From positions 1 to 64,000 of the forward strand of contig LJUJ01000008.1 in assembly GCA_001303785.1 (NCBI GenBank): DNA of 64,000 nucleotides, written 5' to 3'. A program made the translations under genes and the position numbers. This stretch comes from Caldifarciminota bacterium SM23_42 (GTDB lineage: Bacteria; Hydrothermota; Tepidihabitantia; SM23-42). Shown here in pieces: positions 1 to 64,000 of this stretch. The stretch's first letter is position 1. Each line of letters opens with the position of its first letter. The notes below the pieces were generated by a model that saw nothing but the letters and a program-made list of their open reading frames with translations, did not search any database and was not told the DNA's origin.

Positions 1-5
1 ACCAA

Positions 6-512
6 TTACCCAGTTTTTATTACTCTCCGTCCCTCAATCCGATATTTACCCGAAAGGATGATGTTGATAGCTTCGGTATAGATGCGGTGCTCTTCCTTCA
101 AGATTCGTGCCGCAAGTGTATCGGGCGTATCGTCGTCAAGCACCGGTACTGCCGCCTGGGTAATTATGGCACCCGCATCAACATCTTCGGTTACAAAATG
201 AACCGTGCATCCAGAAAACTTCACCCCGTATTCGATCGCTTTTCTTTGCACATCGAGCCCGGGGAATGAAGGTAGCAACGCTGGATGAATGTTCAGAATT
301 CTGCCCTTGAACGCTAGCCAGGTTTTCTTCGGTCCCGGGTCCAGCCAGATTGCTTTGACCCCATGATCGCGGGCGATCTGAAGGGCGCGCGCATCTTTGT
401 TGTCGCTGATGACGCATGCCAGATTTGCGTGGCATGTACCATTTTCGATATTCTTAATGATTGCCTCTAAGTTTGAACCCCTTCCTGAAGCCAAGACAGC
501 AATATTTTTCAT
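6..512 (-). CDS. purN: Phosphoribosylglycinamide formyltransferase with an internal in-frame deletion
   Basis: PurN transfers formyl from 10-formyl-THF to GAR in purine synthesis. The N-terminal MKNIAVLASGRGSNLEAI phosphate-binding loop, the catalytic Asn and His in ILNIHPALLPSFPG and the catalytic Asp in DAGAIITQ are all present. The protein has only 168 residues where the family has about 190-210. The whole shortfall lies between LDPGPKK and FKGRILNIHP, where about 35-40 residues including the conserved LAGFMRIL strand are absent, although the frame is kept. The promoter is intact and the start is leaderless. It may be a decaying gene, a divergent enzyme, or an assembly collapse. The family assignment is secure; activity is doubtful. 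Confidence 0.85.
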   Translation of the reverse strand: MKNIAVLASGRGSNLEAIIKNIENGTCHANLACVISDNKDARALQIARDHGVKAIWLDPGPKKTWLAFKGRILNIHPALLPSFPGLDVQRKAIEYGVKFSGCTVHFVTEDVDAGAIITQAAVPVLDDDTPDTLAARILKEEHRIYTEAINIILSGKYRIEGRRVIKTG

Positions 513-517
513 GGATT

Positions 518-545
518 ATTCTATTCGACCTCATCTCAAAGTCAA
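518..545 (-). promoter_or_regulatory. purN promoter, leaderless
   Basis: On the minus strand TTGACT (540-545) and TAGAAT (518-523) are separated by 16 nt. The purN ATG follows the -10 box after only 5 nt, leaving no room for a Shine-Dalgarno, so transcription should start at or within a base or two of the ATG. Confidence 0.8.
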
Positions 546-601
546 GGGAATTCACGAGACAATTCTTCCGTAACCCGTGGTTTAGTGGCCTACACGATTC
601 G

Positions 602-640
602 CATTTCGGTATTTAGTTAATTGACGTAATTCCGAAATTG
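602..640. promoter_or_regulatory. Palindromic operator, copy 1 (ArsR-type autoregulation site)
   Basis: A 39-bp imperfect palindrome with arms ATTTCGGTATT and AATTCCGAAAT lies immediately before the ArsR-like gene. It covers the -35 box and most of the spacer of that gene's promoter, so a bound protein would block RNA polymerase. A near-identical copy lies just after the gene at 972-1010. Confidence 0.75.
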
Positions 641-648
641 GGTATACT
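621..648 (+). promoter_or_regulatory. Promoter of the ArsR-like regulator, near-leaderless
   Basis: TTGACG (621-626), a 16-nt spacer and TATACT (643-648) precede the ATG at 657 by 8 nt. The -35 box lies inside the operator palindrome, which is the arrangement expected for autorepression. Confidence 0.8.
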
Positions 649-656
649 CAACGCGT

Positions 657-965
657 ATGAGAAAGAAAATGCCTGAGACTGAATATCGTGCGTCACGTGT
701 GTGCCGGATTTTGGGCAATCCCACTGCCTATCAGGTTATTAAATCGTTGTTCAAAAGTGAGAAGACGCCGACTGAGCTTGCGCACGAAATTGGCTTATCT
801 CTAGCTACGATTTCTGACGTTTTGCGCAATTTACGCAATATCGACGTGGTAAGATACGAGGTTAGGACTAACGAGCGGGTATATTGGATCAAGAAACCCG
901 TTGTAGTAGATATACTCTTGCGACTTGAGAAATTCGTGGAAACAATTCGCGTTCAACAGTGGTGA
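657..965 (+). CDS. ArsR-like winged-helix transcriptional regulator
   Basis: A 102-residue protein made of essentially one winged helix-turn-helix. After RVCRILGNPTAYQVIKSL comes the helix-turn-helix KTPTELAHEIGLSLATISDVLRNL at about residues 38-61 and a beta wing at VVRYEVRTNERVYWI. Size and layout fit the ArsR/SmtB family, but no cysteine or histidine metal site is visible, so the signal it senses is unknown. Two copies of one palindrome flank the gene, the first over its own promoter and the second ahead of the glycosyltransferase-surE pair. I infer autorepression and possible control of that pair. Confidence 0.8.
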   Translation: MRKKMPETEYRASRVCRILGNPTAYQVIKSLFKSEKTPTELAHEIGLSLATISDVLRNLRNIDVVRYEVRTNERVYWIKKPVVVDILLRLEKFVETIRVQQW

Positions 966-971
966 ATTTGG

Positions 972-1010
972 CATTTCGGTATTTGGTTAATTAGCGTAAT
1001 ACCGAAGTTG
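972..1010. promoter_or_regulatory. Palindromic operator, copy 2
   Basis: A 39-bp near copy of the palindrome at 602-640, here with perfect 9-bp arms TTCGGTATT and AATACCGAA. It ends 37 bp upstream of the -35 box of the following glycosyltransferase gene, so it could be a distal operator for that transcript or an auxiliary site for the regulator. Confidence 0.7.
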
Positions 1011-1047
1011 GTTAGGGGTAATTGGGTGTCGGCATTCGTTTAATAAC

Positions 1048-1075
1048 TTGACATATTTTAAAACCAAGATAGAAT
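1048..1075 (+). promoter_or_regulatory. Promoter of glycosyltransferase-surE, leaderless
   Basis: TTGACA (1048-1053), 16-nt spacer, TAGAAT (1070-1075). An in-frame GTG at 1081 begins 5 nt after the -10 box. A TTG at 1048 would also open the frame but is the -35 box itself, so GTG 1081 is the better start. Confidence 0.8.
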
Positions 1076-1080
1076 TTAAT

Positions 1081-1755
1081 GTGAACCTGAGGGAGATTGG
1101 TATTGTTATTCCCGCCTATAATGCCGAGAAAACGGTCGGCGAGGTGATCAAGGAAATCGTTCAATACGGATTCGCGAGAGAGAATGTGATCGTGATTAAT
1201 GACGGGTCAAGAGACAAAACCGAAGAGGTGGCGAAGAGTAAGGGAGTGACTGTGGTCAATCATAAAACGAATAAAGGCAAGGGAGCGGCGCTGCGGGATG
1301 GATTTGTGAAAGCGCAGGAGAAAGGTATCAGGAAGGTGTTCGTGATCGATGCCGATGCACAACATCAGGTTTCTGAGGTCGACGAATTCTTGAAATCGAA
1401 CGGATGTTATGATATAATAATCGGTGAGCGCCGGGAAGGTCTCACGCGCATGCCGTTGGACAGGAGGCTGACAAATAGAACCGTGAATCTTGTAGTATCT
1501 CTGTTGTCAGGAATACATACCACTGATGTACAATGTGGATTTCGGTATGTCGATTTGAAGATATTTGATAAAATTCAACTGAGGACCAGTAACTATCAGA
1601 CCGAATCAGAAATGGTGATAAAGGCGGCAAGAAACAAATACACAGTTGGATTTGCACCAGTTTCGACAATTTACCATGGTGAGAAGAGTTATATCAATCC
1701 AATAGTTGATACGATGCGATTTATCGGTATGGCGGTGAGGTTCTTATGGCGTTGA
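1081..1755 (+). CDS. Family 2 glycosyltransferase, dolichol-phosphate-mannose-synthase-like
   Basis: The 224-residue GT-A protein begins VNLREIGIVIPAYNAEKTV. It shows the nucleotide-binding strand (VIVINDGSRDKT), the acceptor region NKGKGAALRDGF and the metal-binding DADAQH motif. There is no C-terminal membrane domain, so it resembles the soluble DPM1/GtrB-type catalytic unit that moves a sugar from NDP-sugar to a lipid carrier. The GTG start is chosen from the leaderless promoter. Its 3' end overlaps surE by 10 nt, so the two are co-transcribed. The sugar and acceptor cannot be told from sequence. Confidence 0.85.
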   Translation: MNLREIGIVIPAYNAEKTVGEVIKEIVQYGFARENVIVINDGSRDKTEEVAKSKGVTVVNHKTNKGKGAALRDGFVKAQEKGIRKVFVIDADAQHQVSEVDEFLKSNGCYDIIIGERREGLTRMPLDRRLTNRTVNLVVSLLSGIHTTDVQCGFRYVDLKIFDKIQLRTSNYQTESEMVIKAARNKYTVGFAPVSTIYHGEKSYINPIVDTMRFIGMAVRFLWR

Positions 1756-2486
1756 TATTGTTGACCAACGATGATGGCTATGACGCCGCAGGGCTGCAAT
1801 CTTTATATAGGGAACTCAGGAAGGAACATGACGTCTTTGTTGTGGCACCGGCTACCCAACAAAGTGGTGCAAGCCATTCCCTTACTTTGAGAAAGCCAAT
1901 AAGAGTTGAGAAACTGCATGATAAATTCTACATTGTTGGCGGTACGCCTACCGATTGCGTACTCCTTGCATACCATGATTTGATAGATATGAAAATCGAC
2001 CTCGTCGTGTCCGGCATAAATCACGGTCCGAATATGGGTAGTGATGTTTTCTATTCAGGAACCGTTGCGGCGGCTTTGCAAGGCGCAAGCATGGGCATTA
2101 AATCCCTCGCAGTTTCGATTGCGGCTGATGCGTCCTGCGATTTTGCGAATGCGGTTAAGTATTCTCGTGATTTGATTAATCGGATTATTGCATCGGACAG
2201 ATCCGATCTCATCTTGAACGTGAACATTCCTGCCGGCAAGATAAAGGGCGAAAAAATGACACGTATGGGAAAGCGTATTTACAAAGACAAGGTGATTAGA
2301 GACAGCGAGAAGAAAAATGTAATTTACTCAATTATCGATGGTGTGCTATCATACCGGGCAGATACTGATACTGATTTCAAGGCAATTGACAGACAATATG
2401 TGTCGGTAACCCCACTGAAGTTGGATCTGACCGATTACGAGGTCATGAAAAGCCTCGAAGACTACATTAGGGACAAATCCAAGTAG
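1746..2486 (+). CDS. surE: 5'/3'-nucleotidase SurE
   Basis: SurE dephosphorylates nucleoside monophosphates with a divalent metal. The family N-terminus ILLTNDDGYDAAGL (metal-binding DD) is followed by the metal and substrate motifs QQSGASHSLT, GGTPTDCV and SGINHGPNMGSDVFYSGTVAAA. At 246 residues it is full length. It overlaps the end of the upstream glycosyltransferase and is followed closely by pcm, the neighbour it has in many bacteria, though pcm has its own promoter here. Confidence 0.95.
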   Translation: MALILLTNDDGYDAAGLQSLYRELRKEHDVFVVAPATQQSGASHSLTLRKPIRVEKLHDKFYIVGGTPTDCVLLAYHDLIDMKIDLVVSGINHGPNMGSDVFYSGTVAAALQGASMGIKSLAVSIAADASCDFANAVKYSRDLINRIIASDRSDLILNVNIPAGKIKGEKMTRMGKRIYKDKVIRDSEKKNVIYSIIDGVLSYRADTDTDFKAIDRQYVSVTPLKLDLTDYEVMKSLEDYIRDKSK

Positions 2487-2545
2487 ACAGCATCCTGAGT
2501 GACAGATAGCACTCTGAGTAACCACGTTTAAGAGCAAAATTCGTG

Positions 2546-2573
2546 TTGACTTTTTGTGCATTTCAGCTATTCT
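2546..2573 (+). promoter_or_regulatory. pcm promoter, near-leaderless
   Basis: TTGACT (2546-2551), 16-nt spacer, TATTCT (2568-2573); the pcm ATG is 9 nt further on at 2583. An in-frame ATG at 2556 lies inside the promoter spacer and cannot be on this transcript. Confidence 0.75.
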
Positions 2574-2582
2574 AATAGGGCG

Positions 2583-3236
2583 ATGATCGAAGTAAAAGAA
2601 TGGCGGCACGAGAGAGAAAGAATGGTAAAGGAACAAATCGTCGCCCGGGGTGTTGAGGACGAAAGAGTGCTCGACGCCATGATGCAAGTCCCCAGACATC
2701 TTTTTGTCGATAAAGTGTATGTGCATCAGGCATATAACGATTATCCGCTCTCGGTTGGCCACGGACAGACAATTTCGCAGCCTTATATGGTTGCGGCAAT
2801 GACCGAATTACTGGATTTGAAACCCGATGATATGGTCTTGGAGATAGGCACTGGCTCTGGGTACCAGGCAGCTATTCTAGCGCTGCTTTGCAAGATGGTG
2901 TACACGGTTGAGAGAGTGTCAGCCCTGAAAGAGATAGCGCGTGAACGGTTGGAAAAACTGGGATTCAGTAATGTTGCCTTCTTGATTGGCGATGGTACCC
3001 TCGGTTGGCCACAGTATGCTCCCTACGATGGGATTATTGTGACTGCTGGAGCACCGGAAGTACCCAATGCTTTGATTGAGCAGTTGGCCGAAAAAGGCAG
3101 GTTGGTGATACCGGTCGGTAGCGAATACTTCCAGACGCTTAACTTAGTGACAAAACAGAGGGGAAGAATATTCAGAAAAGAGTTTTTCGAGTGTACTTTT
3201 GTGCCTCTCGTAGGCAAACAAGGCTGGAAAGAATAA
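2583..3236 (+). CDS. pcm: Protein-L-isoaspartate O-methyltransferase
   Basis: The enzyme methylates isoaspartyl residues with S-adenosylmethionine to repair aged proteins. Visible are the family N-terminal MVKEQIVARGVEDERVLDAM, the substrate-binding segment GHGQTISQPYMVA and the SAM loop LEIGTGSGYQAAIL. The 217-residue length is normal. The start was set by the promoter just upstream. The stop codon TAA is followed with no gap by tRNA-Pro, so the tRNA is probably processed from the pcm transcript. Confidence 0.95.
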   Translation: MIEVKEWRHERERMVKEQIVARGVEDERVLDAMMQVPRHLFVDKVYVHQAYNDYPLSVGHGQTISQPYMVAAMTELLDLKPDDMVLEIGTGSGYQAAILALLCKMVYTVERVSALKEIARERLEKLGFSNVAFLIGDGTLGWPQYAPYDGIIVTAGAPEVPNALIEQLAEKGRLVIPVGSEYFQTLNLVTKQRGRIFRKEFFECTFVPLVGKQGWKE

Positions 3237-3310
3237 CGGGGCGTGGCGCAGTGGTTTAGCGCGCATGGTTCGGGACCATGAGGTCGTGGGTTCAAATCCC
3301 ACCGCCCCGA
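3237..3310 (+). tRNA. tRNA-Pro (CGG)
   Basis: A 74-nt cloverleaf: acceptor CGGGGCG/CGCCCCG with the C1:G72 pair typical of tRNA-Pro and discriminator A73; D-arm GCGC/GCGC; anticodon stem CATGG/CCATG with loop TTCGGGA (anticodon CGG); T-arm GTGGG-TTCAAAT-CCCAC. CCA is not encoded. It begins at the base after the pcm stop codon. Confidence 0.95.
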
Positions 3311-3358
3311 CTCCTTGCGTACGCCTCAGGATGGAAGGATGCGCGAAAGGATAGTTAT

Positions 3359-3473
3359 GGTCGTGGGTTTCCCGTTTCTTTCATGAAAAACAAAATGTTG
3401 TGGAAACGGGATCCTCACAAAATCAACGAAATCATAGATTTCGGATTTTGTGGGACAAATCCCACCGCCCCGA
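3359..3473 (+). repeat. Second copy of the tRNA-Pro tail, split in the T-loop by an 86-bp double hairpin
   Basis: GGTCGTGGGTT (tRNA bases 3282-3292) recurs at 3359-3369, and the rest of the tail (3293-3310, 18 nt) recurs exactly at 3456-3473. Between them, at the T-loop position after TT, lie 86 bp that start TCCC and end GGGA. The insert holds a 9-bp perfect stem (3370-3378 with 3403-3411) and a second long stem (3416-3424 with 3444-3452, inner 3427-3433 with 3437-3443, loop ATA). TTTTT follows the tail copy at 3474-3478, so the region may also terminate transcription. Duplication of a tRNA 3' end is the usual trace of site-specific integration, but the placement of the hairpin insert is not. 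Confidence 0.75.
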
Positions 3474-3564
3474 TTTTTAGGCCACAGGCAATGGGAAATA
3501 GGAGACAGGGAGATAACTTAATAAGTGCGAATTGGGAGGTAAAAAGCGGAAACGTGGAGATAAG

Positions 3565-4023
3565 GTGAAGCGAAGGAAGATAATTGCTGTCATTGGTGGA
3601 GCAGAGGCGAGTGATAAGTATTTGACAATCGCTGAGGAAGTAGGTTCTCTAATTGCGAAGGGAAATGCGATTCTTGTTACAGGTGGCATGGGTGGTGTCA
3701 TGACGTCGGCTTCCAAGGGTGCCAAGGAGGCCAACGGGTTGGTTATCGGGATTCTGCCCACTCTTGAGCGGGAAAGTGCCAACCCGTATGTTGATATACC
3801 AATCGTAACTGGACTAAGTCAGGCAAGGAATCTCATCATTGCCCGTACCTGTGATTGTGCAATTGCTATCAATGGTAAGTACGGTACGCTGAGTGAAATC
3901 GCATACTGCCTTATGTATGATGTTCCCGTTATTGGCATCGACACCTGGAAAATTGATGCGCCAATTATTGAGGCGAAGAATGCAGCTGAAGCAGTCGAGC
4001 TTGCCTTCAAGGCAATTTCCTAA
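3565..4023 (+). CDS. LOG/TIGR00725-family nucleotide-binding protein
   Basis: A 152-residue Rossmann-like protein of the lysine-decarboxylase-like (LOG, TIGR00725) superfamily. It shows VIGGAEAS, the phosphate-binding TGGMGGVMTSASKGAKEANG and the family motif NGKYGTLSEIAYC, where GxGTxxE is the hallmark. LOG enzymes release cytokinin bases or cleave nucleotide monophosphates; the substrate of this subfamily is unknown. GTG 3565 is preferred because GGAG lies at 3556-3559; an upstream TTG at 3532 would add eleven mostly basic residues. It overlaps the acylphosphatase start by one base. Confidence 0.85.
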   Translation: MKRRKIIAVIGGAEASDKYLTIAEEVGSLIAKGNAILVTGGMGGVMTSASKGAKEANGLVIGILPTLERESANPYVDIPIVTGLSQARNLIIARTCDCAIAINGKYGTLSEIAYCLMYDVPVIGIDTWKIDAPIIEAKNAAEAVELAFKAIS

Positions 4024-4292
4024 TGCAGGCAGAAGTTGTCGTTCAAGGCGTTGTTCAAGGAGTTGGCTACCGGTTCTTTGTGTTGAATCAGGCACGCCTA
4101 TTTGATATCAAAGGGTATGTTAGAAATTTACCCGATGGGTCGGTTGAGGTAGTTGCCGAAGGCGAGAAAGGCATAGTCAAGGATTTTGTCGACAGACTGC
4201 GCATCGGTCCCCTTTCGGCTCATGTGACCGGGATAGACGTCAAGTGGCATGAGAAAGACTCAGGATTCACAGAGTTTAGGCTGCGATACTGA
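4023..4292 (+). CDS. acyP: Acylphosphatase
   Basis: A small cytosolic enzyme hydrolysing carboxyl-phosphate bonds. The complete 89-residue fold shows VVQGVVQGVGYRFFV, with the phosphate-binding Arg, and GYVRNLPDGSVEVVAEG, with the catalytic Asn. ATG overlaps the last base of the upstream stop codon (TAATG), indicating translational coupling. Confidence 0.95.
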   Translation: MQAEVVVQGVVQGVGYRFFVLNQARLFDIKGYVRNLPDGSVEVVAEGEKGIVKDFVDRLRIGPLSAHVTGIDVKWHEKDSGFTEFRLRY

Positions 4293-4334
4293 ACCTGAAG
4301 GCAATTGAGGGTAATTTAAGGCAAGGGAGTTGAT

Positions 4335-4847
4335 ATGGATCTAAAAAAATACATTCGTAATATTCCAGATTTTCCTCAGAAAGGCGTGATGTTTCGAGAC
4401 ATCACTACACTTTTGAAAGAACCTGAACCTTTCAAGTATGTCATCGATACGATTGTTGATAAATACAAGGATGCAAGGATAGGCAAATTGGTCTCGGTGG
4501 AGGCGAGAGGCTACATTTTCGGGGGCGTCATTGCATATAAACTAAATTGTGGTTTCATCCCGGTACGAAAGCCTGGCAAGTTACCGGCTGAAACAGTGGC
4601 TTTGGAATACACCCTGGAATACGGTAAGAATACCATTGAGATGCACAAGGATGCGATTGAACCCGGCGAGCGAGTGTTGGTCTTTGATGACGTCTTAGCC
4701 ACCGGCGGCACGGTTCAGGCGACCTGTAAGCTGATTGAGAGGCTGGGCGGTCAGGTCGTCGGTTGTGTTTTTATCAGCGATTTGACCTACCTCAAGGGAA
4801 GTGAAAAACTCAAGGACTACGAGGTCTTTTCGTTGGTACAGTATTGA
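4335..4847 (+). CDS. apt: Adenine phosphoribosyltransferase
   Basis: Purine salvage: adenine plus PRPP gives AMP. It contains [18 protein letters not shown], the flexible loop [12 protein letters not shown] and the PRPP-binding motif [13 protein letters not shown]. At 170 residues it is full length. The Shine-Dalgarno AAGGGAG stands 6 nt before the ATG. It is probably the last gene of the run from 3565. Confidence 0.95.
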
Positions 4848-5210
4848 CGACAATATCCAACATTGTAACAAAAGCGTAGGGCGTCGAGTATATTTAACAC
4901 ATTCTAATATATTTTCTGTGCGTAACAGTGCTCCAGGCCTTCTCGACTCTTCCGCCTTCCGGCGGGCTCGCTTGAAGAACAAATATCGTTGAGCTTAGCG
5001 CATTACGCGAAAGGCTCTCTTGGATACACTTCGTGACATGCAATCAGTCGAAGTCTGTATATTCGATTTTGAATTTGTGGTTTGGAGCTTCGATATGGTT
5101 TGTAATTTGGTGCTTAGATTTTGGAATTTCGTACACGTTTTCGCCTGTGCTTCTGTGAAACCGTGGGATCCCGCTTTGTAATGTAATATTAACTGTAGTC
5201 GTTTTGGAAA
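4848..5210. other. Intergenic: small hairpin and heptamer-phased T-rich tract
   Basis: No gene is supported. A small GC hairpin CCGCC-TTCC-GGCGG lies at 4952-4965 without a T-run. At about 5061-5132 a T/G-rich tract repeats TTTG/TTTC-type words with a period close to 7 bp; a related tract in opposite orientation occurs after 35285. Confidence 0.5.
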
Positions 5211-6758
5211 TTATCGATCGATAGCTTTTTTCATTGATAGCAATCGCTTATCGACCTCGTGAAAGATTTCACTATCGGGAATGCCTGATTTCGTATGATA
5301 CTCGAGTGAGCCATACGAGACAGTGCATTTCATGTTCTTATTCTCAGCAATGAAGACCTCGTTTGAAAAGAGCTCTTTCATACGTTCCCCAAAAACAGCG
5401 GCTTCGTCCTCTAATGAACCTGGGATAATGGCTACGAATTCATCGCCTCCCCAGCGCGCTACGATGTCTTTTTTCCTTGAGTGTGTTTTCAATATCTGAG
5501 AGAATTTTCTCAGTACCTGATCACCCATCTTGTGACCCAACTGGTCGTTGACATCTTTCAGATTATCGATGTCGAAAAGAACGACCGATAATCGCCCATT
5601 GCTCCGCTTGACCTCGCCAATGCCCTCAGTGAGTTTTTGCTCGAAATAACGTCTGGTGTATAGGCCGGTGAGCGAATCCTCAATCGATATTTTGTACAGC
5701 ATGGCGTTTGAGAGACACAACGAGATATGTTTAACTAGATTGGTCAGGAGAACAAGGCTGTCCTTGTCCAGGGTATTTTTTGGCCTCACGAGTAGTGCGC
5801 CAAGAGTCTTCTCGCGCGTTACCAATGGCAACTCAACCGAATTTATGGATTTCGGAGGAACGGCAAAATTAAGGTTGCGGATTTTGTTTCCATCATAGTT
5901 ACGCATTAGATTAATACCTTGTTCTTGATCATCTAGTACTATCGTCACTTCTTCGGCATGTATGAATGAGTGTACCTTTCTTAATATGGTTGTGATGAGT
6001 AACTCGAAATCTAAGATGCCTTCTAATTTACGGGCGACTTCGTTCAAATCCTCCTCTTCCGTAATTCTCTGCTTCATCTTTTCCTGATACCGTGACATGA
6101 GATGGCCAATGTAAGAGAAAACCAAAATGCTTATTATCAGCGGTACCGTAGAGACAACACCAAATTCCCTGTAGAGCAGAGCCATAGATATACCGATGGG
6201 GTATATTAACATTTCCATGAGGTCACTGATGACCGCTTCCTCTTTCAGGTACATCCAGTATTCATCGCCTTTGAGTATCGTGCGTACAGAAAAGAATATC
6301 TCGTTGAGGATTACGACCGTTGGTATCGCCAGAATCCACTGCAGATTGACTGGGTAGTATTCCATTAGTAATCCCGTGACCAGATACATCAAACCATAAG
6401 TGCCGGCATTATAGGCGCCGGTCTTGATAGTACGTAAGGACTCCTTTGTGTCTCGATCCCTGATGTATCTGAAACTCTTAAGAGTCCAGACAATAATAAG
6501 GGCAATAATCGCTGTGGATGCCGCCACGTTGCCGCCGAAGACGAGCAACAGGAAGAAGTAAATAACGATTTCGAAGGATACGATTGTGTTCTTTAGTGAA
6601 ATGTAAACGAGTGCCGAGATGATGGCGGTGAGAAGAAAGACTAAGTGGTCAGGGATGGGTGGGAAGGTTGGGTTGAGGACGAGTACTTGAGAAAACGGTA
6701 AACCGATACCGAATATTATTACAGCAAGCTCGTAGATCAGTGCGAGGCGTTTCTTCAT
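5211..6758 (-). CDS. Membrane diguanylate cyclase (membrane domain, GAF-like, GGDEF)
   Basis: A 515-residue protein. The N-terminal ~200 residues form several membrane helices in an MASE-like sensor. A GAF-like domain follows at about 230-345, then a GGDEF domain with the intact active site RWGGDEF (GGDEF at 437-441). The inhibitory RxxD site RKKD stands five residues before GGDEF. It should therefore make cyclic di-GMP and be subject to product inhibition. An ATG 18 nt upstream (6776) lies before the -10 box, so the start is set at 6758 by the leaderless promoter. It stands alone, divergent from the DUF763 gene. Confidence 0.9.
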   Translation of the reverse strand: MKKRLALIYELAVIIFGIGLPFSQVLVLNPTFPPIPDHLVFLLTAIISALVYISLKNTIVSFEIVIYFFLLLVFGGNVAASTAIIALIIVWTLKSFRYIRDRDTKESLRTIKTGAYNAGTYGLMYLVTGLLMEYYPVNLQWILAIPTVVILNEIFFSVRTILKGDEYWMYLKEEAVISDLMEMLIYPIGISMALLYREFGVVSTVPLIISILVFSYIGHLMSRYQEKMKQRITEEEDLNEVARKLEGILDFELLITTILRKVHSFIHAEEVTIVLDDQEQGINLMRNYDGNKIRNLNFAVPPKSINSVELPLVTREKTLGALLVRPKNTLDKDSLVLLTNLVKHISLCLSNAMLYKISIEDSLTGLYTRRYFEQKLTEGIGEVKRSNGRLSVVLFDIDNLKDVNDQLGHKMGDQVLRKFSQILKTHSRKKDIVARWGGDEFVAIIPGSLEDEAAVFGERMKELFSNEVFIAENKNMKCTVSYGSLEYHTKSGIPDSEIFHEVDKRLLSMKKAIDR

Positions 6759-6765
6759 TAAGAAG

Positions 6766-6793
6766 ATTATAACCATGTCTTGATTTTTGTAAA
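6766..6793 (-). promoter_or_regulatory. Promoter of the diguanylate cyclase, leaderless
   Basis: Minus strand TTTACA (6788-6793), 16-nt spacer, TATAAT (6766-6771), then 7 nt to the ATG at 6758. Confidence 0.8.
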
Positions 6794-6962
6794 GGATTTT
6801 GTGAGACTTAAATCACGGAAGATAACTGCACTCTATTCGAAGATGGGGATTCCAAGCGTTGCTGGAAGGAACTGTAGCTACCTCCGCAAATCTATGGCTT
6901 GTCTCGCCGACGTAGGATTCTCGTTTTTGTAATCGAGTCGGAGTCCATAACTGGGTTATTAA

Positions 6963-6990
6963 TTGACATTGTGGTTGAGTTGCATATCAT
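6963..6990 (+). promoter_or_regulatory. Promoter of the DUF763 gene, leaderless
   Basis: TTGACA (6963-6968), 16-nt spacer, TATCAT (6985-6990), 5 nt, ATG 6996. A TTG start at 6963 would be the -35 box itself. Confidence 0.8.
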
Positions 6991-6995
6991 TCACT

Positions 6996-8054
6996 ATGCG
7001 GACTGGAATCGCCGAGTTGCCGTTGCATGGCGGACGTGCACCTAGATGGCTTTTCGAGAAGATGGTGAAGCTATCACGTGCCATTCTCGAGGTGATCGTT
7101 GCCGAACAGGGGAGTGAGGAGTTCTTGCGTCGGGTTTCTGACCCGTTTTGGTTTCAGTCCTTCGGTGCAATACTAGGCTTTGATTGGCATTCGTCTGGTC
7201 TGACCACAACCGTGTGCGGTGCGTTGAAGGAGGGAACAAAGGATATTGTTCATGATCTGGGCCTCTACTTCTGCGGCGGTAAGGGTGGTGCCTCACGAAA
7301 AACACCGGTCCAGATTCAGGAAATCGCAGAGACCATATCGGTAGAATCAGATGGATTGGTATACGCTTCAAAGACTTCGGCGAAAGTGGATAATACGTGC
7401 ATTCAGGATGGCTATAATCTCTATCATCATATGTTCATTTTCACGGCACGTGGTGATTGGGCCGTGGTTCAGCAGGGCATGAATCCAGAAAACCGTTTTG
7501 CGCGTCGGTATCACTGGCTCTCCCTGAACCTGGAATCGTATGTGAATGAACCTCATACTGCGGTTTGCTGTGACAAGAAAAAGGAATCGTTGAACATGGT
7601 GGCTGAGGAGAGCGCGGCTGCACGCAGTGTTGTGACAGAAATATCAAGAGAGCATCCCGAAAAAGTGATAAGCGAGACCAAGAAGATACTCAGGATGCCA
7701 AGCCGTCATCCTGTTCTGAGGCTGGATATCAGCCCAAAATATTTTCACAAGATTCTGCTCAAGACGTATGAAAAAGCACCAAATGACTTCGAGGATTTAA
7801 TCACAATCGGGGGAGTAGGTCCTAAGACGATTCGCGCGCTGGCCCTGGTGGGTGAGTTGCTTTATGGGACAGGCCCGTCATTTCGTGACCCGGCAAGGTA
7901 TTCATTTGCCCACGGCGGCAAAGATGGTTTTCCTTATCCCGTAGATAGAACAACGTACAACCAATCAATTGCTTTCTTGGAGACGGCAATAAAGAAGGCG
8001 AAAATCGGAGAAGGTGACAAGTTAAAAGCACTCAAGAAGCTCTGCTATATATAA
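6996..8054 (+). CDS. DUF763 family protein
   Basis: The 352-residue protein starts MRTGIAELPLHGGRAPRWLF, the signature N-terminus of DUF763, a family found mainly in archaea and thermophilic bacteria. The middle has GGKGGASRKTP and SAKVDNTCIQDGYNLYHH. The C-terminal part has a helix-hairpin-helix-like ITIGGVGPKTIRALALV at about residues 268-284 followed by ARYSFAHGGKDGFPYPVDR. The hairpin suggests a nucleic-acid role, but the function is not established. It is a single gene with its own promoter. Confidence 0.9.
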   Translation: MRTGIAELPLHGGRAPRWLFEKMVKLSRAILEVIVAEQGSEEFLRRVSDPFWFQSFGAILGFDWHSSGLTTTVCGALKEGTKDIVHDLGLYFCGGKGGASRKTPVQIQEIAETISVESDGLVYASKTSAKVDNTCIQDGYNLYHHMFIFTARGDWAVVQQGMNPENRFARRYHWLSLNLESYVNEPHTAVCCDKKKESLNMVAEESAAARSVVTEISREHPEKVISETKKILRMPSRHPVLRLDISPKYFHKILLKTYEKAPNDFEDLITIGGVGPKTIRALALVGELLYGTGPSFRDPARYSFAHGGKDGFPYPVDRTTYNQSIAFLETAIKKAKIGEGDKLKALKKLCYI

Positions 8055-8210
8055 GGCAACGCCAGGTGCATTTTGCCTTGTAGGGTGTATTACCAACTTT
8101 CCGTAAACATCCGGTATGCGATTAGATCGAGAATCCTGTGGTTTCACAGAAATCACTTGCCTATTATTAGTTGGTTGAGAATATTGCTAACACTTCGAGC
8201 CAGTGCAATA

Positions 8211-8238
8211 TTGACAATGCATAGGGTTTGACTATAAT
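8211..8238 (+). promoter_or_regulatory. Consensus promoter of the DUF2723 gene
   Basis: TTGACA (8211-8216), 16-nt spacer, perfect TATAAT (8233-8238). The ATG at 8256 is preceded by AAGGAG (8245-8250), so this transcript has a minimal leader of about 10 nt carrying only the ribosome-binding site. Confidence 0.85.
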
Positions 8239-8255
8239 TGGGCGAAGGAGCCCGC

Positions 8256-10940
8256 ATGAATTACAAAAAACTCGAGAATATTCTTCTTTATTTTTTGTTA
8301 GCCGTTGTCACATTGGTATATTTGTACACCGTTTCACCGACGCTTTCCTTTTGGGATTGTGGTGAATTTATTGCCTCGGCATATACACTCGCCGTCCCGC
8401 ACCCCCCAGGAACGCCTTTCTATGTCTTGCTGGGCCGGTCCTGGCTGATCATCGTTGGTCTCTTTGCATCGATACTGCCGATATCCAAAGAGGTTGCTTG
8501 GCACATGAACCTCCTGGGTTTAGGGTTTACAGTATTGACCGTATTCCTTGTTTATCGGTTTTTGTTGAAAATCTTCAGGATGTGGAAAGGTAACAACAAT
8601 CAATTGACTTACCTTATCATTACGTTTGGAACTTGTCTAGGGTTGGCTTTCTACTACACAGTATGGGAGAATGCGATAGAAACCGAGGTGTATGCGGCAG
8701 CCACATTCATATTTGTGCTTGTTAACTATGTCACAATTCTTTGGTATGAGAGCGTTAAACAGGGTATGCCAAAAAACAAATATTTACTCTTGTGTTTTTA
8801 TCTTATATTTCTGGCAACGGGTATTCATCTTACTCCGTTCTTGATATTCTTCCCTATCTATGCCTTCATATTCTATGTCGAAAGGCGGTATCTGAAGGAT
8901 ACATTATTGTGGCTGCTTGGACTGTTCCAAGCCCTGTTCTTCGCCTTATCTTTCCTTCTCCCGAAGAGCCTTTATACACCGGCGATCGTCATCCTCGCGA
9001 TGATCCTGCTCGCCGGCATCTTCTTGCCGATGAGTAATATCAAAAAATATGCTAACTGGCGCTTTTTCTGGGCCTGCATATTTCTCATACTCGTTGGTTT
9101 TTCTGCTGAGTTATATCTCCCGATTCGTTCGGGTGTACTTGATAGGCAGTACAAGCAAGAAGGGGTGGCGGAGAGATACTATGCGGGTGAGAATATTGCG
9201 CCGCGTATTAATGAATGTGATCCGGGTGAGAACTTTCAGGCATTCAACAATGTATTACATCGAGCTCAATATGGCCCGGCGAAGTTGATTCCCAGACAAA
9301 CGCAAGAAGCTACTGGCTTCGGCGTCCTCGAGGGTTACTTTTGGCAACTCGCTTTGTTTGTACGCTATTTGTCCTGGCAACCCGTGCCGGAATTCGCAAA
9401 CAACGTATTTCGAAGTATAGTGCTCGCGTTTTTTTACATCTTTGGCATCTGGGGTATGGTTGAACTATTCAGGAGGGAACGCAAGCTGTTCTTTCTCACG
9501 GCTTTTATCATGTTCATGCTATCCTTTGCCATGGTCGGCTACCTTAATCTAAAATTCTCACCAAGCGATGCCAATCCAAGACACCAACCCCAAGAGGTAC
9601 GGGAGCGTGATTATTTCTTTCACACGGGTCATACGTATTTTGGCATACTCGTGGGCATTGGCTTTTTTGGTTTCTTTGAATCCATGAAACGTGGGTCCAA
9701 GAATAAGCGGCTTATTGAAATCGGCGGCTTGGGTGGATACCTGGTATTCTCAATTATCCCGCTGCTTGGTAATTTCCGGGTGAGCAATCGCCATGGGCAT
9801 TTCATACCAAAAGACTACGCATACAACATGCTCATATCATGCGATGACGATGCAGTGCTTTTCACAAATGGGGACAACGATACTTTTCCTTTGTGGTTTG
9901 CTCAAGAGGTGTTGGGTCTAAAGCGCCGGGTCGTGAATGCGAATCTCTCATTGATCAATACGCCGTGGTATATAAGGCAGTTGAAAGATTGGGGTGCGCC
10001 GGTCAGTTTCAGCGAGAGGATTATCAACCGTCTCGAACCATTTATGACCCGGGATCGGCGAATCATTTGGGTTAAGGATATTATGATCAGAAATATCCTG
10101 GCAGCAAATGCTGGGATAAACCTGAAGGAAGAGGATTACTTGATGAGCCAGCAAGAGTTCGCAGAGCGACATTTGAAGAATTATAAGGGTAAGGTGCCGG
10201 TCTATTTTGCCTCGACGGTTTCGCAGGAAAACTTTGAGGGGTTCCGACCGTATCTACGGTTAGAAGGTCTCGTTTATCGGGTCGTGGGCGATAGTGTTGA
10301 ACCCACACACGCCGTGGACGTGAAAAAGACAAAGGATTTCTTCTATCGTATTTACCGGTACACCGGGTTGTTCGACCCGGATGAGCAAGAAATCGTGTCG
10401 CGTATATTGATGGATTTCGATAAGCGAAAAGAGGAAGGTGAATTCTATGACTTCAGTTTGTATAAAGACGATAATACACGTAGACTCTATACCAACTACG
10501 CGGCAGGTTTGGCAAATCTCGGCGTTGTGTTGAGAGACCAGGACATACCAGGTACTATTAATGCCTGGCGCTTTGCCCTCTTGTTCGACCCGTACCAGAA
10601 CATATATTTTGCTTACAATTTAGGCGTGCTCTTTGCTCAAATGGGTATGCAGGATAGCGCATACAATTATCTATCAAGAATCGAAACAGAAGATCCTGGA
10701 ATGATTGTTCAGATAGGTTCGGTCTTTGCGAACACTGGGTCGTTTGATAAAGCTCTTGAATATTTTCAGCGGGCAATTGGCATTAACCCACGATACCCCC
10801 AGGCCTATTCGGCTATGATTATGACTTACCTGGCTATGGACGATAAGGCGTCGGCGATTCGAGTATTAGAGGATTATTTAACGATGAACCCAAGTGATAC
10901 AAATGCCCGCAACATGCTCAAAGAACTGAGAGGGGAATGA
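8256..10940 (+). CDS. DUF2723 integral membrane glycosyltransferase-like protein with C-terminal TPRs
   Basis: An 894-residue protein. The N-terminal membrane domain carries the DUF2723 hallmark SPTLSFWDCGEFIASAY, then VPHPPGTPFY; this is a GT-C-like fold with an acidic loop after the first helix. About a dozen helices are followed by an extramembrane region with DDDAVLFTNGDNDTFPLWF, then TPR-like repeats from about residue 750 (YNLGVLFAQMGMQDSAYNYL, ALEYFQRAIGINPRYPQAY). The family is frequent in the FCB group, and members are linked to protein O-mannosylation. Acceptor and donor are inferred, not visible. A TTG 18 nt upstream falls in the -10 box, so ATG 8256 is used. Confidence 0.88.
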   Translation: MNYKKLENILLYFLLAVVTLVYLYTVSPTLSFWDCGEFIASAYTLAVPHPPGTPFYVLLGRSWLIIVGLFASILPISKEVAWHMNLLGLGFTVLTVFLVYRFLLKIFRMWKGNNNQLTYLIITFGTCLGLAFYYTVWENAIETEVYAAATFIFVLVNYVTILWYESVKQGMPKNKYLLLCFYLIFLATGIHLTPFLIFFPIYAFIFYVERRYLKDTLLWLLGLFQALFFALSFLLPKSLYTPAIVILAMILLAGIFLPMSNIKKYANWRFFWACIFLILVGFSAELYLPIRSGVLDRQYKQEGVAERYYAGENIAPRINECDPGENFQAFNNVLHRAQYGPAKLIPRQTQEATGFGVLEGYFWQLALFVRYLSWQPVPEFANNVFRSIVLAFFYIFGIWGMVELFRRERKLFFLTAFIMFMLSFAMVGYLNLKFSPSDANPRHQPQEVRERDYFFHTGHTYFGILVGIGFFGFFESMKRGSKNKRLIEIGGLGGYLVFSIIPLLGNFRVSNRHGHFIPKDYAYNMLISCDDDAVLFTNGDNDTFPLWFAQEVLGLKRRVVNANLSLINTPWYIRQLKDWGAPVSFSERIINRLEPFMTRDRRIIWVKDIMIRNILAANAGINLKEEDYLMSQQEFAERHLKNYKGKVPVYFASTVSQENFEGFRPYLRLEGLVYRVVGDSVEPTHAVDVKKTKDFFYRIYRYTGLFDPDEQEIVSRILMDFDKRKEEGEFYDFSLYKDDNTRRLYTNYAAGLANLGVVLRDQDIPGTINAWRFALLFDPYQNIYFAYNLGVLFAQMGMQDSAYNYLSRIETEDPGMIVQIGSVFANTGSFDKALEYFQRAIGINPRYPQAYSAMIMTYLAMDDKASAIRVLEDYLTMNPSDTNARNMLKELRGE

Positions 10941-10982
10941 TCTGAATCAGTATGTGAATAATGTCTTGAAGACATTACTAGT

Positions 10983-11936
10983 ATGGCAAAGGCAGTAGTA
11001 TTATACTCAGGCGGTCTTGATTCGACACTTGCACTCGAGATTGTCAAGGACTGGGGTGTGACGGCTCTGCCCCTCCATATATCACACAAATTGCTGTCCT
11101 CGCAACAACTGCCAATGGTTCCTGATTTGAAAATTGTGGATGTGACTGAGGAGTTTGCTCAGATTGTCCAAAAACCCGAATACGGATACGGTAAGAATCT
11201 CAACCCTTGTATTGATTGTAGAATATTGATGCTGAAGAAGGCAAAAGAGTATATGGAGGAAATGAAGGCGGATTTTGTGGTTACCGGTGAAGTGCTCGAC
11301 CAGCGTCAGATGTCACAGCGACTTGACACGTTGATACTAATCGAGACCAAAGCGGGCCTCGAGGGTATGGTGGTCCGCCCTTTGAGTGGAGCATTGCTAC
11401 CACCTACAGTAGCGGAACAGAAGGGCTTGATCGATCGCAAAAGGTTGTTGAAGATAAGGGGTCGGTCGCGTAGACTGTCTTTGGAGATCGCCAGCAAGAG
11501 AAACATAACCGACTTTCTATCTCCAAGCGGTGGTTGCCTGTTGACAGACCCAGGATTCTGTCGTCGACTGGCCGACGTTATTAGATTCCAAGAGAAGATC
11601 GGTACCTTCGACATTGAATTATTGAAAATAGGTCGTCATTTCAGGATTGCTCCGGATGCAAAACTGATTGTTGGGCGCAATGAGGATGAAAACAAGAGAA
11701 TTGAGGAACTTGCTCAAGATTCATTTATATTCTTTTACGTACCAGATACCGGTAGCCCAAACGCAATACTTCTGGGTGATGCAAAGCATGTTAAGTCAGC
11801 GGCCGCCATCACCGCGCGTTACAGTGATAAGAAAAAGGAACCTAAGGTTGAGGTTTACTACAGGTATAAAGGTGCGGAAAAAAAAGTCACAGTCAAACCA
11901 ATCAATGATGAGGAATTAATTAAGTGGAGAATATGA
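10983..11936 (+). CDS. PP-loop ATPase, ThiI/MnmA-like tRNA-thiolation enzyme
   Basis: The 317-residue protein opens with the PP-loop VLYSGGLDSTLAL. The core carries NPCIDCRILML, TGEVLDQRQMSQ, RPLSGALLPPT and GGCLLTDP, a pattern seen in bacterial proteins annotated as tRNA 4-thiouridine synthase or 2-thiouridylase-like. The C-terminal GRHFRIAPDAKLIVGRNEDE segment resembles the RNA-binding NFACT-R/DUF814 type. It should adenylate a tRNA base for sulfur insertion; which base is not clear. A 17-nt palindrome with arms AATGTCTT/AAGACATT ends 6 nt before the ATG. The next gene follows after 2 nt. Confidence 0.78.
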   Translation: MAKAVVLYSGGLDSTLALEIVKDWGVTALPLHISHKLLSSQQLPMVPDLKIVDVTEEFAQIVQKPEYGYGKNLNPCIDCRILMLKKAKEYMEEMKADFVVTGEVLDQRQMSQRLDTLILIETKAGLEGMVVRPLSGALLPPTVAEQKGLIDRKRLLKIRGRSRRLSLEIASKRNITDFLSPSGGCLLTDPGFCRRLADVIRFQEKIGTFDIELLKIGRHFRIAPDAKLIVGRNEDENKRIEELAQDSFIFFYVPDTGSPNAILLGDAKHVKSAAAITARYSDKKKEPKVEVYYRYKGAEKKVTVKPINDEELIKWRI

Positions 11937-11938
11937 AG

Positions 11939-12427
11939 ATGGAGAAATTGTGGGCGCCCTGGCGTGTTGAATACATACGCAATCCAGGAACAGGTTGCTT
12001 TTTCTGCTCGGGTTATAAATCTAAAGATGACAGGAAGGTGTTCATTGTTGAGCGCGGGGAAAAAGCTTTCACAATCATGAATCGCTTTCCTTATAACAAC
12101 GGACATTTAATGATTGCTCCGGTCCGCCATGTTGGCCAGATTGAGTCTCTGAATGACGGAGAAATTCTTGCAATCAACCACCTTATTTCACGAGTTATAA
12201 GAGCGCTTGACTATGCAATGAAACCACAGGGCTATAATATCGGTGTGAATCAGGGGAGAGTGGCCGGAGCAGGTGTTGTCGACCATGTTCACTTCCATCT
12301 GGTGCCTAGGTGGCAAGGCGATACGAACTTCATGCCGTTACTTGCAGAAACCAAGGTTATATCAGAGGCTCTGTTGGAGACTTATGATAAGATAAAGGAA
12401 GGTCTCAGCCGGCTGAATAACCTTTAG
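11939..12427 (+). CDS. HIT-family hydrolase (Ap4A phosphorylase/hydrolase-like)
   Basis: A 162-residue histidine-triad protein acting on dinucleoside polyphosphates or nucleotide conjugates. The triad is HVHFHLVPRW near residues 112-121; the N-terminal Cys pair CFFC (residues 20 and 23) probably binds zinc with downstream His. MEKLWAPWRVEYI is the usual family start. It is preferred over GTG 11924 and ATG 11933 because GGAG at 11927-11930 is correctly spaced only for ATG 11939. It is coupled to the PP-loop gene. Confidence 0.9.
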   Translation: MEKLWAPWRVEYIRNPGTGCFFCSGYKSKDDRKVFIVERGEKAFTIMNRFPYNNGHLMIAPVRHVGQIESLNDGEILAINHLISRVIRALDYAMKPQGYNIGVNQGRVAGAGVVDHVHFHLVPRWQGDTNFMPLLAETKVISEALLETYDKIKEGLSRLNNL

Positions 12428-12460
12428 CTATGAACAAACCCTCAACACAAACAGTGTAGT

Positions 12461-13885
12461 ATGTGTGGTGTAATTGGCATCATCGGACAAGAAAGGGCAA
12501 TAGATAGAATCTATCCTGGATTGCTTGCCCTGCAACACCGGGGTCAGGATGCCGCTGGTGCGGTTACATTCGAGCGTGGCTTTCACTTGAAAAAAGGAAA
12601 TGGTTTGGTGCTGAATGTGTTCAACCCAAAGAATATCGAACGGCTTGATGGATACATGGGCATTGGGCACGTACGCTATCCAACCGTTGGTGCCGGTTCA
12701 GCGGAGGATGCTCAACCTTTCATCATCACGGCGCCTTATGGCATTTCGCTTGCACATAATGGCAATCTCGTGAATTTTTTTGATTTGAAGAAAAACTTAA
12801 TCGAAAACAGTTTGCGCTATTTGAATTCGAATTGCGATGCCGAAGTAATACTCAACTTGCTTTCAGTTGAACTCGATAAGATGAACTTGAAACGTTTTAC
12901 GTCGGACACGCTGTTTGCGGCATTGAATAAGGTTTATCGAAGACTAATTGGGAGTTATGCTGTAGTATCAGTAATTGCCAATAAAGGTCTCTTGGCGTTT
13001 CGTGATAAGAATGGTATTAAGCCATTGATGATGGGTCATGATGGTTCGAGCTACTGCTTTGCTTCAGAAAGCGTCGCGCTGGACCTGCTCGGTTATAAGA
13101 AGATGCGCGATGTACTACCCGGTGAAGCCATATTCATCGATACCGAGAAAAAATTATACAAGAAGAAGATTCAAAGAGGCAGAAAGGCAACATGCATATT
13201 TGAGTATGTTTACTTTGCAAGACCCGATTCGATAATTGACGGCATCGGTGTCTATGAAGCAAGACTCAGGTTAGGTGAGGAACTTGGCAAGGAGTGTTCG
13301 AGACACGGACTGACACCCGATGTCGTGATGCCTATTCCCGATACGGCAAGGGGTGCCGCACAGATGGTCGCCGAAGTTTTGGGTGTCAAACATCGCGAGG
13401 GCTTGATTAAGAATCGTTACATCTACAGGACGTTCATAATGCCGACACAGGCAGAACGAATTGAAGCAGTGAGGTTAAAACTCAATCCGATAAAAACAGA
13501 GATTCAGGGTAAAGATGTACTATTGATTGATGATTCGATCGTTCGGGGCAATACCTCGCGGGAGATTATTGCCCTTATCAGAAGTGTCGGCGCCAGAAAG
13601 GTGTATTATGCCTTGTATTCACCACCGCTGCGTTTCCCCTGTGTTTATGGTATTGATATGCAAACGCGCGGTGAGTTCATTGCACGGGACAAGTCAATTG
13701 ATCAAATATGTGAGTCCATCGATGCCGATGCGTTGGTCTATCAGACGGCCGATGGTTTGGTCAAGGGCGTTGGCGAGGGTGCAGAGGGCTTCTGCACGGC
13801 CTGCTTCACAGGATCATATCCTACCCAGATCCCAGGACCCCTTCTCCAGCGCATCGAAGCCGACCGTATGATGGCTAAGCAATAG
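12461..13885 (+). CDS. purF: Amidophosphoribosyltransferase
   Basis: First committed step of purine synthesis: PRPP plus glutamine gives phosphoribosylamine. Cys2 (MCGVIGIIGQ) is the Ntn glutaminase nucleophile with no propeptide. LLIDDSIVRGNTSREI is the PRPP loop. Cysteines in ATCIFEYVYF (C245), FPCVYGID and FCTACFTGSYP match the positions that hold the [4Fe-4S] cluster in Bacillus-type PurF, so an oxygen-sensitive cluster enzyme is likely. At 474 residues it is complete. No clear Shine-Dalgarno or leaderless promoter is seen. Confidence 0.95.
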   Translation: MCGVIGIIGQERAIDRIYPGLLALQHRGQDAAGAVTFERGFHLKKGNGLVLNVFNPKNIERLDGYMGIGHVRYPTVGAGSAEDAQPFIITAPYGISLAHNGNLVNFFDLKKNLIENSLRYLNSNCDAEVILNLLSVELDKMNLKRFTSDTLFAALNKVYRRLIGSYAVVSVIANKGLLAFRDKNGIKPLMMGHDGSSYCFASESVALDLLGYKKMRDVLPGEAIFIDTEKKLYKKKIQRGRKATCIFEYVYFARPDSIIDGIGVYEARLRLGEELGKECSRHGLTPDVVMPIPDTARGAAQMVAEVLGVKHREGLIKNRYIYRTFIMPTQAERIEAVRLKLNPIKTEIQGKDVLLIDDSIVRGNTSREIIALIRSVGARKVYYALYSPPLRFPCVYGIDMQTRGEFIARDKSIDQICESIDADALVYQTADGLVKGVGEGAEGFCTACFTGSYPTQIPGPLLQRIEADRMMAKQ

Positions 13886-13941
13886 AATTCTGAGAGACTC
13901 TGCCCGAATACCATTTTGATAATGCGAAATGATATTTGGTC

Positions 13942-14679
13942 CTAGGTTACCTCTGGACGAGCCGTTGAGTCAAACGGATTAGTGCGTATTGCCAAGGAAA
14001 AGAGATAGGGATAATTATCCTTCAGATGTTTCATATAGTCTGTCCATTCACCAAGGAGCAGGAGGTACACCCGTTTAATATCACCGTTTATGTGTTCATG
14101 ATCGGTTTTACATAACTTCAGGTTTTTGCGATGTGCGAGCTCATCGGCAAGATGAAAGACCGCCCAGAGCAGGTTGGTAAAGGAGCCATGCTCAAGCAAT
14201 ATCGGATTCTCAAGTAGCCGTATCAAAAAGTCGCGCTTGCTGGACAAAAATGCCTTGAGATTTTTTAAGTCTTCAAGATAACACCCTATCTTGGTATCAT
14301 GGGATCGAAGTTTTCTGCCGAGAAGGGAGAATTCTCTGTTGGTGAGTCCTTTAGCGGCGCTGAGGTCGTTTCGTATTATCTCGATGTTATTGTCATACTT
14401 AGCAAAGGATCTTAGAAGCTCTGTTCCGACTTCACTGAAGAAAGTGCCGATGACCATGTTCATCTTTTCGAGTTTGGCTCGCTTCTCTCTTTCACCCAGC
14501 AGTCGATGGATGACAAGAGTTACTAGTAAAACCTCAATGAATACAAATGCGATATCACCTACCAAGTAAATGAATATATGATGGACATCACGGAAGACAA
14601 GGAAATGAAGAGTGTATACAACTGCGGATAAAGCAATCAGAGCCAAACCCAGTATTACTTGCCAACTCATTTTTTTCAT
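13942..14679 (-). CDS. Hypothetical two-helix membrane protein
   Basis: 245 residues, not recognised. Two hydrophobic segments (about 7-28 and 34-62) form a hairpin, followed by about 180 mostly helical cytoplasmic residues rich in Leu, Lys and His (NLLWAVFHLADELAHRKNL, VYLLLLGEWTDYMKHL). GGAAAT lies ahead of the ATG. It converges with purF and precedes no obvious partner. It looks like a small membrane-anchored helical domain protein; a sensory or lipid role cannot be judged. Confidence 0.75.
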   Translation of the reverse strand: MKKMSWQVILGLALIALSAVVYTLHFLVFRDVHHIFIYLVGDIAFVFIEVLLVTLVIHRLLGEREKRAKLEKMNMVIGTFFSEVGTELLRSFAKYDNNIEIIRNDLSAAKGLTNREFSLLGRKLRSHDTKIGCYLEDLKNLKAFLSSKRDFLIRLLENPILLEHGSFTNLLWAVFHLADELAHRKNLKLCKTDHEHINGDIKRVYLLLLGEWTDYMKHLKDNYPYLFSLAIRTNPFDSTARPEVT

Positions 14680-14767
14680 AATGTCATTTCCATTGACTGA
14701 AAAAAATCTTTCTTTTTGTTAACGACACGAATAGCGATTTAGCGATAATGTATCTTTGTCCGAAGTA

Positions 14768-16042
14768 TTATGGGAAGATTCCGCGTTCCTTATAGACCTT
14801 TTCGAGACGCGTTAGTGCAACGATGTAGGCGGCCGTTCGCCAATCGGTTTTGTGTTTCTGGGCCGCTTCACGCACCCGTTCGTAACCGCCGATAATAATT
14901 CTGCGTAGTTTGCGATCGACCTCTTCGAGATCCCAGAATTCACTACGTTTATTCTGAAGCCATTCAAAGTAGCTCACGATTACGCCGCCCGCATTACAGA
15001 TTATGTCAGGAATCACGTCGATACGTTTCTTTTGTATTATCTCGTCGCCGTCCGGATCGGTCGGACCATTGGCACCCTCCGCGATGACTTTAACATTCAA
15101 TAATGGCGCCGTCTCGGCGGTAATCTGATTCTCGAGTGCGGCCGGTATGAATATGTCCGCTTTCGTGGCCATGAACTGCTCATGATCGATCCTCTTGAGT
15201 CCGGGGAAGCCCTCAAGAGTACGCTTCTGCTTGAAGTATTCATTCAGTTCGTCAGGATCGATGCCATCCGGGTTGTGGAAGGCGCCGCAAACGTCCTCAA
15301 CCGCAATCAACCTTGCACCGTGTGGTTTCAGAAGAATGCTGGCCCACGAACCTACATTACCGAATCCCTGTACAAAATAGGTCGCGCTTTTCAGATCAAA
15401 CTTGCGATCCTTGGCCCATTCTTCGATGGTGAAGACAACGCCTTGACCAGTTGCCTTGTCGCGTCCTATGCTACCACCCGATTCAACGGGCTTGCCAGTC
15501 ACGATATGAACATTCGCTTGTCGTGTGTGGGGCGGTTGAGTCGAGAGATAAGTGTCGAGTATCCAGGCCATGATTTGTGGATTCGTGTTGACATCAGGCG
15601 CCGGTATATCGTATTCGGGGCCAATGCTGCAACCTAAGGCGAACGTAAAACGCCTTGTCATGCGTTGTATCTCGGCGGTCGAGTACTTCGAGGGGTCGAC
15701 TTTTATGCCGCCTTTCGCACCACCGAATGGAATGTTGACGATTGCCGATTTCCAGGTCATCCATGTCGCTAGCGCTCGCACTTCATCAATGTCGACTAAT
15801 GGATGGTATCTCAGTCCCCCTTTGTAAGGGCCTAAGACGCTGTTGTGTTGTACACGGTAACCCGTGAATATCTCGATATGCCCGTCATCCAATTTGACCG
15901 GGAAATTAACAATTATCTCATTGGTTGTCTTGGCCAGTATCTTACGAATTTCTGGGTCAAAATCAATAAGGTCGGCTGCCTTGTTGAACTGTCTGACCAC
16001 ATTTTCATAGACACTCGCCGTTCTTTGACTCATCTTGTTCAC
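14768..16042 (-). CDS. gdhA: Glutamate dehydrogenase (Glu/Leu/Phe/Val dehydrogenase family)
   Basis: Interconverts glutamate and 2-oxoglutarate plus ammonia. The protein is complete at 424 residues. It has the substrate-binding GPYKGGLRYHP, the catalytic-lysine motif GGAKGGIKVDP, PAPDVNTNPQIMAWI and the Rossmann loop VQGFGNVGSWA. GTG 16042 is chosen because AGGAGG stands 5 nt upstream; ATG four codons later lacks that spacing. Cofactor preference cannot be set by eye. The upstream promoter at 16133-16160 gives a leader of roughly 85 nt. Confidence 0.95.
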   Translation of the reverse strand: MNKMSQRTASVYENVVRQFNKAADLIDFDPEIRKILAKTTNEIIVNFPVKLDDGHIEIFTGYRVQHNSVLGPYKGGLRYHPLVDIDEVRALATWMTWKSAIVNIPFGGAKGGIKVDPSKYSTAEIQRMTRRFTFALGCSIGPEYDIPAPDVNTNPQIMAWILDTYLSTQPPHTRQANVHIVTGKPVESGGSIGRDKATGQGVVFTIEEWAKDRKFDLKSATYFVQGFGNVGSWASILLKPHGARLIAVEDVCGAFHNPDGIDPDELNEYFKQKRTLEGFPGLKRIDHEQFMATKADIFIPAALENQITAETAPLLNVKVIAEGANGPTDPDGDEIIQKKRIDVIPDIICNAGGVIVSYFEWLQNKRSEFWDLEEVDRKLRRIIIGGYERVREAAQKHKTDWRTAAYIVALTRLEKVYKERGIFP

Positions 16043-16132
16043 AAATACCTCCTGCTATTAAAGGCAAAGATACGGTTATATTGCTTTATGTCTAGCTGAT
16101 TCATTGAAACCTGGGATGCAGCTACGACTGTT

Positions 16133-16160
16133 ATTCTAATAAATAAATGACAAAAGTCAA
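16133..16160 (-). promoter_or_regulatory. gdhA promoter
   Basis: Minus strand TTGACT (16155-16160), 16-nt spacer, TAGAAT (16133-16138). Unlike many genes here it leaves a leader of about 85 nt with a strong Shine-Dalgarno. Confidence 0.75.
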
Positions 16161-16245
16161 GGCTATCAGCGCTTGCTCGAAGCGGTTAGAAAAATCTCCG
16201 CAGATTCGGAGCCTGGGTTGCTACGGAAAGTGTAGTAGGAGAATG

Positions 16246-16274
16246 TTGACTGCGTCTGCCAATTTGGTTAGAAT
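16246..16274 (+). promoter_or_regulatory. Promoter of the sodium symporter
   Basis: TTGACT (16246-16251), 17-nt spacer, TAGAAT (16269-16274), followed by AAGGAGGT (16281-16288) and ATG 16292: a leader of about 11 nt holding just the ribosome-binding site. Confidence 0.75.
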
Positions 16275-16291
16275 AAAGAAAAGGAGGTCTG

Positions 16292-17728
16292 ATGAGCACC
16301 GTATTGATTGTCTTCCTGCTTTATCTCATTGGTATGGTGGTCGCCGGGATCGTAACCGCTCGCTTGGCTTCCAAATCGTTGGATGATTTCATTCTGGGGG
16401 GGAAGAAGATGCTTACCCCAGTTATTGCGCTTTCCGAGAAGGGCACCGACATGTCGGCTTGGCTCTTGATAGGTTTACCGGGTCAAGCCTTCAAGATGGG
16501 GATTGGTGCGATATGGGCCGGCATCGGCGTCTGGGTGGGAAGTCTGTTCAATTGGCTGGTTATTGCCACGCCGCTGCGCCGGTTAACCGGTAAATACAAT
16601 GCCCTGACGATACCAGATTACTTTGAATCACGATTTGGGGACAGCTCCCATTTATTGAGGATTACGGCATCGATTCTGATCGTCTTCTTTTTTACCCTCT
16701 ATGTGTCGGCACAGGTTGTCGGCGCAGGCAAGATTTTGGCTGCGACGTTCGATATTAATCAGGTTGTCGGTATGGTCATCGGTTTAAGCATCATTCTGTT
16801 CTATACGATGATGGGTGGTTTCATTGCCGAGACCTGGACTGATTTTTTTCAGGGATTGATAATGGTCACTGCGCTGATTTTGATGTGCATCGTGGGTGTC
16901 ATCTCCATTGGTGGCCTGGGGAACGTTTTTTCACGAATAAGCGCGGTCGACCCAAAGGCAGCCTTGCTCTCGGCGGGCGAGAGCGGTACAGCACTGTATC
17001 TGGGGTTGATCTTAGGAGGGTTGGCTATTGGCTTTGGCTACGCTGGCCAGCCTCATATTCTCATGCGTTACATGGCATTGCGTAGCGAGAAGGAAGTCAA
17101 GAAAGCCATGATCATCGCGATGACCTGGACGACGTTTGCGGTTGCCGGAGCGATTTTCTTGGGATTCCTGGCGATTCCGTTTCTCCGCGGTGAGATTGCC
17201 GATCCCGAGCATATTACACTGGCATTTGCGGCAAAGATTCTTCCTGGCTGGCTGGTTGGATTGGTTCTGGCCGCGGCTACGGCGGCAATGATGTCCACGG
17301 TCGACTCTCAGCTATTAGTGACTACTTCGGCAATCACCGAGGATATCTACCGAAAACTCATCAACCCTGATGCCACGCAGAAACTTCTGGTGAGGCTGGC
17401 GAGAATTTTCACCGTGGTCGTGGCGATCATTGCATTCTTCCTGGGGCTGCGCGCGGAGCGGCTTGTTTACTGGCTTGTCCTGTATGCGTGGGGAGGATTG
17501 GCTGCTTCGTTTGGCCCACCCTTGATCCTTTCTCTCCTTTGGAAAGGTACAACCAAATACGGTGTTTTTGCCGGCATGGTTGTGGGTGCGATTACGATTG
17601 TTGTCTGGTATAATGTACCGATTCTTAAGAACTTTCTATACGAACTCATCCCTGGTTTCTTCTTATCTTTGATCGCGACGTGGCTGGTGAGTCTTTTTAC
17701 AGCTGCAGAGCAACGTAGGACAAAATAA
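16292..17728 (+). CDS. Sodium/solute symporter, PutP-like (SSS family)
   Basis: A 478-residue inner-membrane transporter with about 13 helices. GTDMSAWLLIGLPGQAF and YNALTIPDYFESRFG are close to the corresponding PutP segments, and TAAMMSTVDSQLLVTTSAI is the conserved sodium-site helix 8 region. It probably imports proline or a related substrate with Na+. It lies divergent from gdhA, which suggests amino-acid catabolism, but that link is inference. Confidence 0.85.
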   Translation: MSTVLIVFLLYLIGMVVAGIVTARLASKSLDDFILGGKKMLTPVIALSEKGTDMSAWLLIGLPGQAFKMGIGAIWAGIGVWVGSLFNWLVIATPLRRLTGKYNALTIPDYFESRFGDSSHLLRITASILIVFFFTLYVSAQVVGAGKILAATFDINQVVGMVIGLSIILFYTMMGGFIAETWTDFFQGLIMVTALILMCIVGVISIGGLGNVFSRISAVDPKAALLSAGESGTALYLGLILGGLAIGFGYAGQPHILMRYMALRSEKEVKKAMIIAMTWTTFAVAGAIFLGFLAIPFLRGEIADPEHITLAFAAKILPGWLVGLVLAAATAAMMSTVDSQLLVTTSAITEDIYRKLINPDATQKLLVRLARIFTVVVAIIAFFLGLRAERLVYWLVLYAWGGLAASFGPPLILSLLWKGTTKYGVFAGMVVGAITIVVWYNVPILKNFLYELIPGFFLSLIATWLVSLFTAAEQRRTK

Positions 17729-17749
17729 TATCTTTGTTTTGGGGTCGTG

Positions 17750-18580
17750 CTAAACCCGCGACCTGAAGCCTCGCCCCAACACCTCAAACACATCGGTCAG
17801 AATGACAAATGCGTTCTTGTCAATATTGCTGACCAAGGATTTGAAGAAGGGTGTTTCTTTCTTGGTGATGACGCACATGATGACGGGCCGTTCTTCCTTG
17901 GAATATGGAGAATGCCCGGCAAGAATAGTCACCCCGCGCTGCATCTTCTCGTATATTTCATCAGTTATCTTATTTGATTTCGTACTGATTACGAATGCGG
18001 CGCGCGCGTAGTCGATACCCTCGAGCACCAGGTCGATTATCTTCGAGGAGAGAAACAGAGCCAGATACCCCAACAAGGCTAGCTCGATTGAATGAGTCGT
18101 GATGCCCGCGGTGGTGATGACGGCGAAATCGACAATCATGATCCACATGCCTACCGACATATTGGTGTAACGGTTCATAATTTGCCCCACAATATCCGTG
18201 CCCCCGGTACTGGCATCGCCCCTGAATATCAAACCCAAACCGAGCCCGAGTAGTATGCCGCCGTAGAGTGCAGCAAGTACTACATTTTGAGTCGGTGTTT
18301 GTATTTGCACTGAATACACAAAGAAGTCTATCAGCAAGTTTGTGTAGATAATCGCAATTAGGGATTTGACACTAAAGGATATTCCGAGAACTCGTAACGC
18401 AATTATGAAAAGCGGGATGTTGAGTATTATTGCTACGATTCCGACCGGTGTGTTGTATAGGAATCGCAGTATCATCGCGATGCCACTTATACCGCCGGGT
18501 ACTATTCTGTGGGGTATTAGGAAAGCGGCATAGCCTAGCGCGAAGATGACTCCGCCAATTATGACATAGACGATTTTCAT
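17750..18580 (-). CDS. YitT family membrane protein
   Basis: 276 residues with five to six membrane helices (YitT_membrane, DUF161) and a C-terminal cytoplasmic DUF2179 domain from about residue 205 (YARAAFVISTKSNKITDEI, RGVTILAGHSPYSKEERP). GDASTGGTDIVGQIMNRYT is the family signature. The function is not established. The start overlaps TAGAATG, and the gene lies 49 nt after the coiled-coil gene on the same strand. Confidence 0.9.
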   Translation of the reverse strand: MKIVYVIIGGVIFALGYAAFLIPHRIVPGGISGIAMILRFLYNTPVGIVAIILNIPLFIIALRVLGISFSVKSLIAIIYTNLLIDFFVYSVQIQTPTQNVVLAALYGGILLGLGLGLIFRGDASTGGTDIVGQIMNRYTNMSVGMWIMIVDFAVITTAGITTHSIELALLGYLALFLSSKIIDLVLEGIDYARAAFVISTKSNKITDEIYEKMQRGVTILAGHSPYSKEERPVIMCVITKKETPFFKSLVSNIDKNAFVILTDVFEVLGRGFRSRV

Positions 18581-18629
18581 TCTATTATTGTGGAAAGCAA
18601 GATAAGTTTATTAATGCGCGTCATGCACA

Positions 18630-20420
18630 TCAGAATGATATTTGATCCTTTTTTTCCTTATCCGACGGCGTCGGATGTGTTTCCTTTAATCGAGCGATAA
18701 AGATCTTGATCTTCTCCAATTCCTTTGTTTTTTCGTTTATTTCCTTGTCGAGTTTTTCCTTATCGGATTTCGATTTGTTGAGTAGGGACTGCATTTCATC
18801 GGTCTTGGCGATCATGCCTAGCGATTCTTTCTTCTTTTCTTCAAGTTTGTTTATTTCGTCCTTCAGGCTCTGGATCTCGATATTTTCTTCTTCCAATTCC
18901 TTCCTTATCGTCATTTTCTTGTCTTCCAGCTCTTTATCTAAATTCATGAGCTCGTCGCGCCGTTTCTCTATCTTTGACATCATGTTGCGTTCCAGCATCT
19001 GTGCCTTATCGACGTTGCTTGTCAGTTCGGATAGTTGTGTCTGCAGGGCGTCGTGTTTTTCTGTGAGACTCTTCTGCTGTTTGGTAAGACCAGTTATTTC
19101 GTTCTGCAGCTGCTTGCGTGACTTCGCGAGATTCTGGGTTTTCTTACTCAGATCCGCGATTGCCTTCTCGTCCTTTGTTTCCAAAAGGTTGAGTGTCTGC
19201 ATGATCTCGGACATTTTTGTCTCGCGTTGCTTGATCTGTTCTTCAACGATCGATAATTCTTTCTTTCGTGTTTCAAGGAGTTCCTTAACCTGTTTGTCCT
19301 CTTCTACCGCTTTCTTTATTGTTATGTGCTCAGATTTCATTTGTGAAAGCTCCTTTTCCAAAATCTTGCGTTCGCTGTTTGCCTCCTTGATTTGCTGCGC
19401 ATGGGTTTTTAGCTGTTCTTCTACTTTCGCTAGTTCCTTTTTTTTCTTCTCAAAATCATCTTCCATTTTTTTGTATGTTTTGGTTTCGGATTTTAATTCA
19501 TTTAGCGTTTTCCTCGCTTGCCCGATGGATTTTGCAAGCTCGCTGCCTTCGAGCTTGGATTTTCTAAGTTCATCTGTGATCTTACGATGCTCTGATTCAA
19601 TACTCTTCAGTTCCTTTTCTTTTGCCATGTATTCGTGTATCTTAGCTTCTATGTTTGAACAATCAGTGCGAGCCTTGTCCAAATTCTTGACGACCTGGTC
19701 CAATTCTTGCTTCTTTTTTGAAGTATCTCTAGCAAGGGTTTCTTCTTCAGAGCGCGCCGCCTTATTCAATTTCTGTGTTTCCTTGAGCGATTTACTCAGA
19801 CTTTCAAATTCTAGTTGACTCGATGATAAAACAGAGGCGAGAGCGGCTTCGTCCTTCTTTGTTTTTTCAAATTTCTGAGCGAGCTGTTCATGTTCTGTCT
19901 TCAGGGCCTGAAGTTCTTTCTTGATTGAGTCTCTTTCTTCCAGAATTTTTTTAAGGTCTTTTTCGATATCCCTAAATTGAGCTTGTGTGTCGTGGCTCTT
20001 CTGACTAAGCGCCTTTTGCTCTTTCTCAAGCTCTGCGTTCTTGGCTTTGAGATCGTAATACTTATCTTCCTCGGCATCGAATTCTTCCCGCTGTTTTTTG
20101 AGGTCGCGCTCCAGGCCCGAGAGGAGGTTCACGAGACCGGTTTTTTTATCTTCCAGATCATATACCTCTTCTTGAAGTCCGTCTCTGTCACTGGAAAGTG
20201 TTTTCATGCTCTGATGAAGATCCTGCTCATCTTTTGCCAGCTTCTCGCGCGTCGCACTGATCTTGGCCATCTCTTTCTGGGTGGCATCGAGTTCGGCAAT
20301 TCTCTTCTCCGCCGCTTCAAGCGCTCGTTCTTTCTCTGCCAATGCCTTGTCGACCTCTTCTAGTCTGGCCAGCTTCTTTTCCAGTTCTTCTAGGAGATCA
20401 ACGTCTTCTTTTTTCGCCAT
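18630..20420 (-). CDS. Long coiled-coil protein of unknown function
   Basis: 596 residues that are almost entirely heptad-repeat coiled coil from about residue 5 to 580, very rich in Lys, Glu, Leu and Ser, with no signal peptide, membrane segment, ATPase head or catalytic motif. The tail THPTPSDKEKKDQISF is short and polar. It resembles SMC arms or cytoskeletal scaffold proteins only in composition, so database hits would be unreliable. It may be cytoplasmic scaffolding. It follows tRNA-Met on the same strand and precedes yitT. Confidence 0.8.
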   Translation of the reverse strand: MAKKEDVDLLEELEKKLARLEEVDKALAEKERALEAAEKRIAELDATQKEMAKISATREKLAKDEQDLHQSMKTLSSDRDGLQEEVYDLEDKKTGLVNLLSGLERDLKKQREEFDAEEDKYYDLKAKNAELEKEQKALSQKSHDTQAQFRDIEKDLKKILEERDSIKKELQALKTEHEQLAQKFEKTKKDEAALASVLSSSQLEFESLSKSLKETQKLNKAARSEEETLARDTSKKKQELDQVVKNLDKARTDCSNIEAKIHEYMAKEKELKSIESEHRKITDELRKSKLEGSELAKSIGQARKTLNELKSETKTYKKMEDDFEKKKKELAKVEEQLKTHAQQIKEANSERKILEKELSQMKSEHITIKKAVEEDKQVKELLETRKKELSIVEEQIKQRETKMSEIMQTLNLLETKDEKAIADLSKKTQNLAKSRKQLQNEITGLTKQQKSLTEKHDALQTQLSELTSNVDKAQMLERNMMSKIEKRRDELMNLDKELEDKKMTIRKELEEENIEIQSLKDEINKLEEKKKESLGMIAKTDEMQSLLNKSKSDKEKLDKEINEKTKELEKIKIFIARLKETHPTPSDKEKKDQISF

Positions 20421-20531
20421 GATATTTGTTCTCTCAGTAAAAAGTTGATAGTAATGATTTATGTTCTATGCTGATATATCGGGAAACCATAATATGACCA
20501 CCGTAATACATTCCTTTCGACCGTAACGAAA

Positions 20532-20604
20532 TAGCGGCGAAGGGACTCGAACCCCCGACACAGAGATTATGATTCTCCTGCTCTACCAGCTGAGCTACGC
20601 CGCC
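20532..20604 (-). tRNA. tRNA with CAT anticodon (Met elongator, or Ile2)
   Basis: A 73-nt cloverleaf: acceptor GGCGGCG/CGCCGCT with an unusual G1:U72 wobble and discriminator A; D-arm GCTC/GAGC; anticodon stem GGAGA/TCTCT around loop ATCATAA (anticodon CAT); T-arm GGGGG-TTCGAGT-CCCTT. The initiator is at 48127, so this is elongator Met or the Ile2 tRNA whose C34 becomes lysidine. CCA is not encoded. Confidence 0.92.
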
Positions 20605-20612
20605 GACAGGGA

Positions 20613-20640
20613 AGTATACAGCAAATCGGTGAATTGTCAA
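20613..20640 (-). promoter_or_regulatory. Promoter of tRNA-CAT
   Basis: Minus strand TTGACA (20635-20640), 16-nt spacer, TATACT (20613-20618). The predicted start is at or within a few bases of the tRNA 5' end. Confidence 0.8.
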
Positions 20641-20860
20641 TACGTACAGGTTCGAGCGCCGTATTATGAAAATAGTCAGATGCTCGAGGGCAAGCGTTTC
20701 GACGGGTTGACATTCGAGTCCCCAGTAATATAATTTGCTCGAAGTTGCTAGACATCGCGGTGCTGATTGGTGAATAAGCAGGACGACGCGAATTCTATGT
20801 TTGATCCAGTACTCACAATCGATATAAGTGATTCGAGTTTTATGATCGAAAAGGAGCCAT

Positions 20861-22156
20861 ATGAAGATTAAGAAATATCGCTTTTTGCTTGTGTTTGTTG
20901 CTTTGATTGTCACATATTGTGCGGTCAACGTGCTTGCGGCACCCTATTATCGTCTTTTGGAAAATGAAAGAGTAAAGTATCTTGGTCTCAAGGGCATAGA
21001 TTCGGTTGCCGCAGATCAATATATGAATATGGAGTCGACAAAAGAAAGGACCGCATTTTATGAAAACTACTGGTTAGGTAACGATGATGAACGCGCTCTG
21101 TTTGAAGAACGGAGTGCCTTTGCATTTAGGCAATTTGGCAGAGTGGCACCAGTGAGCGATGATCGAATACAGGTATACGTGAAATATGGTGAAGCGAGGA
21201 GGGAAGTCATAACGCCAGAAAAGAAGGTTGGCGTGAGTTCGTCAGTTGTCGTCCATCCAGCAGAGATTTGGACCTACAAAAGCGAAGGTTTGGTATTCGA
21301 TTTTGTTCGCATGGCACGAGCATATGAGTTGATTTCACAATCTGAATTCGGCGACCGGGTGGTCATCCCATACCTTCGAGAGATTGCTTCTGATACCGTG
21401 GTAAATATAGAAGCGAAAGAACCGCTGGATTTCTTGTTGTCCTATGGTCGATTCCGCCAGCAGAAAAACCTCACGAGGTTAGAGTTATATCTCAGCATGC
21501 AGATCGAAGACACAACCGGGATGTCCTTCTTTAGGGATATTAAGGTTTACAACCGGAGCGATAGTCTGGTTAGCCATACGCGACACATCCTTGCCCCTGA
21601 GGATGGTGAAGCAGGAGTGTTCGTTGATGAGAGCAACCTCTGGCTTAAGCCTGAGGAATATCGTGTTGAGGTTGAACTAGTCGACATCGAGAATAAACGG
21701 AGAGGGAGTAAGGAATTGTCGGTGAACCTCATAGAATACCAGGATGATGCAAAGGAGATAAGCGACTTGATCCCCGCACAACTGATCGATATGTCATTCA
21801 CGCATGAAAAATTCGACAAGCCAGTAGGTAGGGTGATACCGACGCTCCAGCACGTGCTACCTGTCCATCGGCTTTTCTATTTGTATTCTGAGGCGTACAA
21901 CCTGGAAACCAGCAATGGCATGTATAGAATTCGGACTACTTATGAGGTGTACAACAAAGAGCAGATGCGTCAGGAGGTGGTTGACGTCATGATTAAGGAC
22001 TGGATAGAACCCGGGAATATCGCCTACATAGGCACTGAGTACCACCCAATGGACTTGAGTCCAGGGAATTACATTATCGTCTCGAAGGTCAAGGATTTGA
22101 TAAGTGGCAAGGAGCGCAGCGCTGTTTCTGAATTCAGGCTTGTCGGAACAGATTAA
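20861..22156 (+). CDS. GWxTD-domain-like exported protein
   Basis: 431 residues. A basic N-terminus and a hydrophobic helix (8-26, ending VLAAPYY) form a signal peptide. The 50-130 region follows the GWxTD plan common in FCB bacteria: a YW-containing helix (FYENYWLGNDDE), an FRQFG segment, then DRIQVYVKYGEARRE. The name-giving GW-x-TD residues are replaced here by PVSDD. The rest is beta-rich, suggesting a periplasmic or outer-membrane-associated role of unknown function. AAGGAG precedes the ATG. Confidence 0.7.
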   Translation: MKIKKYRFLLVFVALIVTYCAVNVLAAPYYRLLENERVKYLGLKGIDSVAADQYMNMESTKERTAFYENYWLGNDDERALFEERSAFAFRQFGRVAPVSDDRIQVYVKYGEARREVITPEKKVGVSSSVVVHPAEIWTYKSEGLVFDFVRMARAYELISQSEFGDRVVIPYLREIASDTVVNIEAKEPLDFLLSYGRFRQQKNLTRLELYLSMQIEDTTGMSFFRDIKVYNRSDSLVSHTRHILAPEDGEAGVFVDESNLWLKPEEYRVEVELVDIENKRRGSKELSVNLIEYQDDAKEISDLIPAQLIDMSFTHEKFDKPVGRVIPTLQHVLPVHRLFYLYSEAYNLETSNGMYRIRTTYEVYNKEQMRQEVVDVMIKDWIEPGNIAYIGTEYHPMDLSPGNYIIVSKVKDLISGKERSAVSEFRLVGTD

Positions 22157-22175
22157 TTGGCTGCGTGAGAGTTTT

Positions 22176-23267
22176 CTAACCAGCGATCAGACTAAAAACA
22201 GCACCAATCAATATTAAGAGTACTGGCTCTATTTTCAGAAATAGGAGTGTGATCAGAGCCGCAATTCCGAGCAGCGCATAAATCGGCTGCTGCCAATTCA
22301 ACAAGACAAAAAAGATACCGGTAGAGAGTAAGATTGCAACAACCGCTGATTTGATACCGTTGAAAAATGAAATGACGTACGTATTACTACTTATCTTCCT
22401 GTAAATCCGCACGAGCACCATCAACATGAGAAACGACGGCAGGAAGATTGCAAGCGTGGCTATGACGGCTCCTGGTAGCCCCATGACTTTGAAGCCAACA
22501 AAAGTCGCGGTGATTGCGACTGGTCCTGGCGTCAGTTGTCCGAGTGCAACGCCGTCGACAAATTCCTTTGCGGTAAGCCAGTTTCTTACGTTGCAGACCT
22601 CGTTCCGAATAAAGGGTATTGCCCCGTAACCACCGCCGAATATTATTGCACCGATCTTCAGGAATATGCCGAATAGCTCCAAGCCTTTTCTCGAGTCGAA
22701 GAGAAAGATTGGAACCGCGAATACAATGGCGTTTGAGTGGCGTGTTCGTTCCAACCCGATGCTGAGCATACCACAGAGAATGACGGTGAGTATTGGATCG
22801 AATTTGAGCAGAAAAAGCGCCAGGGCAAAGAAGAATACAACTACACCTTTAATGTCTTTAATTAGAACCCTGCCCATCTCGTACGCTGCCCACAAAATGA
22901 TCGACGTGATAACGGCACCGATGCCTTTGAATATTTGTGCGACTCCGGGAAGCGTGTTATAGGTTAAGTAGAACCAGGATAGTATTATCATTAATAAGAA
23001 GGACGGTAAAATTAGCGCCGCGCCCGCCGCGATGGCGCCACGCAGTCCGAAAAGATGATAGCCGATATACTCGCAATAATTCGGAACGAATGGTCCGGGT
23101 AACATTTGGCCCATTGCCACTGCCGTGGCGAGTTCATCATCTGATATGAAATGTTTCTTCTTAACACATTCGGCACGCAGCAGGGCCAGCATGCCCAGAC
23201 CGCCGCCGAAGCCGAACAGACCTACCTTGAATATTGATCTTGTCAGAGCTTTGAGGCTTGTTGCCAT
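22176..23267 (-). CDS. chrA: Chromate transporter (CHR family)
   Basis: 363 residues with two homologous CHR halves: FKVGLFGFGGGLGMLALLR in the first and LKIGAIIFGGGYGAIPFI in the second. Each half has its own conserved proline motif, GQMLPGPFVPNYCEYIGY and ALGQLTPGPVAITATFVG. CHR proteins export chromate or related oxyanions, but many genomic members have untested substrates. The ATG shares one base with the stop of the larE-like gene upstream (TGATG), so the two are co-translated. Confidence 0.92.
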   Translation of the reverse strand: MATSLKALTRSIFKVGLFGFGGGLGMLALLRAECVKKKHFISDDELATAVAMGQMLPGPFVPNYCEYIGYHLFGLRGAIAAGAALILPSFLLMIILSWFYLTYNTLPGVAQIFKGIGAVITSIILWAAYEMGRVLIKDIKGVVVFFFALALFLLKFDPILTVILCGMLSIGLERTRHSNAIVFAVPIFLFDSRKGLELFGIFLKIGAIIFGGGYGAIPFIRNEVCNVRNWLTAKEFVDGVALGQLTPGPVAITATFVGFKVMGLPGAVIATLAIFLPSFLMLMVLVRIYRKISSNTYVISFFNGIKSAVVAILLSTGIFFVLLNWQQPIYALLGIAALITLLFLKIEPVLLILIGAVFSLIAG

Positions 23268-24046
23268 CAGCGGTTGAGGCTGCCGGTCTGGTATCCTTCC
23301 AAGTCGAGTGTGATGTGTTTGTAGCCGAGTTTACTTAGATATGTGATGATCCTCTTGCGATTTGCCATCAACTTTGTGAATTCGCCTGGATCCATTTCGA
23401 TACGGGCGATAGGGTAATGATCACGGACCCTCAGCTGTGAGAACTTGAGTCGTCTTAGGTATTTTTCGGCCGACTCGATTCGGCGTAGCCTCTCGTGTGT
23501 TATCTTGAGACCGTATGGAATCCTTGAAGCAAGACACGCCATGCTTGGTTTGTTCCAGTTGGGGAGTCCTTGTGTGCGGGCAGACTTTCTAATGTCGTCT
23601 TTTTCGAATCCTGCCTGGATCAGCGGTGATTTCACACCGAGTTGCCGTACGGCCTTGATTCCGGGTCGGTGGTCCTTGAGGTCTGAGCGGTTGGTCGCTT
23701 CGATCACGACATAGGCATGTTTCTTGGCGATTTGTTTGAGTTTGGTCAGGAGAAACAGTTTGCAGTGGTAGCAGCGTTTCTCCAAATTGCTCCGGACCGC
23801 ATTTTTTTTGAGTGGATTGGTTCTTATAGTTATGTGTTTGACCCTCAGGTGGCGAGCAATTGTTCTGGCCTCTGTGCTTTCGTTCTTTGGCTGTAAGGGA
23901 GAGACAGCGGTGACGGCGATGACGCGCTGCCCCAGTACATCTCTGGCTATTTTCAGTAAGTAGGTTGAATCCACACCACCTGAAAAGGCGACAACCACAC
24001 CAGGATAGCTCTTGAGAATTTTTTTGAGTTTAGTTAATTTGTGAAT
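23267..24046 (-). CDS. larE: LarE-like ATP-dependent sacrificial sulfur transferase, apparent ATT start
   Basis: LarE-family enzymes adenylate a pyridinium carboxylate cofactor precursor and donate a cysteine sulfur. Visible are the PP-loop VVVAFSGGVDSTYLL, the family motif KRCYHCKLFLL and PSMACLASRIPYG. The first standard start, GTG 23998, lies at the PP-loop strand and would remove the conserved preceding helix HKLTKLKKILKSYPG. The frame is closed by the TAG of the redoxin gene at 24056-24058, and between them there is no ATG, GTG or TTG. I place the start at ATT 24046, 9 nt after that stop. LarB and LarC are not in the window. Confidence 0.8.
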   Translation of the reverse strand: MHKLTKLKKILKSYPGVVVAFSGGVDSTYLLKIARDVLGQRVIAVTAVSPLQPKNESTEARTIARHLRVKHITIRTNPLKKNAVRSNLEKRCYHCKLFLLTKLKQIAKKHAYVVIEATNRSDLKDHRPGIKAVRQLGVKSPLIQAGFEKDDIRKSARTQGLPNWNKPSMACLASRIPYGLKITHERLRRIESAEKYLRRLKFSQLRVRDHYPIARIEMDPGEFTKLMANRKRIITYLSKLGYKHITLDLEGYQTGSLNR

Positions 24047-24055
24047 ACTGACTGC

Positions 24056-24322
24056 CTATGTTAAATATGGTAAGAACTCTTCACTGACGGGCGGTTTCTT
24101 CACCCACCGAGCGAGTTCTTTCTTGTCGTCGAGTATTATGATTGTCGGGATATCATCGACCTCATGGTATGCTCCTTCGGTCAGGCCTTCAACTGTTTCC
24201 ATATCGTAGTATTTTATCGGCGCATCAAAGGTCTTTTTTTCTTTGAAATACAATAATTTCTCCCGAGCGTCCTTACAAACAGGACAATCTGGTTTACCAA
24301 ACACGAATATTTGTTTCATCAT
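24056..24322 (-). CDS. Glutaredoxin/thioredoxin-like protein with a CPVC motif
   Basis: An 88-residue thioredoxin-fold protein: beta strand QIFVFGKP, then active-site CPVC (residues 13-16), a helix AREKLLYFKEK, the cis-proline strand DIPTIIILDD and a C-terminal helix. It probably reduces a disulfide or carries sulfur or a thiol for the larE-like enzyme that follows in the same reading frame after a single TAG. ATGATG offers two starts; AGGGGG stands 5 nt ahead. Confidence 0.85.
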   Translation of the reverse strand: MMKQIFVFGKPDCPVCKDAREKLLYFKEKKTFDAPIKYYDMETVEGLTEGAYHEVDDIPTIIILDDKKELARWVKKPPVSEEFLPYLT

Positions 24323-24339
24323 ACCCCCTTATTTGTGCA

Positions 24340-24367
24340 ATTCTAATCCGAAACGGGCAAAAGTCAA
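24340..24367 (-). promoter_or_regulatory. Promoter of the redoxin-larE-chrA operon
   Basis: Minus strand TTGACT (24362-24367), 16-nt spacer, TAGAAT (24340-24345). A short leader with AGGGGG precedes the ATG. It is divergent from the promoter at 24375. Confidence 0.8.
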
Positions 24368-24374
24368 GATTCCA

Positions 24375-24403
24375 TTGACACGGGCATTTCCGTTGCGTAG
24401 AAT
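24375..24403 (+). promoter_or_regulatory. Promoter of the M48 protease, leaderless
   Basis: TTGACA (24375-24380), 17-nt spacer, TAGAAT (24398-24403), 5 nt, GTG 24409. Confidence 0.8.
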
Positions 24404-24408
24404 ATAAG

Positions 24409-25548
24409 GTGGAAGCAGAAAAAATCCATCCGCTGATCGACAAAGACAGACAGAAAATCGCACGTCGCTACCGGAACGATAATCTTAAGGTAAGTGCGCT
24501 ATCATTGGTAGTGTCGGCGGTTTTCTTAATAATCCTAATTCATTTCAACATCTCGAAGCAATTTGTCGAATTTGTAAGCTTGAATATGAGTTCCGGGATA
24601 TTGCTTGTGATGATATATTACTCTGCACTATTCTGTGTTTATTCACTGCTTACCCTTCCGTTTTCATATATTGAAGGTTACCTGATCGAACACAAGTACG
24701 GTTTTTCTACTCAGCGTCTGAGAGACTGGTTCAAGGATTGGCTGAAGTCCTTTTTTGTTGCATATATCATTGGCTTGATTGTTCTCGAGGTGATTTATCT
24801 TATTATACCTTTAGCACCGACTCTCTGGTGGCTCTGGCTGGCATTAATCATGGTCGGTTTCAGTGTCGTTCTCGCTAATGTTTTTCCGGTCTTAATACTT
24901 CCTTTATTCTATAAATCTATGCCACTCGAAGACAATGATTTGAAGCAACGGATAGCCGATTTATGCGAGCGCGCACGGTTACACATTAAGGGGATATATA
25001 GTATTGATTTGAGTAGTAAAACGACCAAGGCAAACGCAGCAGTCGTCGGATTGGGAAACACGAAGCGGATTCTCTTGGGCGACACGATGTTGGCAAAGTT
25101 TCAAACGGATGAGACCTTATCTGCGGTCGCTCACGAAGTGACCCACTATCAGGAACATCATGTTTGGTGGCTCATACTGTGGCAGGCGCTGATCACGATA
25201 ATCATGTTCTATGTGTTTTTTCTCATTCAACCCTCCGCTTATAAGTTCTTTGGCTTTGAGTTGGCGTCGGAGATAGCTGCGTTCCCGTTGTTCGTACTCC
25301 TGTTCGCACTGCTAAGTTATTTCCTCAGACCATTGAGCTCGGCGCTTTCTCGGTACTATGAGCGACGAGCAGACAAGGGTGCGCTGCAGCTGACCGACAA
25401 TCCAGATGCATTCATCAGGCTCATTGCAAAATTTTGCAATGAACAGTTGACGATCGCGTATCCGAATGCGATGATCGAATGGTACAAATACACTCATCCG
25501 TCTCCTGGAAGGCGCATCGAATTTGCACAGGTATGGAAGCGGGGATGA
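24409..25548 (+). CDS. M48 family (Ste24/CAAX protease-like) membrane metallopeptidase
   Basis: 379 residues with five to seven membrane helices. The zinc-binding HExxH is in VAHEVTHYQEHH, and the third ligand is probably the Glu of RYYERRADKGAL. The amino-terminal YSALFCVYSLLTLPFSYIEG and EHKYGFSTQRLRDWFKDW are Ste24 features. Members degrade or mature membrane proteins. GTG start from the leaderless promoter. The next gene begins one base after its stop, suggesting an operon. Confidence 0.9.
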   Translation: MEAEKIHPLIDKDRQKIARRYRNDNLKVSALSLVVSAVFLIILIHFNISKQFVEFVSLNMSSGILLVMIYYSALFCVYSLLTLPFSYIEGYLIEHKYGFSTQRLRDWFKDWLKSFFVAYIIGLIVLEVIYLIIPLAPTLWWLWLALIMVGFSVVLANVFPVLILPLFYKSMPLEDNDLKQRIADLCERARLHIKGIYSIDLSSKTTKANAAVVGLGNTKRILLGDTMLAKFQTDETLSAVAHEVTHYQEHHVWWLILWQALITIIMFYVFFLIQPSAYKFFGFELASEIAAFPLFVLLFALLSYFLRPLSSALSRYYERRADKGALQLTDNPDAFIRLIAKFCNEQLTIAYPNAMIEWYKYTHPSPGRRIEFAQVWKRG

Positions 25549-25549
25549 C

Positions 25550-26599
25550 ATGCATGATTCAAATGAGATAACCGATGGATTATTGAGAGAGCTAGCAAAA
25601 CTGTCTCAGAACGAACGCATGATCTTGTCGATTTATCTGAATCTGGATGACGGTTGGGATCGGGCAAAGCACTTCATCAGGCAGGAAGCAAAGAGAATCG
25701 TTCCATTATTGAACCCCCGGGAAAAGGAGTACTTTGAGACTTCTGTTTCATTCTTGCATGACTTCATCAGAGAAGAAAAAGAGAAGAAATTCACGGGCCC
25801 AGGTTTGGCTTTCTTTGCTGACCTGGGAGCCGACTATGTGAAGGGCGTCGAATTGACGATGCCTCCAGATCCTTTGCTGGCGGTGGACAGGGAGGTGGTC
25901 ATACACCCGCTCGCACTACAGTTCGATGAGTACGAAGCAATTGGTGTGATCATGATTGATGCACATTGCGCAAGAGTACTGTTGGTTGCCGGACGTGTCC
26001 TTGATGATATGGACGAATTCTGCAGGAATATCCACCACCTGTCCAAGGCTGGTGGTTGGTCGCAGATGAGGTACCAGCGGCGCCGACTTAAACAGGTGAA
26101 GCGTTTTGCCAAGGATGTTGTCGAAAAAGCGAGCGCGATTTTCAATGAGAAAGATGTCAAACGTATTATAATCGCCGGGCGAGATCGTATGATCACGGCG
26201 CTCGAAAATGAACTGGGGCAGAACTGGAGAGATAAAGTTACAACTAAAATACGCTGGGACCTCGATGCCGCAGACAAGGATTTCCTAAAGAAGATAAAAC
26301 CGATAATGGAGGGTATCGAGCGAGGCGAGGAAAAAGAGTTACTCCAGAAACTCGTTACTGAAGTTAGAATAGGCGGACTCGGGGTAACCGGAGTGGCCGA
26401 GACACGTGACGCATTGAAGAGGGCCCAGGTTGATACGCTTATCGTCTCGAGGTCACTCCCTTTCAGCGAATCGGAAGAATTGACGAGCCTTGCCAAGAGC
26501 ACAGGTGCGTATGTAGAATTTGTGCCCAAAGAAGACAAAGTGCTCATCGGTCTTGGGGGCGTGGGCGCCCTGTTGAGATACAAGATGAAAAATCGATGA
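25550..26599 (+). CDS. Bacterial eRF1-like protein (baeRF/VLRF1-type)
   Basis: 349 residues with the layout of archaeo-eukaryotic release factor domains 2 and 3. After an RNase H-like segment (IGVIMIDAHCARVLLVAG) comes the loop GGWSQMRYQRRR at 168-179. This sits where eRF1 carries GGQ and where VLRF1/Vms1 carry a catalytic Gln near an RxQ motif. The C-terminal part is L7Ae-like (AQVDTLIVSRSLP, KSTGAYVEFVPKED). Such proteins are thought to act on stalled ribosomes by releasing peptidyl-tRNA or cleaving tRNA. ATG 25550 is chosen; TTG 25523 lies inside the protease gene. Biochemical activity is inferred. Confidence 0.8.
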   Translation: MHDSNEITDGLLRELAKLSQNERMILSIYLNLDDGWDRAKHFIRQEAKRIVPLLNPREKEYFETSVSFLHDFIREEKEKKFTGPGLAFFADLGADYVKGVELTMPPDPLLAVDREVVIHPLALQFDEYEAIGVIMIDAHCARVLLVAGRVLDDMDEFCRNIHHLSKAGGWSQMRYQRRRLKQVKRFAKDVVEKASAIFNEKDVKRIIIAGRDRMITALENELGQNWRDKVTTKIRWDLDAADKDFLKKIKPIMEGIERGEEKELLQKLVTEVRIGGLGVTGVAETRDALKRAQVDTLIVSRSLPFSESEELTSLAKSTGAYVEFVPKEDKVLIGLGGVGALLRYKMKNR

Positions 26600-26621
26600 G
26601 CTAAATCGTAGGAGGAATAGC

Positions 26622-26942
26622 ATGATTACAAAAGTCACTGATTTGAAGGAAAAAGAGGTCGTGCCCGGCATTAGGGGCAAATTCGTCCATTCGGATAACA
26701 TGACGGTTGTCTACTGGAGCATTGATGCCGGTGCGGTTATGCCGGACCACGCACATCCGCATGAGCAGATAGTGAATGTGCTCGAGGGTGAGTTTGATTT
26801 CACGGTAGAGGGTAAGGTTCACGAGGCAAAACCTGGTTTTATCGCGGTTGTTCCTTCGAATGTGAAGCATGGAGGAAAGGCGAAGAGTACCGTTCGTATT
26901 CTGGATGTGTTCTACCCAGTGAGGGAAGACTATCGCGAATAG
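26622..26942 (+). CDS. Single-domain cupin protein
   Basis: A 106-residue beta-barrel cupin. Metal ligands in the first motif (HAHPHEQIVNVLEGEF) and His in the second (VPSNVKHGG) are present, so it should bind a divalent metal. Substrate unknown. AGGAGG stands 6 nt before the ATG, 22 nt after the eRF1-like gene, so it is probably the last gene of the M48-eRF1-cupin operon. The following 242 bp hold no recognisable feature. Confidence 0.88.
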   Translation: MITKVTDLKEKEVVPGIRGKFVHSDNMTVVYWSIDAGAVMPDHAHPHEQIVNVLEGEFDFTVEGKVHEAKPGFIAVVPSNVKHGGKAKSTVRILDVFYPVREDYRE

Positions 26943-27184
26943 CGCAGCGGACTCATGGTTCGCACTCCTTATTGACCGCTCACCACAAAAGCAATATCTA
27001 CAATGCTTCATCGCTGATTTTGTTCTAGCATAAATCCGTTGTGCCAAATTTGTGCCAGTTAGCGCATTCGGTCGGATAATCTGAAACTAGGTATCTATTT
27101 CATAAGAATTAATGAACGCATTGTGAGAAAAAATGTGAGAATAAAATGAGCCAACCGCCTTTACTATTATAAATAAGGGGGAAC

Positions 27185-28528
27185 ATGAGATATTCGTTCG
27201 TCTTTTTCGTCATGATCAGCACACTCCTTCCACGGTTTGCGTCCGCACAGGTTTTGTGGAACCCTCACGTCATACATAATAACACGCATGGGACCGCGAG
27301 TATTCACGTCTGCGATTTGGACAACGACAGTGACCTCGATGTATTAGGCGCCGTCCTCGAAGACAATCAGATGGTTTGGTGGCGTAATGAAGGTGGTTAT
27401 CCCATCGTATGGACTAAGTTCACCATCCAGTACAACTTCTGGAGTGCGTTCTCGGTATATGCCGCCGATATTGATAACGATGGTGATCAAGATGTCCTTG
27501 GCGCTGCTGGCGACGGTGATGAAATAGCCTGGTGGTCGAACAACGGTGGCAATCCCATTCAATGGTCAAAACATACGATCAGGACCGGTTACGATTTCGC
27601 CCACGAAGTCTATGCTCATGATCTTGATGAAGATGGAGACATGGATGTCTTCGGTGCATCGACGAATCTCGATCTAATAAGCTGGTGGCGGAACGAAGGC
27701 GGAAATCCGGTTCAGTGGACAGAACAGACGATCGGTGCTAATTTCGATGGTGCAAAATCCGTCCGCGTTGCAGACCTTGATGATGATGGCGATAATGATG
27801 TCATCGGGGCGTGTCTATATGGAAACGATATCACCTGGTGGCGGAACGATGGCGGGAATCCGATCCAATGGGCAGAATTTAACATAGACAGCTATTTCAC
27901 TGGTGCGCATCGGGTACAGGCCATTGATATTGACGAAGATCAGGATGTGGACATTTTGGCCGTTGCTTATCTTGACAATGAAGTCGCGTGGTACAGTAAC
28001 GGTGGAGGCAGTCCGATTACCTGGACCAAACAAACGATCGGTATCGGCCTCGTCGGCGCTTGCATTGCGCAGGCTGCCGATCTGGACGGCGATGGAGATC
28101 TTGATGTAGCCGCCACCGCCCAAGTCTCTGACGAAGTTTCCTGGTGGCGTAATGATGGCGGCAGTCCAATCGTCTGGACAAAATTCTACATCGACGAATA
28201 CTTTGACCGCGCATGGCCATTGTACGTTTGTGATCTGGACGACGACGACGATGAAGATGTGCTTGCTGCAAGCAGCTGGGCGGGTATCCACGAAGTGAGA
28301 TGGTGGGAGAACAGCGGACCGGGGATTGACGAGAATCAAATTTCTAAAACTCTTTCGCAGCATTTCTACCCAACTATTATAAGCAATGCGGCAATGTTAC
28401 GCGCCAGGTCAAGATCGAAATTATACGATATCACGGGAAGGGTTGTTGAACCTAATAAGATAACACGCGGGATCTACTTCGTTGAAATTGACGGTGTTGT
28501 GACACAGAAGGTGGTCAAGGTTAGATAG
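27185..28528 (+). CDS. Secreted FG-GAP/VCBS-type repeat protein with C-terminal sorting-like domain
   Basis: 447 residues with a signal peptide (1-21, ending FASAQ). Then come seven repeats of about 53 residues, each with a calcium-type DLDxDxDxDVLGA loop followed by WWRNxGGxPxxWT. This makes a seven-bladed beta-propeller of the FG-GAP/VCBS kind likely. The end (SKLYDITGRVVEPN, ITRGIYFVEIDG, QKVVKVR) resembles the T9SS/FlgD-like C-terminal sorting domain, in a shortened form. It is expected at the cell surface or released. AAGGGGG precedes the ATG, and a strong terminator follows. Confidence 0.88.
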   Translation: MRYSFVFFVMISTLLPRFASAQVLWNPHVIHNNTHGTASIHVCDLDNDSDLDVLGAVLEDNQMVWWRNEGGYPIVWTKFTIQYNFWSAFSVYAADIDNDGDQDVLGAAGDGDEIAWWSNNGGNPIQWSKHTIRTGYDFAHEVYAHDLDEDGDMDVFGASTNLDLISWWRNEGGNPVQWTEQTIGANFDGAKSVRVADLDDDGDNDVIGACLYGNDITWWRNDGGNPIQWAEFNIDSYFTGAHRVQAIDIDEDQDVDILAVAYLDNEVAWYSNGGGSPITWTKQTIGIGLVGACIAQAADLDGDGDLDVAATAQVSDEVSWWRNDGGSPIVWTKFYIDEYFDRAWPLYVCDLDDDDDEDVLAASSWAGIHEVRWWENSGPGIDENQISKTLSQHFYPTIISNAAMLRARSRSKLYDITGRVVEPNKITRGIYFVEIDGVVTQKVVKVR

Positions 28529-28546
28529 AAGCGAAAGTTGTAGCAC

Positions 28547-28582
28547 AGGGGGAGTGATTCAGTCGGTTATTCCCCCTTTTTT
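28547..28582 (+). terminator. Rho-independent terminator of the FG-GAP gene
   Basis: Stem AGGGGGA / TCCCCC with a 17-nt loop followed by TTTTTT. It lies 19 nt after the stop codon. Confidence 0.85.
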
Positions 28583-28607
28583 GTCCCTCACTCTGTTCGA
28601 GACCTGC

Positions 28608-28825
28608 GGCTTGTGTCAGGTTTCCCGCTGTTGTTCATGTAAATAAAACCAAGAATGATACGGGACCCCGTCCGATGACTCTACGGGGCAAACACGTGTG
28701 CCAGATTGACCTGTAGATTTCTTCCGGATGTCTCAGAAGTTAACAATCGACAACAATAAAAATCTGCAGCACAGAAAAGTCATGAAATACAGGATGTTTC
28801 AGACGGTGAAATTTAACAAAATATG
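28608..28825. repeat. Long direct repeat, copy 1
   Basis: About 218 bp that align with 32106-32324 in the same orientation with only one single-base gap. In the first 77 aligned positions (from 28616) I count 60 identities, 78%. The best-kept blocks are CGATGACTCTAC, CACGTGTGCCAGATTGA and AGAAGTTAACAATCGA. No reading frame is conserved. This fills most of the 322-bp gap between the FG-GAP gene and the lipoprotein gene. Confidence 0.75.
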
Positions 28826-28850
28826 GCAGGTTGGATGTGTGTTCATTACA

Positions 28851-29312
28851 TCAATAATGCCGGAATGTTGTATCGCCAGAGACTGGTAATAAATAGAATC
28901 TCCTGGTTTCTGACCAAGCAGTGTACCAAGTCCAGGCGCTGCTGTATGCACGGACTCTGAAGTAGTATGTGGTCACCGGTGGGTAGAAATCCAGACGTAT
29001 TGTGACTCCTGGACTTGCAGCGAATGCCCAAGAGTAACCTAAATCCGAAGTCGTATCTATCTGCATTTCGTACGACTGAGCACCTTCGACATGAGTCCAG
29101 TCACACTGCACCCAGCGATATTCTTTTGAGCGTAATTCCGCATCCGGTTCTGGTAACAGGATAATTGGTGGGTTTGGAGGGTCAACAAACGGCGGATCAT
29201 CTGGTTTGTATTCATCCGAGTCCATGCACCCAAAAATTCCGCAACAAAGAAATAGGATAAAGAAAAGAAGGTTGCGTCGGTGACCCACCCTGAAGTACCT
29301 TATCGAATTCAT
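28851..29312 (-). CDS. Putative lipoprotein with a fibronectin-III-like domain
   Basis: 153 residues. A basic N-terminus (VGHRRN) and a hydrophobic stretch end in FLCCGIFGCMDSDE, giving a lipobox-like cysteine at about residue 29. A Pro/Asp linker leads to a beta-sandwich (DWTHVEGAQSYEMQIDTTSD, TTYYFRVRAYSSAWTW) of the fibronectin type III kind, such as binds surface partners. It directly follows the TonB-dependent receptor on the same strand (13-nt gap) and may be its surface partner, in the manner of SusD-like accessory lipoproteins, though it is not SusD. Confidence 0.75.
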   Translation of the reverse strand: MNSIRYFRVGHRRNLLFFILFLCCGIFGCMDSDEYKPDDPPFVDPPNPPIILLPEPDAELRSKEYRWVQCDWTHVEGAQSYEMQIDTTSDLGYSWAFAASPGVTIRLDFYPPVTTYYFRVRAYSSAWTWYTAWSETRRFYLLPVSGDTTFRHY

Positions 29313-29325
29313 GGAACCTCCTTTG

Positions 29326-31932
29326 TCACAGTGTTATTGATAGGCCGAGTCTTGCCCTTCTCGGTGCGCTATAGGCATTAACCCAGTCATCTGATTCGGA
29401 GACAAGTCCCAAAAAGGCTTCGTATTGCTCTCTAGGAGTAACAATTCCGTCATGGTTTTTGTCAGCTGGGGGAGCGTAATACTTGTCTGCCACGGAATAG
29501 ATGTGGTTGAAGTAATAGCGATAGAAATCCTGATAATCGATATTCGCATAGTGTATCAATGGACCATGTTTTCTAATCTGGTATCTCACACCAAGAAGAT
29601 TGAGTATCTCTAAACTCAGGGTCAAAGAAGATTTGCCTATCCTGAATGATTTTGAAAGGACGCAATCTACCTGCTTCTGGAACTTCAGTCTTAGAACATT
29701 TCGTTCCTCAGTTATTCCTTCTTCACCGGGTGGAGTGTAAGGAAACCCGGAGCCGAAGTAGCCAAAAGCATGGAATTTGGTTTGCATTGGTAAATTTAGC
29801 ACACCTTGAACGAAAATCCGGTGGCGCTGGTCGAAATTTAGATAGTATTCTTCTGCGTTGTAAGTTATCGTGTCATGGCTTTCATACCAGTCGAATATAT
29901 CATATACCTCTTCAGCGTAGGAACTCGTCCCTCGTGCCCATGATAGAGTGTATGAAACTTTCCCGGCAAATAATGAATGTGCAAATTCGATAATCATTTC
30001 CACACCCCTAATATTGGCATATTCAACGTTTTCGTACCGCACATAATCGCGTGGAGCAGCAGGAATGAACCGAGTACCTATGAGATCGGATACGTCTTTG
30101 TAGAAGATGTTAATCGTTGCACCCAGCTTTTCGTTAATTGCTCCCTGCAGCCCGAGTTCGTAACTCATCGTCTTCTCAGGATTAAGTTTGGGATTGCCAA
30201 CAAGAGGCAAATACCTCTCGAGATGGCTGGGAAGCGGTAGTATGTTATGGTAGCTGTACAAATGATCATACAACGGGGGCTGGGTATATAAGCCAATATT
30301 GGTTCTGAAAACGAACTTCTCGGTCACCATAAACGAAACTCCGCAGCGCGGAGAGATAATCGCCTTGGGTTCTACTCCATCAATGCCTGTTGCGAACCGA
30401 TCGTATCTCAGTCCCACTCGTGCATACAACCCCTTGTAATCAATATTGTCTTGTACGAACATTGAATACTCCCTGGGGTGAAAGGTGTATTCGTCGGTGA
30501 GTTTGTATTCCTTGCCGAACAGGAGATATTCATTGGGCACAAACTGATTGAAATTTTTCAGCTCCATGAATGCATATTCAAAACCTGCTTTGACCTCATG
30601 ATATTTGTGCACTTGTATCCTCGCATAGCCTTTAGCACCTAGGACATTGGATGACCTGCGGCGATATTCAGGATAGTCACCATCGGTTAGGGGATAATCA
30701 TATAGAGGTATATCGGCTTCGACATAAAAGTCAGCACCATAGGGGTTACGGACACTGTATGTCGGCCATTTGATTGAGCTGGAGTCCTTAAAAGTGAAGT
30801 TTTCGAAGAGCCCATATGGCCCCCATTCTCTTACGCCATAGATTTTTGTTGCGTGTAATCTGCTCAGGGTAACGTTAAGAAACTTCCGTGAATCGGGAAG
30901 AAAACTCAAGTTTGCAGCCTGTAGATTGCCATCTATCAAATCTGAGCGATAATGATTGAGGTTGAATTTCCATTGGGTGTCGTAGCGGTCAAATTGAACC
31001 CGTGACTTTGCGCCAGTCAGCGTCAGCCTCCATTTCCCGGATGGTGCAAATAACCACTTCCCGTATAAGGTGTAATCATCTCGCTGTTTGTGCGGCAGAA
31101 CGTGAAGTCTTGGGTTCCAATCATTTGTTTGCATTAAGTCGAATGAAATGAGTCCCTTGAATTTCCTTGAAACCGGCACGTGTACTGACCCTTGATAATT
31201 CACATACCCAAAATTGTAATCATAAGGCATAATTCTTTCAGATTTACCATACACTCTCGTATATAGCCTTTCTAGAGGATGCTCAGTAATCAGATTGACC
31301 ACACCGGACATGGCTCTGCCATATTCGATGTCATAACCACCGGACAAGAATATTACTTCGTTAAGAACACCCTTCGGCATACTCAACACGGGATCGCCAG
31401 TGTGGGGGTCGATGATCGAGACATTATCAACCATGTACAGGACTTCGGTTACACGCCCACCGCGGACGTGTAACCCCGTATCAAGACGCGCCACTGATGG
31501 TTGAAAGGCGATAAGTTCGACGGTATAGTCAATTGGCAACACAGCCAGCTCAGCTTTTCTGATGATATATGTGGCACCAGTCATGTCTTTGCTGACAAAG
31601 GGAGTTTTGCTGATTACGGTAACAGGGGCGATCTCAATTGGTGACTGCTTGAGGGTTATTTCCAAACGGACAGTCTGATTAATTTCAACAATCACATCTT
31701 TGACAAGTTTTGTCTGATAACCCAGATGCGAAAATTCTACTGAATAACTACCTGGCGCCATACTGAGTACAAAAAAAGTGCCATCTTTTGCAGTGGCTGC
31801 ACCTATTTGAGTATTTAGGATGCTGACATGAGCATAGGGAATTGGCTTACCTGAATCTTCATCTTTAACAATGCCTTGTATTTTACCGCTGACGGCAGTA
31901 CATAGCATTGCCACGATATAGAATTGTGCCAT
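29326..31932 (-). CDS. TonB-dependent outer-membrane receptor with CarboxypepD_reg domain
   Basis: 868 residues: short signal peptide, carboxypeptidase-regulatory-like domain (about 17-97), plug (about 105-215, with LHVRGGRVTEVLYMVDNVSI), then a beta-barrel rich in alternating aromatic strands. Near the C-terminus a complete EF-hand loop at 824-835 (DKNHDGIVTPRE) sits just before the last strand, so calcium may affect barrel closure or ligand binding. The substrate is unknown. ATG 31932 has no strong Shine-Dalgarno. The receptor-lipoprotein pair sits between the two copies of the 220-bp repeat. Confidence 0.9.
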   Translation of the reverse strand: MAQFYIVAMLCTAVSGKIQGIVKDEDSGKPIPYAHVSILNTQIGAATAKDGTFFVLSMAPGSYSVEFSHLGYQTKLVKDVIVEINQTVRLEITLKQSPIEIAPVTVISKTPFVSKDMTGATYIIRKAELAVLPIDYTVELIAFQPSVARLDTGLHVRGGRVTEVLYMVDNVSIIDPHTGDPVLSMPKGVLNEVIFLSGGYDIEYGRAMSGVVNLITEHPLERLYTRVYGKSERIMPYDYNFGYVNYQGSVHVPVSRKFKGLISFDLMQTNDWNPRLHVLPHKQRDDYTLYGKWLFAPSGKWRLTLTGAKSRVQFDRYDTQWKFNLNHYRSDLIDGNLQAANLSFLPDSRKFLNVTLSRLHATKIYGVREWGPYGLFENFTFKDSSSIKWPTYSVRNPYGADFYVEADIPLYDYPLTDGDYPEYRRRSSNVLGAKGYARIQVHKYHEVKAGFEYAFMELKNFNQFVPNEYLLFGKEYKLTDEYTFHPREYSMFVQDNIDYKGLYARVGLRYDRFATGIDGVEPKAIISPRCGVSFMVTEKFVFRTNIGLYTQPPLYDHLYSYHNILPLPSHLERYLPLVGNPKLNPEKTMSYELGLQGAINEKLGATINIFYKDVSDLIGTRFIPAAPRDYVRYENVEYANIRGVEMIIEFAHSLFAGKVSYTLSWARGTSSYAEEVYDIFDWYESHDTITYNAEEYYLNFDQRHRIFVQGVLNLPMQTKFHAFGYFGSGFPYTPPGEEGITEERNVLRLKFQKQVDCVLSKSFRIGKSSLTLSLEILNLLGVRYQIRKHGPLIHYANIDYQDFYRYYFNHIYSVADKYYAPPADKNHDGIVTPREQYEAFLGLVSESDDWVNAYSAPRRARLGLSITL

Positions 31933-32394
31933 CCATACCCGCCATTTTATACATTACCCTACAAATACTAGCCGCTTTCCGCAGAGAAAAAACATAGAAG
32001 CCGCTTATTTCGTACACCTGTTCAAGTCGTACGTTCGTACATAATACTATACTATTCGTTATCAACAGACGCTCACAATATTTCTCACAAGACGCAGTTT
32101 GCCACATATTGTATCAGATTTTCCGTTTTTATTCATTTATAGAACACGAAAAATGATATGGGACAGCGTACGATGACTCTACCGGGCAAGCACGTGTGCC
32201 AGATTGAACAGCAGCTTCCTTTCGGATGTTTGCAGAAGTTAACAATCGATAGCAAGAAAGGCATGCAATGCAAAAAAGTAATGAAATATAGGGATTTTGT
32301 GTTTATAAAAGTTGACAAAGTATAACCCTGCCCCTATCCTTACAGGATCTACGACAGACCCGGGGTAGGGTCTACGACAGGTTGGGAGGTTGGA
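31933..32394. other. Intergenic between uvrA and the TonB receptor: repeat copy 2
   Basis: No gene is supported. The centre holds repeat copy 2. Towards uvrA is a short tract with CTACGACAG repeated twice (near 32349 and 32371) around ACCCGGGGTAGGGT. I could not identify a convincing receptor promoter in the 170 bp upstream of its ATG. Confidence 0.5.
32106..32324. repeat. Long direct repeat, copy 2
   Basis: About 219 bp aligning with 28608-28825 in the same orientation. Together the two copies bracket the lipoprotein and TonB receptor genes. Low gap number with about 20-25% substitutions suggests an old duplication kept in length, or two members of a constrained element family. Confidence 0.75.
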
Positions 32395-35217
32395 TTATGG
32401 TAGATGGGCTTTAAGGTATTGGCCGGTGTAGGATTTCTTCGTTTTAACGATGTCTTCGGGGCGTCCTGTACAGACTACGCGGCCACCATCATCGCCGCCT
32501 TCCGGGCCTAAATCAATTATCCAGTCGGCACATTTTATCACCTCCATGTTGTGTTCGATCACGATAACCGTATTGCCTTTGTCGACGAGACGATTGAGCA
32601 CTTTTAGGAGTAGCTTGACATCTTCGAAGTGCAGGCCGGTGGTTGGTTCATCGAGTATATAAAGGGTTCGGCCGGTTGCGATCTTGGAGAGTTCTTTAGC
32701 CAATTTGATTCTTTGAGCTTCACCGCCAGAAAGCGTGGTCGCGGATTGTCCAATCTTCATGTAACCCAATCCGACATCGCTGAGTAGCTTAAGCTTCCTT
32801 TTTATTTGTGGGATGTTCTGGAAAAAATCCAAGGCTTCACTCACTGACATGTTCAGGATGTCGCTGATGTTCTTACCCTTGTATCTTATCTCCAGCGTTT
32901 CCCGGTTGAAACGCTTACCCCCGCACGCGTCACAAGTGATGTGTACATCGGGCAGGAAATGCATCTCGATCCACAATATGCCGTCGCCTTCGCACTGTTC
33001 ACATCTGCCACCCGGTACGTTGAAGGAGAATCTTCCTGGTCGATATCCACGCACCTTAGATTCTGGTAGCTTGGCAAAGAGCTCGCGGATCGGTGTCCAG
33101 GCACTAGTATAGGTACCTGGGTTGGACCGTGGTGTTCTGCCGATTGGTGATTGATCAATATTAATTACCTTATCGATGTTTTCCATTCCTATGATTTTAT
33201 CGTATTCGCCGGGTGGATATTTGGAGTGATAATATTGCTGGGCAAGCGCGCGGTAGAGGGTGTCGACGATGAGGGTAGATTTTCCAGACCCTGAAACCCC
33301 GGTGATGACGACAAACAGCCCCAGGGGTATTTCAACATCAATCGATTTCAGATTATTCGCCCGAGCACCTTTTATGACGAAGCGCCGTTTGTTGTCTTGT
33401 CGGCGTTTTGTGGGTAAATCGATTTTTTCTGTTCCTTTCAGATAACGCCCGGTGATTGATCTCCTGTTTTTCTCGATCTCATCGGGAGTGCCGGTGGCAA
33501 CGACACGCCCCCCTTGTTCGCCGGCACCCGGGCCCAAATCAATGACATGATCGGCACTCACTATTGTCTCTGCGTCGTGCTCGACAACCAGCACGGTGTT
33601 GCCAATGTCACGCAGCTCCTTGAGCGTGGCCAACAGCCTTTTGTTATCACGATAATGGAGTCCAATCGATGGTTCATCGAGGATGTACAGGACGCCGACC
33701 AAGCCGGATCCGATTTGAGTTGCCAGCCTGACGCGTTGCTCCTCGCCGCCGGCAAGGGTTTCAGTAGTGCGGTCCAGGGTAAGATAGTCGAGTCCGACTG
33801 CATTCAGGAATCCCAGTCTTCTTTTTATTTCCTTGATTACTTCACCACCGACCTGCAGTTCTTTTGTGTTCAACTTCAGCCCCGCGAAATAATCGAGTGT
33901 TCCTTTTATCGACAGCATGGTAATCTGCGCGATATTCTTATCACCAATTTTTATGGCCAAACTCTCGGGCCGCAAGCGTGTGCCGTGGCATACCGGGCAC
34001 GGGGTGAAGGTCATGTAGTCTTCTATCTCCTGTCGTACCATTTGAGATTGAGTTTCGCGATGGCGCCGCATCAATTCCGGAACGGCGCCCTCAAAGTGTT
34101 CGTCGAATGTGCCATGTCCGGTGCCATCGCTGCGGCGATACTCGACACGGATTGGAATTTCTTCACCGTGTAAGATTGTTTTCTTCACCCGTGCAGGTAG
34201 CTTGTGGTAAGGAGTTTCTAGATTAAAGCGCAACTTCTTCGCAAGCGCTCGCAGAAGCGAGGTGCGCCATCGACTCGGGATACCATACGGGTCGAGCGCG
34301 CCATCGAGTATCGAAAGCTTCTCATTGTTTATCAACTTTGCCGGATCGATTTCCATTTTTATGCCAAGCCCATCGCAATGCTCGCAGGCACCATATGGAG
34401 AGTTGAAGCTGAACATCCGTGGCGAAATCTCCGGGTAGCTTATGCTACAGTGTACACAGGCAAGTTTCTGGCTGAATGTCCGTTCATCTTTACCGTCAAC
34501 AAGCACAATCAAGATGCCAACACCTTCCTTGAGCCCGATTTCTACCGAGTCAGCGAGTCTTTTTCTCAAGCCGTCTTTGATAATGAGGCGGTCAACGACA
34601 ATCTCGATATTGTGCTTTCTATATCGCTCGAGATCGGGCACACTCTCGATTTCGTGAATCTTGCCATCGACTCTGACGCGCACATAGCCGCGGCGTTTCA
34701 GATTATTGAGAAAGTCTTTATATTCACCCTTACGACCACGCACCACGGGTGCAAGGATTTCGAGCCTGGTACCAGCGGCTAACTGCAATATCGTATCCAC
34801 TATCTGATCAGTTGTTTGTGACTGAATTCTACGGCCGCAATTGTAGCAATACGGTGTGCCGATGCGAGCAAAGAGCACACGTAGGTAGTCATACGTTTCG
34901 GTAACCGTGCCGACCGTTGAGCGGGGGTTTCGTGACGCGCTGCGTTGTTGAATCGCAATGGCGGGCGATAGACCGATGATTTCATCGACATCGGGTTTGT
35001 CCATCATGCCGAGAAATTGACGTGCATAAGCGGATAACGACTCAACATAACGGCGCTGACCTTCGGCGTATAGTGTATCGAACGCCAGCGATGATTTGCC
35101 TGAACCAGATAGCCCGGTTATGACGACAAACTTATTTCTTGGTATAAATACATTGATATTCTTGAGATTATGAACCCGTGCCCCCCTCACTCGTATGCCA
35201 TTATTGTTTTTGCGCAT
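32395..35217 (-). CDS. uvrA: Excinuclease ABC subunit A
   Basis: Damage-recognising ATPase of nucleotide excision repair. Complete at 940 residues with two ABC modules: Walker [21 protein letters not shown] near residue 35 and [19 protein letters not shown] near 640, each with its signature LAGGEEQR and LSGGEAQR. It has zinc-finger cysteine sets ([37 protein letters not shown]). It is monocistronic with its own leaderless promoter; no LexA box was recognised. Confidence 0.97.
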
Positions 35218-35223
35218 GACACA

Positions 35224-35251
35224 ATATTATCCGCGAGACATGTTAAGTCAA
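35224..35251 (-). promoter_or_regulatory. uvrA promoter, leaderless
   Basis: Minus strand TTGACT (35246-35251), 16-nt spacer, TAATAT (35224-35229), 6 nt, ATG 35217. Confidence 0.7.
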
Positions 35252-35499
35252 GTGGTGTCCCGTTGGGCGTAAACGCACTACGGGACAAACACTAATCTCG
35301 AAATTCGAAATCCTAAACAAATTCGAATGCCGAAATTTAAATGTTCTAAACGCCGCTTTTAGTTTTGGTAATTTGGTATTAGATGTTGTTTACCCGGTGG
35401 AAAACTGAGAAGTTCATTGCACAGGGTGAAGGATTTCGTGCTTCGAATTCCGAATTTTATCAACTGAAACCTGTAGCGTCGCCGCGTGAGCAGCAAATC

Positions 35500-35523
35500 C
35501 CCGTACTTCATGTGAAGTACGGG
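35500..35523. repeat. Perfect 11-bp stem hairpin
   Basis: CCCGTACTTCA and TGAAGTACGGG pair perfectly around a 2-nt centre. There is no T-run on either side, so it is not a standard terminator. It may be a protein-binding palindrome or an element end. Confidence 0.7.
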
Positions 35524-35597
35524 ATATTCAATTTTGTTGCCATATGCAAGCTATGGACAAAATTGGTGCACAATACCAAAGCATCAGTGAGTAGGTT

Positions 35598-35650
35598 ATC
35601 AGACTATCAGAATATCAGGAAGTGGACATCAGAATACTGGGATATCAGGA
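35598..35650. repeat. Degenerate ATCAG short tandem tract
   Basis: ATCAG begins at 35598, 35606, 35614, 35628 and 35644, so most steps are 8 bp or near multiples (8, 8, 14, 16). Intervening bases vary. It is a decayed octamer microsatellite. Confidence 0.6.
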
Positions 35651-35748
35651 TCGACGTACTGTGATCATATCCCGGACCGGATATGCTGGTAACCTGATAT
35701 TCTTCTTTAAGTAATATACTGCCTACTGACATGCTTGATTTGAAGACA

Positions 35749-35818
35749 GCGTTGGGCGTCTAGCATGAAGCGTAGTGCGTTTAGCGTCAAGCGTACGGCG
35801 TCAAGCGTATAGCGTTTA
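35749..35818. repeat. Ten tandem heptamers (GCGTNNN)
   Basis: GCGT begins at 35749, 35756, 35770, 35777, 35784, 35791, 35798, 35805 and 35812, with GCAT at 35763: exactly 7-bp spacing for ten units. The three following bases vary (TGG, CTA, GAA, AGT, TTA, CAA, ACG, CAA, ATA, TTA). The array ends 3 bp before the -35 box of the pst operon. Confidence 0.85.
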
Positions 35819-35821
35819 TGA

Positions 35822-35849
35822 TTGACTTCACCGACGTTTCGATTATAAT
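35822..35849 (+). promoter_or_regulatory. pst operon promoter, leaderless
   Basis: TTGACT (35822-35827), 16-nt spacer, perfect TATAAT (35844-35849), 5 nt, GTG 35855. A strong -35 is unusual for a PhoB-activated promoter; no PHO-box direct repeat was recognised apart from the heptamer array just upstream. Confidence 0.82.
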
Positions 35850-35854
35850 CGAGC

Positions 35855-36646
35855 GTGCGGCATCTCTTCCTGCTATTCGTGTTTTGCATACTCAGTTGTG
35901 CGCGGAACAGGGGCGGTGTTATCATCGCCGGCTCGACCTCGGTGCAGCCTTTCATTGAGAAGGTGGCCGAGCATTTCATGGAAGAAAATCCTGGAATCGT
36001 AATAAATGTTCAAGGCGGGGGTTCGACCGCGGGCATTCAGGCAACCCTGAACAGAACATGTGATATCGGCAGCAGTTCGCGTAATCTTAAGCCCGAAGAA
36101 CGCGGGTTGAAGGTTATACTCATTGCCCTCGATGGCATTGCGGTTATATTGCACAAGAGTAGCCCAATCGACGACCTTACCGTTGAACAGGTGCGCGGCA
36201 TGTTTTCTGGCAAAATTCGAAGCTGGAAAGATTTGGATGGTCAGAACAAAGCAGTAATACCGGTGACGAGAGAGGAGGGGTCGGGGACCAGGGCATCGTT
36301 TGAGGATATGATTATGGGTGAGGAGGACATAAGCGATGCATGCCTGGTTCAAGATTCTAACGGTGCGGTGCGTGAGATAATCGCTACTACACCACAAGGA
36401 GTCGGATATATATCGGTTGGGTTGGTCGACGACCGGGAAAAGGCTGTTGCGATCGGTGGCGTGGAGCCGAGTCTGGCTAACCTCATCACGGAGAAATACC
36501 GCTTTTCTAGGCCTTTTTTGCTCTTGCTGCGTGAAGAGCCAACCGGCAATGCAAAAAGGTTTATCGAGTACGTGCTATCTCCAGAAGGCCAGGAGTTACT
36601 CGGTCAGAGTGGATTGATTCCCGCAAACCAAGTCGTGGTTGATTGA
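35855..36646 (+). CDS. pstS: Phosphate ABC transporter substrate-binding lipoprotein
   Basis: 263 residues. The signal peptide ends in a lipobox (FVFCILSCARN, Cys15), so it is tethered to a membrane. Phosphate-binding motifs are visible: IIAGSTSVQPFIEK, VQGGGSTAGIQ, DIGSSSRNL and TREEGSGTRASFE. It delivers Pi to PstCA. It is the first gene of pstS-C-A-B-B-phoU, whose first four junctions overlap; the GTG start comes from the leaderless promoter. Confidence 0.95.
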   Translation: MRHLFLLFVFCILSCARNRGGVIIAGSTSVQPFIEKVAEHFMEENPGIVINVQGGGSTAGIQATLNRTCDIGSSSRNLKPEERGLKVILIALDGIAVILHKSSPIDDLTVEQVRGMFSGKIRSWKDLDGQNKAVIPVTREEGSGTRASFEDMIMGEEDISDACLVQDSNGAVREIIATTPQGVGYISVGLVDDREKAVAIGGVEPSLANLITEKYRFSRPFLLLLREEPTGNAKRFIEYVLSPEGQELLGQSGLIPANQVVVD

Positions 36647-37479
36647 TGAAAGATAAGATTGCTGAGAAATTACTGCTCTTCATTGCACTCTCAGCAATAC
36701 TGTCCTTATTATTGATCACTTTCTTCATCTTCCAGCAGGGTATTCCTTTAATTTTCAAAGCAGGATTGGGAAATTTCTTCGCCTTGAAATGGGCGCCGAC
36801 GCGTGGCGGTTTTGGTATTCTATCTATGATCGTTGGTTCGCTCATGGTCACCATTGGGGCATTGGCCGTTGGTATTCCCTTTGGTCTGGCCGGAGCGATC
36901 TTCCTCGCTGAATTTTCTTCCAAGACAATACAAAAGACACTCAAACCGATCATTGAACTATTGGCCGGCATACCGTCGGTTGTATACGGGTTTATCGGAA
37001 TAGTCATACTGGTACCTTTTATTAGGGAAACCTTTGGCGGACCGGGGTTCTCAGTTTTGGCCGCCAGTGTTATCTTGGGCATCATGATTCTACCCACCAT
37101 CGTCAGCATATCTTATGATGCATTGCTTGCTGTGCCGAATACATATCGTGAAGGTTCGTATGCTCTGGGCGCCACCAAGTGGCAGACAATCGTAATGGTC
37201 TTGTTACACGCAGCACGTTCCGGTATTGTTGCGGGAATCATTCTTGGTATGGGACGGGCTATTGGGGAGACAATGGCAGTGATTATGATCGCTGGAAATG
37301 CATTGAAAATTCCGGGTTCAATACTGGATTCCGTGCGTACCCTGACATCCACGATTGCCTTGGAATTAGGTTATGCGGCCGGAGATCACCGGGCAGCGCT
37401 CTTCGCATGTGGTTCCATTCTATTTCTGATAATCATTGTTTTGAACATCATTGCAATTAGAATCACGAGCAGGAAATGA
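36646..37479 (+). CDS. pstC: Phosphate ABC transporter permease PstC
   Basis: 277 residues, six membrane helices, with the ABC permease coupling loop (EGSYALGATKWQTIVMVLLH) and TMAVIMIAGNALKIPGSI. ATG 36646 overlaps the pstS stop (TGATG) and is preferred to TTG 36643. It pairs with PstA to form the membrane pore. Confidence 0.95.
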   Translation: MKDKIAEKLLLFIALSAILSLLLITFFIFQQGIPLIFKAGLGNFFALKWAPTRGGFGILSMIVGSLMVTIGALAVGIPFGLAGAIFLAEFSSKTIQKTLKPIIELLAGIPSVVYGFIGIVILVPFIRETFGGPGFSVLAASVILGIMILPTIVSISYDALLAVPNTYREGSYALGATKWQTIVMVLLHAARSGIVAGIILGMGRAIGETMAVIMIAGNALKIPGSILDSVRTLTSTIALELGYAAGDHRAALFACGSILFLIIIVLNIIAIRITSRK

Positions 37480-38318
37480 CATTTCGCATTGGACCGCGTA
37501 CGAGTCAGGTGATCGCCTATATTACCCTGCTCCTGATGACGGCGATTACCGTTATCGTTTTGTTGTTCATCATCGTCTATATATTGAAGAATGGTCTTGG
37601 ACAGCTGACTCTGGAATTCCTGACCGACAGCACTCGGGAAATGGGTAAGGAAGGCGGCATTCTGCCATCCATTCTTGGGACGTTGTTCATTGCGCTATTT
37701 GCGATACTGATTGCCACACCGCTGGGCGTCGGCAGTGCAGTCTATCTTGTAGAATATACCAAGGGCGGGCCGATTCGGCGCATCATAAGTTTTGGTGCTG
37801 ACTGCCTTGCGGGTGTACCCTCAATCATCTTTGGATTGTTTGGTTTCATATTCTTCGTAATCAGTATGAATCTGGGATGGAGTATTCTGTCCGGCGGGCT
37901 AACCCTTGCCGTAATGATACTGCCTACGATCATTAGAACTTCAGAAGAGGCAATCAAAGCCGTCCCACACACCTATCGTGAGATAAGTTATTCGCTCGGG
38001 GGTGGCAAGCTAGATACGATATTACGCGTCGTGTTGCCGAGTGCGCTACCCGGTATCCTGACGGGTGTGATATTGGGTGTTGGTCGAGCCGTTGGCGAAA
38101 CTGCCGCGGTTATTTTTACCGCCGGTTCATCATTAGGGCTGCCGACATCGGTGTTTTCTTCGACTCGAACCCTCGCCGTGCACTTTTATATCTTAGCTCG
38201 TGAGGGCATTTCGATGCCCAAGGCTTACGGAACAGCCGCCGTACTGATTATCATTATTCTTGTGATCAATTTCATAGCATATCGTTTGATGCATCGTTTT
38301 ATTGCCCGGTACTACTGA
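37476..38318 (+). CDS. pstA: Phosphate ABC transporter permease PstA
   Basis: 280 residues, six membrane helices. The coupling loop is REISYSLGGGKLDTILRVVL, followed by GETAAVIFTAGSSLGLPTS. ATGA overlap with pstC; its last base is the first base of the pstB1 ATG. Second half of the phosphate channel. Confidence 0.95.
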   Translation: MTFRIGPRTSQVIAYITLLLMTAITVIVLLFIIVYILKNGLGQLTLEFLTDSTREMGKEGGILPSILGTLFIALFAILIATPLGVGSAVYLVEYTKGGPIRRIISFGADCLAGVPSIIFGLFGFIFFVISMNLGWSILSGGLTLAVMILPTIIRTSEEAIKAVPHTYREISYSLGGGKLDTILRVVLPSALPGILTGVILGVGRAVGETAAVIFTAGSSLGLPTSVFSSTRTLAVHFYILAREGISMPKAYGTAAVLIIIILVINFIAYRLMHRFIARYY

Positions 38319-39061
38319 TGTATAAATTAAGAATTAGGCAGCTGAGTTTGTATTACGATAGCCTTCAGGCACTCAAGGAGATAGACCTTGATGTGGAAAG
38401 TAACGAAATATTGGCCGTGATCGGACCGGCGAACTCGGGTAAGAGTTCGCTTCTGCGTGCCTTGAATCGATTGTATGAGATTGATTACGCGCGTATCACG
38501 GGCAAAATACTACTGGACGAAGAAGACATATTTAACATTCCAATCAATGATCTGCGAAGGAGAATTGGAATCATCTTTGCTACCCCGGTCGTTTTACCTG
38601 GATCAATCTACAAAAACATCGCCTACGGTCCAAGACTACACCGGAGACTGAAGAAGAAGCGTATGGATGAGTTGGTTTGTGATACCCTGAAATCAGCCAA
38701 TTTATGGGATGAAGTGCAGGATAGACTGGATGACTCGGCATCACGGCTCTCGGGTGGCCAGCAGCAGAGATTATGTATTGCCCGGACGCTCGCCATGCAA
38801 CCCGAAGTGATAATGATGGATGAACCATGTTCTGGACTCGATCCAATCTCAACGGCAAAAATTGAAGCCACGATGCTCGAGTTAAAGAAGGATTACACAT
38901 TCATATTGGTTACCAACAACACCAAACAGGCGGCAAGGGTTTCTGACCGCACAGCCTTCTTCTATTTGGGCGAGCTGATCGAAGTCGACAAAACCCAGAA
39001 GTTGTTCACGAGCCCGGTTGATTCACGAACCGATGATTACATACGTGGGAGATTTGGGTGA
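38318..39061 (+). CDS. pstB: Phosphate ABC ATPase, first copy: LSGGQ intact, Q-loop and H-loop lost
   Basis: 247 residues, clearly PstB-like. Walker A is GPANSGKSS (36-44), the signature LSGGQ (144-148) is intact, and Walker B MMDEPCSGLDP has Asp168 and the catalytic Glu169. Two switch residues are replaced: the Q-loop Gln by Ala88 (IIFATP where PstB has VFQ-P) and the H-loop His by Asn200 (VTNNTKQAA where PstB has VTHNMQQAA). These changes hit its own ATP site but leave the signature it offers to a partner. With the second copy, which has the opposite pattern, this predicts a heterodimer. Confidence 0.92.
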   Translation: MYKLRIRQLSLYYDSLQALKEIDLDVESNEILAVIGPANSGKSSLLRALNRLYEIDYARITGKILLDEEDIFNIPINDLRRRIGIIFATPVVLPGSIYKNIAYGPRLHRRLKKKRMDELVCDTLKSANLWDEVQDRLDDSASRLSGGQQQRLCIARTLAMQPEVIMMDEPCSGLDPISTAKIEATMLELKKDYTFILVTNNTKQAARVSDRTAFFYLGELIEVDKTQKLFTSPVDSRTDDYIRGRFG

Positions 39062-39807
39062 AAATTAATACTACGAATCTGAACCTATACTATCACAAAT
39101 TTCAAGCCCTCAAGAACGTGAACATGGATGTCAAGAGAAATCTGGTAACCGGCATTATTGGTCCATCGGGTTGCGGAAAGTCAACCTTGTTGCGGGTTTT
39201 CAATCGCATGAATGAGTTGATTGAAGGGGTGCGGACCACGGGTAGTGTGTTGATCGACAATGAAGATATACACTCGCCAATGTATGATGTGATACTCTTG
39301 AGGAAGAGGGTCGGCATGGTTTTTCAACGTCCCAATGCGTTTCCGCTATCGATCTTTGACAATATCGCATACGGCCCGCGTGTCTGGAACATCAGTGATA
39401 GGAAAACGCTAACCGAAATCGTCGAACGTTCTCTTGCTGCGGTGGATCTGCTTGATGTGTTGAAAGACAGGTTGCACGATTCGGCATTGAGTCTGTCTGC
39501 GGAGAAACAACAGCGGCTTTGTATCGCACGCCTACTCGCGGTCGAACCGGAAATTCTGTTGATGGATGAACCATGTTCTGCATTGGATCCAATCGCTACA
39601 GGTAAGATCGAGGAACTGATGTTGGAATTGAAGAAGAGATACACTATAGTCATCGTCACGCACAATATGCAACAAGCGGCGAGAATCGCAGATGAAGTCG
39701 GTTTCATGCTGCTTGGTGAGTTGGTTGAATTCGATACGGCCAAGACTGTTTTCACCAATCCAAAAGATAAACGCACGGCTGACTACATTAGTGGCCGGTT
39801 TGGCTAA
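39058..39807 (+). CDS. pstB: Phosphate ABC ATPase, second copy: intact ATP site, signature LSAEK
   Basis: 249 residues. Walker A GPSGCGKST (35-43), Q-loop Gln90 (VFQRP), Walker B LLMDEPCSALDP (Asp170, Glu171) and H-loop His202 (VTHNMQQAA) are all canonical. The ABC signature that should read LSGGQ is LSAEK (146-150). GTG overlaps the stop of the first copy. In a heterodimer its intact site would be closed by the LSGGQ of copy 1, while its LSAEK would face copy 1's degenerate site. A homodimer of either copy should be impaired. Confidence 0.93.
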   Translation: MKINTTNLNLYYHKFQALKNVNMDVKRNLVTGIIGPSGCGKSTLLRVFNRMNELIEGVRTTGSVLIDNEDIHSPMYDVILLRKRVGMVFQRPNAFPLSIFDNIAYGPRVWNISDRKTLTEIVERSLAAVDLLDVLKDRLHDSALSLSAEKQQRLCIARLLAVEPEILLMDEPCSALDPIATGKIEELMLELKKRYTIVIVTHNMQQAARIADEVGFMLLGELVEFDTAKTVFTNPKDKRTADYISGRFG

Positions 39808-39824
39808 GAAGAAAGGAGGAAAAA

Positions 39825-40493
39825 GTGGATCGGCATTTTGACGAAGAACTACAAACCGTCAAAAGAAAGCTTGTTGAAATGGCGGCTCTTGTTGAGGAGT
39901 CAATAACCAAGTCGCTGGATGCTCTTCATAAGAAGAACGAGGTTATAGCAAATGAGATTCGTGCGACCGATCACAATATTGACGAAATGGAGATAGCGAT
40001 CGAAGACACGTGCATCGAGTTGATTGCACGGCATCAGCCGGTGGGGTCAGATTTGAGATTCCTGGTCGGTGCCATAAAGATGAATAACGACCTGGAGAGA
40101 ATGGGTGATCATTCCGTAAATATCGCTGATTGCATAAAATACGTTGCGGAGGGGCCGCCTATTGCCAAGATCACTAACATCTGGTCAATGGCGCGAATAG
40201 TAAAGGAAATGCTACGCGAAAGTGTCGAGAGCTTCATTCATAACGATGCGGCTAGGGCTCAGAAGGTATGTGAGAGGGACAGCGTTGTTGACGAAATGCG
40301 TAATGAGACAATTCGTATCTTGCTCACTTACATGCTGGAGGAACCCGAGAAAATCGGCTCGGCCATTCAGTACCTCTTGGTGGCCAAGAATCTGGAGCGT
40401 ATCGCCGATCTATCGACTAATATCTGCGAAGATGTCATTTACATCGCTCAGGCAAGGGTTATCAAACATCACGCCGAGGAAAAAAAAGCTTGA
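39825..40493 (+). CDS. phoU: Phosphate transport system regulator PhoU
   Basis: 222 residues, two three-helix PhoU repeats with metal-binding ExxxD patterns (IEDTCIELIARHQPVGSDLR; MNNDLERMGDHSVNIAD; KNLERIADLSTNICEDV). It restrains Pst transport and Pho signalling. GTG start with AAAGGAGG 5-6 nt upstream, 17 nt after pstB2. No phoB or phoR gene is in the window. Confidence 0.96.
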   Translation: MDRHFDEELQTVKRKLVEMAALVEESITKSLDALHKKNEVIANEIRATDHNIDEMEIAIEDTCIELIARHQPVGSDLRFLVGAIKMNNDLERMGDHSVNIADCIKYVAEGPPIAKITNIWSMARIVKEMLRESVESFIHNDAARAQKVCERDSVVDEMRNETIRILLTYMLEEPEKIGSAIQYLLVAKNLERIADLSTNICEDVIYIAQARVIKHHAEEKKA

Positions 40494-40574
40494 GATTTCT
40501 GAAGAACGGCGTGTTTGATCGGTATAACGTAGAGAACACCTAGTCATTTTTCCCCTGCTTTTTACACTTATTTC

Positions 40575-40602
40575 TTGACTTTTTTGGGAATATCTGTAGA
40601 AT
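40575..40602 (+). promoter_or_regulatory. ribBA operon promoter, leaderless
   Basis: TTGACT (40575-40580), 16-nt spacer, TAGAAT (40597-40602), 7 nt, ATG 40610. The lack of a leader leaves no room for an FMN riboswitch. Confidence 0.82.
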
Positions 40603-40609
40603 ATTTCGT

Positions 40610-41851
40610 ATGTTGGCAGTTATTGAAGATGCAATAAAAGATATCAAAAAGGGCAAGCCGTTGATCGTCGTTGACGATGAAAGTCGCGAAAATGAAGGAG
40701 ATTTCATCGTCGCGGCAGAAAAAATAACACCCAAATTGATAAATTTCATGGCTCGGCATGGTCGTGGTCTTATTTGCGCCACCTTACTGCCCAAGAGATT
40801 GGAAGAACTCAAAATACCTATAATGGTTAATGAAATTACTGCCCTTCACGGTACGCAATTCACGGTCAGTGTTGACGCTAAGAAGGGAACCACAACGGGT
40901 AGTTCTGCGTACGATCGCGCGAGAACCGTGAAAGCACTAGTCGAGAAAAAAACAACACCCGGTGACCTTGCCCGGCCCGGGCACATCTTTCCACTGCGCG
41001 CAGTGGAAGGTGGTGTACTACGCCGTGCTGGACACACCGAGGCAAGCGTTGACCTGGCACGTATTGCTGGGTTTAGGCCGGCAGGCGTGTTGTGCGAAAT
41101 AATGGATGACAACGGTCGGATGGCTCGCTTACCGGCTTTGAAGAAAATCGCCAAGCGGTTTGGCTTGAAAATCATAAGTATCCAAGATTTAATAGAATAC
41201 CGTCAGAAAAAAGAGAAGTTGGTCGCGCGTGTCCTGGAGACAGATTTGCCAACCAAATACGGTGAATTCTGCCTAATCCTATACGAAGATAGAATAACCG
41301 AAGACCATCACATTGCGCTTGTGTTAGGTGACGTGAAGGACAAGAGGGACGTTTTGGTACGCGTGCACTCTCAATGCCTTACCGGAGATGTGTTTCGGTC
41401 ATTGAGGTGCGACTGCGGTGATCAGATGGAACAGGCCGTGAAGTTGATTGCAAAACACAAGCGAGGTGTTTTTCTGTACATGCGCCAGGAGGGCAGGGGT
41501 ATCGGTTTACTAAACAAGCTCAAGGCCTACAGCCTTCAAGACAGGGGTCTTGATACAGTTGAGGCAAACCTGGCGCTTGGGTTTCCCGCCGACCTGCGGG
41601 ATTATGGTATTGGTGCACAGATTCTCGTTGATCTAGGTCTTTCCTCGATTGTACTCCTAACTAATAATCCAAAGAAAATAGTCGGCTTAGAGGGCTACGG
41701 ACTCACCATTACCAAACAAATGCCTATTTATGCAGTGCATAGCCGTAATGTGAAGTATTTAAGAGCAAAGAGATATAAACTTGGTCATTTAATCCCGGAT
41801 TCAGTACTGGAAGGCGAAAAATTGACCAGGTGCAAGAAGCGAAAGAACTGA
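40610..41851 (+). CDS. ribBA: Bifunctional DHBP synthase / GTP cyclohydrolase II
   Basis: 413 residues supplying both riboflavin precursors. The RibB half (1-200) has DDESRENEGDFIVAAE, TGSSAYDRARTV and GHTEASVDLARIAGF. The RibA half has the zinc site CLTGDVFRSLRCDCGDQ, MRQEGRGIGL and LLTNNPKKI. Followed 9 nt later by ribH; ribD and ribE are not in the window. Confidence 0.97.
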   Translation: MLAVIEDAIKDIKKGKPLIVVDDESRENEGDFIVAAEKITPKLINFMARHGRGLICATLLPKRLEELKIPIMVNEITALHGTQFTVSVDAKKGTTTGSSAYDRARTVKALVEKKTTPGDLARPGHIFPLRAVEGGVLRRAGHTEASVDLARIAGFRPAGVLCEIMDDNGRMARLPALKKIAKRFGLKIISIQDLIEYRQKKEKLVARVLETDLPTKYGEFCLILYEDRITEDHHIALVLGDVKDKRDVLVRVHSQCLTGDVFRSLRCDCGDQMEQAVKLIAKHKRGVFLYMRQEGRGIGLLNKLKAYSLQDRGLDTVEANLALGFPADLRDYGIGAQILVDLGLSSIVLLTNNPKKIVGLEGYGLTITKQMPIYAVHSRNVKYLRAKRYKLGHLIPDSVLEGEKLTRCKKRKN

Positions 41852-41860
41852 GGAGGAAAA

Positions 41861-42322
41861 ATGAAGGAAATTAAGGGGAATCTCATCGGTCAAGGCAAGA
41901 AGTTTGCGATTGTAGTTTCGAGATTCAATGAGTTCATTTCAAGCCGTTTATTGGATGGTGCTATTGATTGTCTCACTAGACATGCAGTGCGACCGCAGGA
42001 TATCACGGTCTATTGGACACCTGGGAGTTTTGAGATACCGGCCGTTGCCAGGCGAGTCCGTAAAGGGGACTGTGATGGTGTCATATGTTTGGGTACAGTA
42101 ATAAGGGGTGATACTCCACATTTCGATTACATTGCCAGCGAAGTGACGAAAGGTATTGCGACGTTGAACTTGGAAACAGGTCCGGCGGTTATCTACGGGA
42201 TCGTGACGGCCGACACCACGGACCAAGCTATTGAACGTGCGGGTACAAAAAAGGGAAATAAAGGTTGGGATGCAGCACTTACGGCGCTGGAGTTAGCTGA
42301 TCTCTACGGGCAACTCAAATAG
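41861..42322 (+). CDS. ribH: 6,7-dimethyl-8-ribityllumazine synthase
   Basis: 153 residues, the penultimate enzyme of riboflavin synthesis. It has [15 protein letters not shown], the substrate loop TPGSFEIP and [13 protein letters not shown] with the catalytic His. GAGGAGG stands before the ATG. Its stop is followed at once by the nusB ATG, a common ribH-nusB arrangement. Confidence 0.97.
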
Positions 42323-42739
42323 ATGGGCAGGAGATTGGCACGCGAACTAGCTCTTAAGGTTTTGTACCGATACGAAGAGGGAGACACCAATTTGCCTGCA
42401 GTCATTGAGAGCGTTCTGGAGGCAAAGAAATACCATGCCAAAGACAAAGATTTTTCTAAGCTGTTAGTTGAACGAACATTAGGTAATTTGAATAAGATCG
42501 ACGAGAAAATAATTAAGGTACTCAAGAATTGGGAGTATGATCGTATCTCCGTGATCGACAAGATCATTCTCCGGATTGGTGCCTGTGAGATAGTCTATTT
42601 TGATGATATTCCTCCTCAAATTTCAATAAATGAGGCGATTGAAATTGGTAAGAAGTATGGAGGTAATGATTCGGGTAGATTTATAAATGGCGTGCTCGAT
42701 GCAATAAACAAGGAACATGAAGGCAGCGATAATAAGTGA
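42323..42739 (+). CDS. nusB: Transcription antitermination factor NusB
   Basis: 138-residue all-helical RNA-binding protein of rRNA antitermination. It shows RRLARELALKVLYRYEEG, DKIILRIGACEIVYF and SINEAIEIGKKYGGNDSGRFINGVLDAI, all conserved in NusB. It abuts ribH without a gap and overlaps the next gene by 23 nt. Confidence 0.95.
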   Translation: MGRRLARELALKVLYRYEEGDTNLPAVIESVLEAKKYHAKDKDFSKLLVERTLGNLNKIDEKIIKVLKNWEYDRISVIDKIILRIGACEIVYFDDIPPQISINEAIEIGKKYGGNDSGRFINGVLDAINKEHEGSDNK

Positions 42740-43445
42740 CATACATTCTAATCTAGAGGCATTGCTCGTTGTTTTGAAGGATATCAAGAAACGACGGCTC
42801 AAGAGCATATTCTGCCTTGGCGATTTGGTTGGTTATGGGGCAAATCCCAATGAATGCATTGATTTATGTATGAAGGAATCAAAGCTCATTGTGGCCGGTA
42901 ATCATGATTGGGCAGCAGTAGACAAAACCGACGTTTCGACGTTTAATCCCGTGGCGGCCGAGGCAATAAAGTGGACTCAGGGTCAGATAAATAAGACAGG
43001 GATTAGCAAGCTGAAGAGTCTAGAACTTGCCAAGCGCTCGAATAATCTGTTGCTGGTTCATGCAACACCGAGAAATCCTGAAAAATGGAGCTATCTGTTT
43101 ACTTTAGAGGACTATGAGAAGGAATTTGCCCAATTCGACGAACAGATATGCTTCATTGGCCACTCGCATATACCAGCCGCCGTATTCCAGGATGCCAATG
43201 GCTATTGCGACCTGGTGCGCGATAATCCTTTTCCTATCGTCGCGAAGAGAAGGTATATTGTGAATGTGGGGAGTGTGGGGCAGCCCAGGGATATGGATCC
43301 TCGAGCTAGCTATGTGATCTACGATGGCAATAAGAATAATATTGAGGTCATACGGCTCGACTACAATATCCCCCTTGCTCAGCAAAAGATTATCATGGGC
43401 GGGCTTCCTGAGGTTCTGGCCGACCGATTGTTGGCTGGCAGATAA
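42717..43445 (+). CDS. Calcineurin-like metallophosphoesterase (YfcE/DUF2437-like)
   Basis: 242 residues with the complete dimetal set: ISDIHSNLEAL, CLGDLVGYGANP, AGNHDWAAV, LVHATPRNPEKW and FIGHSHIPAAVF. This subfamily includes phosphodiesterases and protein phosphatases of unknown physiological substrate. It overlaps nusB, so it is the last gene of the rib operon. Start chosen at ATG 42717, directly before the first motif. Confidence 0.9.
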   Translation: MKAAIISDIHSNLEALLVVLKDIKKRRLKSIFCLGDLVGYGANPNECIDLCMKESKLIVAGNHDWAAVDKTDVSTFNPVAAEAIKWTQGQINKTGISKLKSLELAKRSNNLLLVHATPRNPEKWSYLFTLEDYEKEFAQFDEQICFIGHSHIPAAVFQDANGYCDLVRDNPFPIVAKRRYIVNVGSVGQPRDMDPRASYVIYDGNKNNIEVIRLDYNIPLAQQKIIMGGLPEVLADRLLAGR

Positions 43446-43557
43446 TCGAGCGTCACGAAGGCGACATGTCCTTCAGAACTCAAGTTGGGTAAACTTAAAA
43501 AGACATCATAGTGTCTAAATTTCGAATATTAAAGGTACTTTGTTAAGGAGACCGTTA

Positions 43558-44079
43558 ATGGAAAAAAAGGGTCCGGTGACCAGATTGAAAGAAGAGATAA
43601 GTCGCAAAGACGATGAGCTGAAAGAGCTAAAGGACAAATACCTACGCGCGCTGGCAGATATGGATAATTACCGAAAGCGCATGGAAAGGGAGCTCGACAG
43701 CTTTCGTCAATATGCCCAGGTGGAGTTCTTCAACAGAATCATACCGGTATTGGAGAGCTTCGGGCGAGCGATGGATAATGCGAACGTTGAGAACAACCAC
43801 GAGAACTATGCCAAGGGTGTGGAGATTATCTATCGACAGTTGCAGGATGCATTGCGATCAATGGGTCTTGAGGAATTCTCCAGTCTCGGTGAGACCTTTG
43901 ATCCCGCACGGCACGAAGCAGTTGCGACGGTTATCAATGATGATAAACCTGAAAACACGGTTGTTGAAGAAATAGGAAGGGGCTATATGTTGAAAGAACG
44001 CGTCATAAAACCGGCTAAGGTTTTGGTCTCCAAACAGAGCAAAGGAGGTAACGAAGATGTCGAAAATAATCGGGATTGA
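43558..44079 (+). CDS. grpE: Nucleotide exchange factor GrpE
   Basis: 173 residues: an N-terminal coiled coil ([20 protein letters not shown]) leading to [13 protein letters not shown], then the beta-wing domain ([31 protein letters not shown]). It releases ADP from DnaK. ATG 43558 follows AAGGAG by 8 nt. No CIRCE element is present upstream; an AGACA/TGTCT inverted repeat lies at 43501-43516. Overlaps dnaK by 23 nt. Confidence 0.95.
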
Positions 44080-45991
44080 TTTAGGAACGACGAATTCCGC
44101 AGTTTCAGTGATGGAAGGCGGTCAGCCAGTTATCATTTCGAACCCCGAAGGTGGAAGGACAACTCCTTCAGTGGTCGCCTTCACGAAATCCGGCGAGCGG
44201 TTGGTTGGTCCTCTTGCCAAGAGACAGGCAATCACCAATCCAGAGAATTCTGTCTATTCAATAAAGCGATTCATGGGTCGCAGGTTCAAGGAGGTGAAAG
44301 GCGAGACCGCGCGCTTCCCGTTCAAAGTAGTAGAGCATGAGAATGGCGATGCGTGGGTTGAGGTGTCAGGTAAGAAGCATTCGCCGCCTGAGATATCGGC
44401 AATGATTTTGCAGTATTTGAAACAAGCAGCCGAGTCCCACCTTGGTGAGAAGGTAACACAGGCCGTGATAACGGTGCCTGCCTACTTCAATGATTCACAG
44501 CGTCAGGCGACTAAGGATGCCGGTCGAATCGCCGGTCTTGAAGTCTTAAGGATTGTCAACGAACCGACCGCTTCTTCACTAGCCTATGGTATTGACAAGA
44601 AGAAGGACGAAAAGATAGCAATATATGATTTTGGTGGCGGTACATTTGATATCTCCATTCTCGAAATCACATCTGACGGGATATTTAGAGTCCTGTCCAC
44701 GAATGGCGATACGCATCTGGGTGGTGATGATTTGGATGAGAGAATCATTAACCACATTGCCGAAGAATTCATGAAGCAGCACAATATCGACATACGCAAG
44801 GATCTAACAGCCTTGCAACGACTCAAGGAAGCAGCCGAGAAAGCGAAGTCTGAGCTCTCGACGGTTATGGAAACGACGATAAGTCTGCCATTCATTGCAT
44901 CAGATAAGGACAAGACACCGCTACACTTGGAAATGCGTTTGACCAGAGCGAAGTTTGAGTCTTTGGTCGAAGATTTAATTCAACGATCGATTCCGCCCTG
45001 CAAACAAGCACTTGCCGACGCCAAACTGACACCGAATGATATTAACGAAGTCATCCTCGTGGGTGGTCAAACAAGAACACCTAAGATTCAACAGGTAGTT
45101 AAGAATTTCTTCAACAAGGAACCTCACAAGGGCATAAATCCAGATGAGGTTGTTGCTATTGGTGCGGCGCTTCAAGCGGCGGTTTTAGGAGGAGAAACAA
45201 AGGATATATTGCTCTTGGATGTCACACCATTGACGCTTGGTATTGAGACGCTGGGGCAAGTCATGACACCTATCATACCGCGTAATACGACGATTCCGAC
45301 CAAGAAGTCTCAAATATTCACGACTGCTGAAGATAATCAGACCGCAGTGACGGTTCATGTTTTGCAGGGTGAGCGGCCCATGGCAAATCAGAATCGAACT
45401 CTTGGTAAGTTCGACCTGTACGGAATTCCACCGGCGGCACGTGGCATACCACAGATCGAGGTAAGTTTCGATATCGATGAGAACGGGATTATCCACGTTT
45501 CAGCGAAGGATATGGGAACCGGCAAAGAGCAGAAAATACGGATAACAGCTTCGAGCGGATTAAGCAAGGAAGAGGTAGATAGGATGGTGAAGGAATCTGA
45601 AGAACATGCGGCTGAGGATCGAGCTCAGAAGGAATTGGTCGATGTGCGTAACCAGGCAGATAGTGTTATCTATTCGGTTGAAAAAACGCTGAAGGATTAC
45701 GGAGAAAAGATATCTTTTGAGGAACGCAGCGAAATTGGTAAGAAAGTCGAGGAGCTCAAGCAGAAGAAGGATGGTGATGATGCGTCGGCCATAAAGCAGG
45801 CGATAGATGACCTGCAGCAGTCGGTCTACAAATTGTCAGAGGCGGTTTACAAAGAGGCATCTCAGGCAAAGACCGAAGGTCCAGGACAGCCTCCGCCCCA
45901 GGAAGAACCCAAAGAAGGTCAGCAAGAAGCTGGGGAACAAGGTGATACTGATTATCGCGTGGTCGACGACGAGGCCGACAAAGGGAACTGA
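44057..45991 (+). CDS. dnaK: Hsp70 chaperone DnaK
   Basis: 644 residues. The ATPase domain has [38 protein letters not shown] and [12 protein letters not shown]. The linker [16 protein letters not shown] leads to the substrate domain, and the C-terminal tail is Gln/Glu-rich. AAAGGAGG precedes the ATG inside the end of grpE. Central chaperone acting with GrpE and DnaJ encoded on either side. Confidence 0.98.
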
Positions 45992-46059
45992 TGCTGCTGG
46001 TATTGAGTGTTAGCTGTCGAGGAGAGGTCTATAACCGAACGAAATAGTAAAGAGCCTCA

Positions 46060-47169
46060 ATGAAGAAGGACTACTACGACGTCTTAGGTATTGGCAAGAG
46101 TGCCAGTCCTGACGATATTAAGAAGGCTTATCGGGGTAAAGCTAAACAATACCACCCGGATATGAACCGGGACAATAAGCAAGAGGCTGCCGAGAAATTC
46201 AAGGAGGTTTCCGAGGCCTATGAGGTGCTTATTGATCCTCAGAAACGTCAGCTTTATGACCAATACGGGCACGATGGTGTATCGCAGACGTTCAAGGGCG
46301 GTGGGTTCACCTGGGATGATTTCACACACTTTGATGACCTCCAGGATATTCTTGGAAACCTGTTTGGCGGTTCGATTTTCGAAGACGTTTTCGGCTTCAC
46401 GGGCCGTAGTAGGGGACAGCAACGCGCACGCAAGGGCGGCGACATACATGTCATATTGAAAGTCTCACTGGAGGAAATAGCAAACTCGGCTAAGAAGCAA
46501 TTCAAGATCAACCGCTATGAAGGATGCTCGTCATGTGGTGGAAAAGGGGGGACTGATTTTGCTGCTTGTAGTCAGTGCGGAGGTCGTGGTCAGGTCAGGA
46601 CACAATCACGAAGTTTCTTCGGTACCTTCACGAGTGTCAGCCCCTGTCCGAGTTGCAAAGGAAGTGGCCAGGTTATAAAAACGCCCTGCTCAAAGTGCGG
46701 TGCTACGGGAAGGATAAGGAAATCGAGGACCATCGAGATAAAGACTCCACGTGGCGTGGCCAACGGACAATACATAGTACTGCGTGGTGAGGGGCATTAT
46801 GGCCAAGGAGGCAAGGGTAGTATCATCGTGCAATTTGAAGAAAAGCCTCATGAATATTTTGAACGACAAGGATATAATCTTTATATCAGGATGTTCACTC
46901 CCTACTCAAAATTGATCGGCGGCGGTTCGATTGAGGTGCCTAGCCTTAATGGTAAGCAGGAACGAATAAAGGTTAGCAAGGGGAGTAGTGCTCCGGAAAT
47001 AATCCGAGTGAAAGGAAAAGGTATGCCGAGACCCGACGGAGGCCACGGTGATTTGTTTGTGGAACTAGACCTGAAACCACTAAAATCAACTGACCGGAAT
47101 TTAGGTAAAATAATCGATGAGTTGAAGCGCTACGAGGGTGAGCCCACGCCAAGACCGCGAGCCAAGTGA
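46060..47169 (+). CDS. dnaJ: Co-chaperone DnaJ
   Basis: 369 residues. The J-domain carries HPD in [11 protein letters not shown] and is followed by a Gly/Phe region. The zinc domain has four CxxCxGxG-type repeats ([33 protein letters not shown]), followed by the client-binding C-terminus. It stimulates DnaK ATPase. It lies 68 nt after dnaK; no clear Shine-Dalgarno or separate promoter was found. Confidence 0.97.
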
Positions 47170-47225
47170 GCCGCAAACAATAGTCTGCTTGAGCACACGC
47201 AAAATTCTGAAATTCACTTTTCAGG

Positions 47226-47942
47226 ATGATTGACCACAATATTTTCTACATTCCTCCCCATTTTTTCAGCGGTAACGAAGTCACTATTCAAGATCCTGAA
47301 CTACATCATATAAAGAAGGTATTACGAAAAAAGGTTGGCGAAAGGATTTGCTTGATCGACGGCAGGGGACACCGTTTCGAAGCAGAGATAACCGGCCTCA
47401 GTAAATCATTGATGAAAGTGCGGGTCCTGCACAAAAGACGCATGCCGAGAAAACGCCCGATAGAAATCACGGTTGGCTTCGTACCGGTAAAGGGTTTGCG
47501 TAATGAAACTATTGTTGAGAAGGGTACAGAACTTGGGGTGAAGAGATTCGTGGCTTTTGTGTCGAAACGTTCAGTGATAAAAGATTTCAGCAAACAAAAG
47601 ATTGAGCGCTTCAAGAAGATTGCCGCGAGTGCGCTTGCTCAGTCTCAGCAGTACTACATGCCCGAAGTTTTTTTTGATAAGAACCTGGAGACACTGCTGG
47701 CAAACAGCGAAGAGTATGATTGTGTACTTTTAGCGGATCCACGGGGTAAATCAGAAGTACCGCTTGGCGGACGAAGAATTCTTCTGATGATTGGCCCCGA
47801 AGGAGGATTTGCAGATTCCGAGATGGACGCATGCGTGCAACACGGAGTGCAGTTTCTGAGTCTCGGGCCTACTCGCTTGCGTAGCGAAACAGCGGCAATT
47901 GTAGGAGTCTCTAAAATACTTGCAGCCTATAGACTAATCTAG
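47226..47942 (+). CDS. rsmE: 16S rRNA (uracil1498-N3)-methyltransferase
   Basis: 238 residues, a SPOUT methyltransferase with an N-terminal PUA-like domain (IQDPELHHIKKVLRKKVGE). The knot motifs are LLMIGPEGGFADSEMD and SLGPTRLRSETAAI, both diagnostic of RsmE. It commonly follows dnaJ or prmA, as here. The MITE-like element starts 3 bp after its stop. Confidence 0.95.
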   Translation: MIDHNIFYIPPHFFSGNEVTIQDPELHHIKKVLRKKVGERICLIDGRGHRFEAEITGLSKSLMKVRVLHKRRMPRKRPIEITVGFVPVKGLRNETIVEKGTELGVKRFVAFVSKRSVIKDFSKQKIERFKKIAASALAQSQQYYMPEVFFDKNLETLLANSEEYDCVLLADPRGKSEVPLGGRRILLMIGPEGGFADSEMDACVQHGVQFLSLGPTRLRSETAAIVGVSKILAAYRLI

Positions 47943-47944
47943 AC

Positions 47945-48087
47945 ATTCATGGGGTCAAATCTAGACAATGGACAATATTGATTGGAAAATCATACCTTTA
48001 TGATGTTGCAGCTACACACTATTTCCAAGACGTGTTCGACGTCGAGGTAAAAATACTTGTCCATTGTCTAGATTTGACCCCATGAAT
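47945..48087. mobile_element. 143-bp MITE-like element with perfect 31-bp terminal inverted repeats
   Basis: Bases 47945-47975 and 48057-48087 are perfect inverted repeats of 31 bp, with outer end ATTCATGGGGTCAAATCTAG and inner end ending TGGACAA. The 81-bp core has no coding capacity and includes the palindrome TCGACGTCGA. GGGGTCAAATC-type ends recall sequences associated with REP-associated (Y1) transposases, from memory only. No transposase is encoded here, so it would be non-autonomous. No target-site duplication is obvious. Perfect arms suggest recent activity or selection for the hairpin. Confidence 0.85.
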
Positions 48088-48094
48088 AGAGTTT

Positions 48095-48122
48095 GGGCGG
48101 AAAGCCGGGAAGCTTTCCGCCC
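48095..48122. terminator. Strong hairpin downstream of initiator tRNA
   Basis: GGGCGGAAAG (48095-48104) pairs perfectly with CTTTCCGCCC (48113-48122) over an 8-nt loop, 5 nt beyond the 3' end of the minus-strand tRNA. There is no U-run on the tRNA side, so termination or 3'-end protection is likely but not certain. Confidence 0.6.
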
Positions 48123-48126
48123 TTAA

Positions 48127-48198
48127 TAGCGGGGGCTGGATTCGAACCAGCGACCTTTGGGTTATGAGCCCAATGAGCTACCGCTGCTCCACCCCGCG
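48127..48198 (-). tRNA. Initiator tRNA-fMet (CAT)
   Basis: A 72-nt cloverleaf: acceptor CGCGGGG/CCCCGCT leaves 1:72 unpaired (C1 with U72), the hallmark of an initiator. The anticodon stem TTGGG/CCCAA has the three consecutive G:C pairs of initiators around loop CTCATAA. T-arm GCTGG-TTCGAAT-CCAGC. Most bacteria have C1:A72, so U72 is a variant. CCA is not encoded. Confidence 0.95.
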
Positions 48199-48207
48199 AT
48201 CGTTTAT

Positions 48208-48236
48208 AGTATAATAGAAAAAAGGATTCTTGTCAA
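48208..48236 (-). promoter_or_regulatory. Promoter of initiator tRNA
   Basis: Minus strand TTGACA (48231-48236), 17-nt spacer, TATACT (48208-48213), 9 nt before the tRNA 5' end. Confidence 0.8.
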
Positions 48237-48400
48237 CCCGTTTAATACGGTAATGTTTTGATACTGTTATCTGGAGATTTGACGCTGAATATGCTTCTGC
48301 AAATGCTTCTCTTCGAGCGAGTCGAGAAAACATATGCAATGCACGCGCGATAAGAGTTTGAAATTCTGTGTCTGCTCCCTTATGTCCTGGTGATTATGAT

Positions 48401-49411
48401 TTAGTCGTTCAACCGTTGATCACGCCGCATATCAAGTCGCCATTCGGGTTCGTCATGCAAATCTTCGATGAAGAAATCCATATGAACAACATTGTCTCTA
48501 TGGACCAAAGCGCTTCCCTTCCCAAAGTCAGTTTCGATCTTGAATAAATTTCCCAAACCAGGGGTACCAATGGACACAGTGTGTGCATAAGACAGGGCAT
48601 CAAGCAAGCCTTGTGTTTCGGTTTTATGCACCGTAGATTTTGTTTCGTGCATAGCATCCATGACATATGATTTGAGTAATTTATGCCAATATTTCATGAG
48701 TAGATCGTTATTGGCAAATATGTCGACGCAAATGATGCGGTTGCCGGTGGTCACGCATACGCCAACCGTATTCGCTTTGATTTTTGGTATATCTGCTAAA
48801 CGTTTCGTGTATTCTGTGAGCTCCTTCTTAGTGTCTTCATCTTCATAGTTTGCTCGGGCCGCACCGGTTCCTGAAGTAATACCTAGTCTGTCTTGACTCG
48901 ATGCTATTTCGTCCCAAACCTGAGACTGGTTTTCCGTGATTCTTGCACGCTGGCGTAGTTCATTGGGTACTACTAGTTCTGAAGACTTGAAGGCAGATGA
49001 AACCGATACCCATCTGCCGTGCTCGACGCAGTACACTGGAACCTTTAGCCAATCGCTCTTGGGTGGTATAAGGACATCGTCTCTTAGCATCCGATCCTGC
49101 TTGGCACCGCTTATCATCTCGCCGGTCATGATGAAAACTACGTCACTGCCGGTGTTTCTCAATTCAACGAAATTAACCTCACCGCTTCCGATTTCCCTGA
49201 TGGTCAACCAATTTCGCTTCATGGCTTCATCAAGAGTCACATATTCGGTCTCGGGTGTGAAGCTGCGCGTTAAGGGGAAAATGGTTAGATTCTTGTAGGT
49301 TATGGATTTGCTGATGACCAGGCTTTTTAGACTAGATCGTATTGCTGCGGGCTTATCAGCAACCTGGGATGATGCTAAAAACATCATTAGTATAAATGCA
49401 ATCAGTTTCAT
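48401..49411 (-). CDS. Exported DUF6569 (ARPP-1-like) protein
   Basis: 336 residues with a signal peptide (MKLIAFILMMFLASSQVADK). The body matches the ARPP-1/DUF6569 pattern as I recall it: YKNLTIFPLTR, TLDEAMKRNWLTIREI, VFIMTGEMISGAKQDRMLRD, VPVYCVEHGRW. The family often occurs with ARG-repair or phosphatase domains, but its activity is unknown. ATG 49411 follows AAGGAGG by 6 nt; a longer frame to 49465 lacks a ribosome-binding site. Divergent from pdxJ. Confidence 0.75.
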   Translation of the reverse strand: MKLIAFILMMFLASSQVADKPAAIRSSLKSLVISKSITYKNLTIFPLTRSFTPETEYVTLDEAMKRNWLTIREIGSGEVNFVELRNTGSDVVFIMTGEMISGAKQDRMLRDDVLIPPKSDWLKVPVYCVEHGRWVSVSSAFKSSELVVPNELRQRARITENQSQVWDEIASSQDRLGITSGTGAARANYEDEDTKKELTEYTKRLADIPKIKANTVGVCVTTGNRIICVDIFANNDLLMKYWHKLLKSYVMDAMHETKSTVHKTETQGLLDALSYAHTVSIGTPGLGNLFKIETDFGKGSALVHRDNVVHMDFFIEDLHDEPEWRLDMRRDQRLND

Positions 49412-49494
49412 AGTAACCTCCTTATACCTTATAATACAACAGTATCGCGGGAAAATTCCGCACATTTAGCATGGGATTTAGGGGTTTTGTCTAG

Positions 49495-49522
49495 TTGACA
49501 TGACTTTGGATATGAGTATAAT
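49495..49522 (+). promoter_or_regulatory. Perfect-consensus promoter of the pdxJ-sec operon, leaderless
   Basis: TTGACA (49495-49500), 16-nt spacer, TATAAT (49517-49522), 5 nt, ATG 49528. Both hexamers are perfect, the strongest leaderless case in the window. Confidence 0.9.
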
Positions 49523-49527
49523 AGCCC

Positions 49528-50238
49528 ATGGGACTTTCGGTTAACATCGACCACGTAGCAACCGTAAGAGAGGCGCGTAAGGAAAACTTCCCGGATCCTG
49601 TGTATGCGGCAGTTGAGGCTGAGTTGGGTGGGGCTGATGGCATAACTGTCCATCTGCGTGCTGACCGTAGACACATAAATGAACGTGATTTAACCGTGCT
49701 CAGGCAAGTGGTCAAGACCGATCTGAATCTTGAAATGGCAGCGACTGCAGAAATGGCGGGTATTGCCTCTGATGTCAAACCAGATCGTGTTACTCTGGTG
49801 CCCGAGGCGCCGGGTGAGGTGACCACGCAAGGTGGCTTGGATTTGGTTAACCTGAAGCAGGATCTAAAACTCTTTATTTCTGATTTAAGGCGTAGCACGA
49901 TGCGCGTCGGTATATTTATTGATCCTGATATGGGGCAGATAAAGGAAGCGGTTCGAGTGGGCGCCCAATATATTGAGATTAATACCAATGAGTACACAAA
50001 GGCAAGAAACGTAAGAGAAGAGACGATCAGACTCGCGCGGGTAGCCAAGGCAGCTCGCCGCGAGGGGCTGGGAGTACATGCTGGACACGGCATCGATTAC
50101 AAGAATATCGTGCCGTTATTGAATATCTCAGAAATCACAAGTTATTCAATAGGTTTTGCCATCGTGGCACGTGCGCTGTTTGTGGGAATGAGACAGGCGG
50201 TAAGTGAAATGGTGGGGATAATAAAAGGAGCAAGATGA
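49528..50238 (+). CDS. pdxJ: Pyridoxine 5'-phosphate synthase
   Basis: 236-residue TIM barrel that condenses 3-amino-2-oxopropyl phosphate with DXP in vitamin B6 synthesis. LSVNIDHVATVREAR, DGITVHLRADRRHI, TLVPEAPGEVTTQGGLD and VHAGHGIDYKN carry the conserved active-site residues. First gene of a long operon with secD, secF, pgpA and cinA. Confidence 0.97.
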   Translation: MGLSVNIDHVATVREARKENFPDPVYAAVEAELGGADGITVHLRADRRHINERDLTVLRQVVKTDLNLEMAATAEMAGIASDVKPDRVTLVPEAPGEVTTQGGLDLVNLKQDLKLFISDLRRSTMRVGIFIDPDMGQIKEAVRVGAQYIEINTNEYTKARNVREETIRLARVAKAARREGLGVHAGHGIDYKNIVPLLNISEITSYSIGFAIVARALFVGMRQAVSEMVGIIKGAR

Positions 50239-51749
50239 GGCACATTGGTTTGAGAATTGGCATAGTCGTTATTGCAGTCGCGCTAGGGATTTATTCGATT
50301 ATTCCGACATTTCGTCTCTATACCGAAGAGAACCTGTCGGAAGCAGCGAAAATTTCGCTCGCGAAAAGAGCAATACATTTGGGTTTAGATCTCAGAGGTG
50401 GGATGCATCTGGTGCTCGAGGTTGACACGGTCGATATTCAGGAAAAGCCACAGGATCTGAGAGACCGCGCCTTTGAGATCATACGAAATCGTGTTGATGA
50501 ATTCGGTGTGTACGAACCGGTGATCGAGAAGCAGTCCGGGGGCAGAATACTCATCCAATTACCCGGAGTAGACCGCGAGAGAGCCGTTGAACTGATAAAA
50601 AAGGTTGCACATCTTGAGTTCAGACTCGCGGCAGATGACCGTATGGGTGAGCTTATTGATAAAGTGGACCAACATTTGCAGGGTGAGGACTCGTTGGCTT
50701 TTGAACAACCCTTTAGTTCGTATTTGTTAAGTGTCGAGAGAGACGCGGGTTTCGACTACCGCGATGAGGATTCGGTCACGGCTATGATTGCCCGTGCTCA
50801 GGAAATCATACCAGCAGACGTCGAGTTCGTGTTTGGTCCGAGAGAGGAGCATACAGGACGTGAAGTCAAACGTATCTACCTCCTCAAGAAAGAGGCCGAG
50901 TTAACTGGTGAGGCAATTCGCGATGCTCGACACGGGCCTAACCAGAGCAGTAATCTGCAGTATGTCGGTACTTGGGAGATCGATCTTCACTTCAAGCGCG
51001 AGGCGGCGCGTAGATTCGCAACGATAACTGGTCGAAATATCAACCGTCGGTTGGCCATTGTACTGGATGGAGTAGTGCAATCCGCTCCAGTCATCACCGA
51101 ACGTATTCCTCAGGGTCGCGCAAGTATCACCGGACAGTTTACCGCGGAACAAGCGCGAGACCTGGCCATCGTATTGAGAGCCGGAGCCTTGCCCGCGCCG
51201 TTGAGGATTGTGGAAGAAAGGACGGTTGGCCCTAGCCTGGGTCGAGATTCAATAGAGAGCGGAATCAAAGCTGTGTTGATTGCCGGCGCACTGGTCGTGG
51301 GTTTTATGCTCGTCTACTACTCTCTTTCAGGGTTCGTTGCGGATTTCGCCTTGCTGTTAAATCTATTCTTCCTGATCGCGGTGCTGAGTGCGTTTCGGGG
51401 TAGTTTGACCATGCCTGGTATCGCGGGTATTGCTCTCACGATTGGCATGGCGGTTGATGCTAATGTTCTGATTTTTGAAAGAATAAGGGAAGAGTTGAAA
51501 GTCGGCAAGACGACAAGAACCGCTATCGATCAGGGGTTTGCCCGGGCATGGATAACAATTTTCGATTCGAATATCACCACGATAATAATCGGTGTGATAC
51601 TCTTCATATTCGGCAGTGGTTCAATCAGGGGATTTGCGCTCACGCTTACGATCGGACTACTCAGTAATCTATTTACCGCAGTCTTCGTGGGTAAGGTCAT
51701 CTTCAACTACTTCACCTACAAATTTGAAGTCCATAAACTGAGGATCTGA
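50235..51749 (+). CDS. secD: Protein translocase subunit SecD
   Basis: 504 residues. Helix 1, then the periplasmic P1 head (LGLDLRGGMHLVLEVD; NRVDEFGVYEPVIEKQSGGRILIQLPGV), then the RND-type membrane domain (FALLLNLFFLIAVLSAF; GIALTIGMAVDANVLIFERIREEL). With SecF it uses the proton-motive force to complete export through SecYEG. ATG overlaps the pdxJ stop, with AAAGGAG upstream. Confidence 0.97.
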   Translation: MRHIGLRIGIVVIAVALGIYSIIPTFRLYTEENLSEAAKISLAKRAIHLGLDLRGGMHLVLEVDTVDIQEKPQDLRDRAFEIIRNRVDEFGVYEPVIEKQSGGRILIQLPGVDRERAVELIKKVAHLEFRLAADDRMGELIDKVDQHLQGEDSLAFEQPFSSYLLSVERDAGFDYRDEDSVTAMIARAQEIIPADVEFVFGPREEHTGREVKRIYLLKKEAELTGEAIRDARHGPNQSSNLQYVGTWEIDLHFKREAARRFATITGRNINRRLAIVLDGVVQSAPVITERIPQGRASITGQFTAEQARDLAIVLRAGALPAPLRIVEERTVGPSLGRDSIESGIKAVLIAGALVVGFMLVYYSLSGFVADFALLLNLFFLIAVLSAFRGSLTMPGIAGIALTIGMAVDANVLIFERIREELKVGKTTRTAIDQGFARAWITIFDSNITTIIIGVILFIFGSGSIRGFALTLTIGLLSNLFTAVFVGKVIFNYFTYKFEVHKLRI

Positions 51750-51750
51750 C

Positions 51751-52650
51751 ATGATTGAAATTGTACGAAATCCGCATATCGATTTCATTAGCAAAAGAAA
51801 ATATGGTTTCATGTTCTCGGCAGTAGTCATCACGATTTCACTGCTACTCATATTCATCAAAGGGCCGAACTTCGGGATTGATTTCACTGGTGGTGCTCTA
51901 ATACAAGTCAGATTTGAGGAGCCAGTTAACACGGCTGCTTTGAGAAACTCGTTGGCTAGAATCGGTAAGGAAAATGCTCAGATTCAGTCGTTAGGTGCCA
52001 TGAAAAATGAATATATCATAAGAGCAGCCGGCGAGGATCCTGGGGGTTTTGCAAATTCGGTGAAGGAGATTCTGGCTGAAGATTTTCCTGATAACGAGAA
52101 GGAATTCTTGCGTGAGGAAACGGTTGAGCCAAAGATAGGTAAGGAATTATTGATCAAAACCATTTGGGCAGTCGTTATTGCGCTAATGCTAATCCTCATC
52201 TATGTTTCTTTTAGATTTGACTACCGTTTTGGCACGGCCGCAGTCATCGCTTTGTTTCATGACGCGCTATTCACGATTGGCGTTCTTGTACTTACCCAGC
52301 GTGAATTCTCCATTGTGGTGGTCGGTGCCATATTGACCATAATTGGTTATTCGATTAACGATTCAATCGTCATTTCGGATCGCATACGAGAGAAATATAC
52401 TAAAATGCGGCGGGAATCCTACAATGTAATATTGAATACCGGTCTTAATGAAACTCTATCCCGGACCATACTGACCGTTGGCACGACACTTCTCGCAGTC
52501 ATCGCCCTCTTGGTGTTTGGAGGTTCGGTCATTGCCGACTTTGCATTTACCCTGTTGGTGGGTTTTATCATCGGCACCTATTCTTCGATATTTATTCTGG
52601 CCAACATAGTGTCAGTGTGGGAAGAAAGATTTCCTAAGAAGAGAAAATAA
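51751..52650 (+). CDS. secF: Protein translocase subunit SecF
   Basis: 299 residues, six membrane helices: GPNFGIDFTGGALIQVRF in the periplasmic domain and VVGAILTIIGYSINDSIVISDRIRE in the membrane domain. Partner of SecD, starting one base after its stop. Its TAA stop overlaps the probable ATA start of pgpA (ATAA). Confidence 0.97.
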   Translation: MIEIVRNPHIDFISKRKYGFMFSAVVITISLLLIFIKGPNFGIDFTGGALIQVRFEEPVNTAALRNSLARIGKENAQIQSLGAMKNEYIIRAAGEDPGGFANSVKEILAEDFPDNEKEFLREETVEPKIGKELLIKTIWAVVIALMLILIYVSFRFDYRFGTAAVIALFHDALFTIGVLVLTQREFSIVVVGAILTIIGYSINDSIVISDRIREKYTKMRRESYNVILNTGLNETLSRTILTVGTTLLAVIALLVFGGSVIADFAFTLLVGFIIGTYSSIFILANIVSVWEERFPKKRK

Positions 52651-53099
52651 AGAAGTATCTCAGCATAATAATCGGAACCGGGTTTTTCCTTGGCTACCTG
52701 CCAGTAGCCCCGGCGACATTTTCATGTTTGATCAGCGTCATCATATGGTACTTTCTGCTGCCATTCCAGCTGCTGTATGGTATAGTGGTGATTCTGTTAT
52801 TCGCGGTTGGTATTCTGATCTCCGATGCTTTAGAGAAAAGTTGGGGGAAGGACCCGCGGCCGATCGTCGTTGATGAATACTCGTCGCTCTTACTGCCTCT
52901 CTTTTTCACTCCAGCAAGATTGGTGCCACTGGTCGTCACATTTCTTCTCTTTAGGTTTTTCGATATTGTCAAACCGCCCCCGGTGCGAAATATGGAGAAG
53001 CTTAAGGGGGGTTGGGGTATCATGCTTGACGACCTGTTGGCAGCACTGTACACTACGATAGTCATTCTTGCCTTCAAAGCCGTGGGTTTCGTTTACTAG
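52647..53099 (+). CDS. pgpA: Phosphatidylglycerophosphatase A, apparent ATA start
   Basis: Dephosphorylates phosphatidylglycerophosphate. It has the conserved N-terminal IIGTGFFLGYLPVAPATF, then DPRPIVVDEYSSLLL, FRFFDIVKPPPVRNMEKLKGG and GIMLDDLLAALY. The first ATG/GTG/TTG in frame is TTG 52728, which would delete the conserved N-terminal motif. The frame is closed by TAA at 52635, and the only plausible initiator between is ATA 52647, giving the start IKKYLSIIIGTGFF and overlapping the secF stop as ATAA. The purine-rich AAGAAGAG lies just upstream. Length 150, normal. Confidence 0.85.
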   Translation: MKKYLSIIIGTGFFLGYLPVAPATFSCLISVIIWYFLLPFQLLYGIVVILLFAVGILISDALEKSWGKDPRPIVVDEYSSLLLPLFFTPARLVPLVVTFLLFRFFDIVKPPPVRNMEKLKGGWGIMLDDLLAALYTTIVILAFKAVGFVY

Positions 53100-53107
53100 T
53101 CTCAGAA

Positions 53108-53590
53108 TTGACTGGCGATTCAGTAGCGAGAAAAATCGGTAGAAGCCTAATACGAAATCAATTGACCTTGAGTGTTTGTGAATCGTGTACGGGCGGCATG
53201 TTAGGAACCCTAATAACGAGCATTCCGGGTAGTTCAGAATACTTCGTGGGGGGTATTCTAGCATATTCTGATGCCATAAAGAAGAGGGTAGTCGGAGTGA
53301 AAGCTCGGACAATCAGGCAGTTTGGTGCAGTGAGCACCCAAGTGGCCAGGGAGATGGCCTTGGCTGTCAAGAGGAGGATGATGTCCCATATCGGAATAGG
53401 CATTACCGGAATTGCTGGACCAAGTGGCGGCTCAAAGGAAAAGCCAGTCGGATTGGTGTACATAGGTTTGGCGATGAAACGAAGAATTGTCGTGAGAAAA
53501 TTCGTCTTCAAGGGCGGCCGAGAGGCTATCCGTAGGTCAGCGTGCAAACAAGCTCTCATGTTGCTGCACGAGGTTTTACATGAGACCTGA
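53108..53590 (+). CDS. pncC: CinA C-terminal domain / nicotinamide-nucleotide amidohydrolase
   Basis: 160 residues: SVCESCTGGMLGTLITSIPGSS with the catalytic Ser and GIGITGIAGPSGGSKEKPVG are the PncC signatures. It deamidates NMN in pyridine nucleotide recycling. The N-terminal MoCF domain of full CinA is absent, as in the standalone PncC class. TTG start, 9 nt after pgpA. Confidence 0.92.
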   Translation: MTGDSVARKIGRSLIRNQLTLSVCESCTGGMLGTLITSIPGSSEYFVGGILAYSDAIKKRVVGVKARTIRQFGAVSTQVAREMALAVKRRMMSHIGIGITGIAGPSGGSKEKPVGLVYIGLAMKRRIVVRKFVFKGGREAIRRSACKQALMLLHEVLHET

Positions 53591-54047
53591 ACTGAAAACT
53601 GACCGCACGTCCCTAAATGATGATTTCGCCGGCAGAATGACACGGGCGGTGGTCAAGTCGGCGAGGGCGATGTCTAGGCTTCTGCCGATAATTATTGGGG
53701 CGATTTTGCTTGTTAGTCTCATCAACAGCTTGATACCCAAATCGTTCTATTTACAGTTCTTCAGAAGAAATATGCTGTTTGATTCACTCATTGGGAGCGT
53801 CATCGGCAGCATTTCAGCAGGTAGCCCGCTGACAAGTTATGTGCTTGGTGGCGAGTTTCTCAAGAATGGTGTAAGCATCAGTGCAGTGACTGCGTTTTTG
53901 GTAGCATGGGTGACCGTCGGTATGGTGCAATTGCCTGTAGAATTGATGACCCTCGGGCGCCGGTTTGCCATTGTGAGGAATCTAACTGCTTTCATCTTTG
54001 CCATTGTGGTGGGTATTATGACAATGCTGATACTGCATATCGTTTAG
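53580..54047 (+). CDS. Half-size permease, DUF318/ArsP-like, part 1
   Basis: 155 residues, four membrane helices. It carries GSVIGSISAGSPLTSYVLGG, which resembles the repeated Gly-Ser-Pro helix of UPF0718/ArsP permeases. It is about half the length of a full permease, and the next gene supplies a similar second half. Overlaps cinA by 11 nt. Probably a membrane transporter assembled from two chains; the substrate is unknown. Confidence 0.7.
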   Translation: MRPELKTDRTSLNDDFAGRMTRAVVKSARAMSRLLPIIIGAILLVSLINSLIPKSFYLQFFRRNMLFDSLIGSVIGSISAGSPLTSYVLGGEFLKNGVSISAVTAFLVAWVTVGMVQLPVELMTLGRRFAIVRNLTAFIFAIVVGIMTMLILHIV

Positions 54048-54065
54048 CGTGGGATGTAGAAAATC

Positions 54066-54572
54066 GTGAAGAAAATTGGCGGTGAGTGGTATTTTATGAG
54101 TGCAGTTTTTCTACTATATATCTTGATATTCTTTGTGGATCGTTCATTGTTCGGAAACAGCATCGGCTTTTTCTTTACTATAATTGTGAGGATCGTGCCG
54201 ATTTTTCTACTCGTTTTCATTCTTATGACTATTGCTAACCTGTTCATCACTCGGCGTGTTATTGTAAAGTATTTCAGGAAGCGGGGCATTGAAAAATGGT
54301 TTTTTGTCATTGGGGCGGGGATTTTGTCTACCGGACCGATCTATCTCTGGTATCCACTCTTGGCTGAACTCAGAGAAAAGGGTGTCAGTTATGGTTATCT
54401 GGCGACGTTTCTGTATAACCGGGCGATAAAGGTTCCATTATTGCCGGTTGCTCTTTTCTATTTCGGTCTGAAATACGTAATAGTGCTTACCCTGATGATG
54501 ATATTTTTTTCGGTTATCCAGGGCATGCTGATCAACAAACTCGTGCCGACTGACTCACGGTTATCAACGTGA
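54066..54572 (+). CDS. Half-size permease, DUF318/ArsP-like, part 2
   Basis: 168 residues, four to five membrane helices. It holds VIGAGILSTGPIYLWYPLL, the counterpart of the Gly/Ser/Pro motif in the preceding gene. GTG start, 18 nt downstream. The two proteins look like the pseudo-symmetrical halves of one permease encoded separately. Confidence 0.7.
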   Translation: MKKIGGEWYFMSAVFLLYILIFFVDRSLFGNSIGFFFTIIVRIVPIFLLVFILMTIANLFITRRVIVKYFRKRGIEKWFFVIGAGILSTGPIYLWYPLLAELREKGVSYGYLATFLYNRAIKVPLLPVALFYFGLKYVIVLTLMMIFFSVIQGMLINKLVPTDSRLST

Positions 54573-54606
54573 TCAGAGCAGTTAACCTAGGATCTTTTTT
54601 CATGAA

Positions 54607-55380
54607 ATGAGAAAGACCAGATTAGTATCGTGGAATGTGAACGGCCTGAGGGCGGTTTACAAAAAGGATTTCTTAACATGGTTCATGTCGGCGCAGCCGT
54701 CCATACTATGTTTGCAGGAAACAAAGGCTTCTGAGGAGCAGATTCCCGAAGAACTGAGACATCTTGCTGGTTACAGCGCGTACTACGTTTCGGCGAAGAA
54801 GAAAGGGTACAGCGGAGTAGGTTTGTATACAAGTTCTAGACCGAAAGACATTAAGAAAGGTTTCGGCATAAGAAAATTCGATATCGAGGGGAGAGTGATG
54901 ATTGCCGATTACGAAGCGTTCCTTCTCTTTAACATCTACTTTCCCAATGGAAAGATGTCTCGCGAACGACTGCAGTACAAACTGGCGTTCTACAAGGCAT
55001 TCCTGAGTCACGTTAGTGAATTGAAGCAAGCAGGTAAGAGAATCGTCATATGTGGTGACGTGAACACCGCTCATAAGGAAATCGATCTTGCCCGGCCTAA
55101 AGAGAACGAGAGAATTTCGGGATTTTTACCTGAAGAACGCGCCTGGATCGACAAGCTCATCGAACGCGGTTTCATCGATACCTTCCGTGTTTTCAACAAA
55201 GATGGTGGACACTACACATGGTGGGATTTCAAGACCCGCGCCCGGGAGAGGAATGTTGGCTGGAGGATCGATTACTTCTTCGTAAGTGATAACTTGCGGA
55301 AAAACCTCAAGGCCGCTTTTATTATGAAAGATGTCATGGGTTCGGATCATTGTCCCGTCGGTATCGACGTAACAATTTGA
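54607..55380 (+). CDS. xth: Exodeoxyribonuclease III (AP endonuclease)
   Basis: 257 residues of the EEP fold: [51 protein letters not shown] and [12 protein letters not shown] give every metal and catalytic residue. It repairs abasic sites. It lies 34 nt after the permease pair. Confidence 0.96.
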
Positions 55381-55448
55381 GTAAAGGATAATGCTCCGTG
55401 TTCGTGGCTGCGTCCTAAGAAATATCATGACCCATTTATGCTATTCTG

Positions 55449-55472
55449 GTATTCTGGTAATTACCAGAATAC
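55449..55472. repeat. Perfect 24-bp palindrome upstream of thpR
   Basis: GTATTCTGGTAA followed directly by its reverse complement, with an extra TATTCTGG just before it. It could be a terminator stem for xth (no T-run) or an operator. Confidence 0.65.
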
Positions 55473-55538
55473 GTAAAATGATAAGAAATGAGTCGTTGTG
55501 TGTATTCGATAGACCTGTTTGAATAATAAGGAGGCGAG

Positions 55539-56078
55539 ATGAGGACATTCTTGGCGGTTGAGATCCCTGAACATTCGAGGAGGCTGATAGACAATTTCAT
55601 CCAGATTCAGGCGAAGAGGGAATTGCCCATCAAATGGGTTAGGTTTGAGAACCTTCATATAACGTTGAGATTCCTGGGTGAAATTGATGAGGGCAGGAAG
55701 CAGGGAATTCTCCCCGTGGTTGCAGAGGTGGCTAAGGAATACCGTCCCTTTACTGTGCAGCTGGCAGGACTCGGATGCTTTCCCGGTCCGAGAAATCCGC
55801 GAGTCTTGTGGGTAGGCGCTAAACAGGGAAGTGAGGAATTGCATGAAATCGCCACCGAACTGGAAAAGGCACTGACGAAAATTGGTTTCAAGGCAGAGCA
55901 GCGATTCCACGCTCATTTGACTATAGGTAGAATAAAAAAACACTGTCAGGTGGATGATATTCTGGCACAACCGATATCGAGTGAACCATTCGAGGCAGAC
56001 TCGATCACGCTTTTCAAATCGACTCTAAGACCCGAGGGACCAATATACGAAGGATTGTACAAATTCACACTAGGGTGA
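55539..56078 (+). CDS. thpR: RNA 2',3'-cyclic phosphodiesterase (LigT/ThpR)
   Basis: 179 residues of the 2H phosphoesterase fold. The two HxTx motifs are HITLRFLGE near residue 46 and HLTIGRIKK near 126. It opens cyclic phosphates on tRNA-like ends. AAGGAGG before the ATG. Monocistronic. Confidence 0.95.
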   Translation: MRTFLAVEIPEHSRRLIDNFIQIQAKRELPIKWVRFENLHITLRFLGEIDEGRKQGILPVVAEVAKEYRPFTVQLAGLGCFPGPRNPRVLWVGAKQGSEELHEIATELEKALTKIGFKAEQRFHAHLTIGRIKKHCQVDDILAQPISSEPFEADSITLFKSTLRPEGPIYEGLYKFTLG

Positions 56079-56155
56079 TTCAACAGCCTGTTTGCTAGTC
56101 CAAATCAAGTTGCTGTTACCCTGTTTGGCTGTGTGAGACGTGAAAGATTTTTTTC

Positions 56156-56884
56156 CTAAGAAGGCATGTACGCCTTCTTTGTGTTGAATATGCTTCCGAA
56201 GATATTAGTATAGATATCGGGGTTCTTCTTCCTTATTTTGGAGAGCATGCCACGCATGGTTTCGCGTCTCGAGTTCTTGTAGTAGGGACAGACATTAGCA
56301 TGGCTCTTGAGTCCAAGGGCTCGGGCAATTCCCAGGATAGTCTCCTTATCCAGGTAGTAGATTGGTCGTACAAAATAGAATCTCCCATGAACAATCGGCT
56401 GTTTGGGCATGAGCGTAGACATTCGGCCGGTGTAGAAGATGTTGAGGAGCAGCGTCTCGACCACATCTTCTTTATGATGAGCTAGGGCTATGTTGAAGGT
56501 GTCTAGTTTTCCAGCAAGGTCCAAGAGCCTCTTGCGTCTTTCGCGGGAACAAAAGAAACACTTGTTCTTAACGTCCTTTATTCTTCGATAGATGTTTTGC
56601 TTGACGATGGTGTGTGGAATATTATGTTCACTCAAAAGCGGTTTTAACGGTGTCGTGGTCCACCCGGGAAACATCGGATGTATGTGAGCGGCTGTGATGT
56701 TCCACGATTGTTGGTAAATCGCGCTATATTCCTGGAGCAGAAACAAAAGCACGAGGCTATCGATACCACCTGAAACCCCGACTAGTATATTAGTATGTTT
56801 TTCGAGGACGGCATGACGCCTGATAGCGAATCTTAACGAAGAGAGTCCTGATTTGATCGCTGCCCGCGCGCGTGGTGTCTGCAG
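56156..56884 (-). CDS. TtcA-like PP-loop tRNA thiolation enzyme, apparent CTG start
   Basis: About 242 residues of the TtcA/TilS-like adenylating type: the PP-loop ILVGVSGGIDSLVLLFLL, a CFFCSRERRK pair near the middle, and LAHHKEDVVETLLLNIFY. There is no ATG, GTG or TTG between the in-frame TAA near 56905 and the PP-loop. The first one is a GTG after the loop, which would delete the ATP site. The upstream codons read as a normal TtcA helix (SSLRFAIRRHAVLEKHTN). CTG 56884, 9 nt after AGGT, is the best candidate; ATC 56890 is possible. It follows the sorting-domain gene without a promoter. Confidence 0.78.
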   Translation of the reverse strand: MQTPRARAAIKSGLSSLRFAIRRHAVLEKHTNILVGVSGGIDSLVLLFLLQEYSAIYQQSWNITAAHIHPMFPGWTTTPLKPLLSEHNIPHTIVKQNIYRRIKDVKNKCFFCSRERRKRLLDLAGKLDTFNIALAHHKEDVVETLLLNIFYTGRMSTLMPKQPIVHGRFYFVRPIYYLDKETILGIARALGLKSHANVCPYYKNSRRETMRGMLSKIRKKNPDIYTNIFGSIFNTKKAYMPS

Positions 56885-56891
56885 GCGGATG

Positions 56892-57989
56892 TTACCTAAG
56901 GACGATTAGTTGCCTTATGGCAACACCCTTACTGGATTCAAGTCGATAGAAATAGACGCCATTAGGCACCAGATTACCTTGTGCATCATCTGCATTCCAG
57001 ATTACACGGTGGGTACCTTCCAGATAACGATCCTTGGCGATTTGCTTGACCGGTTCACCGATTAGGTTGTAAATAGTGATCGTGAGGTAGAGAGGCTCAC
57101 TCAGGGTGAAGGCTATTTCTGTGAAGTTATCGACTGGGTTGGGGCGATTCTTGTCAAGCACTATCAGTTCTTCGGCTTTGCGGCCTGATTCAGACACAAC
57201 CTGTATGCTTTTTGTGATCCGGTTAAAAACCAACAGATTATTGTCTGCTGGATTCGCGAAAATTCTTGATCCACTGGATACGCTTCCGACACCTATTTTA
57301 CCTTTGTGGTTACCTTCATTGCTCAGGACCATGATCGAGTCCGTGAACAGTATGTACAAGCTGCCCTTGCTATCGGCGCATAAATCGAGAACATTGTCAG
57401 AGGCACTGTAGATTAATTTGCTACTATAGCTTTCTGCGTCGGTGAATATGCCGCCAGTCCATGCATAGATTCTGCTGCCGGTGCGTGTGAAGAGTGGAGT
57501 GCGTCGGTCAGAATAATCAGCCATTGGGATTAATGCAAAACCGTCCGCGTTGATGCTGATTGAGCCGATTGTCTCAAATGGTGTGGTGAAAACTAGTCTA
57601 TTTGGTTCAAGCACAGCGATTCCTGGGTTACCATTATTTGATAATGCACTCATTTGGGTGGGGTTATCGAAGTCGAGCCCGGTTACGACCACGTTTTCTT
57701 CATTGCCTCTTGTGTAGGTTAGGAGTCGGTTTCTGTTGTCTACATAATAAACATCATCGCCGAAAACAGCGAGTGCTCTTACATTGCTTGCCTCTCGGGA
57801 GAGCAAAGTATTCCCGCTCTTTGCGTCGATTCTCGAGATTGCCGAAGGAGAGAGAACCCAGATCTCTCCGTTATTACTTATCGCCAGGTCAGTGACCCGA
57901 CTGATTCTGGAAAGTGCGATTTCCTCGCTGAAATGCCAGGCACCCCAGGCCCAGCATATAACAAAAAGCAAGACGCTTAATCGTCTCAT
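56892..57989 (-). CDS. Secreted beta-propeller-like protein with T9SS/FlgD-type C-terminal domain
   Basis: 365 residues. Signal peptide (1-17), then NHL/SMP-like blades (ISNNGEIWVLSPSAISRID; FGDDVYYVDNRNRLLTY; DSKGSLYILFTDSIMVLS). From about residue 282 comes the sorting-type domain KNRPNPVDNFTEIAFTLSEP, then NLIGEPVKQI and NGVYFYRLESSKG. The last is the C-terminal signal that type IX secretion or FlgD-like Ig domains use in FCB bacteria. AAGGAGG precedes the ATG. Confidence 0.88.
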   Translation of the reverse strand: MRRLSVLLFVICWAWGAWHFSEEIALSRISRVTDLAISNNGEIWVLSPSAISRIDAKSGNTLLSREASNVRALAVFGDDVYYVDNRNRLLTYTRGNEENVVVTGLDFDNPTQMSALSNNGNPGIAVLEPNRLVFTTPFETIGSISINADGFALIPMADYSDRRTPLFTRTGSRIYAWTGGIFTDAESYSSKLIYSASDNVLDLCADSKGSLYILFTDSIMVLSNEGNHKGKIGVGSVSSGSRIFANPADNNLLVFNRITKSIQVVSESGRKAEELIVLDKNRPNPVDNFTEIAFTLSEPLYLTITIYNLIGEPVKQIAKDRYLEGTHRVIWNADDAQGNLVPNGVYFYRLESSKGVAIRQLIVLR

Positions 57990-58028
57990 AGACCTCCTTG
58001 TTATATGACGTTCTGTCTTTCATACTTA

Positions 58029-58056
58029 ATTATAGGCATTATATTGAAATTGTCAA
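58029..58056 (-). promoter_or_regulatory. Perfect-consensus promoter of the sorting-domain gene
   Basis: Minus strand TTGACA (58051-58056), 16-nt spacer, TATAAT (58029-58034). The leader is about 35 nt and ends in AAGGAGG. Confidence 0.85.
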
Positions 58057-58155
58057 TAGTTGATTTTGCCACATCTACACGCATAAGAGGCAAAACGTAA
58101 GAAAATGCGGAGGATTTTGTGTGAAATATGTGAAAGGGGGTAGATGAAGAGATTA

Positions 58156-58183
58156 TTGACTTGTCTACGTTTCTGTATATCAT
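58156..58183 (+). promoter_or_regulatory. trpS promoter, leaderless
   Basis: TTGACT (58156-58161), 16-nt spacer, TATCAT (58178-58183), 6 nt, ATG 58190. Confidence 0.75.
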
Positions 58184-58189
58184 AGACCT

Positions 58190-59182
58190 ATGATAGCTCA
58201 GAAGCGAGTTTTTAGCGGCATTCAGCCGTCGGGTAGGTTGCATGTCGGTAATTATGTTGGGGCCATGCGCAAGATGATTTCGCTGCAGGATGAATATTAC
58301 TGCATATACGGCATAGTTGATTATCACGCAATGACGGTGCGCTTTGACCCGAAGGAGATGGAGGAAAGCATATTCGACTGCGCAGTGGACTACATGGCAG
58401 CCGGTATTGATCCTACCAAGAGTGTGTTGATGGTCCAGTCTACGGTATCGCAGCACACTGAGTTGGCGTGGATTCTGAACACAATCACTCCCATTTCCTG
58501 GCTGCTAAGAGTTCCAACTTTCAAAGAGAAGCGTCAACAGAATCCGGATTACGTGAACATGGGTCTGCTCGACTATCCCGTATTAATGGCTTCCGATATC
58601 ATAGTCTACAAAGCAGAGGTTGTGCCTGTAGGTGATGATCAGCTTCCCCATCTGGAATTAACGCGTGAGATCGTGAGGCGATTCAATTCGCTGTTCGGGT
58701 ATACTTTTCCCGAACCTAAGGCAATGCTGGGCGAGGTCACAAGGATTTTGGGCCTTGACGGCAATTTCAAGATGAGTAAATCGTTGGACAATTGTATATA
58801 CCTAGACGAGTCCAAAGACGAGATTTGGAAGAAGTTATCTACCGCGGTAACTGATGTTCGAAGAAAAAGGAAAACGGATCCTGGAAACCCAGAGGATTGT
58901 AACATATTCACAATGCATAAGGCATTTTCCAAGAAAGGGGACATTGATTATTGCGCTCACGAGTGTTGTGTTGCGGGCATTGGTTGTTTAGACTGCAAGA
59001 AGATTCTGCTGGAGAATATGTACAAAGAATTGGAACCGATTCAAAAGAAACGCCATGAATTGAGTTGTAATAGGGAGCATGTCTATGACATCCTAAAACA
59101 GGGGCAGAAGAGAGCGGAAGAGATAGCCGTCGAGACGATGAGCGATGTCCATGCTAAAATAGGTGTTAAATCCTTTCATTAG
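58190..59182 (+). CDS. trpS: Tryptophanyl-tRNA synthetase with probable [4Fe-4S] site
   Basis: 330-residue class I synthetase. HIGH-type motif LHVGN near residue 18, KMSKS at 194-198, and the tryptophan pocket region DYHAMT and PVGDDQLPHLE. Cysteines 237, 259, 266 and 269 (CNIF, CC, GCLDC) closely match the C-x22-C-x6-C-x2-C iron-sulfur site of Thermotoga maritima TrpRS, here x21. Two extra cysteines, 255 and 260, are nearby. The start is leaderless. Confidence 0.95.
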   Translation: MIAQKRVFSGIQPSGRLHVGNYVGAMRKMISLQDEYYCIYGIVDYHAMTVRFDPKEMEESIFDCAVDYMAAGIDPTKSVLMVQSTVSQHTELAWILNTITPISWLLRVPTFKEKRQQNPDYVNMGLLDYPVLMASDIIVYKAEVVPVGDDQLPHLELTREIVRRFNSLFGYTFPEPKAMLGEVTRILGLDGNFKMSKSLDNCIYLDESKDEIWKKLSTAVTDVRRKRKTDPGNPEDCNIFTMHKAFSKKGDIDYCAHECCVAGIGCLDCKKILLENMYKELEPIQKKRHELSCNREHVYDILKQGQKRAEEIAVETMSDVHAKIGVKSFH

Positions 59183-59259
59183 ACACACGATACGCACGTA
59201 CCGCAATACGGATCAATACATACGAGTTATTATCTAGAATAGAATATTTGGGATTTGTT

Positions 59260-59751
59260 TCAGAACGGTTTCACTTCGTCGTCAAACAGTGAAACCACCA
59301 CGGATTGACCCATCAATTCGAGTGAGACGGAAAGTCTTCTTTTCTTACGGTCTTCTTTGACAAGAATCCCAATCGCTCCGGTAAGGGGTCCTGATATTAC
59401 CTGTACCCTTGCACCGACATGCAGAAAGGGAAGAGGGTAGATATTCCTGTCACTTCTGATGAAGATCTTTATCGAATTTATGTCTTCATCAGGAATTGCT
59501 GTTGGTCGACCATTTCCACAGATACGTGCGAGACCAGGTGTGCGAAACACCTTCATCCAGGTGTCTCTTATTTCATCCAATTCGATGAATAGATAATTCC
59601 TGAACAGTGGTCTTTTGATAAGAATTTTACGGTTGTTGCGTCGGCTGGGAACAATGATCTCCGGTAGAAAGGTGTTGATCCCTTTATCATGGAGTATCTT
59701 ATTCACGACGCGTTCGTGATTGCATTTGGTATATCCTGCGTACCAGCTCAT
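59260..59751 (-). CDS. NusG paralogue (RfaH/UpxY/LoaP-like)
   Basis: 163 residues: an NGN domain (WYAGYTKCNHERVVNKILHD, then IKRPLFRNYLFIEL) and a KOW domain (VGARVQVISGPLTGAIGILV). The essential secE-linked nusG would have ribosomal neighbours; this copy stands next to a sugar-nucleotide-type epimerase, as specialised NusG paralogues do. It probably acts as an antiterminator for one or a few surface-polysaccharide transcripts. It has its own perfect promoter. Confidence 0.88.
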   Translation of the reverse strand: MSWYAGYTKCNHERVVNKILHDKGINTFLPEIIVPSRRNNRKILIKRPLFRNYLFIELDEIRDTWMKVFRTPGLARICGNGRPTAIPDEDINSIKIFIRSDRNIYPLPFLHVGARVQVISGPLTGAIGILVKEDRKKRRLSVSLELMGQSVVVSLFDDEVKPF

Positions 59752-59768
59752 GTCATCATTCCTCTTTT

Positions 59769-59796
59769 ATTATAATTGCAATCACTTTTTTGTCAA
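59769..59796 (-). promoter_or_regulatory. Perfect-consensus promoter of the NusG paralogue
   Basis: Minus strand TTGACA (59791-59796), 16-nt spacer, TATAAT (59769-59774). Short leader with AGAGG before the ATG. It lies between this gene and the epimerase, so the two need not share a transcript. Confidence 0.85.
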
Positions 59797-59815
59797 GGCC
59801 AGTACAGTATGCAGG

Positions 59816-60820
59816 TTAAGCAAGATGACCCTGCTTGCGATACCAATCTATTGTTTCGACGATACCGCGGTCAAATGAATAGCGCGGTGTGAATCCGATC
59901 TCTTTGTTTATACTTGCACTGCTGCAAACCCAGTACTGGCATGCGAGCTCGCGGATCTTGTCGCGGGTGACTAGTTTTTTCTCAGGCGAAAGGAAAACAT
60001 CGTTCAACAGACCAATGAACAAGGCAATGGAAGCCGGTATCCGTATTTTCAAAGTCCTTCTGTTCAAGGTGGCAGCAATTGTGTCGAGGATGGAATCGAA
60101 GGAGTAACAATGCCCGTCGTTTGCAAAGTGAATTTTGTTTGCGAAATGGTTCTTCTCAATGATCTTGATGATAATATTAACCAAATCCTTCACATATATG
60201 AGGTTCATGTACTTTGGGCCGAATCCGATTACAGGGCAGAAACCTCGATGTAACAGTTTGATATACGTTAGTATTTCTTTGTCATGAGGACCGTACACCG
60301 AGACTGGTCTGAGAATGGTGAAGGATAACCCGCTCTTGATGATTAAGTCTTCGGCCAGGCTCTTTGTTTGGCCGTAAGCAGAAATTGGTTTTGCTTGTTC
60401 ACGTTCCTGCATTGGTTGGTTACGGGAGGATGGCCCATAGGCGGCGTGCGAGCTTAGATAGAGAATTCTTTGTACGTTCTTTTCGAGCATTGCATTTATC
60501 AGGTGCGCGGTACCCTCAGTGTTGGTCCTGTAGAATTGCCAATAGTTCTGTCCCATTGTCTTGGCGGCACAGTGAATTACGATGTCGATGTTATCCAATG
60601 ATTCGGCTATTCCACGGTTGCTTTCAAGATCGCCATAAAGAATCCTAATGTTAGGGTTATCCTTGAACAGTTCGATATTTGAAGTGGGGCGGACTAGTAT
60701 GGTGACGCGGTATTTTTGTATCAGCTCAAGAACTAGATTCTTGCCCACGAAACCACTGGCACCGACGACCAGTATTCTCTTTTGTTTCAATAGTCTTCTC
60801 CTAGTCTTGCGCTCTGTCAT
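59816..60820 (-). CDS. NAD-dependent epimerase/dehydratase (extended SDR)
   Basis: 334 residues with the Rossmann loop VVGASGFVGKNLVLEL, DIVIHCAAKT, the Ser-Tyr-Lys triad region (SSHAAYGPSS, YGQTKSLAEDL) and VYGPHDKEI. Extended SDRs of this type act on NDP-sugars, sterols or lipids; the product cannot be fixed. It could supply a sugar to the glycosyltransferases elsewhere in the window. Confidence 0.88.
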   Translation of the reverse strand: MTERKTRRRLLKQKRILVVGASGFVGKNLVLELIQKYRVTILVRPTSNIELFKDNPNIRILYGDLESNRGIAESLDNIDIVIHCAAKTMGQNYWQFYRTNTEGTAHLINAMLEKNVQRILYLSSHAAYGPSSRNQPMQEREQAKPISAYGQTKSLAEDLIIKSGLSFTILRPVSVYGPHDKEILTYIKLLHRGFCPVIGFGPKYMNLIYVKDLVNIIIKIIEKNHFANKIHFANDGHCYSFDSILDTIAATLNRRTLKIRIPASIALFIGLLNDVFLSPEKKLVTRDKIRELACQYWVCSSASINKEIGFTPRYSFDRGIVETIDWYRKQGHLA

Positions 60821-60870
60821 CGGAGCGATATTGCGGTTTTGCCTTCATGGTATTTTAGTATTACAATATC

Positions 60871-60898
60871 GGTGGCAGCACTGTGATGTGCTGCCACC
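60871..60898. terminator. Perfect 11-bp hairpin between barrel gene and epimerase
   Basis: GGTGGCAGCAC and GTGCTGCCACC with a 6-nt loop lie in the gap after the minus-strand barrel gene. There is no U-run after the stem, so it may be a Rho-assisted terminator or a processing hairpin. Confidence 0.6.
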
Positions 60899-60962
60899 CG
60901 TAGATTCTGGCTCAGGTGTTATGTTTCCGTTTCGCCCTAAGACCTGCTAAGAATGATTATTC

Positions 60963-61973
60963 CTAAAACTGATAGGAAAGGGAAAACTTACGGTTTGTCG
61001 TTGAGAATTCGTAGATATTCTGATCTACCCCGACATCAAAAGAGAATCCGCCGGCTTTAATTCCTCCACCATATGTGAAGCCGGTTCTTTTTCCTTCAGT
61101 ATCGTGGAAATATCCAGCTCTTAACTTGATGAAATTGTAATAGTCGACTTCTAGGCCGACGCCTTTCCATGCCTCAGTAAATTCATAGCCCAGATTCTCG
61201 AAGAAAGAATTGGTTTCGTCGGCAAACATACCGACCAGTATCTTTGTAACATCAGCGGTCAATGCAACACGCAATACTCTGGAATTAATCGGCTGTAACC
61301 GTAACCCTAGTCTAAGAGTGTACGGAAGTGGATCAGATGAACCACTCTCTGTATAGCTGATATTTGGTCCGATGTTTTGCAGGGCTGCCCCGACAGACAA
61401 TAATGACCACGGTTTGTATAGGACGCCGGTATCAAAACCATATGTCAGACCGGTACCTCCCATATCAATACCCAATTCGGGCATTCTTTCCCAGACCCAG
61501 TCGGGGACAAGGTAAGAATAGATTAGTTTCCAGCCGACGCCTAGCCCTAGATTTGGACCCAACTTAAATCCATAATTTAGACCTACGGATAAATCGAATG
61601 TCGTATATTCGCCGAGATAAACGCCCAATGAATTCCGGACCTCAGTTTTGCCGGTTGTGAGATATATTACATTAAGTCCGAATGTTCCAATTGAATACGA
61701 TTTAGTGACACCCGCATATTCGTAATACATGTCCGGCTGCAAACCCGATAGCCATGGTGCGTGCTGCAACGCGATTACGGTCTGGTCTACGAATGCAAGA
61801 CCAGCCTGGTTGTAATAACAAGCAGTAGCGTCATCGGCCACTGCCGAAAATGCGCCACTCAGTGCGGTCGCTCTCGCTCCTGGCCAAATCAGAAGGAATA
61901 CCGCACCAGGACGCTGCCCAGCACCAGCAAGGAGTGCTGAAAACAGAACAAGGATGAGAATAACCTTACGCAT
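60963..61973 (-). CDS. PorV/PorQ-family outer-membrane beta-barrel protein
   Basis: 336 residues. Signal peptide (MRKVILILVLFSALLAGAGQ), then FLLIWPGARATALSGAFSAVADDATACYYNQAGL, the N-terminal hallmark of the PorV/PorQ (UPF0164-like) family, then antiparallel barrel strands to a terminal aromatic residue (SLSYQF). PorV shuttles T9SS cargo in Bacteroidetes, so this may serve the sorting-domain protein at 56892. ATG 61973 follows GGAGGT; GTG 62021 lies before the -10 box. Confidence 0.88.
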   Translation of the reverse strand: MRKVILILVLFSALLAGAGQRPGAVFLLIWPGARATALSGAFSAVADDATACYYNQAGLAFVDQTVIALQHAPWLSGLQPDMYYEYAGVTKSYSIGTFGLNVIYLTTGKTEVRNSLGVYLGEYTTFDLSVGLNYGFKLGPNLGLGVGWKLIYSYLVPDWVWERMPELGIDMGGTGLTYGFDTGVLYKPWSLLSVGAALQNIGPNISYTESGSSDPLPYTLRLGLRLQPINSRVLRVALTADVTKILVGMFADETNSFFENLGYEFTEAWKGVGLEVDYYNFIKLRAGYFHDTEGKRTGFTYGGGIKAGGFSFDVGVDQNIYEFSTTNRKFSLSYQF

Positions 61974-62003
61974 ACAAAACCTCCAAACATGCTTTAGTCT
62001 ATG

Positions 62004-62031
62004 ATTATATGTAAATGTCACGTGATGTCAA
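62004..62031 (-). promoter_or_regulatory. Perfect-consensus promoter of the PorV-like gene
   Basis: Minus strand TTGACA (62026-62031), 16-nt spacer, TATAAT (62004-62009), followed by a leader of about 25 nt with GGAGGT. Confidence 0.85.
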
Positions 62032-62128
62032 GCTATCTGACGCGATGCCGAACTGGACAAATAGGGGCTTGCATATATGCGTTGCGTGATTTCAATCAAT
62101 GGTTGATACGAAAAGAATCTATTGCCTT

Positions 62129-63403
62129 TTAGTGTTGGCCCGAGACGGACAAATCTTCTAAAACTATGGACTTCGGACCCAGATAGCGGCCGTCGAAGAC
62201 ACGGTCATTAGTGAAATAAGCACGCTGCATTGCCTCGAGAAGATTACCACTTATTGAACCACCTTTGACAGGTGTTTTTTTGCCTTTTTTCACGTGATAA
62301 CCGAATCGAATTTCAGCAACGAAGTCACCGGTGACTGGATCCGGGGTTAGGTCAGAGAATTGAACGATGTCGTAGTAGTCCTGTGAGTCGAACGTCGAAT
62401 TGGTGACCGGTTCGATGACTAGATTCTTGAAGCCTCCGGTCGGCTCTACCCCGAGGTAATCAGCATAGCGTTTTGTCGTCCAATACTTCTTGAAGACTCC
62501 ATGGTCGATTATCGTGTGCTCCTGGCCTGGGATGCCATCGTCATCAAACGGGTCTGAGTAGATGCCGTAGGGGAGAATGCCGCTGCTCTTCAGGATGAAT
62601 GTATTAACGGATTTCTCGACGATACTCTCGTCCAGTTGAAAACGACTGATTGCCTGGTCCTTGGCCCGACCAGAACTATGAAAAATGACCGGGTCCATCA
62701 GGTCATAGATGTCGGTTGAACGGAAAGCGACTGCTGCTTTTCCGTTCTTGGGTAGTTGGACATTGAGCATGTCGCGGGCGTACTCTTTGTACTCGCTCAG
62801 ACGTTGCGCCAGGCGCAAGCCGTCAATGGACCGTGCTTCAATCTGGAAATTTAGCTCCTGTTCGCGGTTCGCTTGGCTGCTGATGAGCGTTACGTCGATT
62901 TCGATTAATCCCTTTACCTTACTGACCTCAATACCGGTCGAAGTCGTCAGTGTCACCTCTGATTTCGTTAGATATATCTCGGAACTCGAGAGGTAGACAT
63001 GTTTTCCCTTGCTGCTATTGTATAGTGTCTCGGCCAACTGTCCGCCGATTTGTCCTGGGTCGGATAACTTCGGATCTAATACTTCAACAGTAGAGATACT
63101 CGTGGATTCCATAAGACCATAATACCGATTCTCAATCATGATGCACGCAGATTTCGCCTGTTCCAGATAAAAACTTAAATCGTCGCTTGGTTTGAATACG
63201 AATGTGTACTCTCCACGAAGCTTCTCCCCATCTTTTCTGTGGTCTGCATAGACGGTGATTTCATAATAATGACTCTCAACGGTGCGTCTTGCCTCAACGC
63301 AATCCTTCAACAGGTATAGCTGATGCTCTTTGGAGTTAACCTCGATTATTTTGTAGTCATCGAAGCCAAAATCAAGTATCCTAGTTTTAATCTCTTGTAT
63401 CAT
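62129..63403 (-). CDS. tldE: PmbA/TldE-type subunit of the TldD/TldE protease
   Basis: 424 residues. The TldD/PmbA fold shows ISGNLLEAMQRAYFTND near the end, and there is no HExxxH zinc motif, as expected for the non-catalytic TldE partner. With TldD it degrades or matures small peptides inside the cell. Its ATG overlaps the tldD stop (ATGA), giving a coupled heterodimer pair. Confidence 0.88.
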   Translation of the reverse strand: MIQEIKTRILDFGFDDYKIIEVNSKEHQLYLLKDCVEARRTVESHYYEITVYADHRKDGEKLRGEYTFVFKPSDDLSFYLEQAKSACIMIENRYYGLMESTSISTVEVLDPKLSDPGQIGGQLAETLYNSSKGKHVYLSSSEIYLTKSEVTLTTSTGIEVSKVKGLIEIDVTLISSQANREQELNFQIEARSIDGLRLAQRLSEYKEYARDMLNVQLPKNGKAAVAFRSTDIYDLMDPVIFHSSGRAKDQAISRFQLDESIVEKSVNTFILKSSGILPYGIYSDPFDDDGIPGQEHTIIDHGVFKKYWTTKRYADYLGVEPTGGFKNLVIEPVTNSTFDSQDYYDIVQFSDLTPDPVTGDFVAEIRFGYHVKKGKKTPVKGGSISGNLLEAMQRAYFTNDRVFDGRYLGPKSIVLEDLSVSGQH

Positions 63404-64000
63404 CCTAAACGTACCCGGGTTCGAATGTGCGGACCTCCGCTAGAAATGGGAATGTATTCCTTGTAACCCTTGCCACAAAAACCTAAGTCAACTTTGAAGT
63501 CATTACTCACCATTGAGATATCTTTGAGAAGATCAGGCACAAAACCGGTTATGCCGAGGGGTGAGAATATCCGGTCGGTCACCTTACCGTTCTTGATTTC
63601 TTTTCCATATAATGCTAAGATTTGTATACCCCAGCCCTTTGGATCCTCCATACCGCTCAGTCCTTTGATCAAGTAAATCCCATTCTTGACCGACGAGATG
63701 ATTTCATCAGGGCTGTCGGTTCCGGGTTTGAAAAATGTATTCGACATTCTCGTGTAGATTTTTCTCTCAAAAGATTCCCGGCGTCCATTAGCAGTTGCCG
63801 GCAATTTTAGTACCAACCTTGCGTATTCGCTCGTAAGACCTTGAACAAACCTGCCGTCCCGGATAATGTATGTGGGTTGAGCCACACGCCCTTCGTCATC
63901 TATGAAATAAGAACCATAGGCCCCGGGCAGTGTTGGATCATCAATGATGTTGACCAGCGGCGACGCAATGATCTTGCCTAAATAATCTCTTGAACGGGCT
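63400..64000 (-). CDS. tldD: TldD metalloprotease subunit, 5' end outside the window
   Basis: The C-terminal 199 residues, open to the right edge. Conserved late TldD motifs are visible: DDPTLPGAYGSYFIDDEG, RMSNTFFKPGTDSPDEIISS and a CGKGYKEYIPISSGGPHIR ending. The zinc HExxxH motif should lie just beyond the edge. A GTG at 63885 is internal, not the start. Confidence 0.9.
   Translation of the reverse strand, partial: ARSRDYLGKIIASPLVNIIDDPTLPGAYGSYFIDDEGRVAQPTYIIRDGRFVQGLTSEYARLVLKLPATANGRRESFERKIYTRMSNTFFKPGTDSPDEIISSVKNGIYLIKGLSGMEDPKGWGIQILALYGKEIKNGKVTDRIFSPLGITGFVPDLLKDISMVSNDFKVDLGFCGKGYKEYIPISSGGPHIRTRVRLG

Follow-up and report, generated by a model that had tools for sequence, protein, structure and literature searches.

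The trailer of the tyrTV operon of E. coli contains RtT repeats, which define Rfam family RF00391 and are annotated as the small RNA RttR. In this region (NC_000913.3 1285700-1287500, tyrV/rttR) the repeat period is 178 bp, and each repeat ends in AATCCTTCCCCCACCACCA, the exact tail of tRNA-Tyr from A58 on. Each repeat was also seen to include a copy of the 5' T-arm half, AAGGTTCGA, which is separated from the tail by a stretch rich in hairpins. This 9-mer is present in 11 of 20,000 shuffles of the spacer. Release as a stable RNA in the course of tRNA processing is a further mark of RtT RNA. Among dispersed palindromic sequences, REP dimers have been reported to insert inside other palindromes, and REP and REPIN elements are defined by a GTAG or CGTC foot motif (PMC3733652).

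The unit analysed here lies behind a tRNA-Pro(CGG) gene in the window, that is, the whole stretch of 64,000 nucleotides that was studied (Table 1). This gene is intact and does not encode CCA. Its tail, CAAATCCCACCGCCCCGA, is found exactly in both T and T', the second copy beginning 163 bp downstream of the first. Between TT (3369) and C (3456) of the second T-loop, an insert of 86 bp (TCCCG...GGGA, 3370-3455) forms two back-to-back hairpins. A sequence-only reading had proposed that the tRNA-Pro tail recurs 163 bp downstream with 86 bp inside its T-loop, and its coordinates and description proved right to the base; the two stems that it drew in the TCCC...GGGA insert are both present in the fold. 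Its delimitation of an 86-bp element stood for the structured insert but not for what is repeated, which is larger (about 140-180 bp) and consists, in this order, of tail copy, spacer, 5' T-arm copy, hairpin 1 and hairpin 2. Elsewhere in the window, two similar stretches (GCATTTCGGTATTTRGTTAATTRRCGTAATWCCGAA, at 599-650 and 966-1012) bracket a small winged-helix-like gene (657-965) and are possibly an operator pair or a duplication.

Table 1. Features of the split-tail unit behind tRNA-Pro(CGG), in window coordinates.
Feature	Position	Strand	Basis
Intact tRNA-Pro(CGG) gene	3237-3310 (3310/3311)	+	ARAGORN; Rfam tRNA model 70.3 bits
T, proximal 3' tail, C56 of the T-loop to N73, CAAATCCCACCGCCCCGA	3293-3310	+	sequence
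Spacer	3311-3358	+	sequence poorly conserved, length kept
H', second copy of the 5' T-arm half, GGTCGTGGGTT	3359-3369	+	sequence
Hairpin 1, TCCCGTTTC ... GAAACGGGA, variable loop	3370-3411	+	fold; covariation; strand conservation
Hairpin 2, TCC(t)CACAAAATC ... GATTTTGTGGGA, inner stem CGAAATC/GATTTCG	3412-3455	+	fold; conservation
T', distal copy of the tRNA tail	3456-3473	+	18/18 identical to T
Whole split T-arm (H'/T' T-stem closing a three-way junction with both hairpins)	3359-3473	+	fold; covariation

The 115-nt stretch 3359-3473 has a folding energy of -45.4 kcal/mol (z = -4.97 relative to 200 dinucleotide shuffles), and its predicted fold is a three-way junction closed by the T-stem, with hairpins 1 and 2 as arms. 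When 17 pairs were followed across 19 units, 97.5% of the cells were paired and two-sided changes occurred in six pairs. The covariation score for these 19 units was 0.203, compared to 0.079 after shuffling, and none of 500 shuffles scored as high. Covariation of the T-stem is not independent evidence, because each unit matches its own tRNA. That of hairpin 1 is independent, the paired strands being TCCCGTTTC/GAAACGGGA, TCCCGTATC/GATACGGGA and TCCCGCTTC/GAAGCGGGA. Hairpin 2 falls into several sequence classes that have the foot TCC(t)C...GGGA in common and cut across tRNA types. A possible kissing contact between the loops of hairpin 1 (ATCATTA) and hairpin 2 (TAATG) was spotted by eye.

The search for further copies that the sequence-only reading had called for was rewarding: the same genome has a second unit, behind tRNA-Pro(TGG) on contig 35, and relatives have many, with stems that covary. 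The hosts belong to candidate division WOR-3/Stahlbacteria; all genomes are metagenome assemblies and several are fragmented. About 30 units were found, downstream of a tRNA, on its strand and split at TT^C. They accompany tRNAs for eight amino acids with ten anticodons, namely Pro (CGG, TGG, GGG), Leu (CAG), Gly (GCC), Met (CAT), Asp (GTC), Ser (CGA), Val (CAC) and Thr (CGT). The sequence-only reading was right about a compact structured element inside the T-loop of a tRNA fragment, which is exactly placed there and recurs beside other tRNA tails. The tail of a unit equals or nearly equals that of the adjacent tRNA: T' and T are the same in 23 of 32 tabulated units, and 25 of them retain every one of the five pairs of the T-stem; for a few Val and Thr units the tabulating scan placed the head wrongly. 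The acceptor part of T' is missing from Thr units, and some Val units include the anticodon arm. The 5' T-arm copy measures about 10 nt in nearly all units, a near-constancy that random duplication does not predict.

A covariance model of the unit matched 18 of 65 genomes of the class (E ≤ 0.01) and 17 of 147 genomes of the WOR-3 phylum (E ≤ 0.001). The matched genomes all fall in two families of one order, and the model found no match in other classes or in the rest of the phylum. The unit likewise had no match in phage, plasmid and viral contig collections. The condition under which the sequence-only reading would have fallen, a lack of other copies and of conserved stems, is contradicted. 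Some 30 copies, covariation and conservation refute the explanation of the unit as a chance decay product.

These units have an RtT-like anatomy but are not members of the RtT family. As in E. coli, single or tandem copies of a tRNA 3' tail lie downstream of the tRNA, a tail copy and a 5' T-arm copy are split by hairpins, and the repeat size is comparable (140-180 bp, compared to 178 bp). The sequences are unrelated, however, and E. coli has the repeats at one tRNA, encodes CCA and is split two bases later (at A58 rather than C56), whereas ten anticodons are concerned in WOR-3. The RF00391 covariance model gave no match in the window (E ≤ 1) or in 18 loci (E ≤ 0.1), its positive control in E. 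coli scoring 133-138 bits, and no known RNA family of Rfam matched the WOR-3 units in the window and the 18 loci.

The Pro-CGG unit is found at the same place in four species of the genus, orthology being based on the locus and on weakly similar spacers. Among these four orthologues, the mean pairwise identity of the spacer is 0.53 (0.41 between the window and the others), while the hairpin-1 loop reaches 0.47 and the 60 nt flanking the unit downstream 0.46. The two strands of hairpin 1 are at 0.89 and 1.00, hairpin 2 is at 0.88, H' at 0.95 and T' at 0.97, with 17 of its 18 positions invariant. Moreover, the spacer is 48-50 nt long in 13 of 16 Pro units. Together, the identity pattern and the largely constant spacer length indicate that selection acts on the folded part and on how far it lies from the tRNA. 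Gene conversion or re-insertion may contribute to this apparent constraint; the two units of the window's genome have hairpin-2 features in common that the orthologues lack. In the close relatives G002, G005 and G007 the Pro-CGG unit is absent or decayed, and it is hence not essential.

Constraint on H', T', the stems and the spacer length is what would be expected if the unit were a selected regulatory or processing RNA, i.e. an RtT-like tRNA trailer whose spread is secondary. It could, for example, provide an alternative 3' acceptor strand for the tRNA or release a small RNA whose 3' end resembles that of a tRNA. E. coli RtT, of like architecture and annotated as RttR, is in keeping with this explanation, and so are the predicted folds of pre-tRNA plus unit, since in nine of nine the minimum-energy fold puts the 5' acceptor strand of the tRNA on the distal tail, with a gain of 0.2-8.6 kcal/mol over pairing with its own tail. 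Any duplication of the tail would, however, create such bistability, and folding during transcription is in favour of the tRNA. As the unit is also missing or decayed at Pro-CGG in the three relatives named above and in most of the class, and as Thr units do without the acceptor part of T', we consider this explanation unlikely.

In one genus, the tRNA-Gly(GCC)/tRNA-Cys locus is empty in G018 and in G022 (on two contigs, which may be paralogues or strain variants). G021 and G008 each have a unit there; the two units differ, but both are placed at GAGTT^CRAATC. At the Pro-CGG locus of this genus, units are lacking in G008 and G018, G022 has a single one and G021 has two, and two units stand in tandem at tRNA-Pro(GGG) of G007. 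These comparisons show that units have been inserted into loci that are empty in sister species, with the tRNA left intact. At tRNA-Gly of G021, the tail of the tRNA differs from T' of its unit. Integrase remnants lie inside or beside the Val units of G003 and G008 and were seen at tRNA-Val only; a gene for a 165-aa membrane protein also lies behind the tRNA-Val of G003. At tRNA-Val(CAC), the tRNA and unit of G008 and G018, two members of one genus, were observed to have exchanged tails, with integrase remnants nearby and one more copy of the tail 2.5 kb downstream. In G008, a reading frame resembling a GIY-YIG nuclease was noticed between tRNA-Asp and its split tail (1007-1378 of stretch L041).

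Several loci bear traces of local copying. At Pro-CGG of G022, the first 52 nt of the spacer are the sequence that follows T', i.e. the start of the downstream gene, and at Pro-TGG of this genome a TGG-type tail is joined to the same CGG-derived spacer. Units including the spacer are common to Pro-CGG and Pro-TGG in both G010 and G022. At tRNA-Leu(CAA) on contig 9 of the window's genome, a different, AT-rich and hairpin-ended repeat of 48 bp was seen inside a T-loop copy, and a 37-nt duplication that starts at C56 of the T-loop surrounds it. The G022 spacers and the Leu-CAA duplication, the freshest cases, point to host sequence that was duplicated in place and then copied from one isoacceptor gene to another, rather than to a tail brought by an element. 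Most units have a spacer that does not resemble the sequence after T', and local duplication is visible in few. Behind the unit at tRNA-Pro(TGG) of G006, sequence of the Pro-CGG locus (the start of a TIGR00725-like gene) has been copied in.

Like attachment sites of the T-loop class of tRNA integration, the units have an intact tRNA upstream, a displaced tail downstream and precise empty sites in relatives. They could be miniature, non-autonomous integrative elements, for which a tyrosine recombinase would cross over in the T-loop, T would restore the tRNA and the split T-arm would be the possibly folded attachment site. Displaced tails, precise empty sites and tandem arrays fit this scheme, as do the tails swapped between G018 and G008 at tRNA-Val, the integrase remnants at the Val units of G003 and G008, and the Gly tail of G021 that is unlike its T'. 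Unlike attachment sites, though, the units are of about 160 bp without genes, a continuous block of identity between tRNA and displaced tail is absent, the TT^C interruption being found in every unit, and plain scars are lacking. Moreover, the complement of tyrosine recombinases is just two, presumably XerC and XerD, in each of the genomes G001, G002 and G007 and in the window's genome, where both are Xer-like. A dedicated integrase was not found in several unit-bearing genomes, and no integrase genes were found in Pro, Gly or Leu units. The host-derived spacer of G022 and its Pro-TGG tail on a CGG-derived spacer point instead to local duplication and conversion. We therefore consider an integrative element unlikely.

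The hairpin pair is not confined to tRNA tails. Large CATTGCGAG palindromes of G003, G005 and G007 (in the last, four copies) are cleanly interrupted by a related pair, CCCCGCTTTGCGGGATCC(T/A)CGATT...AAATCGGGA. The interrupted palindromes were seen to read CATTGCGAG...CTCGCAATGAC, with the hairpin pair just left of CAATCTC, so that one palindrome is nested in another. The pair is thus an independent module that stands left of CRA where the surroundings are palindromic. The sequence-only reading located it correctly in the T-loop, but the T-loop is not its sole site, as related pairs also interrupt other palindromes left of CAA. This resembles REP dimers, which also lie inside other palindromes, and further likenesses to REP, BIME, REPIN and MITE-like elements are the paired hairpins, conserved feet, variable stems and dispersed copies. 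The WOR-3 feet (TCCCG...CGGGA) differ in having neither GTAG nor CGTC, and the units are anchored to tRNA tails and include duplicated tRNA sequence. Furthermore, Y1 (RAYT-like) transposase genes occur in 22 of 24 genomes, and in contrast to REP and REPIN sequences the unit hairpins flank none of the 30 PF01797 loci that were scanned. The RAYT-like genes of this lineage were seen to be bounded by inverted ends, TGGGGTCAAATC...GATTTGACCCCA. A Y1 transposase was rejected as mobiliser since these ends, not the unit hairpins, flank its genes. A GIY-YIG nuclease was set aside too, being only occasionally beside a tRNA and just once inside a unit.

A census of tail copies covered 67 tRNA genes in retrieved stretches, 37 from the window's genome and 30 from G007. 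Copies were found at Pro-CGG, Pro-TGG, Leu-CAA, Pro-GGG and Thr-CGT only; every one is interrupted at TT^C, and no uninterrupted copy lies near any of the 67 genes. This agrees with the claim that the locus is no plain integration scar. It suggests that the tail duplication arrives together with the hairpins, and speaks against a two-step accident, in which an ordinary integration scar leaves a displaced tail and a dispersed palindromic repeat later hits its T-loop, displaced T-loops being the only ones where insertion is not lethal. Hairpin pairs outside tRNAs would supply such a repeat, and the anticodon arm in some Val units recalls ordinary integrase scars. Given the census of these two genomes and the two independent units of sister species at one tRNA-Gly, this sequence of events appears very unlikely.

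The explanation that we tentatively favour, although we rate it a little below an even chance, is that a non-autonomous hairpin element enters T-loops together with a tail duplication and is later kept as a structured tRNA trailer. The split T-arm unit, with the T-loop of a tRNA gene on one side and the second tail (T') of that gene on the other, would arise when the hairpin pair, a palindromic REP- or MITE-like element, enters a T-arm just left of CRA. The T-arm is itself a hairpin when single-stranded. Along with entry, the tail and part of its flank (about 60-80 bp) would be duplicated locally, which would let the promoter-proximal tRNA survive while the distal copy carries the insert. Units would then be copied among isoacceptor genes by recombination or gene conversion, with exchange of hairpin modules. 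Later, the split T-arm would be transcribed within the tRNA trailer and, in some lineages, retained as a structured RNA; such retention is suggested by the constraint seen on the stems and T-stem, on the tail and on the length of the spacer, by analogy with E. coli RtT. Points that weigh against this explanation are the 5' T-arm copy of about 10 nt in nearly all units, the many spacers unlike the sequence after T', the scanned Y1 transposase loci without flanking unit hairpins, and the share that re-insertion or gene conversion may have in the apparent constraint.

A bolder possibility, which we think rather improbable, is that the tRNA T-loops of this lineage serve as constant landing sites where tiny cassettes line up in arrays, each cassette ending in a folded attachment site, made up of the T-stem and both hairpins, that is recognised by its structure. 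By analogy only, integron attC sites are also sequence-variable, structure-conserved tandem sites beside a fixed landing site; the WOR-3 units differ from them in having no GTTRRRY/RYYYAAC core, a split site GTT^CRAAT, usually no cargo gene and no identified integron integrase. If cassette arrays were real, the newest cassette would be the one next to the tRNA, gene cargo would be occasional, as with the GIY-YIG frame of G008 and the membrane protein of G003, and E. coli RtT would exemplify this process independently.

RtT repeats had looked one-off. What is new here is a polymorphic and partly conserved split-tail family at ten anticodons, in a phylum unrelated to E. coli. Its natural pairs of empty and filled sites and its covariation data allow tests of mobility and of a role as trailer RNA, and the WOR-3 family suggests that a repeatable process operates at tRNA genes.
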